From: Paludibacteraceae bacterium
Lineage (GTDB): Bacteria > Bacteroidota > Bacteroidia > Bacteroidales > Paludibacteraceae
Assembly (NCBI GenBank): GCA_017938155.1
Contig: JAGBCD010000041.1
Location: forward strand, 1 to 53,226
Length of the DNA: 53,226 nt
Direction of reading: 5' to 3'
This document shows positions 1 to 53,226 of the stretch, in pieces. Position 1 is the stretch's first letter. The number at the start of each line of letters is the position of its first letter. The position numbers and the translations under genes are program-made. Under the pieces are notes generated by a model. It made no database searches, was not told the origin of the DNA, and saw nothing but the letters and a program-made list of their open reading frames with translations.

Positions 1-1
1 C

Positions 2-1060
2 GGACGCGTAAACCCTACAGAATTAGTAGGTTTGCTCATCGTACAAGGCAAAGATTTCGTGGACGGAATCGAGAATGTGTACAAGCAAATCAAAGGTTCA
101 TGCAGCATACTTATTCTCACCGAAGATGGTATCATCGCTGCTCGCGACTCATGGGGACGCACACCTATCGTATTAGGTAAGCGAGACAACGCTTTTGCTA
201 TTGCCAGCGAATCATCATCCTTCTTCAATCTCGGTTTTGAAACGGAGTATTTCATGGGCCCTGGTGAGATTGTTCGCGTATATGCTGACCACGTGGAGCA
301 ACTCCGCAAACCCAACGACAAGATGCAGATTTGCTCTTTCCTTTGGGTGTATTATGGTTTCCCTACATCCGATTACGAAGGTCGCAATGTGGAACAAGTG
401 CGCTATGCTTGCGGTCATGCTATGGGTAATAGCGATGATGTGAAAGCTGATATTGTCTGCGGTATTCCTGATTCAGGTATTGCCATGGCAATTGGTTATT
501 CGCATACTTCGGGCGTGCCTTACCAGCGTGCCATCACCAAGTACACACCTACATGGCCACGTTCTTTCACCCCATCGCAACAAGCCACACGCGACCTCGT
601 TGCTAAGATGAAACTCATTCACAACTACTCTATCCTACGTGGCAAGAGTGTTCTCTTCTGCGACGATTCTATCGTGCGTGGCACACAACTCCGCGACAAC
701 ACCCGTTGTCTGCTCGAAGCAGGTGCCAAAGATGTGCATATGCGTATTGCGTGTCCACCTATCATGTATGGTTGTCCATTCACGAACTTCACCACATCGA
801 AGTCAGACATGGAACTCATCACACGCCGTATCATTGCGGATTTAGAGGGTGAAGAAGCATCCAATAATCCAGAGCGTATCAAGGCTTATGCCACTACTGA
901 TTCTTTGGAGTACCAACGTATGATAGGTGCTTTGCGCGATCGCTTTGCGCTCAAGTCACTCAAATACACCAAGATAGAGGACCTCATTGCTGCCATCGGA
1001 CTACCCAAATGCAAAGTCTGCACCTTCTGCTTCGATGGTGCCAACCCAAGTGATAATTGA
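2..1060 (+). CDS. purF: amidophosphoribosyltransferase (PurF-like), 5'-truncated by window edge
   Basis: The reading frame is open from the first bases, so the N-terminus, including the glutaminase Cys nucleophile expected at residue 1, lies outside the window. The visible part holds the end of the glutaminase domain (SWGRTPIVLG, SESSSF) and the phosphoribosyltransferase domain. The PRPP-binding loop is seen as VLFCDDSIVRGTQL around codon 220 of the visible part. The family converts PRPP and glutamine to phosphoribosylamine, the first step of purine synthesis, in the cytosol. A Cys-rich end (CKVCTFCFDG) may be a metal or Fe-S site. The exact paralogue (main PurF or a second PurF-like enzyme) is uncertain. 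Confidence 0.9.
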   Translation, partial: GRVNPTELVGLLIVQGKDFVDGIENVYKQIKGSCSILILTEDGIIAARDSWGRTPIVLGKRDNAFAIASESSSFFNLGFETEYFMGPGEIVRVYADHVEQLRKPNDKMQICSFLWVYYGFPTSDYEGRNVEQVRYACGHAMGNSDDVKADIVCGIPDSGIAMAIGYSHTSGVPYQRAITKYTPTWPRSFTPSQQATRDLVAKMKLIHNYSILRGKSVLFCDDSIVRGTQLRDNTRCLLEAGAKDVHMRIACPPIMYGCPFTNFTTSKSDMELITRRIIADLEGEEASNNPERIKAYATTDSLEYQRMIGALRDRFALKSLKYTKIEDLIAAIGLPKCKVCTFCFDGANPSDN

Positions 1061-1087
1061 GAATTTTGAATAAAGAATTTTGAAGTT
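1058..1087 (+). repeat. dispersed AT-rich repeat, copy 1
   Basis: The stretch directly after the purF stop carries GAATTTTGAA twice. It belongs to a dispersed motif, roughly AATTAAGAATTTTGAA, seen again at 28187-28213 and 48708-48731. All three copies touch gene ends or starts. Confidence 0.5.
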
Positions 1088-1135
1088 TTTCTTCAAGTAA
1101 TTCAACATTCAGAAGTCAAAATTAATAATTACAAC

Positions 1136-2596
1136 ATGACTCCTTTTAATAACGAAAAGTACATTCTCCGTCAGTCGGAGCATATCAAAGAGCGTATAGC
1201 GCAGTTTGGTAACAAACTATATCTCGAACTTGGAGGCAAATTATTCGACGATTTCCATGCCAGTCGCGTACTGCCAGGTTTTCAGCCCGATAGCAAGCTC
1301 ACTATGCTCACGCAATTGCGTGATACATTGGAGATAGTGATCGTCATCTCCGCATCCGACATCGAAAAAAACAAAGTACGTCAAGACTTAGGTATCACCT
1401 ACGATGTGGATGTACTTCGTTTGCGCGAAGAGTTTATAAATCGTGGTTTTGTAGTTAATTCGGTGGTCATCACCCACTATAGCGGTCAAGTATCTGCAGC
1501 CATGTATCGTCAACGATTAGAACGCTTAGGTATCACGACCTATTATCACTACACCATTGACGGATATCCACATAATGTTTCGCTCATTGACTCAGCAGAA
1601 GGTTTTGGAAAGAATGACTATATAGAAACAACTCGTCCTTTAGTTGTTGTTACGGCACCTGGCCCTGGAAGTGGAAAGATGGCTGTTTGCCTCAGCCAAC
1701 TCTACAATGAGCATGTACGAGGTAATCAGGCTGGTTATGCCAAGTTTGAGACTTTCCCCGTGTGGAACTTACCTCTCAAGCATCCTATCAATATGGCTTA
1801 CGAGGCTGCAACAGCGGATCTTAATGACGTGAATATGATTGACCCATACCACCTCGAAGCATATGGCAAGACGGCAGTTAGTTACAACCGCGACACGGAG
1901 ATATTCCCTGTATTAGATGCTTTGTTTACAGGCATTTACGGGCACAATCCTTATAAGTCGCCTACCGACATGGGAGTGAACATGGTGGGTTTCTGCATAG
2001 ATGATGATGCTGCATGTTGTGAAGCCAGCAAACAGGAAATTATCCGCCGCTACTACCATGCGTTGAACGATTTTGCCAATGGCGACATTAGCGAATCAGT
2101 AGTCAATCGTATCGCTCGATTATTTAAGCAAGTGGGTATCAGCACCGCAGACAGACGTACAACGGTGGCAGCCAACGAGCGCAAAGAGCGCAATAGTGCG
2201 ATGGCTGTAGCAGCTATCGAGTTGCATGACAGACATATCATTACTGCCGAAGCATCGGACTTATTGGGTTCAAGTGCAGCCTTATTACTCAATGCCACGA
2301 AATATCTTGCAGGCATCGACCATGCTATCAAACTCATCCCTCAAGAGATGATTGAACCTATCCAACATACAAAGATTAATTACCTAAGAGGGCGCAATCC
2401 ACGCTTGCATACAGATGAAGTGTTGGTTGCATTATCTGTGCTATCATTACACGACGACAACTGCCGCAAAACGTTGGCTGCATTGCCAAAACTTGCAGGT
2501 TGTCAAGTACACTCCACAGTTATGCTATCTGAAGTTGATCGCAAGATATTCCGAAAACTTGGAATTGAACTAACATGCGACCCTATCAAAAAATGA
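1136..2596 (+). CDS. DUF1846 family protein
   Basis: A 486-residue protein that I recognise as the DUF1846 (UPF0371) family from its opening (FNNEKYILRQSEHI) and the glycine-rich loop TAPGPGSGKMAVCLSQL near residue 175, which resembles a nucleotide-binding loop. Length matches the family (about 490-500). No signal peptide or membrane segment, so it is cytosolic. Function is not established for the family. It lies 75 bp after the PurF-like gene on the same strand. The gap holds a copy of a dispersed AT-rich repeat and no terminator-like hairpin with a T run, so co-transcription is possible. Confidence 0.85.
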   Translation: MTPFNNEKYILRQSEHIKERIAQFGNKLYLELGGKLFDDFHASRVLPGFQPDSKLTMLTQLRDTLEIVIVISASDIEKNKVRQDLGITYDVDVLRLREEFINRGFVVNSVVITHYSGQVSAAMYRQRLERLGITTYYHYTIDGYPHNVSLIDSAEGFGKNDYIETTRPLVVVTAPGPGSGKMAVCLSQLYNEHVRGNQAGYAKFETFPVWNLPLKHPINMAYEAATADLNDVNMIDPYHLEAYGKTAVSYNRDTEIFPVLDALFTGIYGHNPYKSPTDMGVNMVGFCIDDDAACCEASKQEIIRRYYHALNDFANGDISESVVNRIARLFKQVGISTADRRTTVAANERKERNSAMAVAAIELHDRHIITAEASDLLGSSAALLLNATKYLAGIDHAIKLIPQEMIEPIQHTKINYLRGRNPRLHTDEVLVALSVLSLHDDNCRKTLAALPKLAGCQVHSTVMLSEVDRKIFRKLGIELTCDPIKK

Positions 2597-2704
2597 ATAC
2601 ATACTGATTTGATACATAAGAGAAGCCTATACAAACTCTAAGAAGTATGAATGAAGGCTACAAGCATTTGAGATTAGACATTATTTTGATGATAATAACA
2701 AACC

Positions 2705-2733
2705 AAAAAGACACCCATAAAGGATGTCTTTTT
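2705..2733 (-). terminator. terminator of tRNA-Thr copy 1
   Basis: An inverted repeat (AAAAAGACACCC, 5-nt loop, GGATGTCTTTTT). The single mismatch on the plus strand becomes a G-U pair when read on the minus strand, which points to a minus-strand RNA, matching the tRNA orientation. The same hairpin follows the second tRNA-Thr and a close variant follows tRNA-Lys. Confidence 0.7.
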
Positions 2734-2739
2734 GTTTTG

Positions 2740-2812
<73 letters not shown>

Positions 2813-2937
2813 ATTAATTTTAAAATATCTCTGTAAAGGTAATACATTATTTTCATTTGACAATTTTTTTTTTGACTATTAAAAGAGAGGATGTATATTA
2901 TTTTTATAAAAGTTACCATATGTATCTAACGTAAATA

Positions 2938-2969
2938 TTTGTTTATATGATATTTTTATACTACTTTTG
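2938..2969 (+). promoter_or_regulatory. Bacteroidota promoter upstream of lipoprotein gene
   Basis: TTTG at 2938-2941, 20-bp spacer, TACTTTTG at 2962-2969, matching TTTG-N19-21-TAnnTTTG. The same arrangement recurs at 5862-5893, because this segment is a duplication. Confidence 0.75.
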
Positions 2970-2996
2970 CTAAAGAATACAAGCACTATACAATAT

Positions 2997-3638
2997 ATGA
3001 AGACCAAGTTTTTAATCATAATACTATCAATCGTATCTATTTGTTCGTTTGGATGTGCACGAGACAATAGTACTACACCACATAAACAAACAATGGTTGT
3101 CGATATATTCAATTATTTTCGTCAAGAGAATATAGATTCTCCTCTTGACATGGTTTCATTTGTAAACAAAGATACATGTCTGCAATTGATACAAAAAGAG
3201 AGTGATGACTATAATTGTGAGTATTTGAGAGATAAAATTTTAATGTATTATCCGGATGATTATAATATCGTCTTTATGCTTTGTGACCCACCTACATCAA
3301 ACAACGAATTGTATGTATATGTTGATAGCACTCGCTATTTAATACAACCGCAAAAATCATATGCGGTTTATAAGATTAATGATTTTTTCTCCTCCTTTCT
3401 GTATCTACGCCTACAGAAAGGAGATTCATTGCTTTTTAACAAGAAAACTATTACTCTTAACGAAGAGCATCTATACGAAATTTTAGAAGTTGTTGAGGAT
3501 TATATAAAAGTTCGTGAAGTGCAATATGAAGAAACACATATTCCTCGAATCACTTCACTTCGGACTGCCCCAACCTATTTATATCACTGGCGTGATGGGT
3601 ATAAGTTGCACACAGAAAAATTTGTCATTGATGAATAG
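2997..3638 (+). CDS. putative lipoprotein of unknown function with duplicated signal peptide
   Basis: I do not recognise the mature protein (213 residues in total). The ATG at 2997 is chosen because it opens a typical signal peptide (MKTKFLIIILSIVSICSFGC) ending in a lipobox-like SFGC, and lies 27 bp after a good promoter. A TTG 30 bp upstream lies inside the promoter. The leader and everything upstream back to tRNA-Thr is a near copy of the segment before the DUF5103 gene at 5921. Similarity stops at the end of the signal peptide, so the mature part was joined to a borrowed leader. The body is acidic and Tyr-rich with no visible repeats. Probably surface or periplasmic; the neighbouring orphan genes suggest an acquired cassette. 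Confidence 0.65.
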   Translation: MKTKFLIIILSIVSICSFGCARDNSTTPHKQTMVVDIFNYFRQENIDSPLDMVSFVNKDTCLQLIQKESDDYNCEYLRDKILMYYPDDYNIVFMLCDPPTSNNELYVYVDSTRYLIQPQKSYAVYKINDFFSSFLYLRLQKGDSLLFNKKTITLNEEHLYEILEVVEDYIKVREVQYEETHIPRITSLRTAPTYLYHWRDGYKLHTEKFVIDE

Positions 3639-3663
3639 TGGAAAATTGGAGTCTTGACTACCA

Positions 3664-3774
3664 ATGCACCCCCACAGAACTGGTTATGGTCGAGATGATC
3701 CAAATCTAATTGTGGATACAAAATTCGAACCAGATCCCAACAATAAGGGAAAAGTAAGATATAAGGAGGACTGA
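3664..3774 (+). pseudogene. coding-like remnant ending just before the next gene
   Basis: A 36-codon open frame preceded by an in-frame stop. It encodes a hydrophilic Asp/Lys-rich tail (RTGYGRDDPNLIVDTKFEP and onward) and ends 2 bp before the ATG at 3777. Its last codons double as the AAGGAGG ribosome-binding site of that gene. Composition and position resemble the C-terminal tip of a polymorphic toxin followed by its immunity gene, but I cannot assign a toxin family. It could also be a genuine small ORF. Confidence 0.35.
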
Positions 3775-3776
3775 TT

Positions 3777-4271
3777 ATGAGAAAACTTTTGTATTGCTCT
3801 TGCATAATATTGTTTACTAGTTGTTTTATAGGTTCGAAGAGTCCCCAAACAATAGTGACTAATCTCTATGAGTCGCCTTCAACCGATTCACTAAATCAAG
3901 TGCTTCAAGGACAAAACATAGCAATTAGAATCTCCACGAATGAAGATGATGAGTTCGATACGTTATTTGTTGGCAAGTACGTGATTATCGAGGAGAAAAT
4001 AGGTCATAGTTTATGGGCAATTACAGATATGCCGGATTACTACTTGTTAGATATTGCCGAGTATCTTTGTGGGTATAGCATTGGCCTTATATACAACAAA
4101 GCACACTCAACGTTATACCAAACTGAGGAATTCGATTTGAATAGTAATGGGTATCATGTGTTGTATGAGACTTGTGACTTTGACGATTGTACAATAGATG
4201 TGAAATATGAAGATGAAAGTGAAGAAAAGGTGCATTTTCGCAAATGCTTTTCGGATACAATTAGGTTGTAA
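3777..4271 (+). CDS. putative lipoprotein, possible orphan immunity protein
   Basis: A 164-residue protein with a short lipoprotein signal (MRKLLYCSCIILFTSC, lipobox FTSC). The rest is acidic with Cys-containing stretches (ETCDFDDCTID). The start is supported by a strong AAGGAGG 8 bp upstream, which is unusual for Bacteroidota. I do not recognise a family. A remnant open frame ends right before it and another continues in frame after its stop, as expected if pieces of toxin C-termini alternate with immunity genes. That function is inference from layout only. Confidence 0.5.
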   Translation: MRKLLYCSCIILFTSCFIGSKSPQTIVTNLYESPSTDSLNQVLQGQNIAIRISTNEDDEFDTLFVGKYVIIEEKIGHSLWAITDMPDYYLLDIAEYLCGYSIGLIYNKAHSTLYQTEEFDLNSNGYHVLYETCDFDDCTIDVKYEDESEEKVHFRKCFSDTIRL

Positions 4272-4433
4272 TCGTGTTATACCGCATCAGATTTGTCTTT
4301 GTTCCAGAAAATGGTGTCACCATTTACATCTGGCGGAAATACGTCGCCATTATCTGTTTCAATAATAGGAAATCCACAATGTTATCGAGCTGCTGATAAA
4401 GCTAAAGGTTGGTCAGCTCTGTTTTGTAAATAA
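4272..4433 (+). pseudogene. in-frame open remnant downstream of the 3777 gene stop
   Basis: The frame of the preceding gene stays open for 53 codons after its TAA, ending in a basic, Cys/Trp-containing tail (CYRAADKAKGWSALFCK). There is no start codon at its head. It stops 16 bp before the next gene. Either a C-terminal remnant of another protein left by recombination, or a chance open stretch. The amino-acid content looks protein-like, so I favour a remnant. Confidence 0.3.
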
Positions 4434-4449
4434 TAGAAAGGATTGTGAT

Positions 4450-5094
4450 ATGAGAAGCATAAAACAATTGGTTAAGCATATTGCTCTGTCTTTGGTATGC
4501 TTTATGTCATATACAGACTGCATGGGGCAGATATGCCAAAACTTGGATAGCACCATTGTTGGAGTCTTGACTCTTTGTTGTTATCAAAATGGACCGCTAC
4601 ATGGTTGGATGGATGATTCCCTTCTAATAGAGGAAGAGACCTTCCCTTTGTGCATAAAAAGCGTTTCACAGTTTTGTCCAATTGGAGGGATATATGCATT
4701 ATATATGAACATGGACTCTACAGAGTTGCTAATTGCCATGCAAGCACCAGGGATGAATCGAGGAGATGTGGGTACATTAATGGTAATTCCTGTTGATAAG
4801 AAAGAATTAGATAAACTTCCTCTTTCGCGATGCACATATACTAATCTTCCGCATTTTCAGACCGAACAGGGTGTCCGAATAGGAATGACACAAGAAGAAT
4901 TGATTGCGCTCAAGGGCAACCAATTTCACAAAAACGAAGATGGGTTCATAAGCTATGAATCGCTGTCTCCCGTATTAAAAAACGACCCAGAGGCAATCAA
5001 ATATGGCGAAAAATACGGTGTGGGAGACTTATCTTTGACTGTGCATATAAAAGAGGGGGGGATAGATTGGTTCATGCTAGAATGGGGTCTGTAG
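4450..5094 (+). CDS. secreted protein of unknown function
   Basis: 214 residues with an N-terminal signal (basic start MRSIKQLVKH, hydrophobic core, ending about residue 27 near GQ), so exported by Sec. The mature part contains several Cys and a C-terminal segment GVRIGMTQEELIALKGNQFH. I do not recognise the family. It is the third consecutive small exported protein between the two tRNA-Thr copies and shares their AT-rich composition, which suggests common acquisition. RBS is weak (AAAGGATT). Confidence 0.5.
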   Translation: MRSIKQLVKHIALSLVCFMSYTDCMGQICQNLDSTIVGVLTLCCYQNGPLHGWMDDSLLIEEETFPLCIKSVSQFCPIGGIYALYMNMDSTELLIAMQAPGMNRGDVGTLMVIPVDKKELDKLPLSRCTYTNLPHFQTEQGVRIGMTQEELIALKGNQFHKNEDGFISYESLSPVLKNDPEAIKYGEKYGVGDLSLTVHIKEGGIDWFMLEWGL

Positions 5095-5226
5095 GATACG
5101 GTATTTACACCTATAGATTAAAGAGGAGAATAATAACCAATTAACATTGAGCTCTCCGCTCCCTTTTTTGTGTCTTTTCCCAAACCATGATTCTGCCATA
5201 CCTTTGCACAAAAATGCGAGGATATG

Positions 5227-5273
5227 TGAGGTGAACCCCAAAAGTTAGACAAAAACTTTTGGGGTTCACCTCA
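5227..5273. mobile_element. perfect palindrome resembling two fused IS terminal repeats
   Basis: A 20-bp perfect inverted repeat (5227-5246 and 5254-5273) with a 7-nt loop. The arm reads TGAGGTGAACCCCAAAAGTT followed by AGAC. CCCAAAAGTT-AGAC is typical of IS3-family terminal repeats. No transposase lies between the arms, so this would be an end-to-end remnant or a minimal non-autonomous element. It abuts the 185-bp repeat array. Confidence 0.5.
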
Positions 5274-5665
5274 TAAAGGATGTCTTTTTGTTTTGAGCCA
5301 CTGGCCGAACTCTGACGCTCTGGTCAGTTTTGCTCATTGACTTGCTACGCAAGTGGGGGTCGCTGCTACTTTCCTTCGCTCCTCCCCACAAATTACAAAT
5401 TTGAGGGGACCCCTTTACGGTTCTCGTCCGTGACAGATGGCAAACAAAAAGACACCCATAAAGGATGTCTTTTTGCTTTGAGCCACTGGCCGAACTCTGA
5501 CGCTCTGGTCAGTTTTGCTCATTGACTTGCTGCGCAAGTGGGGGGCGCTGCTACTTTCCTTCGCTCCTCCCCACAAATTACAAATTTGAGGGGACCCCTT
5601 TACGGTTCTCGTCCGTGACAGATGGCAAACAAAAAGACACCCATAAAGGATGTCTTTTTGTTTTG
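5273..5665 (-). repeat. 185-bp tandem repeat built from the tRNA-Thr 3' end and terminator
   Basis: Two full 185-bp units precede the intact tRNA-Thr. Each holds the terminator hairpin (AAGACACCC/GGATGTCTT) and an 18-nt copy of the tRNA 3' end that breaks off within the T loop (5295-5312, 5480-5497; genuine tRNA 5665-5682), then about 110 bp of filler with GGTTCTCGTCC. The spacing is exactly 185 and 185. Open frames inside it are not genes. It resembles repeated half attachment sites at a tRNA T loop. Confidence 0.8.
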
Positions 5666-5738
<73 letters not shown>

Positions 5739-5759
5739 ATGAATTTCCAAACAACTCTG

Positions 5760-5790
5760 CAAAGGTAATACATTTTTTTCATTTGACAAA
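5760..5790 (-). promoter_or_regulatory. promoter of tRNA-Thr copy 2
   Basis: Read on the minus strand: TTTG (5787-5790), 19 bp, TACCTTTG (5760-5767). The equivalent site of copy 1 has lost the final G of the -7 box and the -33 box. Confidence 0.7.
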
Positions 5791-5861
5791 TTTTTTTGAC
5801 TATTAAAGGTGATGATGTATATTATTTTTAGAAAAGTGGCTATACTTATCCAACCAAAATA

Positions 5862-5893
5862 TTTGTTTATTTGATATTTTTATACTACTTTTG
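5862..5893 (+). promoter_or_regulatory. promoter of DUF5103 gene
   Basis: TTTG at 5862-5865, 20 bp, TACTTTTG at 5886-5893, 27 bp before the ATG at 5921. Near-identical to the promoter at 2938-2969. Confidence 0.75.
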
Positions 5894-5920
5894 TCAAATA
5901 ATACAAGCACTATACAATAT

Positions 5921-7189
5921 ATGAAGACCAAGTTTTTAGTCATAATACTATTATTTGTATCAATGTGTTCGTTTGGCCAATATCGTACACAAACTATTAA
6001 TCCTGATATTAAAACATTGCGCCTTAGATATCTTGAACAAGAGTCTTTAATACGTCCTATTTTGTATTTAAATGATGATCATCGTACATTAGAAATTAGT
6101 TTTGACGAGTTGAGTCATGACGTACATCAATACACATATACAATATATCACTTAAACAAAGATTGGACAAAAAGCGATTTGAGTTCATTTGAATATCTAA
6201 TCGGTAGCACAACACAAGACATTATTGATTACGAACACTCCCTGAATACTCAACAGGTTTACACTCATTATCGCTTTACGTTCCCTAACGAAGATATGCA
6301 ACTCGCTCTTTCTGGCAATTATGTTATAATTGTTTACGAAGATGGAAACATTGAGAATACAATTGCACACGTATGTTTCTCAGTAGTTGAAACTATAGCC
6401 GATGTAGATGTAAAGATACATTCGCACACAACCAAGGAACTTAATGGTAAATATCAACAAGTAGATATTGATGTTAATACAAAAGATTTACGCTGCAACA
6501 ATCCAAATGAAATATCCCTTGTGGTCCAACAGAACGCAAGATACGATAATATAGTTCAAAATCCCACCCCATCTTTCATAGAACCCAATAGGTTGCGTTT
6601 TTTAAACCACCCGAAATTAACCTTTGAAGGAGGAAATGAGTATCGACATTTTGATGCTTATTCTATATATTTCTCTGGCTACAATGTGGACGAAACCATC
6701 ATGCAACAACAAGAGTATCATACCTTTTTATTACCTGACCAAAATAACGGGATATCAAGCAAATCACCACAATATATGCACAATTATGATAACAACGGAC
6801 AGTTTTTAATCAATGCAGAAAGAACTGAATATGATGATACAGAAGCTGAATATATGTGGATTCATTGGTTTTTCCCAGTTGATAGACCTTTTATGAACGG
6901 AAGTATATATATTGGAGGCGACATATTTAACAACCAAATATCACATAGCAATTTGATGTCGTATGATGCTGAATCAAAGTGCTATTATATGAATAGCTAT
7001 TTGAAGCAAGGCGCATATGATTATCAATATTGGTTCGTTGATGCTTTTACAAACAAGATAACATTATTACACACTGAAGGTTCACATTGGCAAACAGAAA
7101 ATAATTATAGAATCTTCATCTATTATCGTCCCATAGGCAGTAGATACGATCGCATCGTTGGATATAAAGATGTTTATTCATCCTTTTAA
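5921..7189 (+). CDS. DUF5103 / type IX secretion plug-like protein
   Basis: 422 residues from the ATG at 5921. An upstream TTG lies inside the promoter. It has a cleavable signal (MKTKFLVIILLFVSMCSFG, then QYRTQT) with no lipobox Cys, unlike its duplicated leader at 2997. The mature part matches the DUF5103 pattern: an N-terminal beta domain (DDHRTLEISFDEL, YTIYHLNKDW), FEYLIGST, and the C-terminal GGDIF...SYDAESKCYYM and KQGAYDYQYWF. Members include Plug, which closes the SprA translocon of the type IX system in Flavobacterium. Expected in the periplasm or at the outer membrane. No other type IX gene is in the window. Confidence 0.8.
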   Translation: MKTKFLVIILLFVSMCSFGQYRTQTINPDIKTLRLRYLEQESLIRPILYLNDDHRTLEISFDELSHDVHQYTYTIYHLNKDWTKSDLSSFEYLIGSTTQDIIDYEHSLNTQQVYTHYRFTFPNEDMQLALSGNYVIIVYEDGNIENTIAHVCFSVVETIADVDVKIHSHTTKELNGKYQQVDIDVNTKDLRCNNPNEISLVVQQNARYDNIVQNPTPSFIEPNRLRFLNHPKLTFEGGNEYRHFDAYSIYFSGYNVDETIMQQQEYHTFLLPDQNNGISSKSPQYMHNYDNNGQFLINAERTEYDDTEAEYMWIHWFFPVDRPFMNGSIYIGGDIFNNQISHSNLMSYDAESKCYYMNSYLKQGAYDYQYWFVDAFTNKITLLHTEGSHWQTENNYRIFIYYRPIGSRYDRIVGYKDVYSSF

Positions 7190-7570
7190 CATCAGTAACT
7201 TATCCCTTACTAAAACTAATATTTACTGCACACTTTGCAAAGTATATATAAACATCTCTCTATTTCATAAATTATTGTGTGACATTGAAGTCATAAGCTA
7301 ATTATTACTTTTCAGAAAAGTAGTAATTTTGTTCATTGCACTTCATTTATCTTGATAAAAAAAGCATATAGTGCGGGGCAAACTACTTAAGACTCTGTAC
7401 TATTTGTAATATGCAAAATTATTCTTAACTTATGCCATACATACACCGATAATATGCACTATAGAATGTGGCAAAATGTCACAAAAACGAAGAAACCAAA
7501 GTATTATCTTTGTAGGCAATGAGTTGAGAACAGTATTCAAAAGGTACGGTCACCCTACGGTATCGTCCAC
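7190..7570. other. gene-free stretch, first part
   Basis: I see no coding frame. It contains a single -7-like box (TATCTTTG at 7505-7512) without a clear -33 partner, and an isolated AAAATGTCAC word at about 7473 that matches the 11-bp array further right. Confidence 0.4.
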
Positions 7571-7625
7571 GATGCGAACGAGATGCAAACGAGATGCGAA
7601 CGAGATGTGAACGAGATGCGTATGA
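7571..7625. repeat. 11-bp tandem array A (GATGCGAACGA)
   Basis: Four 11-bp units GATGCGAACGA with single-base changes (GATGCAAACGA, GATGTGAACGA), then a fifth degenerate unit. The period is about one DNA turn and not a multiple of three, so it is not coding. Confidence 0.8.
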
Positions 7626-7635
7626 CATGGGCTGC

Positions 7636-7679
7636 AAAATGTCTCGAAAATGTCACGAAAATGTCTTGACAATGTCCCC
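7636..7679. repeat. 11-bp tandem array B (AAAATGTCNCG)
   Basis: Four 11-bp units (AAAATGTCTCG, AAAATGTCACG, AAAATGTCTTG, ACAATGTCCCC) starting 10 bp after array A. The A-tracts fall at helical spacing, which predicts a bend. Confidence 0.8.
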
Positions 7680-7830
7680 CAAGTAATAACTAACAATTAT
7701 TTGAACTCCCCAAAAATAAGAAGCCAACATTAGAACTTTTTTTAGAATAAGGAAATCGAAGTACAAATAATCAACTCAAGATTGCGTATTTACTTACATC
7801 TTGAAACAATTTTGAATTCAATGTAACCTC

Positions 7831-7907
7831 TACCGGACAGCAATAGAATTAAATACAACTTTTACCGGACAGCAATAGAATTAAATACAACTTATCGGAC
7901 AGCAATA
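7831..7907. repeat. three direct repeats (ACCGGACAGCAATA)
   Basis: TACCGGACAGCAATAGAATT begins at 7831 and 7863 and a shorter TATCGGACAGCAATA at 7893; spacing is 32 and 30 bp, about three helical turns. The first two share the following AAATACAACTT. It sits downstream of both flanking genes, so a promoter operator is unlikely. Confidence 0.75.
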
Positions 7908-7972
7908 AATTGATTTGTATTACTAACAACCTTCTTAATTGGAAACAATAAAAGTAAATATTAACATCATGT

Positions 7973-8008
7973 AAAAGTAAATGAGTCCATTTGGACTCAT
8001 TTACTTTT
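7973..8008. terminator. bidirectional terminator after the EPS operon
   Basis: A 17-bp perfect inverted repeat (AAAAGTAAATGAGTCCA and its complement) around a 2-nt centre, flanked by A and T runs, between convergent transcription units and 29 bp beyond the stop of the tyrosine kinase gene. Confidence 0.8.
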
Positions 8009-8036
8009 ATTTACAAACTATCTAAATAGATATCAT

Positions 8037-10577
8037 CTATGCATCTTCTTCATCCATATAGTAGTTGGTTTCTTGTTTGGTACTATCCTTCTTGAACAAC
8101 TTACTATAATATTGTGAATATTTATATTTCCATGAATATTGACTATTTGAACCATATTGCTTACTACCATAACCATAGCCGTAACCGTAGCCATAACCAG
8201 TTGAGTTGTACCCATAATGATAGCCACCGTGATATCCAGAAGTAGGAATGTCAGACAATATCAAATGAATCTTATTCTCTTGATCTATTTCAAGTTGTTC
8301 TAACGTTTGTTTGCAGAATGCTTTGCTTGTTTGCAAGCAACGAATTACATACAAGGTAATGTCTGTTTGCTCTACGATTGAGTATGCATCTGGCACCAGA
8401 CCGATAGGCGATGTGTCTATAATAATGAAATCATATTGTTGACGCAAAATAGAAATCATTTCTGCCAATTTATCTGAGTGAATTAACTCACCTGGATTAG
8501 GTGGAATGGTACCTGCTCGTATAATGTCAAAATCAAATAATGAATCTCGAACTACCAAGTCCTCTAATGTACAATCTCCTATCAAATAATTAGTAACACC
8601 TAATCCATCTTCCAAACCTAATTTTGTGTGAATATTTGGTTTACGAATATCTAAATCCAACAACAGTGTTTTCTTACCTGTCAATGAATATAAAGATGCC
8701 AAGTTTGAACTCAAGAAAGTCTTACCATCACCAGACTCAGTAGATGTGATACACAATACAATCTTATCTTTACGCTGTACCAAGAACTCTATACGTGTTC
8801 TTATGGCACGTAACATCTCTGCATAGGTAGAACGTGGATTACTTTTGACAAGAGTTGGATTTTGTATTTTGGCATGGCGTATTGTGCCTAACATTCTAAA
8901 GTGACTTAACTTCTCTGCTTCTTTAGGAGTACGAATTTTATCATTTGTCAATTCAGAAAGAATAATCAACAACAATGGAATCAACACACTTATTAGCAAA
9001 TAAGTAGTTGTCGTTTTGCGTTTGTCTTTGTTGTTAATAACAACTGTGGTACGTGCTCTATCCAAGATGTCGTTATCTGGAGTATTGCTTGCTTTCTGAA
9101 TTTCAGCTTCTGCTCTTTTTTGCAAGAAGAATGTGTAGTAGTTATCGTCTATTCTATAGTTACGCTCAATAGCTACCATTTGCAATTCCTTGGTTGGCAA
9201 ATGTTGTATCTCTTTCTCTACATTGGATGAACGTTTATGCAAATCAGCCTTCTCTATCTCCAAAGAAGCGCGCATAGACTTAACAACTTCATTGATAGCA
9301 GACTTAACGTTGTTGATATCATTCGTATATTTGGCATAATATACATTCTTTTCACTTACCTCTCCTCTTTGTATCTGCAAATCATTGAGTTGTTGTGTTA
9401 GGCTCATCAACATCGGTTCATTAAGGCCTAATGAAGATGGAGCTACGATTCCTCCTTGTTCTATAGATTGTTCCAAATAATTAGTCAAGTAATCAAGGTA
9501 TGTTTCTTTGAGTCTCAAACTCATAAATTCTTGATCATACGCAGCCATTTTGCTCATCAACTGTCCTGCATACGAACCTACATCCACAAACTTATTTTGT
9601 TGACGGAACGTAGTCATTTCCGTTTCACTTACCTCCAAACTTTTTTCCAATAGTTCGAGTTGTTCATTTATAAACTTGATACTATTATCTGCAACTAAGT
9701 TTTTTCGCTCTAAGTTCTGCAATAGATATATATCTGACAATTTGTCTATAAAATCTCTATCTCTTTCTGGAGTTTCACTTGTTAAAGAAATTCTTAGTAC
9801 AGTACATCCTTCTGTTACATAATTCAACTGCATTCTTGTTAAGAATTCATTCACCAACCCATCTGTCGTTCTAAATCGGAAATAAACCACTCCTTTGTTA
9901 ATCATTTTTTCCGTAGGCCAAATAGTTGCCGTAAAATAAGGAGTTTCTACCTTTTCTCCATAATGTGTCACTACAGACAAAGGCATATCCTCGTCAGTAG
10001 ATTCCAACAAGAGCGATCCATCCGTTTGGAAAGTACATCTCCATAAAGGACCATATAGGGTATGGGCTTGGGGATCTCTTTCCACTATAATAGGTGTATT
10101 GGTATATATATTTCTTGTTTTGAAACGTCCTTGTGAGATATAATCTACATTTAGGAATGGCAATGAATCAATTACTCTCTTGGTCAAGTCATAAGAACCA
10201 AGCATTACTACTTGATTATTCACATTTCTATATCCAGGATCAACACCGAAACCATGCATCAAGTTTTGAGCACCACCCGTTGATTCCTTGATAATAATTG
10301 TTCCTGAACTATAATAAGATGGTAACCATTTTCTATTGGTTAGATATGATGCACACAAGGCAATAACAATAGCTATGGCAAACAAATACCAATAGTGTAA
10401 AATACGACGAATCCAAGCAAGAACATCAAAATCAGAACCACCCTCCTCATCCATGGGGGTCTTGTTTGAATAGTTGTTATTATAATTTCCCCCATAATTA
10501 CTTCCATAATTTGAGGAGTAAGAATCATTGCCATAGTTATTCATTTGGCCGTACGATGCATTTGGCTCATTATTCAT
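8037..10577 (-). CDS. wzc: Wzc-type polysaccharide copolymerase / bacterial tyrosine kinase
   Basis: 846 residues. A Wzz-like chain-length domain with a first membrane helix (WYLFAIAIVIALCASYL, about residue 60-78), a long periplasmic coiled region, and a second helix (TYLLISVLIPLLLIILSEL, about 515). Then the BY-kinase domain: Walker A ESGDGKTF, A' LLLDLDIRKPN, Walker B FIIIDTSPIG. The last 70 residues hold about 17 Tyr including a GYGYGYGYGYG run, the expected autophosphorylation tail but longer than usual. The first 40 residues are also Asn/Tyr/Gly-rich. It controls export and chain length of exopolysaccharide with the Wza-type proteins encoded directly upstream. No partner tyrosine phosphatase is visible. 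Confidence 0.92.
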   Translation of the reverse strand: MNNEPNASYGQMNNYGNDSYSSNYGSNYGGNYNNNYSNKTPMDEEGGSDFDVLAWIRRILHYWYLFAIAIVIALCASYLTNRKWLPSYYSSGTIIIKESTGGAQNLMHGFGVDPGYRNVNNQVVMLGSYDLTKRVIDSLPFLNVDYISQGRFKTRNIYTNTPIIVERDPQAHTLYGPLWRCTFQTDGSLLLESTDEDMPLSVVTHYGEKVETPYFTATIWPTEKMINKGVVYFRFRTTDGLVNEFLTRMQLNYVTEGCTVLRISLTSETPERDRDFIDKLSDIYLLQNLERKNLVADNSIKFINEQLELLEKSLEVSETEMTTFRQQNKFVDVGSYAGQLMSKMAAYDQEFMSLRLKETYLDYLTNYLEQSIEQGGIVAPSSLGLNEPMLMSLTQQLNDLQIQRGEVSEKNVYYAKYTNDINNVKSAINEVVKSMRASLEIEKADLHKRSSNVEKEIQHLPTKELQMVAIERNYRIDDNYYTFFLQKRAEAEIQKASNTPDNDILDRARTTVVINNKDKRKTTTTYLLISVLIPLLLIILSELTNDKIRTPKEAEKLSHFRMLGTIRHAKIQNPTLVKSNPRSTYAEMLRAIRTRIEFLVQRKDKIVLCITSTESGDGKTFLSSNLASLYSLTGKKTLLLDLDIRKPNIHTKLGLEDGLGVTNYLIGDCTLEDLVVRDSLFDFDIIRAGTIPPNPGELIHSDKLAEMISILRQQYDFIIIDTSPIGLVPDAYSIVEQTDITLYVIRCLQTSKAFCKQTLEQLEIDQENKIHLILSDIPTSGYHGGYHYGYNSTGYGYGYGYGYGSKQYGSNSQYSWKYKYSQYYSKLFKKDSTKQETNYYMDEEDA

Positions 10578-10597
10578 ATCTAAATCTATTTATTTTA

Positions 10598-11353
10598 TTA
10601 CATTGGAATATAGTTCAATACTGTGATAAGCAGAGATAACGAAGAAGTTATCAAAGCCAAGAATCCTGTATAAGTAGATTGCTTGAAGAAACTGCTTGCT
10701 TCTCGGCTTACATAAATCAGGTCGTTAGGATACACATAATAGTATTTTGAATCTATTATTGTATTGGTACGTATATCAAATTCCAACACTTCAGGTTCCC
10801 CTTGTCCATGTGGGCGTATGATTCGAATATGCCTTCTATCACCTGAATTCATGATATCTCCTGTCATAGATAGTGCCTGAAAAATTGTCATACGTTCCTT
10901 ATATATTCTATATCTACCACTTTTCACATCTCCCAATACAGTAAAATACTTGTTGTACAATGCCAGTTTAACGTCTGCATCAGGAATTATTTCTCTCATG
11001 CGTTGTTTTACCAATGCTTGCGCTTCCAATTCTGTCAGCCCTTCAATTTTTATTGCCCCTACAAAAGGCAAGTCTATTGTGCCGTCCGCATATATTCGAT
11101 ACGAGTAGGCATACTGAGAATTAGCAGAAGCATTATTTGCTAACACTTTAGAAATAGTTTCATCCATCGTTATTACTCGATAGATAATTTCATCATTTAC
11201 TTGTAGTCTATAAGGCTCATATGCCGCAGAATCATATACTGGTAAGTCGTCTCTTTCTTGCAATAGTCCGACTTGTTTGTGACTATAGCAACTTGACAAT
11301 AGGAATACCAATATGCCAGTTAGCAGTATATTATTTATTTTCATAATATTCAT
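10598..11353 (-). CDS. wza: Wza-type polysaccharide export lipoprotein
   Basis: 251 residues. Lipoprotein signal (ILLTGILVFLLSSC, lipobox LSSC), then a polysaccharide export domain (YRLQVNDEIIYRV, DGTIDLPFVGAIKIEGLT) and an SLBB-like part (FTVLGDVKSGRYRIYKERMT). A C-terminal hydrophobic helix (FLALITSSLSLLITVLNYI) is expected to anchor it in the outer membrane as in Wza. It lies 20 bp before the kinase gene. It is paralogous to the gene immediately upstream, which is longer. Confidence 0.9.
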   Translation of the reverse strand: MNIMKINNILLTGILVFLLSSCYSHKQVGLLQERDDLPVYDSAAYEPYRLQVNDEIIYRVITMDETISKVLANNASANSQYAYSYRIYADGTIDLPFVGAIKIEGLTELEAQALVKQRMREIIPDADVKLALYNKYFTVLGDVKSGRYRIYKERMTIFQALSMTGDIMNSGDRRHIRIIRPHGQGEPEVLEFDIRTNTIIDSKYYYVYPNDLIYVSREASSFFKQSTYTGFLALITSSLSLLITVLNYIPM

Positions 11354-11368
11354 TTGTTAGAACTATTT

Positions 11369-12205
11369 CTAATGTGTTTGAACTGAGTTAATCACACGTT
11401 GTACTATTGCATAAATAAAACCACCAAATGATAATGTTGTTGCTACAATTGAAACCGTAGTTGCAGCATTGGAAATACCAAACGCCTGTCCTTTCAGTTT
11501 TTGTATATAGATTACATCATTTGGTTCTATGTAGTAGTATTCAGAATTGATAATATCCTTGCTTCTCACATCAAATGTAATAACCTTGGTTTGTCCCTCA
11601 ATCTCACGTACTATACGTACTTTTGAACGATCGCTCCAATCTCCTATGTCACCTGCTTGTGCCAACGCCTCAAATATTGTCAGTTTCTCTTTTTGGATTT
11701 GGAAATATCCTGTACCACGTTCACTAATGATGCTATATCCTCTTTGTACGATATTGACATCAACTGAAACAAGAGCATAGTCTTTGTAGTTTTTCAAAAA
11801 AGTACTTATTTCTTTTTCCAATTGCACTTTCACTTCGTGCGTTGTCAGGTTACGTACTTTTACACTTCCCACCATAGGAAAATCTATCGTTCCGTCTTCC
11901 AATACGAGGTAAGTGTACAAATCACTTGAAGAATAAGCACCTATTTGTTGGCGCATCAAATAAGAATTTTGTCCACCAGAGTTAAACAATTTAGATGTTT
12001 TTTCATCGATTGAATAGACATTGATATACAAACGATCTCCTATACGAATTTTATAATCTTCAAAATTCAACGTATCCGCATACGAAGGTATATTCTTTTC
12101 GTTTGGCTCTTGCAACAAATTCACTTTTTTGCTTGTAACACAAGATGCCAATAGAAATGGGAAAAGAGATATAAACAATATGTTTCTAAAGATTTTCACG
12201 TTCAT
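11369..12205 (-). CDS. second Wza-type polysaccharide export lipoprotein
   Basis: 278 residues. Signal ending in a lipobox (FPFLLASC), export domain (YKIRIGDRLYINVYSIDE, DGTIDFPMVGSVKVRNLT), SLBB-like segment (ISERGTGYFQIQKEKLT) and a C-terminal hydrophobic helix. Its order and motifs parallel the 10598-11353 gene (shared IYIQKL / LIYVSRE ends), so the two arose by duplication. They may form mixed pores or serve different partners. 15-bp gaps on both sides fit one operon. Confidence 0.88.
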   Translation of the reverse strand: MNVKIFRNILFISLFPFLLASCVTSKKVNLLQEPNEKNIPSYADTLNFEDYKIRIGDRLYINVYSIDEKTSKLFNSGGQNSYLMRQQIGAYSSSDLYTYLVLEDGTIDFPMVGSVKVRNLTTHEVKVQLEKEISTFLKNYKDYALVSVDVNIVQRGYSIISERGTGYFQIQKEKLTIFEALAQAGDIGDWSDRSKVRIVREIEGQTKVITFDVRSKDIINSEYYYIEPNDVIYIQKLKGQAFGISNAATTVSIVATTLSFGGFIYAIVQRVINSVQTH

Positions 12206-12220
12206 CTTAATTTGCTCTAA

Positions 12221-13195
12221 TTATCTGTTTTCGTCCCATCCAAATGGATGTTTATCTAATGGTAGTTTTGCTAAAGGATGATAGTCTCCCACCAAACCAA
12301 TAGGCTGGGCATGACGTATTTGGCTAACGATTTCAATACATGGCCTTGCTTCACTAATGCGGAAACCATTGCCTAATAATATTTGCTTATAACTTTCGGT
12401 ATGCAATTCTGTAAAACCTTGACTAAACTCAAACTCTTCCCCGTCAATTGATAATGTTCTATAGGTCATTTTCTCACCTTTAACAGCATTAGAAGGCAAA
12501 CATTTTGCATTGATGCTTAGGAAATATCTAACTCGTGCTTTTTCCAATTCAAGATATCCTGCCACTCTATCAAACGACATGACATGCACTATATTTTGCT
12601 TGACAGGACCAAATATCCATTGAAGCATATCATAGAAATGCACACCGATATTCGTTGCTATTCCACCAGACTTATGTATATCTCCTTTCCAAGAACTATA
12701 ATACCATTTTCCACGACTGGTAATATATGTCAAATCCACATCATAAATCTTGTCTTTTGGTCCTTCTTCAACTTTCTTTTTTAACATTGCTATTCGCTCA
12801 TGCAAGCGAAGTTGCAATATTGTATAAGCCTTGTGTCCTGTCTCATTCTCCAACTCAACTAAATTATCAATATTGTAAGGGTTCAGAACAAGTGGTTTTT
12901 CACATATCACATCACACCCTAATCGTAATCCATAACGAATAAAAGCATCATGCGTATAGTTAGGAGTACAAATACTGACCCAATTTAGTGGTTCATTGGT
13001 TCTCATTTGCTTTGAGCAAAAGCGATCAAATTGCTCGTTTTCTGTAAAGAACGAACAATCAGGAAAAGAAGAATCTAATCTTCCTACTGAATCAAATTTG
13101 TCGTAAGCAACCATCAAATTATTACCTGTATCAGCGATGGCTTTTATATGTCTTGGAGCAATATATCCTGCAGCTCCTATCAATGCAAAATTCAT
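12221..13195 (-). CDS. Gfo/Idh/MocA oxidoreductase, WlbA/WbpB-like
   Basis: 324 residues from the ATG at 13195; a GTG two codons upstream is less likely. A Rossmann start (NFALIGAAGYIAPRHIKAI) and the family EKP motif (CEKPLVLNP). The sequence resembles WlbA/WbpB, which oxidise the 3-position of UDP-N-acetyl-glucuronate in making 2,3-diamino sugars. The aminotransferase and acetyltransferase expected to follow are not in the window, so the substrate is uncertain. First gene of the export transcription unit, preceded by its own promoter. Confidence 0.82.
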   Translation of the reverse strand: MNFALIGAAGYIAPRHIKAIADTGNNLMVAYDKFDSVGRLDSSFPDCSFFTENEQFDRFCSKQMRTNEPLNWVSICTPNYTHDAFIRYGLRLGCDVICEKPLVLNPYNIDNLVELENETGHKAYTILQLRLHERIAMLKKKVEEGPKDKIYDVDLTYITSRGKWYYSSWKGDIHKSGGIATNIGVHFYDMLQWIFGPVKQNIVHVMSFDRVAGYLELEKARVRYFLSINAKCLPSNAVKGEKMTYRTLSIDGEEFEFSQGFTELHTESYKQILLGNGFRISEARPCIEIVSQIRHAQPIGLVGDYHPLAKLPLDKHPFGWDENR

Positions 13196-13245
13196 ATTCA
13201 CAAGGGTTATTTTTTATCTAATCATGTCGTACATAAAAGCGTTTG

Positions 13246-13277
13246 CAAAGGTAATATTTTTTTTCTACATCTACAAG
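13246..13277 (-). promoter_or_regulatory. promoter of the EPS export unit
   Basis: On the minus strand TACCTTTG (plus 13246-13253), with a weaker -33 CTTG (13274-13277) 20 bp upstream. It separates the dehydrogenase-export genes from the oxidase gene ending at 13308. Confidence 0.6.
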
Positions 13278-13307
13278 TTTTACGCATTAAAACACATGAT
13301 TGTATTC

Positions 13308-16223
13308 TTAATCGTTATTATTCGTTATTGCTTTATATAAAATTTCTATTGGATGATATGCTTTTACCCCTACTCCTTCCATTATCTGCTGCCTACAAGA
13401 TATACCTGGAGCACATATTATAGTCTGTTTATTAGCATCTGTATTTTCTTGCGCTTTTCTGATGGTAGGAAATAGAACCATTTCACCTATTGCCATTGAA
13501 GTTTCATAGTTCTTCTTTTCATATCCGAATGAACCTGCCATTCCGCAGCATCCTGATGGAATAACATGCACATCTGCATTTGGAATCATTCGCAAGAGTG
13601 ATGCTGTATGCTCTACACCTACTAATGCTTTTTGATGACAATGCCCATGCAACCATATATTCGCAGGTATTGATTTGAAAACTGAAGGATTGATATTTCC
13701 ATTTTTCACTTCTCTAACCAACCACTCATCATATAGAAAACAATTTTTCCCTAATTGCCGTGCATCTTCCTTCATGGGTTCACGTACTAAATCGATGTAC
13801 TCATCTCTAAAAGTCAAAATGCACGAAGGTTCGATGCCTATTAGTGGAGTGTCATCATTTATTATCCCTTTCAGTAATCGCACATTCTTTTCTGCATACT
13901 TAGTTGCAACGTTCAGACAACCCTTGCTGATAGCAGCTCTTCCACTCTCTTCATGCTTCGGTATTTCAACCTCGTATCCCAAATGGGTCAGTAGTTTTAC
14001 AAATGTTAGACCTAATTCTGCCTCTTGATAATTGATAAATTCATCTGCAAAGACATAAACTTTTTTATTCGATTTCTTTTTATTCTCACTTTTGCATAGG
14101 GCACGCATCGTTCGAATACTTACATTAGGCAAGTGACGTTCAACGGCGAAGTTTAAACATTTTTTAATGACATATGACGTCCATTTATTGGTTGTTACAA
14201 GGTTATAAATATGCGGAATGTAGCTGCCTATTTTTGTAATCCAAGCAAGATATGTTATCATATAAGTCTTTATCGGAACACCCATTGCTTTGTGTTGTAG
14301 GTGTAGGATTTCGCTGCGAATTTTAGAAATATCCACATTACTTGGGCATTCGCTTTTACAAGCCTTGCATGTCAAACATGTTGACAGGGCATGGTTCAAA
14401 GACTTATCCGACAACAATTTTTTTAAGGAGACATTGTCAATATTCGTGCCTATTGTCCCGCGAGTTAAAACTTCTCTAAAGATATTTGCACGAGCTCTTG
14501 TGCTATACGTTTCATCCTTTAGAAGTTTGAACGTTGGACACATGGTCCCCCCTATTTGGTTGCTTTTGCGGCAATCTCCCGATCCATTACAACGCTCTAT
14601 TTGCTGCATCAAGGAAGTTGTATTGTCAATAAACTTGCCAATCAAATAAGACTGGTTCAAATCATATCTCAAATATTCATCCATTGGAAAGGTGTCAACG
14701 ATCTTGCCTTGGTTCAATATTCCATCCTTATCACATACATTCTTGAGTTCACGCATGAGATTATACACATCATCTCCATACATGATAGGAATAAATTCTC
14801 CCCGCAATCTCCCATCTCCATGTTCTCCGCTTAGACAACCTCTATGTTTTTTGACCAATAGAGCAGTCTGGTGAGCAATTTTTCTAAATAGTATTCTATC
14901 TTCTTTTTTCTTGATATCAAGTATTGGGCGCAGATGCAATTCTCCTGTACTTATATGTCCATAATAGACACAATCTAATCCCAGATTTAGAAGCATTTGT
15001 TGAAAATCTGTCATATAATCCTTCATCCTATAGGGAGCAATAGCCGTATCCTCAATGACCCCTATCGGTTTGGCTTCTCCATGCATAGTTGACAATACTC
15101 CTAATCCCGCTTTTCTGAGCGACCAAACACGCTCTACATCTTTTCCATAGACGCGCGTTACGGCATATACGGAATGTCCTTTGTTTTGTAAAGATGACTC
15201 ATATGCTGCTATTTGTTGATTCAACTCATCAACTGTAGGTGCACAAAATTCTGTGATAATAATAGCAGCAGGCTCTCCTTTGACAAAAAATCTATCTTTA
15301 TCTGCTTCTATATTACCTTTGCAAAGTTCTAATATCTTTCCGTCCAGCAATTCGACAGCATGAGGATGATGTTCTAATGCTATAAGGTTGATATCCCAAC
15401 TATCGTTCAATTTGTTTACATGTGCACATACCAAAGCTTTTTCTTTCGCAGGAAGTACATCGAGAGATAAAGTCGCTTCTAATACAAAGGCTAGCGTTCC
15501 TTCACTACCTGTAATCAAAGCGGGTATATTCAATCCCGCACATTCACCAGCCTCAACGTCCCATAATCTCAAGCACTCATCAATAGCATACCCACAACTA
15601 CGTCTCCTAATGGCTGTATCTGGAAAATTTTCTTTGATAAGTCGTGTGGTAGATTCATCCTGTTTCCAAGTCGTCAAGAGAGTCTGAAGATCCTCCCATA
15701 CTGATGATTTGGGATGTTCTTCATTATGACCATCAATAGTAAAAAGATGAATCGTTCCATCCGTTAGCATGACTTTCAATGCCACCACATGATGTCGAGT
15801 GCTTCCATATACCAACGAATGTGTTCCACAGGAATTGTTGCCTATCATTCCGCCTATGCAACATCGATTACTTGTACTTGTTTCTGGAGAAAAGAACAGG
15901 CCATAGGGCTTTAGAGCAATGTTCAATTCATCACGCACAACACCTGGTTGAACAATAGCAATACGCTTTGAGGCATCAATTCGTAGAATTTGATTCATGT
16001 ATTTGCTAACGTCCACTACTATACCCTTCCCCACTACTTGTCCCGCAATACTCGTTCCGCCTGCACGAGGAATCAAGCACGTTTCTCTACGCTTGGCTTC
16101 GTTCATCAGCCACCTGATATCATCCTCTGTTTGGGGATATGCTACACCTAAAGGTATCTCACGATAGGCGGAAGCATCAGTAGCGTATGCTATTCTATGA
16201 GTTGCGTCTGTGAATATTTGCAT
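13308..16223 (-). CDS. large FAD-binding oxidase with C-terminal Fe-S domain (YdiJ / GlcD-GlcF-like)
   Basis: 971 residues. N-terminal FAD-binding-4 domain (LIPRAGGTSIAGQVVG), FAD-oxidase C-terminal domain (YYGHISTGELHLRPIL, GEHGDGRLRGEF), then 4Fe-4S motifs (CLTCKACKSECP) and cysteine-rich CCG-type sites (GHCHQKAL, SGCCGMAGSFGYEK). This fused layout is that of YdiJ-type D-2-hydroxyacid dehydrogenases (D-lactate or D-2-hydroxyglutarate). It would pass electrons to a carrier at the inner face of the membrane. Two bp after the upstream nuclease gene, so co-transcribed. Its presence in a polysaccharide and nuclease operon is unexplained. Confidence 0.85.
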   Translation of the reverse strand: MQIFTDATHRIAYATDASAYREIPLGVAYPQTEDDIRWLMNEAKRRETCLIPRAGGTSIAGQVVGKGIVVDVSKYMNQILRIDASKRIAIVQPGVVRDELNIALKPYGLFFSPETSTSNRCCIGGMIGNNSCGTHSLVYGSTRHHVVALKVMLTDGTIHLFTIDGHNEEHPKSSVWEDLQTLLTTWKQDESTTRLIKENFPDTAIRRRSCGYAIDECLRLWDVEAGECAGLNIPALITGSEGTLAFVLEATLSLDVLPAKEKALVCAHVNKLNDSWDINLIALEHHPHAVELLDGKILELCKGNIEADKDRFFVKGEPAAIIITEFCAPTVDELNQQIAAYESSLQNKGHSVYAVTRVYGKDVERVWSLRKAGLGVLSTMHGEAKPIGVIEDTAIAPYRMKDYMTDFQQMLLNLGLDCVYYGHISTGELHLRPILDIKKKEDRILFRKIAHQTALLVKKHRGCLSGEHGDGRLRGEFIPIMYGDDVYNLMRELKNVCDKDGILNQGKIVDTFPMDEYLRYDLNQSYLIGKFIDNTTSLMQQIERCNGSGDCRKSNQIGGTMCPTFKLLKDETYSTRARANIFREVLTRGTIGTNIDNVSLKKLLSDKSLNHALSTCLTCKACKSECPSNVDISKIRSEILHLQHKAMGVPIKTYMITYLAWITKIGSYIPHIYNLVTTNKWTSYVIKKCLNFAVERHLPNVSIRTMRALCKSENKKKSNKKVYVFADEFINYQEAELGLTFVKLLTHLGYEVEIPKHEESGRAAISKGCLNVATKYAEKNVRLLKGIINDDTPLIGIEPSCILTFRDEYIDLVREPMKEDARQLGKNCFLYDEWLVREVKNGNINPSVFKSIPANIWLHGHCHQKALVGVEHTASLLRMIPNADVHVIPSGCCGMAGSFGYEKKNYETSMAIGEMVLFPTIRKAQENTDANKQTIICAPGISCRQQIMEGVGVKAYHPIEILYKAITNNND

Positions 16224-16224
16224 A

Positions 16225-17517
16225 TTATTGTAACTTTATTCCTATTAGAATTGGATCATGATCTGAGAAACGATACATTGTCTTGTCCAAACCTCGCTTA
16301 TACCATTTAGAATAAAAACTATCCGCATTGATGTGATAAGGCACTATACAAGTAATCTTCTCCGCCATGGATGGAGAAGCAAACACCCTATCCAAGAATC
16401 CTGCTTCACTTTTGTATATGTAAGAATAGTCATGAGGGGCATGGATCAATAACATATCTTTGTATCCACTACTTACCAACTTATGGATAGGACGTTCTTG
16501 AGCATAACAATTGTAGTCTCCTACCAATAAGACATCATCGTCTTGAAACATAACCTCGTGGGATAGTTTTTCTAAGGTTTGTAATAGACTATCTACACTG
16601 TTCGCACGAATTGAATCCGCACGAGCAGCATCACCGCGTTTGGAACGAAGATGATTGATGTTTATGATAAATTGTTCACCACTTTTGATGTGTTCAAACC
16701 CTTGCACTATCAGCCTATAATGATAGAAGTTAGCTGGATCATTGAAGACGTTTCTAAGGTCCGTATAGGGCTTCACTTTGTCTTTTCTGTATAGGTAACA
16801 ACAAGCTATCGTGTCACCATCCATATTTCCTACGGAAACATAGTCATAGATGGCACTTTTCTTCATTTTATTCATCTCATTGACCAACGCTTCGGGTGCG
16901 CTATTGCCTTTTTCCACTTCACATAGAGCATAGATATCGGCATCTATATGGCACAATCCTTTAGCTATTTTATGGATTTGCAATTCTCTTTGTGCTTCAG
17001 TCTTGGCACCAGCATATCCACCCAAATGGTAAAAGAAGTTTTGCACATTTGAGGCACAAACAAGTATATCAGCATTGTTGATCTTAAATTTTCTTGGGGG
17101 CTTATTATTCACAAACTTAGGTGTTCTGCCTGTGAGTAATTTTCGTTCACCAACAACATTGGCTTTGAGATTTTTCAATACGCTTCCTGTTCTGATTTTG
17201 TATGCGGAGTATTTCGCTGACAATCGGATGGACAACAATTCATTTTTTCTTTTCAACTCATAGTACTTTGTACTATCTCCCAAGTTTAATCCTATAGCAT
17301 TTTCTTCTGGTACGAATAAACGTTCTGGAGACAATACCAACGAGTCGTAATATACTCCACAAACGTATAATGGGGTTGTGATTTGTATTTGTTTTCCTAT
17401 ATACATATCCCAACCATTTGCTTCTATTTCCTTCAGTGAGACACGTGTCGCAGCATGAGTTGTAGAAACAAACAATAAACTTAGCAGTAATAAGACTATA
17501 CCGTTTCGCATCATCAA
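16225..17517 (-). CDS. secreted endonuclease/exonuclease/phosphatase family protein
   Basis: 430 residues with a signal peptide (GIVLLLLSLLFVSTTHA). The N-terminal ~150 residues are OB-like (ANGWDMYIGKQIQI), followed by an EEP catalytic domain: Glu in ALCEVEKGN, HLRSKRGD, Asp/Asn in LVGDYNCYA, and the terminal SDHDPILIG. This layout is that of extracellular nucleases of the ExeM/NucH type, which release nucleotides from DNA or RNA outside the inner membrane. The start overlaps the stop of the S1/P1 nuclease gene by 4 bp, so the two are translationally coupled. Confidence 0.85.
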   Translation of the reverse strand: MMMRNGIVLLLLSLLFVSTTHAATRVSLKEIEANGWDMYIGKQIQITTPLYVCGVYYDSLVLSPERLFVPEENAIGLNLGDSTKYYELKRKNELLSIRLSAKYSAYKIRTGSVLKNLKANVVGERKLLTGRTPKFVNNKPPRKFKINNADILVCASNVQNFFYHLGGYAGAKTEAQRELQIHKIAKGLCHIDADIYALCEVEKGNSAPEALVNEMNKMKKSAIYDYVSVGNMDGDTIACCYLYRKDKVKPYTDLRNVFNDPANFYHYRLIVQGFEHIKSGEQFIININHLRSKRGDAARADSIRANSVDSLLQTLEKLSHEVMFQDDDVLLVGDYNCYAQERPIHKLVSSGYKDMLLIHAPHDYSYIYKSEAGFLDRVFASPSMAEKITCIVPYHINADSFYSKWYKRGLDKTMYRFSDHDPILIGIKLQ

Positions 17518-18287
17518 TAGAGACTATTTAAAAGCATTGCTAATTTAATTCCCGCCATATACATTTGTCGGTTCATTAGGTACGACCAGTGATACGCATA
17601 ATGATATGCATTTCCAGACCATGTTTGTTGATATTGATAGATTGAATCAACCAACTGATAGTTGTACCTTAGTTCATCCTCACGAGAGAGTTTTTTGATT
17701 TCTTTCTTTTCTGCCCCGAAGGTATCTTCCAGATAGGTAGCATATTCTGAATAAGAATATTTATTGTACTCAATGATTTTTGCATCCCAAACGCTATGAA
17801 GGTTTGTATTCTGTCCAAACCATTTCATTTTCACTCTATTTCCCCCCAAATCATCCATTCGCGCAATATGCATTGGGCAAAAACGATCTGCCACAAAATG
17901 AACGATAAACTTGAGAGCATCTTGTTGGGTATTGTCCTCTTGCAAGACATTGATTATACTATCTGTCACTCTAAACAAGTTACCTCCTTTTGTAGGATAG
18001 TGAGTCAACGTTGCTATTAATGCTGAATCTGACATATTGGCATCCAAATCTTGATAATGCCAATCACCGCTTGTAGGATAGATAGTATCACTCTTGATAT
18101 CATCTGGCCACGTTGAATAGTATATGATACCTCTTTTTCCCAGTACTTTATCTACATTATGGCGAGCTTTGAGGGTTAAATTTTCATAGGCAACTGCTGC
18201 TACTATGCGATGTCCTTGTGCTCCCCATGCAAATAGGTTCGTAACAAATACAATAGAGATAAACGATAATAGAATTATTCTTTTCAT
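17514..18287 (-). CDS. secreted S1/P1-type zinc nuclease
   Basis: 257 residues. Signal peptide (MKRIILLSFISIVFVTNLFA), after which the mature chain begins with Trp (WGAQGHRIVA), the Zn-binding N-terminal residue of the family. Other ligands are visible: Asp in WPDDIK, His in GDWHYQD, His/Asp/His in VHFVADRFCPMH and His/Asp in LHSVWDAK. The usual HQPLH motif is changed to FCPMH but keeps the ligand His. Cleaves single-stranded nucleic acid to 5'-nucleotides. It works plausibly with the co-translated EEP nuclease in scavenging. Confidence 0.9.
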   Translation of the reverse strand: MKRIILLSFISIVFVTNLFAWGAQGHRIVAAVAYENLTLKARHNVDKVLGKRGIIYYSTWPDDIKSDTIYPTSGDWHYQDLDANMSDSALIATLTHYPTKGGNLFRVTDSIINVLQEDNTQQDALKFIVHFVADRFCPMHIARMDDLGGNRVKMKWFGQNTNLHSVWDAKIIEYNKYSYSEYATYLEDTFGAEKKEIKKLSREDELRYNYQLVDSIYQYQQTWSGNAYHYAYHWSYLMNRQMYMAGIKLAMLLNSLY

Positions 18288-18297
18288 ATAAATAAAT

Positions 18298-18834
18298 TTA
18301 TTTGTTGTACAATTTGATGTATGCGTAACTATTCCCTACACATTCCAAGTATTTTGTAAATTCTTCATTCGAAATAACAACAGTTCCTCTACAATCATTC
18401 GGGTGGAAACTTAAAGATGTTGCATTTCTTAGGTTTTCATCCAGAAATAGAATCACATGATTTTCCTCATCATTTATTAGTCCAAACGGGCTAACGCTTC
18501 CAGGTTCCAATCCAAGGTATCTTGACATACGTTCGGCGCTTGCAAAACTTAATTTGCCCGGAGCTTTTTGTCCCGAACTAACCAACGTTTCCTTGAGCAT
18601 ATGTTCCAAATCATGTATTGCCAAATCGTACTCGCTATCAAAACAAACGAGGTAATGTTGATTTCCCTTGTGATTTCGAAAAAACAAGTTCTTACAATGT
18701 ACACTTCCATCATTTCGCCACCAGCGTTTGGCTTCCTCTATTGTTTTACCCTCTGGATGGTTATAGCAAGTATATGCGATTGCATGTTCATCCAGGTATT
18801 GTAAAACTTTTTGTTGTCTTTCGCTATATTCCAT
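18298..18834 (-). CDS. YbaK/ProX-type prolyl-tRNA editing domain protein
   Basis: 178 residues from the ATG at 18834 (MEYSERQQKVLQYLD). A longer reading to 18900 would overlap the upstream gene by 50 bp and adds a Cys-rich stretch atypical of the family. Motifs: HPEGKTIEEAKRWW, CKNLFFRNHKGNQHYL, SPFGLINDEENHVILFLD. Free-standing ProX/PrdX proteins hydrolyse Ala-tRNA-Pro or Cys-tRNA-Pro in the cytosol. Its position between the sugar transferase and nuclease genes looks incidental to polysaccharide synthesis. Confidence 0.85.
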   Translation of the reverse strand: MEYSERQQKVLQYLDEHAIAYTCYNHPEGKTIEEAKRWWRNDGSVHCKNLFFRNHKGNQHYLVCFDSEYDLAIHDLEHMLKETLVSSGQKAPGKLSFASAERMSRYLGLEPGSVSPFGLINDEENHVILFLDENLRNATSLSFHPNDCRGTVVISNEEFTKYLECVGNSYAYIKLYNK

Positions 18835-18850
18835 AATCGCTTTGATGTTT

Positions 18851-20350
18851 TTATGCGCTATGCATTTTTTTGAATAGTATAGACCACATTGTTCGCACAA
18901 AATAACTACAATCTGTTATGAATGGATGTTTGAAGTACTCATCCAAATATTTTTCTTCGCTTGCAAACAATTCTTCAAATGTCTTAGGGTGATCTATATA
19001 GAAAGGCGGTATTAGACCCGGTTTGCAACGTGTTCTTTTATCTTGCAGTTCAGGAGGATAAGTATCAAACATTGTTTTGCTCAATGGTCGTACTCCTACC
19101 AATTTGATATCCCCTTTTAGGAAGTTCAATATCATGGGCAACTCATCCAGCCAATACTTACGCATAAATTTTCCCCATGTGGTGATGCGAAAATCGTCAT
19201 CCGACTTATCTGCAATATTCATTCCGCCACGTTTATCAAAAACGTATTTTTGTATATACTCAGAATACGGGTGCATGGTGCGGAATTTATAGAAATGTAC
19301 TATTTTTTTATCTTTGCACACTCTTGGCAGGCTAATCAAAGGACCATATAACTTCATTTGTTCTTGTGGATATGGTTGAGAACGTCTATGAGCAAAGACA
19401 TATTCAATATGTCCCATTGGAACAATCTCATCCACTTCAAAACCACAATAGTACAAGCGTCCTAAAACTTCTGTTTTGCTCAGCACACGCTTTCTACCAT
19501 CTGTCACATCATAATACAAGCGACTCGTCATCAACAATCTTGGTATCACTCGACGCAAAACAAACCATGTGGTATATACCATCCAATTTATAACAACAGG
19601 ATAGGATTGTAATATTTTCTTCTTGACATATTCTTGTGGTCTATAGCAACACACATATATGCCATTATCTGGAAGTTTTTGATTTACAATACAAAAACGC
19701 CTATTGATACCTTTAGCTTCATTAAGCAAGCGCAAATCAACCAACGTAGAGTATTGGTAATCGGGTATTTGCATAAAACCAAATCTATCTCTATTTGCGA
19801 TGGCTTTTGTCTGGCGACTATTCAAATTGGCTTTTTGAGCGAGCATCTGATAGTCTTCTTCTGTCGTCAAGGACAAAACGGCTTGATGAATGGTTTCGAT
19901 TGATTCCTCTGTTCTTCTTTCATCTTTTCTTCTAACAACAGCATTCTCACGCTGTTCGATTTCCATTGCTGGTACATCTAAGTTTAGCGCATATTTGTAA
20001 TAGTGTTTCACCAATATGACTACCGAGTCCATCATTACAACGATGCCGACTATCCAATTGGCTACTACAGGAGAAAAGTTGACTGGTATTTTCGGCAACA
20101 AGAAATTTACCCCCCCCCATAAAACGAGTGCCGTTGACAACATAGACAACATTTCTTGCCAATACCACGTATCCTTGTATGAACGATATTTTCTAAAAAT
20201 AAATCCAAACAAGAGCCATACAAGCATCATTCCGCCAAATAACATTAGATACTCCAATATTGTTGCCTTGTCCAATGCAAGTCGCCATATCACACATGCA
20301 AATGCTGCTACCGTCCATAATGCAACATCTATCATTATACGCTTAAACAT
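18851..20350 (-). CDS. polysaccharide-initiating sugar transferase (polyprenyl-phosphate glycosyl-1-phosphate transferase)
   Basis: 499 residues. Four N-terminal membrane helices (e.g. YLMLFGGMMLVWLLFGFI, WIVGIVVMMDSVVILV), a central cytosolic domain, a further hydrophobic stretch, and the C-terminal catalytic module: FYKFRTMHPYSE, YWLDELPMILNFLKGD, KLVGVRPLS, CKPGLIPPF. The DEL and VRP motifs are diagnostic of the bacterial sugar transferase family (WcaJ/WbaP type) that loads the first sugar phosphate on undecaprenyl phosphate at the inner membrane. The middle domain is less typical than in WcaJ. No glycosyltransferases, flippase or polymerase are in the window. Confidence 0.85.
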   Translation of the reverse strand: MFKRIMIDVALWTVAAFACVIWRLALDKATILEYLMLFGGMMLVWLLFGFIFRKYRSYKDTWYWQEMLSMLSTALVLWGGVNFLLPKIPVNFSPVVANWIVGIVVMMDSVVILVKHYYKYALNLDVPAMEIEQRENAVVRRKDERRTEESIETIHQAVLSLTTEEDYQMLAQKANLNSRQTKAIANRDRFGFMQIPDYQYSTLVDLRLLNEAKGINRRFCIVNQKLPDNGIYVCCYRPQEYVKKKILQSYPVVINWMVYTTWFVLRRVIPRLLMTSRLYYDVTDGRKRVLSKTEVLGRLYYCGFEVDEIVPMGHIEYVFAHRRSQPYPQEQMKLYGPLISLPRVCKDKKIVHFYKFRTMHPYSEYIQKYVFDKRGGMNIADKSDDDFRITTWGKFMRKYWLDELPMILNFLKGDIKLVGVRPLSKTMFDTYPPELQDKRTRCKPGLIPPFYIDHPKTFEELFASEEKYLDEYFKHPFITDCSYFVRTMWSILFKKMHSA

Positions 20351-20363
20351 AGCTTTTCGAATA

Positions 20364-21161
20364 TTATTTTCTAAATCTGATTAAACACTTTTTTATCACA
20401 TTCTTAGTATTTTGCGCCAACAATTCATACCCCCACTCCATCAAGTTATTGGTCCATCGTTGAGGATGCGTAGTAATCATTATTTTAGCAGGCAATTCAT
20501 TATTACCCAGTCCTTGAATGATATCATGAGTACTATGATAAATCAAACCCTGTTGTATCCATAGGTCTTGATATGTCGGAATTTTATCTCTTACCGACAC
20601 CTTGTAACCATCCCAACACCTACCTGTATCAGTCAAATAAAACACTTTCGAATAGTCAACATCCAAATAGGGTTCTCCCAATAGATTATAGTCATGATAG
20701 TCATATGTTTGCCACAACCATTTTCCATCCCATTGACTGGTTGGAGCCCCATGCATACATATCGTCCGAACAGGATAAAACAATCTGAAGTATTCAATTT
20801 TTTCTGCGAAATGTTTGATTGCAACCTTTACATCTCCCTTCGCTATTGCCATATCCTCATAATGATAACCTATCTCGTGACCAAGGTTGACGATAGCACG
20901 TATCACATCGGGACAATTACTGCCCTTGGTTACTCTAAAAAAATACGTTGACTTGACACCCAACGCAGACTCAATTTTAGCAACCTTTAAACTATTGTAT
21001 GCTTTTTGATCTACATCGTGGCGTAAAATAACCCACTTCTCAGGACTATGCAAAAAACTCTCCTTTTCCAAACAGAACTCCTCAAACGTAAGAAACTTAT
21101 AACCTTGTTCTTTTAACTTACATATCAAGCGTTCATAACTTAGCAGTGTAAAATCTCTCAT
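20364..21161 (-). CDS. polysaccharide deacetylase-like (NodB fold) protein
   Basis: 265 residues from the ATG at 21161 (MRDFTLLSYERLICKL). A longer frame to 21236 would overlap the upstream gene. It has the metal-site motif LRHDVDQKAY and GHEIGYHYED, resembling NodB-type carbohydrate esterases, with a C-terminal HSTHDIIQG and ITTHPQRWTN. No signal peptide, so it is cytosolic, which is common for proteins of this group in capsule loci. The substrate is unknown. It lies 5 bp after the upstream gene. Confidence 0.75.
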   Translation of the reverse strand: MRDFTLLSYERLICKLKEQGYKFLTFEEFCLEKESFLHSPEKWVILRHDVDQKAYNSLKVAKIESALGVKSTYFFRVTKGSNCPDVIRAIVNLGHEIGYHYEDMAIAKGDVKVAIKHFAEKIEYFRLFYPVRTICMHGAPTSQWDGKWLWQTYDYHDYNLLGEPYLDVDYSKVFYLTDTGRCWDGYKVSVRDKIPTYQDLWIQQGLIYHSTHDIIQGLGNNELPAKIMITTHPQRWTNNLMEWGYELLAQNTKNVIKKCLIRFRK

Positions 21162-21166
21162 CGTAT

Positions 21167-22324
21167 TTAGTATGGAACCATTTGTGTTCCTTTGATTGTT
21201 CTCTTTATTCCTTTCAATACATTTGCCCACATCCAATGTGCCATGTAACGGGGAGCATAAGGCATCATATCCACAGCATTAGCATAGCGCACTTTTAGAG
21301 TTATCCATTTGCGTTTAAGTATGGGCATTTTTCTAGCCACCTCACGCTCAACAATAGGTTTATGATTACGCCCTTGTCCTTCACGCATAACGCGTCCAAA
21401 CAAACGTTCACCATACTTCATTATCCTGGCGCTATCGCTATACAATGGCCACTCATTGCTGGGCAATTGCAAATGATTAACCAGTACATACCCCACAGTT
21501 CTCCAAACCCCTAACAATTTGAGTTTGCGCAAATGCTTATGGAGATATTGCTCCATCTCTACTTGCTTGTCATGCGTAGCCGCACCATACACATTATGTG
21601 CCAACAAGGCCATATCGCACAACTGTTTCATTGGCATACCAGTCGATATAAAATGTTCCCAAGCGTGCATAAAGACAAACAACATATTAAATTTATCTTC
21701 GGGAACATTGACTTGCAGTTCTCCGATAACAAAAGGTTTCGCTTGAGCCATTCCTTCTCTCTCCAAACGAGCATAATATCGCTCATCACGCTCGCTGGCA
21801 AACCCCATCGTAATACGATGCAACTCAATAGCGGCTTCATCTGGAAAAACAAAACAATAATGTTTCAACTCTTCCCACTCTTCATCATGATGAATTGCCT
21901 CGGGGAAGGCTTTGCGCAGATTGGCACATGCCACATGATAATTATCCACTCCTACCCACACATCCAAATCACCCCATTGACGCAAATAAGGAGTAGGATA
22001 ATACTGAGCCAAACTAAATCCTTTTAACAAAACGGCAGGTACCCCATCCAACCCCTCAATGCATCGTTTCAGACGCTCTTCCCATTTCTTTTGCGATAGC
22101 ATATTTGCCACACAATATTGCTGCATTCTATACTTCCAATCAGCAGGAATACCTATCTGATCATCCATTTTAAGGAGAATATCATACAGCAACGGCGATG
22201 TCCCTTGTTTGTTGGCTATGGTTAACACTTCTGGCCACAAAACACCTGAAAAGTTTTTTGCACTCTTCTTACCCCATATTGCAGAGCAAATCAATTCCAA
22301 ATATACCGTTTCAGCAGTTGTCAT
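21167..22324 (-). CDS. nucleotidyltransferase-fold protein (NTP_transf_5 family)
   Basis: 385 residues with the family signature LLKGFSLAQYYPTPYLRQWG followed by DLDVWV around residue 120, the nucleotidyltransferase GDxD metal motif. Proteins of this family occur often in polysaccharide clusters, but their chemistry is not settled. No signal peptide. First gene of the longer minus-strand unit, 22 bp from a good promoter. Confidence 0.78.
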   Translation of the reverse strand: MTTAETVYLELICSAIWGKKSAKNFSGVLWPEVLTIANKQGTSPLLYDILLKMDDQIGIPADWKYRMQQYCVANMLSQKKWEERLKRCIEGLDGVPAVLLKGFSLAQYYPTPYLRQWGDLDVWVGVDNYHVACANLRKAFPEAIHHDEEWEELKHYCFVFPDEAAIELHRITMGFASERDERYYARLEREGMAQAKPFVIGELQVNVPEDKFNMLFVFMHAWEHFISTGMPMKQLCDMALLAHNVYGAATHDKQVEMEQYLHKHLRKLKLLGVWRTVGYVLVNHLQLPSNEWPLYSDSARIMKYGERLFGRVMREGQGRNHKPIVEREVARKMPILKRKWITLKVRYANAVDMMPYAPRYMAHWMWANVLKGIKRTIKGTQMVPY

Positions 22325-22346
22325 CGTATAATATATAAACAGCGCG

Positions 22347-22378
22347 CAAAGTTACAAAAAATTATTCATATTAACAAA
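22347..22378 (-). promoter_or_regulatory. promoter of the 22324-13308 unit
   Basis: On the minus strand TTTG (plus 22375-22378), 20 bp, TAACTTTG (plus 22347-22354). The following genes are spaced by -4 to +13 bp, so it probably drives all seven. Confidence 0.75.
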
Positions 22379-22684
22379 TTTTAATCCACTTGTCATCAAC
22401 ATACCCACCTAAATACACCTTTCGTTTATTGATTTGTGAACAACATAATGCTTTTAGACAACCTCTCAAATTCCCCTCTTAGAAATTAAAAATCTCATTA
22501 GCACTCCCTATAGAACGAAGAAACGAACACAAAAATTTTGTTGAAAGCATCATCGCGTTAATCCCCATTTACAAAAAAGCAAATCACATGCTATTGGGGA
22601 TTTGTAAGGCACCATACTCCTTAAAAAATTTTTCATCCTATCAACATACACAAACAACACAGCATCACTTTTCACATTGCAAAA
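22379..22684. other. intergenic region between divergent EPS and recR units
   Basis: No coding frame is seen. There is one imperfect hairpin (ATCCCCAT near 22561 with ATTGGGGAT near 22593). Otherwise AT-rich spacer. Confidence 0.4.
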
Positions 22685-22716
22685 TTTGCATATCTACAAT
22701 AATATTTGTACCTTTG
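22685..22716 (+). promoter_or_regulatory. promoter of recR operon
   Basis: TTTG at 22685-22688, 20 bp, TACCTTTG at 22709-22716; the ATG follows 38 bp later. Confidence 0.75.
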
Positions 22717-22753
22717 CAAGCCTTGAGCGATGCAAATCACTCATTTGTTTTTT

Positions 22754-23374
22754 ATGAACACAGAATATCCTTCTATACTACTCAGCGAAGCCGTAAAGCA
22801 ATTTTCCTCACTCCCTGGTTTAGGAAAAAAGACTGCGTTACGTCTTGTTTTACACCTATTACGGAGGCCTACCGACGAAGTGAACGCCTTTGCTGAAGCA
22901 CTCACCAAATTGAGACAAGAGGTACACTATTGCAATATATGCCACAACATTTCGGACGACGACATTTGTCCGATATGCAAGTCGTCGCATCGAAATCACC
23001 AATTGGTTTGTATTGTAGAGAACATACAAGACGTGATGTCTATTGAAAACACAGGACAATACAACGGAGTATATCACGTCTTAGGAGGCATCATTTCTCC
23101 CATGGATGGTATTGGTCCCAAAGACATTGAGATTGATTCTCTGATTGCACGCATTGAAACGGGAGCCATCAAAGAGGTTATATTAGCCTTGCCTACCACA
23201 ATGGAAGGCGACACAACTAATTTCTACATTTATCGAAGAATAAGTTCCATATCCCAATCCGTTCAAATCACTCAGATTGCACGTGGTATAGCCATTGGAA
23301 ACGAGTTGGAATATACGGATGAAGTCACATTAGGAAGATCTATTATTAATCGAATTGAATACAATGGAAAGTAA
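22754..23374 (+). CDS. recR: recombination protein RecR
   Basis: 206 residues from the ATG at 22754 ([14 protein letters not shown]); a TTG 24 bp upstream is less likely. Helix-hairpin-helix ([20 protein letters not shown]), a four-Cys zinc finger ([16 protein letters not shown]) and a Toprim domain ([21 protein letters not shown]). Acts in RecFOR-dependent loading of RecA at gaps. Length is normal. First gene of a five-gene plus-strand operon. Confidence 0.95.
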
Positions 23375-23828
23375 AATCATCAAACATCTAAATTGGTATT
23401 ACTATACCATGCTTGCGCTTACTTTGATAGCAGGCACCCTATCTTATTACCTCATCATCAAAGACGTTATTATCCCCATTGACCCGATGACAACAGTTGG
23501 TCAAGTGATACAATATTTCGTTATTCTTGATGCAATTATTACCATCCCATTGGGATTATATGGATTCAAACGTATTTGCGACAAACTACGTACATTAGAT
23601 GATGAAAACATCAAATATGCACAATATCAAAAGTGGGCAGCATGGCGCATCGTTTTGGTCAGCAATGCCATGATATTCGGCATCAGTGCATTCTACCTAA
23701 TGGGAGCATACAAATCCATGCTATGGATAGCTGCTATTTCTGCCATTGGATGGTATTTTACCAAGCCTACAATTGGCAAAATGGCACAAGAACTAAGGCC
23801 TAAATCTGATAATGAAGAAACATACTAA
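23364..23828 (+). CDS. small inner-membrane protein of unknown function
   Basis: 154 residues from the ATG at 23364, overlapping recR by 11 bp. Four predicted membrane helices ([74 protein letters not shown]). I recognise no family beyond generic Bacteroidales membrane proteins that follow recR. Confidence 0.7.
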
Positions 23829-23841
23829 TCTCTTTTAGCAT

Positions 23842-24258
23842 ATGGTCATTGCAGTCGATTTTGATGGGACTATTGTTACCCACGAATACCCAGCCATTGG
23901 CAAACCCATTCCTTTTGCAATTGAAACACTCAAAAAACTTCAACAAGAGGACCACCATCAGCTTATCCTATGGACAGTTAGAGAAGGAGACTTGCTGAAG
24001 GAAGCGGTCGAATATTGCGCAAACAAAGGATTGGAATTTTATGCCGTGAACTCCAACTTCCCTAACGACGAGTTGATTCCTGCTGCAAGTAGAAAACTCA
24101 ACGCAGATATCTTCATCGACGACCACAATCTTGGAGGATTACCTGATTGGGGTATTATCTATCGAATGATTCACGAAGGAAAAGCTTTGAGACCTATTCC
24201 TACAAGCAACATCGAAGAGAAAAAACCAAAGAGTTTATTTGAACGTATTTTTGGCTAA
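23842..24258 (+). CDS. HAD-superfamily phosphatase (BT0820-like)
   Basis: 138 residues. HAD motif I VDFDGTIVTHEYP, motif II-like LWTVREGD, and motif IV FIDDHNLGGLPDWG. Close in layout to the small HAD proteins of Bacteroides such as BT0820. A cytosolic phosphohydrolase of unknown substrate. It lies 13 bp after the membrane-protein gene, and the next gene starts directly after its stop. Confidence 0.85.
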   Translation: MVIAVDFDGTIVTHEYPAIGKPIPFAIETLKKLQQEDHHQLILWTVREGDLLKEAVEYCANKGLEFYAVNSNFPNDELIPAASRKLNADIFIDDHNLGGLPDWGIIYRMIHEGKALRPIPTSNIEEKKPKSLFERIFG

Positions 24259-24759
24259 ATGACTATCCACTTACGCAAAATAGAACCAACAGACCTCCCC
24301 TTTTTGTACCTTTGGGAAAACGAAACCAATGTATGGAAAGATGGAGACACACATAATCCCCTATCGCAACAAGACTTGCGCAATTACATTGCCTCCACCA
24401 CTGGAGACATTTACCAAGATGGTCAACTGCGTTTAATCATTGAGTCCGAAACAAAAGACCCTGTAGGATGCATTGACTTATACGACTTGGACATTCGCAA
24501 TCGCAAAGCAGGTATAGGAATATATATTGCTAAACATTCACGCGAACAATGCTATGGAAAAATGGCTCTGCAACAATTAGAAGAATACGCATTCCATTTT
24601 CTCAACTTGAGAACATTATATGCTTTTACGCATGTACAAAACACACCATGCAACCAATTATTCCAATCCACACATTTTCAATCTATTGCTACACTACCCT
24701 ATTGGACACTCGAAGGCAATGCTACACTTTGGATAAAGAACAATCCAAATATCCTTTGA
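24259..24759 (+). CDS. GNAT family N-acetyltransferase
   Basis: 166 residues. GNAT pattern: LRKIEPTDLPFLYLWEN at the N-terminus, beta-4 PVGCIDLYDLDIRNRKAGIG, then AKHSREQCYGKMALQQLEEY in the acetyl-CoA loop position. Similar to SpeG/RimJ-like enzymes in Bacteroidales. Substrate unknown. The ATG directly follows the TAA of the HAD gene, so the genes are translationally coupled. Confidence 0.82.
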   Translation: MTIHLRKIEPTDLPFLYLWENETNVWKDGDTHNPLSQQDLRNYIASTTGDIYQDGQLRLIIESETKDPVGCIDLYDLDIRNRKAGIGIYIAKHSREQCYGKMALQQLEEYAFHFLNLRTLYAFTHVQNTPCNQLFQSTHFQSIATLPYWTLEGNATLWIKNNPNIL

Positions 24760-24784
24760 TGCCCAACTAAAACCAATATAAATC

Positions 24785-25714
24785 ATGTTAGGAATCATCA
24801 TCAACCCCAAATCTGGTAAAAAGGCTTTTAGAAGACAACGACTCTATTTATGGAAGTTACTTAAAAAAAGGCATGAGCCTTTTACTTATCGTGTTACCAA
24901 ATATGCAGGACATGCCATTGAGTTGGCACGTGAACTTGTAGAAACAGGACATGACCAAATATTAGTATTAGGAGGAGACGGAACGGTAAGCGAAACCATC
25001 AACGGTATCATGACTGCCACCATAACCGACGAACAACGAAAAAAAGTTAGTTTTGGTATAATGCCAAGAGGTACAGGAAACGACTGGGGTCGATATTGGG
25101 GATTAACACGCAAGTTCAAAGATGCGCTTGAGTCATTTTTTAGCGGCACACCACATCCAGTGGACGTCGGATGCCTTACTTATTGGAGAAATAATATCGA
25201 ACATCATCACTATTTTATCAATTCCATCGGATTTGGTATTGACCCATTGACTTGCCGAATTGCTACCAATCTAAAAAACTATATTGGTAGTCATCACATC
25301 AATTATTTCTTTGGACTAATCATCGCTCTATTCAAAATCAAACCTATTCCTGTAGATTTGCATTGCGACAATCATATACTTGAGAACAAATCGCTTTTCA
25401 CAATGAACATCGGCAACGGTCCTTATTCGGGTGGAGGAATAAAACAAAACCCAGACGCAGACCCTACAGATGGCATATTCCATTCCATGTTTCTTGAGCC
25501 ACCGACGTTCAAACAAATATGTCAAGCGGTGCCTGTTTTATTCTCAGGCGGACTTACCCAATTGGATTTTGTGTATAGTCTAATAGGCAAAAAATTAAAA
25601 ATTGACACGAAGCAACACTTGGCATTAGAAGCAGACGGCATCATGATGGACATCATGGGACCATGCGAAGTGCACTGCATTCACCATGCTATCAACATGC
25701 AAGTGAGAATTTAG
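24785..25714 (+). CDS. diacylglycerol/lipid kinase family protein (YegS/DgkB-like)
   Basis: 309 residues. The catalytic-domain signatures GIIINPKSGKK, VLGGDGTVSETING and MPRGTGNDWGR are complete. Soluble or peripheral enzyme that phosphorylates diacylglycerol or a related lipid. It ends 4 bp inside the convergent murU gene (25711), so the stop codons overlap. Confidence 0.9.
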   Translation: MLGIIINPKSGKKAFRRQRLYLWKLLKKRHEPFTYRVTKYAGHAIELARELVETGHDQILVLGGDGTVSETINGIMTATITDEQRKKVSFGIMPRGTGNDWGRYWGLTRKFKDALESFFSGTPHPVDVGCLTYWRNNIEHHHYFINSIGFGIDPLTCRIATNLKNYIGSHHINYFFGLIIALFKIKPIPVDLHCDNHILENKSLFTMNIGNGPYSGGGIKQNPDADPTDGIFHSMFLEPPTFKQICQAVPVLFSGGLTQLDFVYSLIGKKLKIDTKQHLALEADGIMMDIMGPCEVHCIHHAINMQVRI

Positions 25715-26466
25715 AGTAACATGGTTTGAGCGAATTGCTCTGCCTCTTCCAATTGATTTATTTTACCCACATCCATCATTTGATAATTGGTGGGCACGTA
25801 TGCCTTGAGTGAATGATTTTGGCATAAGTATATATACAAATCTACCAAAGAAAACTTAGGCCCTTTCATATCATAGAAGGCATCCATATAGTCAAATATT
25901 TTAGGATTGAGCAACTGCATTCCAGAGAAAGCAAAGGCGTCCAACCCTTCCACATTCAAATCGATAGGTTTTTTCTCCCCCGTCGCAATATTTTGCCATC
26001 CGTGCAAACGACGCTCTTCATCAAACAAAAGGTATCGTTGCGTCTTTCGAGGGCTTACTACTATCAATCCCAAAGCATTAGGATCATAAGCGGTCATTAG
26101 AGAGGATAAATCAATATTAGATAAGATATCCACATTACAAACCAAAATAGGTTCATCGTCATCATTCTTCAACCATTCTTTGGCACGATACAAACCGCCC
26201 CCAGTATCCAGCAACATCTCTCTTTCATCACTGATATGCACCTGACAACCTTCCATGCGATACGTCTGTAGATAATCCACTATTTGGTCGGCTAAATGGT
26301 GCACATTTACCACAAACTCCCGTATTCCTACGGCATACAACTTATCCAATTGCCATTGGAGTAAAGTCTTACCCGCAAAAGCAACCAATGCTTTAGGTGT
26401 TGTATCGGTCAAGGGTTTAAGACGTGTTCCCAACCCTGCTGCAAAAATCATCGCTTTCATACTCAT
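25711..26466 (-). CDS. murU: nucleotidyltransferase, probable MurNAc-1-phosphate uridylyltransferase
   Basis: 251 residues. Nucleotidyltransferase signature FAAGLGTRLKPLTDTTPKAL, metal-binding VCNVDIL, and MLLDTGGGL. Family members make UDP- or GDP-sugars. Location directly behind an AmgK-type kinase, with a 4-bp overlap, identifies it as MurU, which turns MurNAc-1-phosphate into UDP-MurNAc and bypasses de novo synthesis. Cytosolic. Confidence 0.85.
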   Translation of the reverse strand: MSMKAMIFAAGLGTRLKPLTDTTPKALVAFAGKTLLQWQLDKLYAVGIREFVVNVHHLADQIVDYLQTYRMEGCQVHISDEREMLLDTGGGLYRAKEWLKNDDDEPILVCNVDILSNIDLSSLMTAYDPNALGLIVVSPRKTQRYLLFDEERRLHGWQNIATGEKKPIDLNVEGLDAFAFSGMQLLNPKIFDYMDAFYDMKGPKFSLVDLYIYLCQNHSLKAYVPTNYQMMDVGKINQLEEAEQFAQTMLL

Positions 26467-27932
26467 TTCTCCTTTGCTGGGAACTCGCGTTCCATATTCT
26501 GTTCGCGATGAATAAGTTGAACTTCTACTCCAAATTTCTCATTGATATGTTTGGCCATATTCTCCGCTGCATACACACTGCGGTGCTGGCCGCCCGTACA
26601 ACCAAAGGACACCATTAGGTTTTGGAAACCACGATCTATATAACGTTTTACGCTCGCATCCACCAAAGAATATGCAGCATCCAAGAATGGGAATATCTCA
26701 CCATCTTCTTCCAAGAATTGAATGACAGGTTGGTCCATACCTGTGTAATACGTATATCGCTCGTATTTACCAGGATTGTTCACGGCACGACAGTCAAATA
26801 CAAAACCACCACCATTACCGCTCGCATCGGCAGGAATACCTTTCTTGTATGAGAAACTATACACACGAACCACCAAAGGTTTTCTCACACCAACCTCCTT
26901 AAATTGTTTCATCTCTGTCATCTTGTGCAACACTTCCACCAAATAAGGATAGTCTTCTGCGGCATTCTTCAAGAGTTGTCTCAAGTTTTCAATGGCATAA
27001 GGTATGGATTGTAAGAAGTGAGGTTTTTTCTCAAAATAACCTCTAAAGCCATAAGCACCCAGCACTTGCATTGTACGGAAAAGTACATAGTGCTTTAAGG
27101 TCTCATAAAACTCCTCTTCATCTACCGAGACATATTTCTTCAATTCATCCAAATACTCTTGAATCAACTCAATACGTAACTCGTTGTGGAAATTCGCTTT
27201 GGCTTGCCATAGGAAAGACGCCACATCATAATACACGGGGCCTCTTCGTCCACCTTGAAAATCAATAAAATAAGGCACCAGCTCCTCTTCGCCAGTCTCT
27301 TCGTTTTTCTTGCTCACTACCATCACGTTTCGCGATTGGAAATCGCGATACATGAACGTATGCATGCGAGGCTGAAGAAGAATATAAGCCAAACGTTCAA
27401 ACTCATTCTCCAACATATCTTCTTGATAATCCAAACCAGTGGCTTTCAAGAAACAATACTTGAAGTAGTTCAAATCCCATTGTATTGAACGCAGATTGAA
27501 ATCAGGCTGAGGATAACAAATACTAAAATTAAACTTATCTGCCCCCTTCACTTGAAAAACCGCCAACGCACGCATCGTCTTGCGAAGCAACGCTTTCTCA
27601 CGCTCACAAAAACTACCCGTCTTACGTCCATCTGCAATATAGTCAAAGAGCAAAGTATCGCCCAAATCTTCCTGAACATATGCCATCTCATCATCACTCA
27701 CCGCCTTCACTTCAGGGACATTCAAACCCTGACTCTTAAAATGTTTCGCCATCTCCAAAAAGGCTCTATTCTCATCACGAGAAGTACCTTGAACACCTAT
27801 CAACGATACAGAATCATCCATACTGATGATGCGATAATAACGGCGATTACTACCAGAAGCTGTCAAAGCAACTTGAGAACCTACTTTCTTACCTGTTGCT
27901 TGCAAAAACAATTGAGCTAATGATTGTGACAT
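26463..27932 (-). CDS. amgK: AmgK-like sugar kinase fused to a RapZ C-terminal domain
   Basis: 489 residues. Residues ~1-340 form an APH-fold kinase related to AmgK (MurNAc/GlcNAc anomeric kinase): SGSNRRYYRI, YVQEDLGDTLLF, catalytic FMYRDFQSRNVMV and YFIDFQGGRRGP. Residues ~350-489 match the C-terminal domain of RapZ: SFSYKKGIPADASGNGGGF, FDCRAVNNPG, VSFGCTGGQHRSVYAAE. RapZ C-domains bind glucosamine-6-phosphate and regulate GlmS in Enterobacteria. The fusion suggests that recycling of MurNAc is tuned by amino-sugar phosphate. The partner MurU is encoded downstream. Confidence 0.88.
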   Translation of the reverse strand: MSQSLAQLFLQATGKKVGSQVALTASGSNRRYYRIISMDDSVSLIGVQGTSRDENRAFLEMAKHFKSQGLNVPEVKAVSDDEMAYVQEDLGDTLLFDYIADGRKTGSFCEREKALLRKTMRALAVFQVKGADKFNFSICYPQPDFNLRSIQWDLNYFKYCFLKATGLDYQEDMLENEFERLAYILLQPRMHTFMYRDFQSRNVMVVSKKNEETGEEELVPYFIDFQGGRRGPVYYDVASFLWQAKANFHNELRIELIQEYLDELKKYVSVDEEEFYETLKHYVLFRTMQVLGAYGFRGYFEKKPHFLQSIPYAIENLRQLLKNAAEDYPYLVEVLHKMTEMKQFKEVGVRKPLVVRVYSFSYKKGIPADASGNGGGFVFDCRAVNNPGKYERYTYYTGMDQPVIQFLEEDGEIFPFLDAAYSLVDASVKRYIDRGFQNLMVSFGCTGGQHRSVYAAENMAKHINEKFGVEVQLIHREQNMEREFPAKEK

Positions 27933-27985
27933 ATTATAATGCGTATTTTATATTCCTTATTTACATGCTATATACATGCGACCGA

Positions 27986-28017
27986 CAAAGGTACAAAAAA
28001 TATATGACATACACAAA
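27986..28017 (-). promoter_or_regulatory. promoter of amgK-rapZ / murU operon
   Basis: On the minus strand TTTG (plus 28014-28017), 20 bp, TACCTTTG (plus 27986-27993), 53 bp before the ATG. Confidence 0.72.
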
Positions 28018-28186
28018 TACAATATTTTTTTAAGTATGAAGAATGCAACAAAAACGAAGCACACAGAATGGATTTATACGACTATAATTTCAAAAAAAAA
28101 ATCAAATATTCATTCACTTCACATACACCATTTCCCGACGGTCACGTATACCCTTGCTATACCCTTGCTATAGCATTGGGATAATG

Positions 28187-28213
28187 TTGAATTAAGAATT
28201 TTGAATTTTGAAT
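28187..28213. repeat. dispersed AT-rich repeat, copy 2
   Basis: GAATTAAGAATTTTGAATTT and following bases, at the 3' end of the AraC-type gene. It matches the copy before ispE (48708-48731) almost exactly. Just upstream (28148-28170) is a short direct repeat TATACCCTTGC. Confidence 0.6.
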
Positions 28214-29121
28214 TATCCTTTTTCAGGATGGGACAAAACAGAAGAAGCAAGAACTTTCTTTTGGTATTCGCGAGGAGAGAGTCCTGCGTGCAATCGAAAG
28301 AATTTTCCAAAAGTAGGCAAATCTTCAAACGACAATTCTTGACTAACCAGCACAACGGATGTTCCTGGACAACGAAGCATATATTGTGCATACGAAATGA
28401 GTTGTTGACATATACATTCTTTGGCTGAACATCCCGTCACCCGTTTGACACACCAAGACATATACTTCGGGGTAAGACATAGTTTATCAGCATAGAAACG
28501 GACATTATGATTTTTTTTGAAATGAGTATTGAGTAGAGATAAAAAATGTTGAGCGACTTCCTCTTCTCTTGAAGCCGATTGAACACTTTGCTGATGTTTA
28601 TGATAATAGTAATTAAAGTTCAAAAAATAAGCCATCGTAATATGACGCAACATCTCCAAACGATTGGGATTGTCATACTGCTGCAAAATACCCCGATAAA
28701 GTTCATAGCAAGTTAGGATTGAATGCATTGCATCTTTATTTAATGGAAGAAATGGATTTGCTTTGAGGGACAAGGCAAAATCCAAACGAGATATTATGTT
28801 TAGTTGTTCTGTGAAGTTCTTTGACATAAGGATATACTTTGCCTTATAATCAGACGATATTTCAGTGACTTGAAATATCTGACCCGGAAAATGATAAATA
28901 ACTCCCTGCTCTTTTATATGGTATTGTTGAATTCCATTGATACTAACCACTACACTCCCTCGTTCAATAATACAAATAACAATATACCTATCCAACACAT
29001 AGGACGTATTGATGGACGAGTAGGCTTGCGACTCCTCCATTATAATAAACTGATGTTCTATATGCAAAACGGATTGCAGATATTGAAAAGGTATTTCTTT
29101 TATGGTTTGTAAAGAAGGCAT
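28213..29121 (-). CDS. AraC-family transcriptional regulator
   Basis: 302 residues. N-terminal effector-like region (~1-190) and a C-terminal double helix-turn-helix: FYADKLCLTPKYMSWCVKRV, then SFEDLPTFGKFFRLHAGLSP and the family end PREYQKK. Effector unknown. Transcribed away from the small secreted-protein gene at 29363. The shared spacer contains paired direct repeats and a palindrome suited to an AraC-type dimer, so that gene is the likely target. Confidence 0.88.
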   Translation of the reverse strand: MPSLQTIKEIPFQYLQSVLHIEHQFIIMEESQAYSSINTSYVLDRYIVICIIERGSVVVSINGIQQYHIKEQGVIYHFPGQIFQVTEISSDYKAKYILMSKNFTEQLNIISRLDFALSLKANPFLPLNKDAMHSILTCYELYRGILQQYDNPNRLEMLRHITMAYFLNFNYYYHKHQQSVQSASREEEVAQHFLSLLNTHFKKNHNVRFYADKLCLTPKYMSWCVKRVTGCSAKECICQQLISYAQYMLRCPGTSVVLVSQELSFEDLPTFGKFFRLHAGLSPREYQKKVLASSVLSHPEKG

Positions 29122-29178
29122 AAATCAATCATTTGAAAATTTGATGCAAAGATACAAAAATATTAGACCATTGCAAGT

Positions 29179-29245
29179 CATTTTTACCACTATACAACAT
29201 TTTTCAATTGATTTTTTAATCAATATACGACATTTTTACCACTAT
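29179..29245. promoter_or_regulatory. candidate AraC operator: two direct repeats around a palindrome
   Basis: CATTTTTACCACTAT occurs at 29179-29193 and again at 29231-29245, 52 bp apart (about five turns, same face). Between them ATTGATT-TTTT-AATCAAT forms a palindrome (29207-29224). The block lies between the two divergent promoters. Confidence 0.5.
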
Positions 29246-29262
29246 TCACTCCTAATTTCACT

Positions 29263-29292
29263 TTTGTAGCATACGTAATTATATTACTTTTG
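29263..29292 (+). promoter_or_regulatory. promoter of the 29363 gene
   Basis: TTTG at 29263-29266, 18 bp, TACTTTTG at 29285-29292. Confidence 0.6.
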
Positions 29293-29362
29293 CACCATCA
29301 AACAAAGCAACATTAAATCAAAATAGGAATCAAGTGTAATAGAACAAAAACAGATTACGACT

Positions 29363-29686
29363 ATGAAGAAAAAGATTTGGATTTATTTCTTAGCACTACC
29401 AATGTTAGCATGTGCACAAGAAAATAGTAATGTTAAAAATGAAACTAACAAACCTATGGGAGTAAAAGAATTTTTCAAAAAAGCCTTCTCAGACATGAAA
29501 GAGGAAGCAAAAGCACAACACGAACTTGACAAAGCCAATTTCGAAGCAGTCAAAGCAGAATCAAAGGCCAACTTCGAAGCAGCTAAGCGCACACCAGATG
29601 AGATGAGAGCGGAACGTCAAAAAGCAAGAGAACAACAAATCGAAGAGGCCAAAGATCGTGAAGCCAAAGCAAAAGCAAAAATGTAA
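29363..29686 (+). CDS. small secreted coiled-coil protein
   Basis: 107 residues with a signal ending ALPMLACAQE; the Cys in LAC may be a lipobox, making it a small lipoprotein. The mature part is a highly charged Ala/Lys/Glu helix with an internal repeat (KANFEAVKAES, KANFEAAKRTP), expected to be a long single helix or coiled coil. No known family. The gene is monocistronic, closed by a strong terminator, and probably controlled by the divergent AraC regulator. Confidence 0.7.
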   Translation: MKKKIWIYFLALPMLACAQENSNVKNETNKPMGVKEFFKKAFSDMKEEAKAQHELDKANFEAVKAESKANFEAAKRTPDEMRAERQKAREQQIEEAKDREAKAKAKM

Positions 29687-29704
29687 TCTGACGATTTCCT
29701 AAAC

Positions 29705-29737
29705 AAGCAACTCGGGTCATACTCACCCGAGTTGCTT
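29705..29737 (+). terminator. terminator after the small coiled-coil gene
   Basis: A 13-bp perfect stem AAGCAACTCGGGT / ACCCGAGTTGCTT with a 7-nt loop, 18 bp after the stop codon, followed by ATTTCT. Confidence 0.75.
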
Positions 29738-30366
29738 ATTTCTCACTTTCCCTAAAACATAGATGTTTTTGGGGCCCAATGGAGGGTTCTCATCCCGCAG
29801 GAGGGACACAAAAAAAGACACCCTTACGGATGTCTTTGGTGTACTCCCAGGGACTCGGCGTTCCAAATAATTTCGTCTATAGTTTTTACTGCGTAAAAAG
29901 GAGACTCTATTATTTCTCACTTTCCCTAAAACATAAAATGTTTTTGGGGCCCGATGGAGAGTTCTCGTCCCGCAGGAGGGACACAAAAAAAGACACCCTT
30001 ACGGATGTCTTTGGTGTACTCCCAGGGACTCGGCGTTCCAAATAATTTCATCTATAGTTTTTACTGCGTAAAAAGGAGACTCTATTATTTCTCACTTTCC
30101 CTAAAACATAAAATGTTTTTGGGGGCCCAATGGAGGGTTCTCATCCCGCAGGAGGGACACAAAAAAAAGACACCCTTGCGGATGTCTTTGGTGTCCTCCC
30201 AGGGATTCGGCGTTCCAAATAATTTCGTCTAAAGTTTTTACTACGTAAAAAGGAGACTCTATTATTTCTCACTTTCCCTAAAACATAAAATGTTTTTGGG
30301 GCCCAATGAAGGGTTCTCATCCCACAGGAGGGACACAAAAAAAGACACCCTTACGGATGTCTTTGG
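29737..30366 (-). repeat. ~175-bp tandem repeat built from the tRNA-Lys 3' end and terminator
   Basis: Four units start at 29737, 29911, 30086 and 30263 (174, 175, 177 bp); the fourth runs into the genuine tRNA-Lys. Each has GGGGCCC, GGTTCTC-TCCC, the terminator hairpin and a 20-nt copy of the tRNA 3' end (29838-29857, 30013-30032, 30190-30209) that stops at TTCG of the T loop. Unit 3 matches the tRNA tail exactly; units 1 and 2 carry two changes each. The open frames across it are by-products of the repeat. Confidence 0.85.
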
Positions 30367-30439
30367 TGTCCTCCCAGGGATTCGAACCCTGGACCCACTG
30401 ATTAAGAGTCAGTTACTCTACCAACTGAGCTAGGAAGAC
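30364..30439 (-). tRNA. tRNA-Lys(CTT) with encoded CCA
   Basis: Minus strand. Acceptor GTCTTCC/GGAGGAC, D stem GCTC/GAGT, anticodon stem ACTGA/TCAGT with loop CTCTTAA (anticodon CTT, codon AAG), T arm CAGGG-TTCGAAT-CCCTG, discriminator A, then CCA in the DNA (30364-30366). A promoter lies at 30475-30506 (TACTTTTG and TTTG, 20 bp apart on the minus strand). Confidence 0.95.
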
Positions 30440-30474
30440 TTGATTTATTAGGCATATCACCTCAAAACCGACTG

Positions 30475-30506
30475 CAAAAGTACTGCTTTTTTTTGAACTC
30501 TGCAAA
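30475..30506 (-). promoter_or_regulatory. promoter of tRNA-Lys
   Basis: On the minus strand TTTG (plus 30503-30506), 20 bp, TACTTTTG (plus 30475-30482). Confidence 0.7.
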
Positions 30507-30543
30507 TTATTTTGTCAAAAAAGTAAAAAAAGACCTATTTTTC

Positions 30544-31671
30544 TTACTTCATTGCATTTACAATCACTTTCACAACCTCTTTTACACGAGCAGCAGCATA
30601 GTCATATTGCATCGCTTGCTCAAGAGGCACATTCGCTTCTGATGTTTGATATATTGCTCTAAAGCCCATCGTATCCAATTCCTCACACCACTCTACTCCG
30701 CCACCTATAGCAACCACAGGGATATTCTGCTGCTTAGCACGAGCCAACACACCTGCTGCCGTCTTCCCTTTAGCGGTTTGGTAATCTATTTTACCCTCTC
30801 CTGTTATAACCAAATCCGCATTTGCTATTAACCCATCAAAACCAATAGCGTCCAATACCATTTCTATTCCTTTTTTCAGTGTGGATGGCACAAAGGCATA
30901 AAAAGCACCACCCATTCCACCTGCAGCACCACTACCAGCTATTGACCGCACATCCAACCCATACTTATTTTGTATCACTGCCGCAAAGGATTGCATACCT
31001 TCTTCCAATAATGCCACCATGGAAGCATCGGCACCTTTTTGAGGAGCAAACACTGCTGCTGCCCCATTAGGTCCGCAAAAGGGTGTATCCACATCACACG
31101 CTACAATAAAACGTACATTTGCTACACGCTTATCTACCTGACTATCATCAATACGTGCTATATGTTGTAGTGTTTCACCCGTACACCAAGCAATAAGGCG
31201 GTCGTTAGCATCATAAAAGCGATACCCCATCGCCTGCAACATCCCCGTTCCTGCATCATTCGTTGCACTGCCACCGATTCCTACCAATAAATGTTCACAC
31301 CCCCTATTGATAGCATCCATAATCAACTCACCCGTTCCATAGGTTGACGTTTGCATCGGATTACGCTCTTCTTCCAACAACAATGGCAAGCCACTGGCTG
31401 CTGCCATTTCAATAATAGCCATCTTACCCGCCAAACCATATGTAGCACGGATAGACCTACCCAATGGGTCCTTCACCTCTGCCACAATCATTTCGCCTTG
31501 TAATGCTTGTACGATAGCCCCTACCGTACCCTCTCCGCCGTCTGCCACATTAACCTCTACAACCTCACAATTAGGCAGCACTTCCAATATACCCATCTTC
31601 GCACTCGCCGCTACCTCCAAAGAAGATAACGAACCCTTGAACGAATCGGATGCTATAACTATCTTTTTCAT
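30544..31671 (-). CDS. glycerate kinase
   Basis: 375 residues, the normal length of the GlxK/GarK (glycerate kinase type 1) family. Signatures: IASDSFKGSLSSLEVA at the N-terminus, VADGGEGTVGA, GGSATNDAGTGMLQAMGY, ITGEGKIDYQTAKGKT. It phosphorylates glycerate, feeding 2- or 3-phosphoglycerate into glycolysis. It follows the permease gene by 3 bp, so the pair forms a glycerate uptake operon. Confidence 0.93.
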   Translation of the reverse strand: MKKIVIASDSFKGSLSSLEVAASAKMGILEVLPNCEVVEVNVADGGEGTVGAIVQALQGEMIVAEVKDPLGRSIRATYGLAGKMAIIEMAAASGLPLLLEEERNPMQTSTYGTGELIMDAINRGCEHLLVGIGGSATNDAGTGMLQAMGYRFYDANDRLIAWCTGETLQHIARIDDSQVDKRVANVRFIVACDVDTPFCGPNGAAAVFAPQKGADASMVALLEEGMQSFAAVIQNKYGLDVRSIAGSGAAGGMGGAFYAFVPSTLKKGIEMVLDAIGFDGLIANADLVITGEGKIDYQTAKGKTAAGVLARAKQQNIPVVAIGGGVEWCEELDTMGFRAIYQTSEANVPLEQAMQYDYAAARVKEVVKVIVNAMK

Positions 31672-31674
31672 ATA

Positions 31675-32922
31675 TCAACCAAATATCATATAAACCACCA
31701 TACTAACGATGGTCAATACCAATCCTACCAACGATTCATAAGGAATCAGTTTCAGTCTCTCTTTCACACCCATACCCATTGATCCTCCAGTAGCATGGAA
31801 GAACGACCCATGTGGCAGGTGGTCCAAAACTGTTGCACCGGCATTGACCATAGCGGCTCCCCATACAGCAGCCACTCCTGCCGCCACAATAGACTCCGCA
31901 AAGGACGCAGAAGCGATGGTAGCACCTGCTGTGGTAGAAGCTGTGGCTGCCGACATCAAAGCACCTGAAATAGAAGCCATCAAAGTACCACCATTACTCC
32001 ACCCCGACAAGACACCCACCAATACATCTTTGATAGCCGATGCTTTTATTATTCCTGCTATCGTACCTGTTCCTACCAACAAGATGGCAATACCAGACAT
32101 CTTCTCCAATCCATAGGCAAGACATTGACCTGCATTTCGCCAATTCATCGTTACTACTATACCTACCAATCCACCGATAGGAAGCGCTATCATCGGATCA
32201 ATCACCACTCCTGCTATTGGCCTGAGCGCCAAAAGAACAATCGTCACAATAGGACCAATAATGCTCTGCCATAAGGTAGGTAATTTTTCATTTTGATGAT
32301 CATCGCACGTACCGCTCATCACTTCTCCTTTGGGCATCAAAGGAACAATCACAAAAACAGTTACCGCTAAACCAATCAGTGCAGGAATCACACCTGCTGC
32401 CATAACAGATGACAAGGGAGCATTGAAATTCTCTGCTGCTATGATTGTGTTCGGATTAGGAGAAAGGATATTACCGCATTTGCCTCCGCCTATCATGGCC
32501 AACAGCAATTTCATTTTAGATAACTTGAGATTATTTCCTGTAATGATAGCAATAGGAGCGATGGTTATCACTGCCACATCTATAAACACCCCCATTGCGG
32601 TTAGAAGCATTGCAGATAGTGCCAATGCCAAGTAGATATATTTTTCGCCTAATGCTTTGATTATACTTCTTGCTATCGTTTCAGCAGAACCTGTTTTGAC
32701 AAGCATACCCGTCAACACTCCTGCTGCTAATATACGCACAATAGCGGGAGTGATATCTTTGACTCCGCTTACCATTTCGACTACCGTCTGTTCAAGCCCC
32801 CATCCGGCAAACAATCCACCCACGACGGCTCCTAATATCAAACTATATACTGGAGAAATCTTCTTAATAATCAGAACGATTGAAACGCATAACCCTATCA
32901 GGGCTGCTAAAGCACTATTCAT
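31675..32922 (-). CDS. GntP-family permease, probable glycerate transporter
   Basis: 415 residues, about 11-12 hydrophobic helices. GntP-like motifs: GGGKCGNILSPNPNTIIAAENF and the Ala/Ser-rich SGALMSAATASTTAGATIAS. GntP members import gluconate or related hydroxy acids with protons; the co-transcribed glycerate kinase suggests glycerate. Inner membrane. Confidence 0.85.
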   Translation of the reverse strand: MNSALAALIGLCVSIVLIIKKISPVYSLILGAVVGGLFAGWGLEQTVVEMVSGVKDITPAIVRILAAGVLTGMLVKTGSAETIARSIIKALGEKYIYLALALSAMLLTAMGVFIDVAVITIAPIAIITGNNLKLSKMKLLLAMIGGGKCGNILSPNPNTIIAAENFNAPLSSVMAAGVIPALIGLAVTVFVIVPLMPKGEVMSGTCDDHQNEKLPTLWQSIIGPIVTIVLLALRPIAGVVIDPMIALPIGGLVGIVVTMNWRNAGQCLAYGLEKMSGIAILLVGTGTIAGIIKASAIKDVLVGVLSGWSNGGTLMASISGALMSAATASTTAGATIASASFAESIVAAGVAAVWGAAMVNAGATVLDHLPHGSFFHATGGSMGMGVKERLKLIPYESLVGLVLTIVSMVVYMIFG

Positions 32923-32970
32923 GGTATTTAGATATTACGTAATGTTGATTTTCTTGGGAATAGATACAAA

Positions 32971-33007
32971 AAAAACAAAGATTTACAACACGCAAATCTT
33001 TGTTTTT
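32971..33007 (-). terminator. terminator of tRNA-Pro
   Basis: 14-bp inverted repeat AAAAACAAAGATTT / AAATCTTTGTTTTT with a 9-nt loop, directly 3' of tRNA-Pro on the minus strand. Confidence 0.7.
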
Positions 33008-33008
33008 G

Positions 33009-33083
33009 TCGGGATGGCGAGATTCGAACTCACGACCTCCTGCTCCCAAAGCAGGCATTCTAACCGGGCTGAACTACATCCCG
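33009..33083 (-). tRNA. tRNA-Pro(TGG)
   Basis: Minus strand cloverleaf. Acceptor CGGGATG/CATCCCG, anticodon stem CCTGC/GCAGG with loop TTTGGGA (anticodon TGG), T loop TTCGAAT. CCA not encoded. Promoter at 33160-33191 (TTTG, 20 bp, TACCTTTG on the minus strand) and terminator at 32971-33007. Confidence 0.95.
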
Positions 33084-33159
33084 CAGTAATTAGCATTATT
33101 ACGTGCCTTTTACTCTGCCTCTAATCGATTGTCTTGCGACTATTTCTCAAAAGCGAGTG

Positions 33160-33191
33160 CAAAGGTACGGCTTTATTTTGAATTGTGCAAA
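33160..33191 (-). promoter_or_regulatory. promoter of tRNA-Pro
   Basis: On the minus strand TTTG (plus 33188-33191), 20 bp, TACCTTTG (plus 33160-33167). Confidence 0.7.
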
Positions 33192-33286
33192 TTTTTCCAA
33201 CAAAAAAAGATGTTTTTTAACATTTTTCCCTTATTTGCACCTTTTTTAAGTATATCAATCATAAATCACCCCCACCAATCACCAAT

Positions 33287-33387
33287 CAAACTCCTCCTCT
33301 AAGTTAGGGTGTGAAGGAATGCAACGGGATGTACTATTTAACTGCTCCTCTAAGTTAGAGGAGGTGCCCGTAGGGCGGAGGAGTTTG
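33287..33387. repeat. imperfect inverted-repeat element with internal palindrome
   Basis: CAAACTCCTCC (33287-33297) is matched by GGAGGAGTTTG (33377-33387). Inside, CTCCTCTAA-G-TTAGAGGAG (33345-33363) is a perfect palindrome, and GCCC-GTA-GGGC forms a small hairpin (33367-33375 region). Looks like a short non-coding mobile or structural repeat. Confidence 0.6.
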
Positions 33388-33390
33388 TCA

Positions 33391-33453
33391 ATTACCTATT
33401 ACCTATTACCTATTACCTATTACCTATTACCTATTACCTATTACTTATTACCT
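33391..33453. repeat. heptanucleotide tandem repeat (ATTACCT) x9
   Basis: Nine consecutive 7-bp units; unit 8 reads ATTACTT, the others are perfect. Not coding. Such a tract is prone to length change by slippage. Confidence 0.9.
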
Positions 33454-33679
33454 ATCAGGGGCCATTTCTCTAAACATTATGCACAAAGGATAGAATGGAT
33501 AAATAATATAAAAATGATAAAAACGCACTTTTCTACGATAACACGATAACACGATAACATGATTTTCTGTATTCAAATGCATTTTGGGAATCAATAATAA
33601 CAAAACACTCGTTGAAATACATCACATTTTTAGGACAAAAATAGTCATTTTCCAGCCTCACTCCCATTACGTTTCAAGC

Positions 33680-33756
33680 GTTGACCGTCGGCTCACCGTC
33701 GGCTCACCGTCGGGAATGACTCGATAATATCTCAATAATGACTCTATAACGATTAA
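33680..33756. repeat. 11-bp periodic array upstream of ridA
   Basis: Units GTTGACCGTCG, GCTCACCGTCG (twice), GGAATGACTCG, then decaying 11-mers ATAATATCTCA and ATAATGACTCT. Same period as the arrays at 7571-7679 but different words. It ends about 100 bp before the ridA promoter. Confidence 0.7.
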
Positions 33757-33853
33757 AGACTCAATATTGATTATATTGACTAAAACGGCTATAATGATTT
33801 ACATCATTGCAGATGGTAATATCGGTAGGAATCCCAACGAAGCGTTAGTGTTT

Positions 33854-33884
33854 TTTGTTATTTCAAATATTTTCAATACCTTTG
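33854..33884 (+). promoter_or_regulatory. promoter of ridA operon
   Basis: TTTG at 33854-33857, 19 bp, TACCTTTG at 33877-33884. Confidence 0.75.
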
Positions 33885-33919
33885 CAGAAGATTGTTTAAC
33901 ATCTTATATTTAGCATATC

Positions 33920-34297
33920 ATGAAACAAATTATTTCTACCACTAAGGCTCCAGCTGCGATTGGAGCATATAGTCAAGCTGTTGTAAGCAATGGAATGCTT
34001 TTTGCCAGCGGTCAATTGGGTATTGACCCTGCAACGGGTGAGTTTGCGGGTAATGATTTTCGCAGTCAAGCAGAGCAAGCCATCAAGAACGTTGCAGCCA
34101 TATTGGAAGCGGCCGGTACAGATGCCTCACATGTGATAAAGACCACTGTTTTCTTGACCGACATGTCCAACTTCGCTATTCTCAACGAGGTTTACTCTAC
34201 CCTTTTCACTGCCCCATTCCCTGCTCGTTCAGCGGTAGCGGTAGCTGCATTACCCAAAGGAGGATTGGTAGAAATAGAAATCATTGCCTCATTATGA
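33920..34297 (+). CDS. ridA: RidA family enamine/imine deaminase
   Basis: 125 residues, typical length. Signatures IGAYSQAVVSNGMLFASGQ, GIDPATGEF, and the substrate-binding Arg in PFPARSAVAVAALP. It hydrolyses reactive 2-aminoacrylate and related imines in the cytosol. The last 4 bp overlap the next gene. Confidence 0.95.
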   Translation: MKQIISTTKAPAAIGAYSQAVVSNGMLFASGQLGIDPATGEFAGNDFRSQAEQAIKNVAAILEAAGTDASHVIKTTVFLTDMSNFAILNEVYSTLFTAPFPARSAVAVAALPKGGLVEIEIIASL

Positions 34298-34872
34298 CCT
34301 ACCAATCGTCTCCCGAGTTCCGTGCCTTATGTATGGATATAGAAAAAGCTGTAGGTCGTAAGATACAAACGCCATACGATTTTGACTTTTTGGTTACTTG
34401 TCTTTGGGAACATAATCGATGTGTCATTTCTACTTCTACCCTCAAACGTTTGTGGGGATATATCCCATCTACGATGTCGCCACGTCGTTCCACATTAGAT
34501 TTATTGTCGCGTTTCATCGGATATAAGGATTGGAACGACTACATCCAAGATATGGAAAAACGTTTAGAGGTTCAAAGCAGTAGTTTTACAGGAAAAGGCA
34601 TTCATGCCACAGATTTGCAAATTGGCGATTGTATTGAGGTAACGTGGTTACCTAACAGAAGATGTATTTTTCGCTATTTGGGCGAGCATCATTTCATTGT
34701 TGAGTATGCAGAACATTCCAAATTAAGAGAGGGTGACACGTTTGATGCAGTAATGTTCACCGTCTGTCATCCCATGTATATTGACCATTTGTCGCGTGAC
34801 AACATGCCCTCAACGTCGTATGTTGCAGGCAAGAAAAATGGATTAATAACCGTTAGAAAGATACAACTATGA
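34294..34872 (+). CDS. Bacteroidota protein of unknown function, possible DNA-binding N-terminus
   Basis: 192 residues. The N-terminal ~85 residues include ISTSTLKRLWGYIPS, resembling a helix-turn-helix recognition region found in many uncharacterised Bacteroidota proteins. The C-terminal half is a small beta domain (DCIEVTWLPNRRCIFRYLG). Overlaps ridA and the kinase gene by 4 bp each, so the three are translationally coupled. No function assigned. Confidence 0.65.
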   Translation: MTYQSSPEFRALCMDIEKAVGRKIQTPYDFDFLVTCLWEHNRCVISTSTLKRLWGYIPSTMSPRRSTLDLLSRFIGYKDWNDYIQDMEKRLEVQSSSFTGKGIHATDLQIGDCIEVTWLPNRRCIFRYLGEHHFIVEYAEHSKLREGDTFDAVMFTVCHPMYIDHLSRDNMPSTSYVAGKKNGLITVRKIQL

Positions 34873-35945
34873 GTAAATCATCCGATTCAAGTTTCATACA
34901 GCCAGGAACCATTGATAGTAATTGGAGTGAATTGTCCATCGTTCAAAATAAACAATATAACGTTTTATATATTGGCAAGCGATATGGCAAATTTCACATG
35001 CTCAAAGGGATTGCTTCACAATACAAGGGTAGCACAGATTATCAACTATTACAAGAAAAAGAATTTTTATTAGGTTATAAACTCAACCATCCCAATATAG
35101 CAGAAACCTATTCTTTGGAAGAGGTTGCAGATTATGGTAAATGCATCGTAATGGAGTATGTGGATGGCACTACTTTGGCGGAATAGCTCGCCACCAACCC
35201 TTCTCATTCGGCACGCCAACGCGCTATGCTTCAACTTCTGGATACGTTGGAGTACATTCATTCCTTACAACTCGTTCACCACGACCTCAAGAGTAGCAAT
35301 ATCCTTATCACTCGTAACGGAAAGAATGTCAAACTGATAGATTTCGGGCTGAGCGATTTGGATACCACCAATCCGCAAAACGATATACAGCACGATATAA
35401 AGAAGTTTGGAGAGATTCTTCTGCTGCTTTTCCCTACCCGTTACAAACACCTCCGTCAGCAATGTCAAAATGGTCGCTTTGCCAATATGGCAACTATCCG
35501 CCTCTTTATCGAAAAACGCCAACGCCGCCAAAAATATATCCCTTATATCATTGCAGTCATCATTTTGGGTATCAGTGCGGTGCTATCTATCCACACCTAT
35601 CGCCTTTACCAAGAATCCGAGCAAATGACACAAGTGGCAAACGAGTATATGCAGCAGAAACAACGCAAAGAGGAGATGATTGAGCAGATACATAGATTAA
35701 TAGACAATGAGATAGAACAATTACAATCTGTGGCGGATAAGTCAACCTCATACTTCTCTTATACCCAGCACCCATTATATCTGGGAATTTGGGATTTGCA
35801 AGCGCAAGTACGTGACTCGCTCGCTAATTGCTATGCAGATAGTCCAGAGCTAAAGCATAAATGTATTGAAATTTGGGCACAAGAAATTGGCATTCGAGTA
35901 ATGCAAATCGATTCCCAAGTCAAGGAAAGTAAACCTCTTTATTAA
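34869..35945 (+). pseudogene. Ser/Thr protein kinase with transmembrane segment, interrupted by an in-frame amber codon
   Basis: A single 359-codon frame broken by TAG at 35184-35186; the frame is unchanged on both sides. Before the stop: Lys of FHMLKGI and helix-C Glu (QEKEFLLGYKLNHPNI), then MEYVDGTTLAE. After it: catalytic VHHDLKSSNI and metal-binding LIDFGLSD, then a truncated C-lobe, a membrane helix (YIPYIIAVIILGISAVLSI) and a ~140-residue external coiled region. All key residues survive, so the nonsense change is recent, a sequencing error, or read through. The downstream part alone could not be an active kinase. Confidence 0.75.
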
Positions 35946-35966
35946 CATAAAGAGCAAGAATGTAAG

Positions 35967-35993
35967 AAAAATCGCTCAATCAGAGCGATTTTT
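35967..35993 (+). terminator. terminator of ridA operon
   Basis: AAAAATCGCTC / GAGCGATTTTT with a 5-nt loop and a T run, 22 bp after the kinase stop. Confidence 0.8.
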
Positions 35994-35994
35994 T

Positions 35995-36026
35995 TTTGTA
36001 CATATAGTTAAAAAGTATTAACTTTG
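35995..36026 (+). promoter_or_regulatory. promoter of the structured RNA
   Basis: TTTG at 35995-35998, which immediately follows the T run of the preceding terminator, 20 bp, TAACTTTG at 36019-36026. Transcription should start at about 36033. Confidence 0.75.
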
Positions 36027-36032
36027 CCACTG

Positions 36033-36350
36033 AAAAGAAACAAGTATGTAGAAGACATTCTTTAATTAGGTGTGCAAGCGTGCCTACCTAATCTTTTCAA
36101 GACATATAGAAGTAGCATTGGCTATTTATTCGCAGATACACCTTGAAACCTGAGAAATTTCAATAATGTATAGCGTCAAGTTAGGCATAGATGAGTAGAA
36201 TCATCGTTGTCGTTTGGTGGTATTATTGTGTAAGTACATTCCGAATAAAGGGCGAATGCCCATGTGTAGGCGTGGGCGATTCGTTGTTTGGATGTACGGG
36301 TTTTCTCAGGACCTCAAGGTGTGAACAAGGAATCGTTCATGCCTTTTTTT
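36033..36350 (+). ncRNA. free-standing structured RNA, about 320 nt, family not identified
   Basis: It lies between a good promoter (35995-36026) and an intrinsic terminator (36317-36350), with no convincing coding frame. Predicted pairings by eye: hairpin 36065-36071/36086-36092; a long stem 36138-36146 with 36314-36322 continued by 36149-36157 with 36302-36310; 36161-36167 with 36222-36228; a 9-bp stem 36234-36242/36290-36297 enclosing a GC hairpin at 36254-36281. The terminator stem reuses 36317-36322, so it excludes the long stem. I checked by eye for tmRNA, RNase P and SRP signatures and found none. 6S or a Bacteroidales-specific RNA remains possible. Confidence 0.6.
36317..36350 (+). 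terminator. intrinsic terminator of the structured RNA
   Basis: AGGTGTGAAC (36317-36326) pairs with GTTCATGCCT (36335-36344, two G-U pairs) around an 8-nt loop, followed by seven T. Confidence 0.75.
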
Positions 36351-36448
36351 GTGTGCATTCGCTACTAATTTGAGTACGAAAATCATGCCATCCTTGCTCT
36401 TTGGCAGACGCTTAACACTCAAAAGAACCAACAAGAACCAACGCCTTT

Positions 36449-36481
36449 CTTGCCCACATAGCGAAAAAAACACTACCTTTG
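36449..36481 (+). promoter_or_regulatory. promoter of the WG-repeat lipoprotein
   Basis: TACCTTTG at 36474-36481 with a weaker CTTG at 36449-36452, 21 bp upstream. The 5' leader would be about 75 nt. Confidence 0.55.
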
Positions 36482-36563
36482 CAAGGTCTTGTGAAAAATA
36501 ACTAAGGAGAAAACCGAAAAGCCTTGATAAAAGTGAGTAGGTATCATTAAAAAAACAAAAAAA

Positions 36564-37508
36564 ATGAAACGAAAAAATTATGTGATTGGAACACTTGTGT
36601 TCCTGAGTTTGTTACTATTGTCAGCTTGTGGTAACACTTATAGTAACAATGGAAATGGTCCAGCGGAAGATGTACTTTCAAAAGAAGTCTATTCTCGTGT
36701 AGTTAGTACATATGACGATGTGGGTGATTTTTACAATAGTGTGTCAGTCGTAAGAATTACAGATGAGAAGTATCAATCAAAATACGGTGCGATCAATACC
36801 AGTGGGGAAGTTGTTATTCCAACTGAATACGATGACGTTAGGAATTGCCATGAAGGAAGGTGTATCGTACGAGTTGGAGGCTTGTTCTCAGGAAAATATG
36901 GCGTAGTAGATGCTACGGGAAAAGTAATAGTAGCTCCAACTTCCAACTATAGTAAAATTGAGGATTTTGAAAATGGTTTGGCTCTTGTTAAGGACGCTAA
37001 ATCAAATTTGTATGGTTATATTAATCTCCATGGAGAAGTGGCTATCCCTTTGACCTACAAGGATGCATATTCTTTTTCGGAGGGCCTTGCATGTGTAGAA
37101 GTGAAAGCCAATAAATATGGCTACATCAATGAAAAAGGTGAGGTTGTAATCCCAACAACTTTTGATGTTGCCAAATCATTCTCAGAAGGATTAGCAGTAG
37201 TAAAAAAAGCAAAAAAAGAAATGGTGATAGATAAAGATGGCGAGATTATATATACACTACCTAAAAATCAAGAATTCTATGGTAAAGAGTATCATGATGG
37301 ATTGATTCGTGTAATAAACGACCTAGATGGTGATTGGTGGAGTGATTACGATCAAAAATGTGGCTATCTTGATACCAAAGGTGAGGTCGCGATCAGCTTC
37401 ATATATGATGATGCAGACGACTTTGAAGATGGTATTGCCTATGTTGAAAAAAATGATAGAATCTTCTGCATTAATACTAAAGGCAAGGAAGTTGAATGTG
37501 ACTATTAA
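36564..37508 (+). CDS. WG-repeat lipoprotein
   Basis: 314 residues. Lipoprotein signal (LVFLSLLLLSACG, lipobox LSAC). The mature part is a string of six to seven WG/KWG-type repeats, each like KYGYINEKGEVVIPTTFD followed by a SEGLAVV strand, for example at residues ~75, 110, 150, 180 and 270. WG repeats form beta structures on cell-surface proteins in many Bacteroidota; their ligands are mostly unknown. Monocistronic by spacing. Confidence 0.85.
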   Translation: MKRKNYVIGTLVFLSLLLLSACGNTYSNNGNGPAEDVLSKEVYSRVVSTYDDVGDFYNSVSVVRITDEKYQSKYGAINTSGEVVIPTEYDDVRNCHEGRCIVRVGGLFSGKYGVVDATGKVIVAPTSNYSKIEDFENGLALVKDAKSNLYGYINLHGEVAIPLTYKDAYSFSEGLACVEVKANKYGYINEKGEVVIPTTFDVAKSFSEGLAVVKKAKKEMVIDKDGEIIYTLPKNQEFYGKEYHDGLIRVINDLDGDWWSDYDQKCGYLDTKGEVAISFIYDDADDFEDGIAYVEKNDRIFCINTKGKEVECDY

Positions 37509-37544
37509 TCAACTAATTATTAACATTATAAAACTTTTTTATTT

Positions 37545-37797
37545 ATAAAAAAAAATATTTATTTAACCTTTTGTGCAGCATGCATGTTGACTTTAGGTTC
37601 ATGTAGCAAATCGAAAGATGCAACACTAACCCCTCTCTAGCCTTTCCTCTTTTTCTGATGTCTATGATGAGGTAAATGACCTATATAATGAGGCCATGAA
37701 AGAAGCTTCTGACATGTATGATGAAGCCCTCAAAGAGGCTGAGGAGATGTACGAAGATGCTTACGAACAAGCTTTAGAAGCTTTTGATGTTTGGTGA
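37545..37797 (+). pseudogene. decayed small lipoprotein gene with helical repeats
   Basis: Two lesions are visible. The expected start is ATA (AAAAAAAAT follows, giving a Lys-rich n-region), leading into a lipoprotein signal (YLTFCAACMLTLGSC). After TLTPL a one-base shift is needed at about 37637 to continue into the second half: SDVYDEVNDLYNEAMKEA, then three more units of the form MYDEALKEAEE, ending FDVW. The acidic helical repeats resemble a surface coiled coil. Reversal by slippage in the A run or CTCTCT could restore it. Confidence 0.6.
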
Positions 37798-37820
37798 TTA
37801 AACACCTTCAATAATTAAGA

Positions 37821-37850
37821 CAGGTGAGCTTAATGGCTCACCTGATTTTT
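37821..37850 (+). terminator. terminator after the decayed lipoprotein gene
   Basis: CAGGTGAGC / GCTCACCTG, 6-nt loop, followed by ATTTTTT. A second hairpin (GCAGGTGG/CCACCTGC, 37942-37967) lacks a T run. Confidence 0.75.
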
Positions 37851-37990
37851 TAACGTAGCTTTCAGTTCGTGCCCAGCCAGCTCGGGGAAGAATTTAACCA
37901 TTCAAAGATTAATCAGACATCGATCTTATGAATATAAGCATGCAGGTGGGCAATTATGTCCACCTGCTGTGTTATAGAGCAATACTCCAA

Positions 37991-38019
37991 AAAGTTTTCT
38001 TTGACGTATTGTAGAGAAA
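37991..38019. repeat. left flank repeat of the DUF4143 locus, copy 1
   Basis: A 29-bp segment containing TTTGACGTATTGTAGAGAAA; 27 of 29 positions match 39401-39429. It lies 10 bp beyond the stop of the DUF4143 gene. Confidence 0.7.
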
Positions 38020-38028
38020 AGTTAAAAG

Positions 38029-39171
38029 TTATTTCTTGGTCATCGACTTATAATTAATAAGGTGTGTTTCACCAATGGACTTTTGAGGACCAGTATAGAC
38101 GATGTTCATGCTCAACAAATCATCTTTGAGCAGACTTTTGAGATAGTCCAATGAATTCAAAAATTCTGGATGAAAGCGCTCAGCAGACTTGATTTCGTAT
38201 GCATGTATTTTGCCTGCCTCTTCTTGCAAGATATCTACTTCTCTGGATTTATCTCGGTAGAATAAGATATTCTTTTCCAATCCTTGGTTATAGCGCGCTT
38301 TCAACATATCACAAACTACCATATTCTCAAATATTGCACCGCGCAAAGGATGATTAGCCAACTGCAGAGCCGTCTCTATTCCCAAGAGATAACATACCAA
38401 ACCTATATCGTAGAAATACACCTTAGGTGTTTTAGTCAGTCGTTTACCTATGTTGCGATAAAATGGATGTAGCAAAAATGCTGTATATGAGGTCTCCAAT
38501 ATACTCATCCACGATTGAATGGTCTTATGATCTACAGCTAATTCCGCACTGATAGATGATGCTACAAACTCCGTACCCACTCGAGAAGCAAGAATAGTCA
38601 AAAAGCGACGAAAAAGACTCAAATCTTTGATATTTACTATCTGGCGGACATCCTTTTGGATATAAGTAGCCACATAACTGTCATATACTGTGTGCGGGTC
38701 TTTCTTATCTCCCCATATAGCTGGATAGAATCCTCGCCACATCAGTTCATTGACATCTATATCCGCATCATCACCTAACTCTGACAAACTCAAAGGTAGC
38801 AAGCGCATAACCGCCACACGACCTGCTAAGGATTGAGATATATTTTGCATCAACAAGAAGTCACTGCTACCACTTAGCACATAGCGCAATGATTTGTTCT
38901 CATCGACTACCACTTGTAGAACAGAAAACAACTCGGGCATGTTTTGGGCTTCATCTATAATCAATCCATTGGGATATTGTAGCAAGAAGCCCTCAATGTC
39001 ATGTTCAACTAACGCGCGGGTTGTAGCACGCTCCAGATTGACATATTCGTAATCAGGAAATGCCATTTTACACAATGTAGTCTTACCTGACTGGCGTGGT
39101 CCTGTCACCGAAATGATAGACCAATGCTCGCTTAACTCTAAAAGTTTGTTTTGTAACTCTCTGCTATACAT
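38029..39171 (-). CDS. AAA ATPase with DUF4143 domain
   Basis: 380 residues. N-terminal AAA_14 domain: Walker A TGPRQSGKTTLCK, Walker B GLIIDEAQN, sensor YVLSGSSDFLL. C-terminal DUF4143 (VATYIQKDVRQI, TKTPKVYFYDIGLVCYLLG, FYRDKSREVDIL, YEIKSAERFH), whose EVD-ExK pattern resembles a nuclease-like core. Widespread, often on accessory DNA; role unknown, possibly defence-related. A palindrome overlaps its probable transcription start. Its flanks are duplicated to the right. Confidence 0.88.
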   Translation of the reverse strand: MYSRELQNKLLELSEHWSIISVTGPRQSGKTTLCKMAFPDYEYVNLERATTRALVEHDIEGFLLQYPNGLIIDEAQNMPELFSVLQVVVDENKSLRYVLSGSSDFLLMQNISQSLAGRVAVMRLLPLSLSELGDDADIDVNELMWRGFYPAIWGDKKDPHTVYDSYVATYIQKDVRQIVNIKDLSLFRRFLTILASRVGTEFVASSISAELAVDHKTIQSWMSILETSYTAFLLHPFYRNIGKRLTKTPKVYFYDIGLVCYLLGIETALQLANHPLRGAIFENMVVCDMLKARYNQGLEKNILFYRDKSREVDILQEEAGKIHAYEIKSAERFHPEFLNSLDYLKSLLKDDLLSMNIVYTGPQKSIGETHLINYKSMTKK

Positions 39172-39188
39172 ATTATTATTGCGTGTTT

Positions 39189-39221
39189 GGACAAAATGGG
39201 AGTTGTATTCCCAATTTGTCC
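39189..39221 (-). promoter_or_regulatory. palindromic operator-like site at the DUF4143 gene start
   Basis: GGACAAAATGGGA (39189-39201) and TCCCAATTTGTCC (39209-39221), 12 of 13 positions paired, 7-nt spacer. A minus-strand -7-like box (TACCTTCG, plus 39223-39230) lies right beside it, so the palindrome covers the expected transcription start. Confidence 0.5.
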
Positions 39222-39400
39222 GCGAAGGTACTGCATTTATTTCACATACGCAAGCGTTTGGGCAAAAAAACTACTTTTTCTCTGCAATACTGCCGAATAA
39301 TGGGCTAACCGCAGCCACAAACAAGGCAGGCGGGCTTGACCGCCCACCTGATTACCAGCCCCCTCCTAACTTCCCTTAAAGGGAAGGGATAAAATGAGAA

Positions 39401-39429
39401 AAAGTGATCTTTGACGTATTGTAGAGAAA
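39401..39429. repeat. left flank repeat of the DUF4143 locus, copy 2
   Basis: Matches 37991-38019 at 27 of 29 positions. Just before it lies the short inverted repeat CTTCCCTTAAAGGGAAG (39370-39386). Confidence 0.7.
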
Positions 39430-39463
39430 TTTGTAATGGCGATTTCCGAAATGGCGATTACGG

Positions 39464-39686
39464 TTATTCTGCTATCAGCGGACAAAGTGCAAAAAGTTCT
39501 AACGCAGAAGCCGTTTCGGGAATAAGTTGCTCACGGGCAAAGTTCTTGGATTGATTATCCAACAACACTTCTCCCAATCCCTGCATCAACATGCGTGAAC
39601 TATACGAGCGCACTTTAACTGCGCATTGTTGCGCATACTCGCTAAGACCGTCCGTGAGTTTGATAATATTGTACTAAAATATCCAT
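39464..39686 (-). pseudogene. frameshifted small gene between duplicated DUF4143 flanks
   Basis: On the minus strand an ATG at 39686 starts MDILVQ, then a one-base shift leads into a 69-codon open frame (NIIKLTDGLSEYAQQ ... LIPETASALELFALCPLIAE, stop at 39464). I do not recognise the protein. A minus-strand promoter match (TACCTTTG, plus 39726-39733) stands upstream. It occupies the place that the ATPase holds in the neighbouring copy of the same flanks. Confidence 0.5.
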
Positions 39687-39746
39687 TGTGAGCTGCAACT
39701 GCAAATAATTTGTACTTTCAGCGTACAAAGGTACAACAAAAAAATA

Positions 39747-39794
39747 CACATACGCAAGCATTTGGGCAAAACAACGACTTTTTCTCCATAATAC
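39747..39794. repeat. right flank repeat of the DUF4143 locus, copy 2
   Basis: CACATACGCAAGCATTTGGG and following bases match 39243-39290 (CACATACGCAAGCGTTTGGG), including a -33-like element and CTTTTTCTC further on. With 39401-39429 it brackets the decayed gene as 37991 and 39243 bracket the ATPase gene. Confidence 0.65.
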
Positions 39795-39980
39795 AACGAT
39801 AGATACAATCTGATAGCTCACATTATATCAAGGTTAGTCTTGGGTACAAACCAACATATCAAACTACCCTACCGCAAGAAAGATTAGCAACAAAATGAAT
39901 CGTTGATATAGAAAAACAGCATTTCTAACTACATTATACCTAATGAAAGCATGCATACCAAACGAAATAAATGCATTTAT

Positions 39981-40011
39981 TTTGTATCTATCAAAAAAAG
40001 CACTATCTTTG
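39981..40011 (+). promoter_or_regulatory. promoter of the methyltransferase gene
   Basis: TTTG at 39981-39984, 19 bp, TATCTTTG at 40004-40011. Confidence 0.72.
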
Positions 40012-40064
40012 CAGAAAATAAGTCATGTTTGACTCTATTTTGACACTTTGATTTCATTTTTATC

Positions 40065-41237
40065 ATGTCTTTCATTCAACAGTTTATAGCGGAGCATCGG
40101 AAAGACGATGTAAATCAATTGGCACTCATCGGGTGCAAAAATCCTGATGTGTCGAAAGATGATTGGAACTGGATTCTACAACAGATTGAAGGATGGCAAC
40201 GCACACAAACCAAACTCCCTACCCTCTCTAACCTTACCGATTGGTGGTTCCCTGTACGAGTGAGTTGTGAACAATGTTCAAGCGAAAAAACTGCCAACTA
40301 CAAGTACCTACTCATCAAAAACAACCCCCATCTACAAGCATCATGCTTAGTGGACCTAACGGGAGGATATGGCATTGACACCATTCATTTAAGCAAAGCT
40401 TTTACGTGCGCGCACTACGTAGAAACAAATGAGGAGTTATGTAGAATAGCGCAACACAATTTTACCCTTACCAACTCCCCTATCCAAACACACAATACAA
40501 CCGCAGAAGAATATTTACAGACTCTATCCGACATCAGCAATGTCACACTGTATATAGACCCTGCAAGACGTAGCAAAAGCGGAAGCAAAGTCTTTAAATT
40601 GGAAGACTGCACCCCCAATATCATCCCTATCCTACCCTTGCTACTGAAAGCAAAAGCATGCATCATCAAACTAAGCCCAATGGCAGACATTCATGCCGTG
40701 TTAAAAGCATTGGGAGGGGAAGAGAAATGGAACGTACATATCATAGCTATTCATAACGAAGTGAAAGAATTGCTCATAACGACTGGCAACGGCAAACGCA
40801 CTGCTATAGACTTACACTCTGAAGAGCAAATCACATTCACTATTCAAGAAGAAAATACCGCCACCCCTCGTTATGCACAACAAATAGCACAGTACCTATA
40901 CGAACCTAACAGCAGTTTACTCAAAGCTGGAGCCTATAAAATCATTTGCGAACACTATGATGTACACAAGTTAGCTCCAAACACACATCTTTATACTTCG
41001 GACAAGCATATAGTAGATTTTCCTGGAAGGGTTTGGCAAGTAATAGAAAGCAACCTCAAATCTATCCCAAAGGCAACGCGAGCTAATGTGGTAACGCGTA
41101 ATTACCCCCTCAAAGCAGAACAACTACAGAAGAAATGGAGAATAATAGATGGAGGTGAACAATATATAATAGGTACCACATTAGCTAACAAGACACTCTT
41201 GTTGCGCGCAATCATATTAAAACAAACCATAGAATAA
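40065..41237 (+). CDS. class I SAM-dependent methyltransferase with THUMP-like domain
   Basis: 390 residues. SAM motif I CLVDLTGGYGIDTIHLSKAF near residue 105, motif II HYVETNEELCRIAQHNF, and a DPARR catalytic-loop motif (LYIDPARRSKSG). The C-terminal ~80 residues (LYTSDKHIVDFPGRVWQVI) correspond to the THUMP-like domain found in this Bacteroidota family. Probably modifies RNA, but the target is unknown. It is followed 22 bp later by the reductase gene. Confidence 0.82.
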   Translation: MSFIQQFIAEHRKDDVNQLALIGCKNPDVSKDDWNWILQQIEGWQRTQTKLPTLSNLTDWWFPVRVSCEQCSSEKTANYKYLLIKNNPHLQASCLVDLTGGYGIDTIHLSKAFTCAHYVETNEELCRIAQHNFTLTNSPIQTHNTTAEEYLQTLSDISNVTLYIDPARRSKSGSKVFKLEDCTPNIIPILPLLLKAKACIIKLSPMADIHAVLKALGGEEKWNVHIIAIHNEVKELLITTGNGKRTAIDLHSEEQITFTIQEENTATPRYAQQIAQYLYEPNSSLLKAGAYKIICEHYDVHKLAPNTHLYTSDKHIVDFPGRVWQVIESNLKSIPKATRANVVTRNYPLKAEQLQKKWRIIDGGEQYIIGTTLANKTLLLRAIILKQTIE

Positions 41238-41259
41238 CACGTAACTAATTTTTCTTATT

Positions 41260-42213
41260 ATGGATTATCGTTTTTCTGGTAAAAGTGGATTACAACTACC
41301 ACTCGTTTCACTTGGCTTATGGCATAATTTTGGAAGTGTTGACCCATACGAAAATGCACGAGCAATGCTATTACACGCATGGGAAAATGGCGTTACACAT
41401 TTTGACATTGCAAACAACTACGGACCAGAACCCTGTAGTGCAGAAAAAACTTTTGGAAGAGTACTCAAAGAGGATTTGTTTGCACATCGTGACCAAATGA
41501 TCGTTTCTTCCAAAGCTGGTTATTGGGGATGGGATGGTCCCTACGGAAATGGCGGTTCAAGAAAATACTTGATTGCCTCTTGTGACCAAAGCCTCAAACG
41601 CACAGGATTGGAATACTTTGATATCTTCTACTCACATCGTTATGATCCAGAAACTCCTATCGAAGAGACTATGCAGGCTCTGGTTGATATCGTTCGCGCA
41701 GGCAAGGCGCTATATGTAGGAATCAGCAATTACCCAGCTGACAAACAAAAAGAAGCATGTGAATACCTACGTCAAGCACATGTACCCTGCCTGATAGGGC
41801 AATACAAAGCGAACATTATCGCACAACAAACATTGATAGAAAACTTGCCTGTTGCCATTGAACAAGGAACGGGGTTTATTTGCTTCTCCCCATTGGCACA
41901 AGGACTTTTAACAGACAGATACCTTAACGGCATCCCAGAAGGAAGTAGAGCAACGAAAGAAGTCTTTTTACACCGCGCACAAATAACCCAAGAAGTGGTA
42001 GAGCGTTCACAACGACTCAACCAAATAGCTCAAAAACGCGGTCAGTCGTTAGCACAAATGGCCCTTGCATGGTTATTAGCACAAAAGGGCGTGACAAGCG
42101 TTCTCATTGGCGCAAGTAGTGTCAATCAACTTGACAATAACCTCCATGCATTGGACAATACAACCTTTACACAACAAGAATTGGATGCCATAAACGAAGC
42201 AATCAAAGAATAA
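41260..42213 (+). CDS. aldo/keto reductase, YghZ-like
   Basis: 317 residues. Catalytic tetrad visible: Asp and Tyr in FDIANNYGPEP, Lys in VSSKAGY, His in FYSHRYDPETP. NADP-binding end (SVLIGASSVNQL). The W-G-W-D and YGNGGSRKYL stretches match the YghZ (L-glyceraldehyde-3-phosphate reductase) group, which detoxifies aldehydes such as methylglyoxal. Cytosolic. Confidence 0.9.
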   Translation: MDYRFSGKSGLQLPLVSLGLWHNFGSVDPYENARAMLLHAWENGVTHFDIANNYGPEPCSAEKTFGRVLKEDLFAHRDQMIVSSKAGYWGWDGPYGNGGSRKYLIASCDQSLKRTGLEYFDIFYSHRYDPETPIEETMQALVDIVRAGKALYVGISNYPADKQKEACEYLRQAHVPCLIGQYKANIIAQQTLIENLPVAIEQGTGFICFSPLAQGLLTDRYLNGIPEGSRATKEVFLHRAQITQEVVERSQRLNQIAQKRGQSLAQMALAWLLAQKGVTSVLIGASSVNQLDNNLHALDNTTFTQQELDAINEAIKE

Positions 42214-42241
42214 GACAGACAAAAAACTGCCAATTTGTCAG

Positions 42242-42296
42242 TGCCGTGTCAGAAAATCCTTACTTTGGACTTTTGGCACGGCATTTGTCATATTTG
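42242..42296 (+). promoter_or_regulatory. dnaK upstream region: sigma-54-like element, inverted repeat and sigma-A-like boxes
   Basis: TGGCACG-GCAT-TTGT (42274-42288) matches the sigma-54 consensus TGGCACG-N4-TTGC except the last base. TGCCGTG (42242-42248) and CACGGCA (42277-42283) form an inverted repeat overlapping it. A housekeeping promoter (TTTG 42264-42267, CATATTTG 42289-42296, 21 bp) overlaps the same DNA with one mismatch. I cannot tell which is used. Confidence 0.4.
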
Positions 42297-42373
42297 TAGC
42301 GAACACGCTTGTTGAACGACCAATCAACACGTGAAAATAAACTTATTTGTAAACTAAATAAAAAATTAAGAAT

Positions 42374-44290
42374 ATGAGCAAAATTATTGGTATCGACTTA
42401 GGAACAACTAATTCCTGCGTCTCAGTTATGGAAGGCAATGAGCCTGTTGTTATTGCAAACTCTGAGGGTAAACGCACTACCCCATCTGTTATCGGTTTTG
42501 TAGATGGCGGCGAGCGCAAAGTAGGTGACCCTGCTAAACGTCAAGCTATCACAAACCCAACAAAAACCATCTATTCTATCAAACGTTTTATGGGCGAGAC
42601 CTACGATCGTTTGAGCAACGAGATAAGTAGAGTTCCTTACAAAGTGGTAAAAGGCGACAATAACACACCAAGAGTGGATATTGACGGAAGACTTTACACC
42701 CCACAAGAAATCTCTGCAATCATCCTACAAAAGATGAAAAAGACAGCGGAAGACTATCTTGGTCAAGAAGTGACAGAAGCTGTTATTACCGTTCCTGCAT
42801 ACTTTAATGATAGCCAAAGACAAGCTACCAAAGAAGCAGGAGAAATCGCTGGACTTAACGTTAGACGTATTGTGAACGAACCTACAGCAGCAGCATTGGC
42901 ATATGGTTTGGACAAGTCAAACAAGGATATGAAAATTGTGGTATTTGACTGCGGTGGTGGTACTCATGACGTAAGTGTATTAGAGCTTGGCGATGGTGTA
43001 TTTGAAGTGAAAGCAACCGATGGTGATACCCACCTTGGCGGTGACGATTTTGACCACAGAATCATTGATTGGCTCGTACAAGAGTTCAAGAACGAGAATG
43101 GCGGAGTAGATTTGAGCAAAGACCCAATGGCTATGCAACGTTTGAAAGAAGCTGCAGAAAAAGCAAAGATAGAGCTCTCCAACACCTCAAGCACTGAAAT
43201 CAACTTGCCATACATCATGCCTGTGAATGGAATACCTGCACACTTGGTAAAGACATTGACCCGTGCTAAGTTTGAGCAACTCATTGATGATCTTATCCAA
43301 AGAACTATTGCACCTTGCCGCACCGCATTGCAAAACGCAGGATATAGCACAAGTGACATTGACGAGATTATTCTTGTAGGTGGTTCAACACGTATTCCTG
43401 CTATCCAAGAGGCTGTTCAAAAATTCTTTGGCAAAGCTCCATCTAAAGGTGTCAACCCTGACGAAGTAGTAGCAGTAGGAGCAGCTATCCAAGGTGGTGT
43501 GCTAACTGGCGATGTAAAAGACGTTTTGCTACTTGACGTTACTCCACTTAGTTTAGGTATTGAAACAATGGGTGGCGTGATGACCAAGATGATTGAGGCC
43601 AACACAACCATTCCTACCAAGAAAACAGAGACCTTTACTACCGCCGTTGACAACCAACCTTCAGTAGAGATTAAAGTACTTCAAGGTGAAAGACCAATGG
43701 CCGCACAAAACAAACAAATCGGTATCTTCCATTTGGACGGAATCATGCCAGCAAGACGCGGCGAACCACAAATTGAAGTAACATTTGACATTGATGCGAA
43801 TGGTATATTGAACGTCACTGCAAAAGACAAAGCTACTGGTAAAGAGCAAAAGATACGCATTGAAGCATCAAGCGGATTGAGTGATGATGAAATCAAGCGC
43901 ATGAAAGCAGAAGCAGAAGCAAATGCTGAAGCAGACAAAAGAGAAAAAGAACGCATTGAAAAACTCAATCGTGCAGATGCGACCATCTTCCAAACAGAAA
44001 AACAATTGGCAGAAATAGGAGACAAAATACCTGCAGATAAAAAAGCTCCTATTGAAGATGCACTCAAAGAGTTGAAAGATGCTTACGAGAAAAAAGATGC
44101 TGATGCATGTGAAGCTGCTAACCAAAAATTGATGACAGCCTTCCAAGCTGCAAGTGCAGATATGTACAATGCAACCAACGCACAACAAGCAGACCCACAA
44201 GCTGGTGCTCAAGGACCTTTCAGCGGACAACAAAACACACAAAGCGACAATAAAGCTGCCGAAGATGTGGACTTTGAAGAAGTAAAATAA
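42374..44290 (+). CDS. dnaK: chaperone DnaK (Hsp70)
   Basis: 638 residues, full length. ATPase domain: [17 protein letters not shown], phosphate loop [14 protein letters not shown] (Cys and His replace the more common Leu and Phe), [16 protein letters not shown]. Substrate-binding domain from about residue 390 ([17 protein letters not shown]) and the acidic C-terminus DVDFEEVK. It folds client proteins with DnaJ and GrpE, neither of which is adjacent. Monocistronic, closed by a strong terminator. Confidence 0.98.
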
Positions 44291-44313
44291 TCTGTTGAAA
44301 CGAACTATAATAC

Positions 44314-44350
44314 AAAAAAATAGCAATCTTTTGCAGGATTGCTATTTTTT
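44314..44350 (+). terminator. dnaK terminator with the next promoter's -33 box in its loop
   Basis: AAAAATAGCAATC / GATTGCTATTTTT, loop TTTTGCAG, then a T run. TTTG in the loop (44330-44333) is spaced 20 bp from the -7 box TACCTTTG at 44354-44361. Confidence 0.8.
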
Positions 44351-44361
44351 TTATACCTTTG
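44330..44361 (+). promoter_or_regulatory. promoter of the LRR protein
   Basis: TTTG 44330-44333 (inside the terminator loop), 20 bp, TACCTTTG 44354-44361. The start codon follows 28 bp later. Confidence 0.7.
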
Positions 44362-44389
44362 CGGGTCATTTGTAAAAAAGTCTATTATC

Positions 44390-46174
44390 ATGAGTAAATC
44401 GTGTAAATTACTATTACTTGTAATTATTTCTATTTGCGCTACTACTATCCATGCACAAGAAAGCGCCGTTTACAACGATATCAATTTTATTTTAGATCCA
44501 GTTAAAGAGACTGCAGAAGTTACAGCCACTCCATACATTTCTGGCGATGTACTCATACCAGATGAGATCACCGTTGGACAAAAGACATATCAAGTGGTGG
44601 AGATAGGCGAGAATGCGTTCAAGGGGAATAAGAAGCTGATGAATATTGTTCTACCCAAAGGTATTCAGCGAATATTCCGAAGTGCATTTGACGGAACTGG
44701 CATCATGCAAGACAAGACTAAGTGGAATGAAGGAGTATTATGGATTGATAGTTGCTTGATAGCGACCGACAAACATATCAAGCCTAAATACGAAGTTCCC
44801 TCAAGTACACGAATCATCGCTTGTGGAGCATTTGAAGGCAACAAAACTGTAACACGAGTAGAATTACCAGAAGGATTGAAACGCATAGATCACGACACGT
44901 TCAAAGACTGTAAAAATCTTACGAGAGTAACCATACCAACATCTGTAAATTGGATTGGACAAGATGCCTTCTTAAACTGCGGCATCTATAATAATGAAAA
45001 AAAATGGCGTAAAGGAGCCTTGTATATTGATGGATGCTTAATCGCTGTTAACAATAATGCAGCAGCTAAATTCGTTTTCAAAGACAAAGTACCTACTCGA
45101 CTCATTGCGTGTGGCGCATTTGCCAACAACATAAGAGTAAAGACCGTACTTATTCCTGAAGGTATACAAGAAATTCCAAGTGCTACTTTTTACAAGTGTC
45201 CAGAACTACAAATCGTATATATACCTAACTCGCTCAAACGAGTTGAGATGTATGCATTTTATGAATGTGGAAAACTACATACAGCTAAATTGACACAAAA
45301 CGTAATACGAATAGGTGCTGGTGCATTTTACGGATGTGTCAACCTAAAAGAACAAATCATATCCGATAGCATCAAAACGATAGAAAAAGCCAGTTTCTTC
45401 ACATGTAGAAGCATTCGTAAGATTACGCTACCTAAGAATATTGAAGTTATTGAAGACGGAGCATTTGCAGGATGTATTGAATTAGAAAAGATCACATTCC
45501 CTGAGTCACTTACCTCTATCGGTAGTAATGCTTTTTCTGGATGTGCAAAATTGTCAAATATCGTTATCCCAGAAAAAATAAATATCATTCGCAAAGGGAC
45601 ATTTGAAGATTGCAGACAATTATTCAAAGTCACCCTACCCAATGGATTGTATGCTATAGATGATGAAGCTTTTTCCAATTGCTTGGTACTTGAGAAAATC
45701 AATTTTCCAAAAACTACTTTCAGAATCGGTAAAAAAGCATTCTACAACTGCCAAAGTCTTGAGCGAGTGTCTTTAGCAGACCAAATACATGCAATAGAAG
45801 CAAGCGCATTTGAAGAATGCAAGCACTTATATGAGATTGCAATGCCTGACATGTTAGAAGTTTTAGGCCCTCGCGCTTTCGCACACTGTATCAACTTACA
45901 AAAGTTCAAATTCAATAAAAAACTCAAAATCATAGGTCCCAAGGCATTTCTTGATTGCAGATCATTGCAAGAGATTGCATTACCACAAAAACTTGAGACG
46001 ATTGGAGCCGGTGCATTCAAAGAATGTAAAAACCTAAAGAAAGTAGAATGGCCACTTACATTGGAACTGATAGACCAAGAGGCATTTAGAGATTGTGAGA
46101 GCCTTAAAATGCCTGTATTCACAACAAGAATCACTTTAGGTAAGAATGCTTTCAAAGGAACACGAGCAAACTAA
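44390..46174 (+). CDS. secreted BspA-like leucine-rich-repeat protein (LRR_5)
   Basis: 594 residues from the ATG at 44390, chosen because it starts a signal peptide (MSKSCKLLLLVIISICATTI, cleaved after HAQ) just after the promoter; a longer frame would run through the promoter. The rest is about 20 repeats of the 23-residue LRR_5 type (e.g. IEVIEDGAFAGCIELEKITF), interrupted twice by W-N-E-G/W-R-K-G insert blocks (~residues 105-140 and 195-230). BspA-like proteins mediate surface adhesion. No type IX sorting domain is visible at the C-terminus. Confidence 0.88.
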   Translation: MSKSCKLLLLVIISICATTIHAQESAVYNDINFILDPVKETAEVTATPYISGDVLIPDEITVGQKTYQVVEIGENAFKGNKKLMNIVLPKGIQRIFRSAFDGTGIMQDKTKWNEGVLWIDSCLIATDKHIKPKYEVPSSTRIIACGAFEGNKTVTRVELPEGLKRIDHDTFKDCKNLTRVTIPTSVNWIGQDAFLNCGIYNNEKKWRKGALYIDGCLIAVNNNAAAKFVFKDKVPTRLIACGAFANNIRVKTVLIPEGIQEIPSATFYKCPELQIVYIPNSLKRVEMYAFYECGKLHTAKLTQNVIRIGAGAFYGCVNLKEQIISDSIKTIEKASFFTCRSIRKITLPKNIEVIEDGAFAGCIELEKITFPESLTSIGSNAFSGCAKLSNIVIPEKINIIRKGTFEDCRQLFKVTLPNGLYAIDDEAFSNCLVLEKINFPKTTFRIGKKAFYNCQSLERVSLADQIHAIEASAFEECKHLYEIAMPDMLEVLGPRAFAHCINLQKFKFNKKLKIIGPKAFLDCRSLQEIALPQKLETIGAGAFKECKNLKKVEWPLTLELIDQEAFRDCESLKMPVFTTRITLGKNAFKGTRAN

Positions 46175-46295
46175 AACAATAGAGATATCGTATCCAACAA
46201 GTGTCACAAAACAGCAGGATACTTAATAAAAAAATAATCAATCCCCAAAGCATAAAGTTTTGGGGATTGATTGTGTAAAAACATCACTTGTTTCG

Positions 46296-47675
46296 TTATC
46301 CTAAACGTTCCAACTCTACCGTAAAGTGACGCATCAGTGGTGCTTCTTTGGTAATTGCCAATCCACGTGTAATCGTTTCACGACGATCATACACATTCTT
46401 CAAAGCAGCAGCAATCACTTTCATATGGTTGTCGGTATATACACGACGAGGGATGCACAAGCGAACCAAGTCCAACCCAGAGAAACGATTTTCTCGCGTT
46501 TCTGGATCTCGGTCAGCCAATATATATCCTATTTCACAAGCACGAATACCTGCCTCTAAATACAATTCGCATGTTAGCGTTTGCGCAGGAAATTCTTCAA
46601 TAGGAACATGTGTCAACACTTTGTCTGCATCTACGAAAATCGCATGACCGCCTGCTGGACGTTGATAAGGAATACCATATTCATCCAAAAGTTGAGCCAA
46701 ATATTCCACTTGATGAATACGCGTTTCCAACATTTCAAACTGAGTATTCTCTTCCAATCCTACAGCTAAAGCAGCCATATCGCGTCCATTCATACCACCA
46801 TAGGTTAAGAAACCTTCATATGGAATACAGAATTGTTTGCAACCCTCATACCAATCTTCACGGTTTGTAGCGATAAAGCCACCCATATTAACCAATCCAT
46901 CTTTCTTGGCAGACATAGTCATACTATCAGCATATGAAAACATTTCCAAAGCAATCTCTTGAATGGTCTTGTCAGCATAGCCTTCTTCACGTGTTTTGAT
47001 GAAATATGCATTTTCAGCAAAACGAGCAGAATCCATATTCACTGGTACACCATACTTGTGACATAATGCACAAGTCTCACGGATATTCTGCATAGAAACA
47101 GGTTGACCACCTACCGTGTTATTGGTAACTGTCAAAACCATGAAAGGAACATTACCAGGATTGTCTTTTAATAGCTGCTCCAACTTATCCAAGTTGACAT
47201 TTCCTTTGAAAGGAATTTCCAATTGGGTATCTTTTGCTTCGTCTATCGTAACATCAATAGCATGCGCTTTACGAGCCTCTATATGTCCTTTAGTGGTGTC
47301 AAAGTGTGCATTTCCAGGAATTACTTGCCCTGCTTTTACCAAATAAGAAAACAACACATTCTCTGCTGCACGTCCTTGATGAGTAGGAATAACATATTTG
47401 AAACCCGTGAGACGCGTAACAGTGTCTCTAAATTCAAAGAAAGACTTACTACCAGAATAACTCTCATCTCCCATCATCAATGCCGCCCATTGGCGATCTG
47501 ACATTGCTCCGGTACCAGAATCGGTAAGCAAATCAATATAAACTTGTTCACTACGAAGCATAAAAATATTGTTCTTAGCTTCTTTTAACCACTGCTCACG
47601 TTCCTCGCGAGTAGATTTGCGGATGGGTTCAACCATCTTAATCTTCCAAGATTCTGCAAATGGTAAGTTGTCCAT
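46296..47675 (-). CDS. tnaA: tryptophanase (L-tryptophan indole-lyase)
   Basis: 459 residues. PLP-binding Lys in TMSAKKDGLVNMGG, DLLTDSGTGAMSDRQW, THQGRAAEN. It is separated from tyrosine phenol-lyase by specificity residues: Asp in HFDTTKGH (Thr in TPL) and His in MRHFTVEL near the C-terminus (Phe in TPL). Converts tryptophan to indole, pyruvate and ammonia in the cytosol. No permease gene or leader peptide is adjacent. Its promoter interleaves with that of the divergent permease gene. Confidence 0.93.
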   Translation of the reverse strand: MDNLPFAESWKIKMVEPIRKSTREEREQWLKEAKNNIFMLRSEQVYIDLLTDSGTGAMSDRQWAALMMGDESYSGSKSFFEFRDTVTRLTGFKYVIPTHQGRAAENVLFSYLVKAGQVIPGNAHFDTTKGHIEARKAHAIDVTIDEAKDTQLEIPFKGNVNLDKLEQLLKDNPGNVPFMVLTVTNNTVGGQPVSMQNIRETCALCHKYGVPVNMDSARFAENAYFIKTREEGYADKTIQEIALEMFSYADSMTMSAKKDGLVNMGGFIATNREDWYEGCKQFCIPYEGFLTYGGMNGRDMAALAVGLEENTQFEMLETRIHQVEYLAQLLDEYGIPYQRPAGGHAIFVDADKVLTHVPIEEFPAQTLTCELYLEAGIRACEIGYILADRDPETRENRFSGLDLVRLCIPRRVYTDNHMKVIAAALKNVYDRRETITRGLAITKEAPLMRHFTVELERLG

Positions 47676-47713
47676 AATATTATTATTTAAGATTAAAATT
47701 TTTCAACGTGCTG

Positions 47714-47745
47714 CAAAGTTAAGCATTTTTTTGTACATTTACAAA
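47714..47745 (-). promoter_or_regulatory. tnaA promoter, overlapping the divergent permease promoter
   Basis: On the minus strand TTTG (plus 47742-47745), 20 bp, TAACTTTG (plus 47714-47721). It overlaps the plus-strand promoter at 47730-47761 by 16 bp. Confidence 0.72.
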
Positions 47746-47761
47746 TTTATTGTTACCTTTG
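47730..47761 (+). promoter_or_regulatory. promoter of the Wzm-like permease
   Basis: TTTG 47730-47733, 20 bp, TACCTTTG 47754-47761, 28 bp before the ATG. Confidence 0.75.
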
Positions 47762-47789
47762 CAAACGATTTTAAGACTCGAATAATGTA

Positions 47790-48647
47790 ATGGAAAATCA
47801 AAATTTATCTTGGACCACAGAAATCAAGCCAAAAAACAAGTTATTGAGCATTGATTTTAAAGAAATATGGCAATATAGAGACCTCATGTTGCTATTCGTC
47901 AAGCGAAACATCATCACCCAATACAAACAAACTATTTTGGGACCGTTGTGGTATTTCATACAGCCTATTATGACTACAGTCATGTATATGGTTGTATTTG
48001 GTGGTATCGCAAAAATTTCAACAGATGGTCTCCCTCAACCTTTGTTCTACCTTGCGGGTATCAGCTTTTGGCAGTATTTCGCCGATTGTCTCAACAAAAC
48101 AAGTAATACTTTTGTTTCGAATGCCAGTATTTTTGGCAAGGTTTATTTTCCGAGACTTGTTACACCATTGAGTGATGTGATTAGCAACCTTGTTAGATTC
48201 TCCATCCAGTTTGTACTATTCCTTATCGTATATGCTTATTATGCTATTTTCACTGATGTACAAATTCATACTAATTGGTATGTACTCCTCTTGCCATTGC
48301 TCATTGTTATGCTTGCTGGTTTGGCGTTAGGTTTTGGTATTCTTTTTTCATCTATGACAACTAAGTATAGAGACTTGCAATTGTTGCTCTCATTCTTTGT
48401 TAGTTTATGGATGTATGCCACCCCTGTGATATATCCTTTGTCAACTATCACCAATGATACTCTCAAACTCGTTATGCAGTTGAATCCACTGACAGGTATT
48501 GTAGAATTTTTCAAATATGGCATGCTTGGTGTAGGGTGCCACGACTGGTGGATGTTGGGATATAGTTTTATATTCATGGTGGTTCTTTTGGCATTAGGAA
48601 TCGTAGTATTCAATAAAGTACAAAGATCTTTTATGGATACTGTATAG
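47790..48647 (+). CDS. wzm: ABC-2 type polysaccharide export permease (Wzm-like)
   Basis: 285 residues, six hydrophobic helices. Family features: YRDLMLLFVKRNIITQYKQT before helix 1, GPLWYFIQPIMTTVMY, FPRLVTPLSDVISNLVRF, and MYATPVIYP. Such permeases export undecaprenyl-linked O-antigen or capsule chains with a Wzt ATPase. The ATPase gene is not next to it (ispE follows), so the partner must be elsewhere. The N-terminal ~30 residues are cytosolic. Confidence 0.88.
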   Translation: MENQNLSWTTEIKPKNKLLSIDFKEIWQYRDLMLLFVKRNIITQYKQTILGPLWYFIQPIMTTVMYMVVFGGIAKISTDGLPQPLFYLAGISFWQYFADCLNKTSNTFVSNASIFGKVYFPRLVTPLSDVISNLVRFSIQFVLFLIVYAYYAIFTDVQIHTNWYVLLLPLLIVMLAGLALGFGILFSSMTTKYRDLQLLLSFFVSLWMYATPVIYPLSTITNDTLKLVMQLNPLTGIVEFFKYGMLGVGCHDWWMLGYSFIFMVVLLALGIVVFNKVQRSFMDTV

Positions 48648-48652
48648 GTAAT

Positions 48653-48731
48653 TAAGAATTTTGTAAATTCGCTTGGCGAATAATCGTTCGAACAGAAGGT
48701 GAGATAAGAATTAAGAATTTTGAATTTTGAA
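48653..48731. repeat. dispersed AT-rich repeat, copy 3, running into the ispE start codon
   Basis: AATTAAGAATTTTG occurs at about 48653-48664 and again at 48711-48725, the second followed by AATTTTGAA, matching the copy at 28187. Between them is a 6-bp hairpin ATTCGC-TTG-GCGAAT (48667-48681). The last TTG of the repeat (48727-48729) is the only start available to ispE. Confidence 0.65.
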
Positions 48732-49575
48732 ACTCTATCCTAATTGCAAAATTAACATTGGTTTGCGTGTTGTAAGCAAACGAGAGGATGGTTATCATAA
48801 TTTGGAAACCATCTTCTATCCTGTATATGGACTACATGACGAATTAGAAGTTACTCCGTTGGATAATCCTAAATTAGGGATTAAGAATTATGAATTTATC
48901 CAAGAGGGTTTTGAAGTTGATTGTTCTGTAGAAGATAATCTGATTATTAAATGTTATCAGCACATGCGTGCTAAATATCCGCAGATTGGTAATGTGCGGA
49001 TTCATTTCAAAAAAAATATTCCATTTGGTGCAGGCTTAGGAGGAGGTAGTAGCGATGCTGCCCATATGGCAATGGCACTGAATGAAATTTTTGCTTTAGG
49101 ATTGACCAAAGAGCAACTTGCATTAGAAGTTCGTCCCTTAGGTGCCGATTGTCCGTTCTTCATCTACAATGAGCCTTGCTTGGCTGAAGGAATAGGAGAT
49201 ATCTTTTCACCTACCCAATTGTCCTTAAGCGGGAGCCGTTTGGTATTGGTAAAACCAACCATACACGTCAGCACAAAAGAAGCGTATAGCGGCATTCATT
49301 TACATCCTGAAGCAAAAGATTCACTGAAGATGATTGATAGACCTAACCACATGGCTATCAATGATTTTGAGCATACAATATTTGCAATACACCCAGAATT
49401 GGGTCGCATCAAACAACGCCTTATAGAAGCTGGAGCTTATTACGCAGCCATGTCTGGTTCTGGCTCAACAATCTTTGGACTCTTCCATGGAGATTCTGAA
49501 TGTGGAACCAACACCTACCTGAGAAGATTTGACGAACAACTTTCCTCCATGATAATCTTCAATGATACGCTTTGA
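48727..49575 (+). CDS. ispE: 4-diphosphocytidyl-2-C-methyl-D-erythritol kinase, TTG start
   Basis: 282 residues. GHMP-kinase signatures: YPNCKINIGLRVVSKREDGYHN, IPFGAGLGGGSSDAAHMAMAL and the C-terminal MSGSGSTIFGLF. It phosphorylates CDP-methylerythritol in the MEP isoprenoid pathway, usually essential. An in-frame TGA at 48721 leaves TTG at 48727 as the only reasonable start, and the conserved N-terminus begins two residues later. The final ~37 codons overlap the convergent histidine kinase gene, so the tail after GLF differs from the usual family ending. Confidence 0.92.
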   Translation: MKLYPNCKINIGLRVVSKREDGYHNLETIFYPVYGLHDELEVTPLDNPKLGIKNYEFIQEGFEVDCSVEDNLIIKCYQHMRAKYPQIGNVRIHFKKNIPFGAGLGGGSSDAAHMAMALNEIFALGLTKEQLALEVRPLGADCPFFIYNEPCLAEGIGDIFSPTQLSLSGSRLVLVKPTIHVSTKEAYSGIHLHPEAKDSLKMIDRPNHMAINDFEHTIFAIHPELGRIKQRLIEAGAYYAAMSGSGSTIFGLFHGDSECGTNTYLRRFDEQLSSMIIFNDTL

Positions 49576-50586
49576 GAGAGATAATCCTAACCCCCACCCT
49601 CGTTTCTTACTTGTATAACCAGGTTCGAATATACGGTTGTACATTCCACGTTCTATTCCTTTTCCTGTATCTGCGATATCCAGATACATCTTATCTTCAT
49701 CATGCGAAAGAGATAAGGAAATATGCCCTACCCCTTCCATTGCATCTACGGCATTTTTGATTATATTCTCCAGTACCCAAGCAAATAAAGGCACATTCAG
49801 TTCAACAAAACATGGAGAATCCATTTCTATGTGATATAGAATCTTAGTTGATGTACGTGTGCGCATGTACTCAATTGTATCCCGCACCACTTTTGTCACA
49901 TCTTCTCTAACTAATTCAGGTTCGGAGCCAATCTTTGAAAAACGTTCAGTGATCGTTTGTAAGCGTTGTATATCCACATCCATTTGAGGCAAAAGTTCAT
50001 CATTTGGATAACGAGACAAAAGCAATTCTTTCCAAGCATTTAATGAAGATATTGGCGTCCCCAATTGATGAGCTGTCTCCTTGCTCAACCCAACCCAAAC
50101 AAGATTTTCTTGACTGCGTTGGGCAGTATATAGAGAAATGACGACAATAACCAAAAACAAGAAGATGATACTAAACTCAATGTAAGGAAAAAAACGTAAT
50201 TGTGACAATAAAGTAGAATCATCATAATAGATATACTGAACCAAATCTTCAGAGATTCTTACTTCTATTGGTCCATGTAATTGAGTTACATCATGTATGG
50301 TATCCGTCACATTACGTGTCTTGAGTATTACGCCATCTGCGTCTACCACATAAACCGGTATCGTATTATTGCCCTCTATAATTTGAGATATAAATTGAAT
50401 ATCAGTACCCTCGTCTGCCAATATCAATTGATGAGTTGCTTCTGCCCATAATTCAATTCGTTTCTGTTCTTCTTGCGACAACTGACGAACCAAATGATTA
50501 ATAAACAAAAATGAAACGATAACGATCAATAAAGCAGCCGTTAATATTATTGTACCAAACTTATAAGAATGAATTTGAAAGCGCAT
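49465..50586 (-). CDS. membrane sensor histidine kinase
   Basis: 373 residues from the ATG at 50586 (MRFQIHSYKFGTIIL), which directly opens the first membrane helix as in related Bacteroidota kinases; an ATG at 50643 is possible. Two helices (~10-32 and ~140-163) enclose a ~110-residue periplasmic sensor. Then the phospho-acceptor motif SKETAHQLGTPISSL (H-x-x-G-T-P type), N box ENIIKNAVDAM, G boxes DIADTGKGIE and GWGLGLSLSKRI. No response regulator is adjacent. The last ~111 bp overlap ispE on the other strand. Confidence 0.88.
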   Translation of the reverse strand: MRFQIHSYKFGTIILTAALLIVIVSFLFINHLVRQLSQEEQKRIELWAEATHQLILADEGTDIQFISQIIEGNNTIPVYVVDADGVILKTRNVTDTIHDVTQLHGPIEVRISEDLVQYIYYDDSTLLSQLRFFPYIEFSIIFLFLVIVVISLYTAQRSQENLVWVGLSKETAHQLGTPISSLNAWKELLLSRYPNDELLPQMDVDIQRLQTITERFSKIGSEPELVREDVTKVVRDTIEYMRTRTSTKILYHIEMDSPCFVELNVPLFAWVLENIIKNAVDAMEGVGHISLSLSHDEDKMYLDIADTGKGIERGMYNRIFEPGYTSKKRGWGLGLSLSKRIIEDYHGGKLFVKSSQVGVGSTFRISMEESKDC

Positions 50587-50671
50587 ATCTCTTAACCATC
50601 TATATGCTATACAGTAAGCAATACATAAGGTATTAACCAACATAGCATAAATACTGCAAATGAATTTTTGA

Positions 50672-50703
50672 CAAAGGTAGTATTTTTTTTTGATATTCGC
50701 AAA
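50672..50703 (-). promoter_or_regulatory. promoter of the histidine kinase gene
   Basis: On the minus strand TTTG (plus 50700-50703), 20 bp, TACCTTTG (plus 50672-50679). Confidence 0.72.
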
Positions 50704-50792
50704 TTGATCGAATAAATCCGTTGTTTTGGCATATATCTTGCTTTTATTTATTCAAGGAACAGATGTTCCGAAACTTTTTAACCAAACCAACT

Positions 50793-51056
50793 ATGACAAA
50801 CGTAACCAAAATGCTATTGGCTCTTCTAGGAGGAGCGGTGGTAGGAGCTACAGCAGCATTGCTATTTGCTCCAAAAAGTGGCGCAGAATTGCGCTCCGAA
50901 ATCGCAGCAATCGCTCGCGAGAAGTACAAAAACCTCAATCTCGATGAAATCAACAAACTCGTGGACAAAGTGATGAGCCGCATCCGCAATGGTATGTGCA
51001 ACTGCCACTGCAAAGCCGACATCGAAGCCGCAGTAGAAGATGCCGCGAAGAAGTAA
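50793..51056 (+). CDS. YtxH-domain membrane protein
   Basis: 87 residues from the ATG at 50793. One N-terminal helix (LLALLGGAVVGATAALLFA) followed by the YtxH signature APKSGAELRSEI and an amphipathic helix. An unusual Cys cluster CNCHC sits near the end. YtxH proteins are general envelope-stress associated factors. It is paired with the downstream holin-like gene across a hairpin array, an arrangement common in Bacteroidota. Confidence 0.8.
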   Translation: MTNVTKMLLALLGGAVVGATAALLFAPKSGAELRSEIAAIAREKYKNLNLDEINKLVDKVMSRIRNGMCNCHCKADIEAAVEDAAKK

Positions 51057-51061
51057 CTTAG

Positions 51062-51213
51062 GCGCCGAAGGCGCGTTATATGTTCTTATGGGACGTTTCA
51101 TGCCTTCGGCGTTTCATCTACCTTTGGCACGTTATCAATAAACGTTAGTAACACGAAGTAGAAAACGTGCGCAGCACAGATAACGCAAAGCAAATAACGT
51201 CGGCATTGCCGAC
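51062..51213. repeat. mini-hairpin array 1 (covarying stems, GTTAYAT spacers)
   Basis: Left half: hairpins GCGCC-GAA-GGCGC, GTTC-n5-GGAC, GCC-TTC-GGC and CC-TTT-GG, each followed by GTTATAT, GTTTCAT or GTTATCA. Right half, opposite orientation: CATAAC-type spacers (TAAC) each followed by a hairpin, GTGC-GCA-GCAC (51167-51177), GC-AAA-GC and GTCGGC-ATT-GCCGAC (51199-51213). Stems differ but remain paired; loops are mostly 3 nt. It fills the whole gap between the YtxH and holin-like genes. A second array stands at 53038-53195. Confidence 0.65.
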
Positions 51214-51231
51214 CAAAAAAAACGTTTAACT

Positions 51232-51723
51232 ATGAAAGATTTTTACAATCAGCTACTTGCTGATATTCAAGCATATATTAAGTCACAATTTCAACTGCTG
51301 AAAGTGCAGAGCATAGAGCAGACAAGTCAGTTGCTAGGGCTCATTATTGCGCTATTCGCTATTATGGCAATCGTGGTTGTCGGACTCATTTTCTTGGCGA
51401 TTGCTTTGGCTGCTTGGCTCGAACAGTGGCTGCCAATGTGGGCTTCGTATCTAGTGATTGCTGGAGGCATGGGATTGATTGCGTTAGGGGTGTATTGGGG
51501 CAGACGGTTGTGGTTTGTGCGCCCAATAGAAAAGCACCTTAGTGAAGTCATAATGGATAATCCTGCTCCACTGAAGCAACAGAAACAATTCATTGAAAAC
51601 CAATCTGCTACGCAGCGTGAGCTATTGGAGCGCGACATCGCATCGGTGCAACGCGACTGGGCACAGGTGCAGCAACTCTTCGCACTTTTGCGAGAAATCA
51701 TTTCTCCTAAGAAGGAGGTATAG
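51232..51723 (+). CDS. phage-holin-superfamily-like envelope protein
   Basis: 163 residues. A leading amphipathic helix (FYNQLLADIQAYIKSQFQLL), two membrane helices (LLGLIIALFAIMAIVVVGLIFLA split by a short gap, and YLVIAGGMGLIALGVYW), and a charged C-terminal coiled segment (RELLERDIASVQRDWAQVQ). This is the pattern of the holin-X-like family (PF07332), normally chromosomal and not phage-derived. Paired with YtxH upstream; role unknown. Confidence 0.78.
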   Translation: MKDFYNQLLADIQAYIKSQFQLLKVQSIEQTSQLLGLIIALFAIMAIVVVGLIFLAIALAAWLEQWLPMWASYLVIAGGMGLIALGVYWGRRLWFVRPIEKHLSEVIMDNPAPLKQQKQFIENQSATQRELLERDIASVQRDWAQVQQLFALLREIISPKKEV

Positions 51724-51799
51724 TTCTTCGCGATTGATGGCTATCATTCAACAGCACCGTTCGAAATGGGCGATGCTGTTTTGGTAGGTAGTAGTTTTC

Positions 51800-51827
51800 C
51801 TTTTCACTTTTCACTTTTCACTTTTCA
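51800..51827. repeat. heptanucleotide tandem repeat (CTTTTCA) x4
   Basis: Four perfect 7-bp units in the gap after the holin-like gene. Non-coding. Confidence 0.8.
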
Positions 51828-51869
51828 GTTTTTCGGTGTGTCTCTATATGTTATAGGGATGCTGAATAC

Positions 51870-52103
51870 TCAGCGTTTTAGTGGTTTTGTGCCGAAAGTT
51901 TCCGGCGAGAAACGCTGAGGACGTTGGCTGCGCTGCGCATCCGTGAGGATCTGCGTCAGTTCCGCAGTGTTGGTGTAATCGTAATTAGGGAAACGATACA
52001 CCGCCAAGGTGTCATGAACAATCATGCCCTGCTTCAGATACTCTTTGGTCCTTCTTTGGTCTTTTACCCGATAGAGATAAAGAAGGTACAGGGGAAGGAA
52101 ATC
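51870..52103 (-). pseudogene. C-terminal coding remnant, family unknown
   Basis: On the minus strand a frame without a start codon stays open for 77 codons to TGA at 51870: hydrophobic start (FLPLYLLYLYRVKD), then RTKEYLKQGMIVHDTLAVYR, FPNYDYTNTAELTQILTDAQ and a basic end (KPLKR). GC is higher than in the flanks and the composition is protein-like, so it is probably the end of a deleted gene. The plus-strand frame over the same DNA (51924-52124) has no protein-like character. Confidence 0.5.
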
Positions 52104-52243
52104 TTAATAAATAGCACTTTTTAGGTGAGTGCAATATATTGACAACTGGTTTCTATTAGAGAGGAAGAGTAAACGCAAATTTGATAATCGTAAGTGGCAA
52201 AAAGGGATTAAAAAATAATAAAAAAATAATTAATAATTATTTA

Positions 52244-52275
52244 TTTGTACATGTCGCAAATATTTAGTACTTTTG
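52244..52275 (+). promoter_or_regulatory. promoter of the zeta-type module
   Basis: TTTG 52244-52247, 20 bp, TACTTTTG 52268-52275, only 17 bp before the ATG, giving a very short leader. Confidence 0.72.
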
Positions 52276-52292
52276 TCCGCTAAGTTTGGGTT

Positions 52293-52856
52293 ATGGGCAA
52301 AACACTCTACATAATAGCAGGTTGCAATGGCGCGGGAAAGACAACTGCTTCATACACTATTCTGCCTGAGATATGGCACTGCCAAGAATTTGTGAATGCC
52401 GATGAGATTGCGCGCGGTCTTTCGCCTCTTAATCCCAATAGTATGGCGGTGCAAGCAGGACGAATCATGCTACAGCGTATTGAGGAATTGTTGAAACAAG
52501 GAGTGTCGTTTTCAATAGAAACAACGCTGGCTACTCGCTCATACGTTCAGTTAGTCAAACGCGCTCAAGCAGAAGGATACACCGTAAATCTGCTGTTCTT
52601 CTGGTTAAAAAACCCAGAGATGGCGGTACAGCGTGTGGCAAAACGAGTTAGTAACGGAGGACATGACATTCCAGTAGATGTGATACACAGACGTTATATA
52701 TTGGGATTGCAAAACTTCTTTTTTCTGTACAAAGATATAGTGGATGTATGGACATTGGTAGATAATGCAAGTAATCCGCGTCGCGTGATAGCAACAGATG
52801 AAGAAATAAAGGATGTAGAACTTTATAACAAAATTGAAGCTTATGTCAACAACTGA
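52293..52856 (+). CDS. zeta-toxin-family P-loop kinase
   Basis: 187 residues. Walker A IAGCNGAGKTTASYTIL, FVNADEIARGLSP (conserved Asp), FSIETTLATRSYV, and a lid-like KRVSNGGHDIP followed by IHRRYILGL. Zeta/PezT toxins phosphorylate UDP-N-acetylglucosamine and poison cell-wall synthesis; related chromosomal proteins may act on other small molecules. No epsilon antitoxin precedes it. A small gene overlaps its end by 14 bp. Confidence 0.8.
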   Translation: MGKTLYIIAGCNGAGKTTASYTILPEIWHCQEFVNADEIARGLSPLNPNSMAVQAGRIMLQRIEELLKQGVSFSIETTLATRSYVQLVKRAQAEGYTVNLLFFWLKNPEMAVQRVAKRVSNGGHDIPVDVIHRRYILGLQNFFFLYKDIVDVWTLVDNASNPRRVIATDEEIKDVELYNKIEAYVNN

Positions 52857-53037
52857 AAAGCAACAATACCAAGCAGACCTTTTGCGTGGTCTGGAATTGG
52901 CGGAGTATCGTATGCTTCGAGATAAAGCGATGCATAATGAGACAATTATTCAAGGGGATGAAGAAAATGGATGGCGAGAGGTGTCCGCTCGCGAAGTGTT
53001 CGTGAAACTATACAACGAGCCAGTACCAACTTTTTGA
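52843..53037 (+). CDS. small protein co-encoded with the zeta-type kinase, candidate antitoxin
   Basis: 64 residues from the ATG at 52843 (MSTTEKQQYQADLLRGLELA), overlapping the kinase gene by 14 bp. Acidic and helical with a C-terminal WREVSAREVFVKLYNEP. Not related to epsilon or PezA as far as I can see. Tight coupling suggests that it works with the kinase, either as antitoxin in reversed gene order or as an accessory subunit. Its stop codon runs directly into hairpin array 2. Confidence 0.65.
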   Translation: MSTTEKQQYQADLLRGLELAEYRMLRDKAMHNETIIQGDEENGWREVSAREVFVKLYNEPVPTF

Positions 53038-53195
53038 GTTACATGCCCAAGGGGCGTTATATGCCTTTGGCGTTACATATCCTACAAGGATGTTACATGT
53101 CTTCGACGTTGTTAGGTTATATGCCCTCTAGGCGTTAATAACAAGGATAACGCGAAGCTGACAACGTCGCAAAGCGATAGATAACGTGAAGTGAA
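53038..53195. repeat. mini-hairpin array 2 (covarying stems, GTTAYAT spacers)
   Basis: Starts one base after a stop codon with GTTACAT. Units: GCCC-AAG-GGGC (53045-53055), GCC-TTT-GGC (53063-53071), ATCCT-ACA-AGGAT (53079-53091), GTC-TTC-GAC (53099-53107), GCC-CTCTA-GGC (53123-53133), each followed by GTTATAT, GTTACAT or a variant. Right half in opposite orientation: ATAAC then GC-GAA-GC (53152-53158) and TCGC-AAA-GCGA (53167-53177). It continues close to the window end, so its limit is unknown. Confidence 0.65.
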
Positions 53196-53226
53196 ACAAA
53201 ACAAAATCAAAGAGAATACGAAAACG

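Follow-up and report, generated by a model that had tools for sequence, protein, structure and literature searches.

Mini-hairpin arrays in a Paludibacteraceae genome are probably copies of a dispersed palindromic mini-element family

Two arrays of linked mini-hairpins in the genome of a Paludibacteraceae bacterium (contig JAGBCD010000041.1; the 53,226 nucleotides analysed are called the window) are probably copies of a dispersed palindromic mini-element family that works like Rickettsia palindromic elements (RPE) and REP/BIME arrays. In relatives (genomes designated by G numbers), the same arrays are found within genes as well as at unrelated borders between genes, and therefore belong to a dispersed repeat family. 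For the same reason we rejected the boundary element or scaffold for a YtxH-holin-zeta segment that the initial annotation had proposed; both guesses are unsupported, and the third role it offered, a target for a transposase or integrase, comes nearest, as a mobile-DNA reading fits best.

A unit was counted where a perfect hairpin directly abuts GTT (hairpin first) or AAC (hairpin second). Between 51055 and 51231 there are five such units against a dinucleotide-shuffle mean of 0.67, with at least five in 1 of 2000 shuffles, and between 53031 and 53205 there are five against a mean of 0.30, a number reached in 0 of 2000 shuffles. Both arrays thus exist as first described, and the comparison with shuffled sequence suggested at that time almost never yields as many spaced hairpins; dinucleotide shuffles also superseded an early cluster test against reversed sequence, which gave 12 against 27. 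The spacer, claimed to be constant as GTTATAT or GTTACAT, takes both forms, but GTTTCAT occurs too, and the right halves, said to carry its reverse complement, mirror (T)AAC/GTT(A) and not the whole word (AGATAAC, AAATAAC, GGATAAC, GACAAC and similar linkers). Likewise, the stems differ and stay complementary in the perfect hairpins of both arrays, as claimed, whereas some units contain mismatches or G.T pairs (GTTCTTATGGGAC; CTACCTTTGGCAC). The description of the arrays as borders of the YtxH/holin/zeta segment is inaccurate: the left array occupies the space between the YtxH and Phage_holin_3_6 genes, and the right one lies behind a small ORF downstream of the zeta-toxin gene and ends 31 nt short of the contig end at 53226 (Table 1). 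A Pfam search with this ORF gave no match; related DNA is present in G101 (93% identity), G176 (82%) and G455 (81%). The minimum-energy fold of each window array mixes in longer pairings and is not a plain row of mini-hairpins.

Table 1. Genes and array parts in the window.
Feature	Position	Strand	Details
YtxH-like protein gene	50793..51056	+	Pfam PF12732, E 1.5e-11; stop codon 5 nt before first hairpin
Left array, half A	51062..51130	+	GCGCC/GGCGC, GTTCT/GGGAC (two T.G), GCC/GGC, CTACC/GGCAC imperfect; linkers GTTATAT / GTTTCAT
Left array, half B	51153..51213	+	AAC-linked hairpins ACGAAGT, GTGCGCAGCAC, GCAAAGC, GTCGGCATTGCCGAC; end 18 nt before holin gene start
Left array, perfect hairpins flush against GTT/AAC	51062-51074, 51102-51110, 51167-51177, 51185-51191, 51199-51213		
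Small membrane protein gene, Phage_holin_3_6 family	51232..51723	+	Pfam PF07332, E 7e-11
Zeta-toxin-like kinase gene	52293..52856	+	Pfam PF06414, E 6.5e-12
Small ORF overlapping end of zeta gene	52834..53037	+	From ORF list; right array begins directly past its stop codon
Right array, half A	53038..53133	+	Five hairpins; linkers GTTACAT / GTTATAT; recurring junction GTTGTTAGGTTATAT
Right array, half B	53149..53195	+	AACGCGAAGC.., AACGTCGCAAAGCGAT.., AACGTGAAGTG..
Right array, perfect hairpins flush against GTT/AAC	53045-53055, 53063-53071, 53079-53091, 53099-53107, 53152-53158		

Across relatives, each unit combines a hairpin, whose stem sequence is free and whose loop is usually 3 nt long, with a conserved linker of about 7-10 nt. 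Rows of such units form half-arrays, which turn their GTT side away from the nearer gene (17 of 18 runs by visual assessment), and half-arrays close together converge in 11 of 11 cases. The linker pattern by itself is unspecific (38 runs in real versus 22 in reversed sequence), and a mirrored-array detector blind to words was noisy and served as a pointer only. Pairing is strong among units: in 76 distinct segments, 258 of 340 symmetric pairs are Watson-Crick against a letter-shuffle mean of 96 (maximum 117), and 44 segments are fully paired against 1.1 (maximum 4). In alignment A1, comprising 30 units and retaining three chance or misparsed rows (L075:1529, L090, L255), 88% of stem cells are paired versus 62% when shuffled, 40 cells are changed on both sides versus 13.7, and covariation is 0.685 versus 0.250, each value equalled in 0 of 500 shuffles; the two other measures, pairs with a double change (5 versus 3.9; 103 of 500) and pair types (13 versus 11.1; 68 of 500), were not above shuffle. 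All five stem pairs of the 13-nt units show changes on both sides, and the stem is thus not conserved within the family. The claim that pairing is kept while letters change therefore holds among units, but A2 and A4, two alignments of orthologous arrays, contain one compensated change each, neither above shuffle (97 and 108 of 500).

The GTTAYAT family with hairpins was recognised by eye in 10 of 178 genomes of the same genus. A two-linker pattern matched 43 places in the genus versus 22 in the backward control, and by eye a hairpin lies between the words at 36 of the 43, in 10 of the 17 matching genomes. Outside the genus the pattern occurred in 28 of 295 genomes of the order, at 39 places versus 38 in the control; among order-level matches, hairpins between the words were seen by eye only in the window's own genome and at one place in G396. 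A looser search with three linkers gave matches in 39 of 151 genomes of the genus, but its control also matched in many, and it was used for locus finding only. What distinguishes families is the linker word. A family of the same build with linker CTGTAGATCG gave 104 matches in 16 of 178 genomes against 0 in the control, and in its 34 distinct stems 126 of 139 pairs form and 27 stems are fully paired, versus shuffle means of 66 pairs (maximum 78) and 2.4 stems. In sampled stretches, CTGTAGATCG (14 versus 0 in the control), CTGTTAGACCG (8 versus 0) and TTTAGAGGACG (11 versus 2) were enriched, and CTATAGGACG was poorly separated (14 versus 8); TTGAAC words were seen by eye only. Several palindromic repeat families are thus dispersed over many loci, as is the case for RPE. 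A viral scan returned the two-linker pattern at 31 loci, from which no inference was drawn, and no plasmid relative was found.

Relatives vary in whether a gap holds an array, in its family and in its unit number. Behind ychF, GTTAYAT arrays are found in G176 and G060, TGTAGATC arrays in G014 and G053, TGTTAGACC-type repeats in G449, and an 11-nt gap with no array in G038. Behind the small zeta-linked ORF, the arrays of the window and G176 open with the same hairpin and differ in unit number, and G101 and G455 have none; alignment is poor where the array is absent, and the sequences themselves were relied on. The zeta gene of the window is 94% identical to that of G101 versus 85% to that of G176, although the array is common to the window and G176. 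In the YtxH-holin gap of G053, a 59-nt stretch of array matches the window at 91.5% identity, with flanking genes at 73-75%. Comparison of occupied with empty sites by eye revealed no clear target-site duplication, the sites having diverged.

Copies also occur inside protein genes. LigA, the DNA ligase, carries GTTAYAT-family arrays in frame in G101, G455, G176 and G105; these proteins have about 32 residues more than PDB 2owo, and the outgroups G001, G011 and G013 have a short loop. RNase H carries TGTAGATC arrays in frame in five genomes, and six other proteins recognised by Pfam also contain arrays of that family (radical SAM, EPSP synthase, glycogen synthase, NlpC/P60, ABC ATPase and VapE-like). 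As with RPE, the in-frame hosts are unrelated protein genes.

These distributions bear on a functional RNA. Arrays transcribed in operon gaps would then act between cistrons or in leaders, stabilising mRNA, marking a processing site or serving as a string to which proteins bind, and their single-stranded linkers would be the binding sites. In favour of this, arrays occupy the space between a stop codon and the following start codon, the two window arrays have RNA folding z-scores of -3.02 and -2.98, and wobble pairs in GTTCYTATGGRAC are kept among orthologues. The orthologous YtxH-holin gap is conserved nearly like genes, at 91-93% versus 93-98% in close relatives, which could mean function. 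We nevertheless consider such an RNA unlikely, since one gap holds a different family or none in relatives and copies occur within coding sequence. Imperfect pairs, read in the mRNA sense, number 9 G.T versus 3 A.C by a hand count with one unit unassigned, or 9 versus 5 with two more A.C positions in A2, and thus have no clear RNA bias. A known structured RNA family was rejected, as Rfam 15 covariance models gave 0 matches up to E 1 in window positions 50000-53226.

The arrays might instead be purely mutational in origin: at small palindromes, slippage and template switching would build and homogenise units in place and correct stems until they are perfect, with neither movement nor selection. 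The difference in unit number between the window and G176, pure tandem expansions (a 19-nt unit, GTTTCATCGCCTTGCGGCT, at G000:C37; repeated CTGTAGATGGTAGATCGGCTATGC-like units in L315) and the fit of arm-to-arm correction to perfect stems with drifting letters are consistent with this. However, the same linker words accompany hairpins in different species and at loci that are unrelated, and relatives have empty orthologous sites; both observations require dispersal beyond local growth, which leaves this explanation rather improbable.

A classical REP/BIME mobilised by a RAYT (Y1 HUH) transposase is very improbable. A hairpin with a short unpaired tag, in inverted pairs and mostly in gene gaps, is the GTAG/CGTC REP build as given in PMC3733652, but the stem letters here are not conserved, and the window family linkers GTTAYAT/GTTTCAT contain neither GTAG nor CGTC; CTGTAGATCG of the second family contains GTAG. 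PF01797 was not found in the window's own draft genome or in 9 of 12 relatives searched, all drafts (including G014, G053, G060, G101 and G176); three matched, two above the cut-off. Movement by a PF01797-type enzyme is thus not supported and already fails, unless missing parts of each draft genome conceal one.

Under the reading we prefer, that of dispersed mini-elements, copies would spread as DNA by way of a single-stranded intermediate that folds; this would explain how stem letters can drift without loss of pairing. Recombination between linkers may alter the number of units, and copies would persist in places where they are nearly harmless, namely gene borders and the loops and linkers of proteins; a gene-specific function would not be needed. 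The sequence comparison established no transposition events or fixed element ends. To our knowledge, no transposase is known for RPE. It is possible, if doubtful, that one machinery in this Bacteroidales clade both builds and moves hairpin-linker strings by recognising a linker word together with a folded hairpin, whatever the hairpin's sequence. Linker words would be replaced from species to species, and the result would be a set of interchangeable mini-elements that invade genes and add short peptides to essential enzymes.

If the preferred reading is true, Rickettsia is not the only group in which palindromic mini-elements invade genes in frame, and an uncultured Bacteroidales lineage hosts several families at once under a reversed sequence rule, with constant linker and free stem. 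It would also account for operon gaps in these genomes whose unusual structure might wrongly be read as that of a regulatory RNA. The pairs of occupied and empty sites in ligA, RNase H and operon gaps would make the question of the mover or copier directly testable, and would show a natural route for linker peptides into conserved enzymes.

The initial statement that no named element of this kind exists was too strong, as REP/BIME arrays and RPE are close in kind. BrickBuilt MITEs of Porphyromonas gingivalis share the order and the short-unit arrays between genes, but are tandem 23-nt repeats without spacers, with small inverted-repeat ends and always intergenic (PMC4596501), whereas units here are a linker plus a hairpin of variable sequence. 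Hairpin elements of sponge mtDNA (PMC2800124) and palindromic repeats of Volvox organelles (PMC2670323) are likewise short, dispersed in gene gaps and varying among close relatives; both are organellar rather than bacterial, and the sponge elements have conserved stems with variable loops, in contrast to the varying stems here. REP/BIME resemble the arrays in that the hairpin bears an unpaired tag and that elements form clusters and inverted pairs between genes (PMC3733652), but REP families are defined by stem and loop sequence (some with variant units), whereas here the linker is conserved and the stems are free; GTAG REPs are linked to RAYTs, which were not found in most genomes searched here. 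RPE, compared by description, likewise fall into several families; they are short palindromic repeats that are dispersed and sit in frame within genes of unrelated kinds (PMC10969869). They are about 150 bp long with a conserved encoded peptide, whereas the Bacteroidales arrays are strings of varying make-up, in which the linker is constant, the stems are free and each hairpin measures 7-15 nt.

The two window arrays are strings of mini-hairpins with variable stems, joined by linkers of the GTTAYAT family (GTTATAT, GTTACAT or GTTTCAT). Each contains five perfect hairpins flush with a following GTT or a preceding AAC, compared to shuffle means of 0.67 (left) and 0.30 (right), and five or more were reached in 1/2000 and 0/2000 shuffles, respectively. 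Runs of at least three same-way units were found 22 times in a 797-kb sample (41 stretches from six genomes, part of them picked for holding arrays); one of five shuffled copies gave a single such run and the other four gave none. The spaced hairpins reported in the initial annotation thus exceed those of shuffled sequence. When runs were parsed by the linker GTT[ATG][CT]NT alone (at least three in a row, misses kept), 114 segments (76 distinct) were obtained in 38 runs, and reversed sequence gave 22 runs. In these segments 258 of 340 symmetric positions were paired (letter-shuffled mean 96, maximum 117); 44 segments were fully paired (letter-shuffled 1.1, maximum 4) and 15 were one pair short. 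In an alignment of 30 13-nt units, including three chance or misparsed rows, 88% of cells were paired (62% shuffled), both-side changes occupied 40 cells (13.7 shuffled, sd 3.0) and the covariation score was 0.685 (0.250 shuffled), with 0/500 shuffles as high for each measure; shifting the partner by one to three columns abolished the signal. Pairs with a double change (5 vs 3.9; 103/500) and pair types (13 vs 11.1; 68/500) were not above shuffle in this alignment. These tests show that the linker is conserved and that the stem sequence is free provided pairing holds.

Coordinates of the arrays and of other repeats
Feature	Location	Description
Left array	window 51062-51213	between YtxH-like gene and Phage_holin_3_6 gene (Pfam)
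Right array	window 53038-53195	behind zeta-toxin gene and small ORF; contig end 31 nt away
Tandem repeat	window 5267-5682	period 185 nt, 2.2 copies, 97% matches
Tandem repeat	window 29736-30384	period 175 nt, 3.7 copies, 95% matches
19-nt tandem, locus L088	G000:C37:20718-21008	unit GTTTCATCGCCTTGCGGC(T/A), ~16 tandem copies
CTGTAGA tandem, locus L315 (G183:C7)	1358-1601	eleven words, within an ORF similar to the VapE-like ORF of L318
TTCGGCA longer repeat	L149 5613-6114; L167 12570-13002; L177 9883-10532, 11832-12144; L181 10393-10910

Among orthologous loci, the array in the YtxH-holin gap was present in G000 (the window's own draft genome), G101, G105 and G176, was shortened and partly different in G053, and was absent from this gap in G025 and G038. 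In G053, 59 nt of array are 91.5% identical to the window, compared to 73-75% for the flanking genes. Across the five array-bearing rows, 95.3% of cells were paired. One pair was altered on both sides (GCGAAGC to ACGAAGT, window), two one-sided changes exchanged a standard for a wobble pair or the reverse, three pairs had one unpaired cell each, and one A.C position was unpaired in all four rows having letters. The LigA arrays of four genomes were 100% paired; in G455 one pair was altered on both sides (GTCGC/GCGAC to GTTGC/GCAAC), which also alters the protein (R to Q). Because covariation was not above shuffle for either the YtxH-holin (97/500) or the LigA (108/500) orthologues, compensation between orthologues, of which there are two instances, is statistically not strong. 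It is among units that covariation is strong, and the initial claim of covarying stems is strongly supported there and less firm between orthologues.

The arrays also have a polarity. Outside the window's own arrays, half-array pairs (within 130 nt, one having at least three units) were convergent in 11/11 cases. Judged by eye, the GTT side faced away from the nearer gene in 17 of 18 runs, locus L183 being the exception; four more of the 22 runs of at least three, positioned within an ORF or at the edge of a contig, were left out. This outward orientation is as regular downstream of stop codons as it is upstream of start codons, an argument against a strand-specific RNA role. An RNA role of the arrays in operon gaps is a less probable reading that has some evidence in its favor: in the closer genomes the YtxH-holin gap is conserved almost to the level of the genes (91-93% vs 93-98% identity), and RNA folds of the window arrays are more stable than those of shuffles (z = -3.02 and -2.98; folding as DNA was weaker, -1.96 to -2.57). 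Imperfect pairs of the linker-parsed segments showed no clear RNA bias: a hand count in the mRNA sense gave 9 G.T against 3 A.C (one unit unassigned), and the A.C count rises to 5 if two positions of the YtxH-holin orthologue alignment are added.

A two-linker pattern matched at 43 places in 17 of 178 same-genus genomes, compared to 22 in a backward control, and hairpins between linkers were seen by eye at 36 of the 43, in ten genomes (G000, G014, G025, G053, G057, G060, G101, G105, G176 and G449). At the level of the order (295 genomes), this pattern did not rise above background (39 vs 38). A word-blind look at 369 gaps, with loci read by eye, gave the further linker words CTGTAGATCG, TGTTAGACC, TTTAGAGGACG, CCTATAG and TTGAAC. 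Relative to the reversed word in sampled stretches, CTGTAGATCG occurred 14 vs 0 times, CTGTTAGACCG 8 vs 0 and TTTAGAGGACG 11 vs 2; CTATAGGACG is weak as a linker word because its count was 14 vs 8. Genus-wide, CTGTAGATCG gave 104 matches in 16 of 178 genomes, and none in the control. Across all sequence analysed, CTGTAGATC-G..C-TGTAG stems occurred in 34 distinct versions, 27 of them fully paired (shuffled 2.4, maximum 6), and 126 of 139 pairs held (shuffled 66, maximum 78). The 19-nt tandem of L088 looks like a linker-hairpin unit in pure tandem expansion. Separately, G000, G060, G101 and G176 carry a longer dispersed repeat that looks like a MITE-like family of its own; one of its ends has TTCGGCA pairs, and its interior contains an inverted TTCGGCA..TGCCGAA pair.

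One and the same gap can hold different elements. Behind ychF, GTTAYAT arrays were found in G176 and G060, TGTAGATC arrays in G014 and G053 (before ychF as well), TGTTAGACC-type repeats in G449, other short repeats in G025, G057 and G101, and an 11-nt gap in G038. The gap behind methylmalonyl-CoA epimerase holds a GTTAYAT array in G176, a TTGAAC array in G449 and another hairpin repeat in G014; it is short and plain in G101, G455 and G038, and without an array in G053. Behind the zeta-linked small ORF, the arrays of the window and G176 open with an identical hairpin, and G101 and G455 have no array there, even though the window zeta gene resembles its G101 counterpart (94% identity) more than its G176 counterpart (85%).

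Arrays also lie inside genes. In 20 stretches with CTGTAGATCG matches (16 from G183, three from G101, one from G455), the array overlapped an ORF in 15, by mechanical calls of which some are not credible. All seven array-bearing proteins searched matched a Pfam family: radical SAM/SPASM, EPSP synthase, glycogen synthase, NlpC/P60, ABC ATPase, RNase H1 N-domain with RNase H, and a VapE-like domain. The tandem run of L315 encodes PVDGRSAMPVDGRSATP... repeats. The ABC protein has ~24-25 residues more than ABCA3, judged from weakly scoring pieces, between those ending DEPTTGLDPN and starting near ATVILSTHIL. The RNase H interdomain linker, readable in 20 of 30 loci, holds TGTAGATC arrays in five genomes (G455, G101, G176, G183 and G111), a variant in G038 and a CCTATAG-type repeat in G014; G105 reads ambiguously, and no such array was seen in G139, G448, G053, G457, G449, G057 or outgroups. 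LigA was matched in 22 of 24 genomes and its loop read in 17 (G449, G125, G152, G166 and G022 left out). GTTAYAT arrays occupy this loop in G101, G455, G176 and G105, where it exceeds the loop of E. coli LigA (PDB 2owo) by ~32 residues (query 73-108 vs chain 65-68). The loop holds a TTTAGAGGACG-type array in G014 and other sequence in G000, G038 and G457, and is short in G001, G011 and G013. Purine-rich GGCGAAAGG-type repeats (e.g., GGCGAAAGGCGAAAGGTTAAAGG) occupy it in G025, G053, G057, G111, G139 and G448 (loci L361-L363, L365, L366 and L368), where other species have hairpin arrays, and similar repeats fill the gene gaps L224 and L225; these are perhaps a further, non-hairpin repeat family.

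The simplest account is that the arrays are a set of dispersed palindromic mini-elements. The same linker words and hairpins are dispersed, orthologous sites differ in the presence of an array and in its family, copies occur in frame, and pairing is kept. Such elements would spread as DNA via a folded intermediate, recombination between linkers would add or remove units, and copies would persist where harmless.

All genomes are drafts with mechanical gene calls, and several counts were made by eye. G000 comprises 1.96 Mb in 45 contigs, the window being one entire contig (C38). The window's YtxH and holin genes have 93-98% DNA identity to G101, G105 and G176, and a kinase gene of the window has named relatives including Paludibacteraceae and other Bacteroidales MAGs. 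At the protein level, further G000 markers diverge strongly from those three genomes (YchF 87%, RNase H 63%, LigA 68%, part only), and the epimerase (C28) is close again (99%). These differences may reflect a mixed bin or horizontal acquisition of the contig. The window contig may not be part of this genome, which bears on whose element this is but not on what the element is.

Our literature search found no description of such arrays in Bacteroidales, subscription papers being mostly outside its coverage. BrickBuilt is a 23-nt tandem repeat without spacers (PMC4596501), unlike these linker-joined hairpins, and sponge hairpin elements keep their stems and vary their loops (PMC2800124), the reverse of the arrays here. 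Repetitive extragenic palindromes (REPs; PMC3733652) are likewise built of a tag and a hairpin and occur as inverted pairs, but the window family has neither the REP tag nor a conserved stem, and no RAYT transposase was found in G000 or in 9 of 12 relatives, all drafts. Rickettsia palindromic elements, as described in PMC10969869, resemble the arrays in their dispersal, their several families and their in-frame presence in genes.
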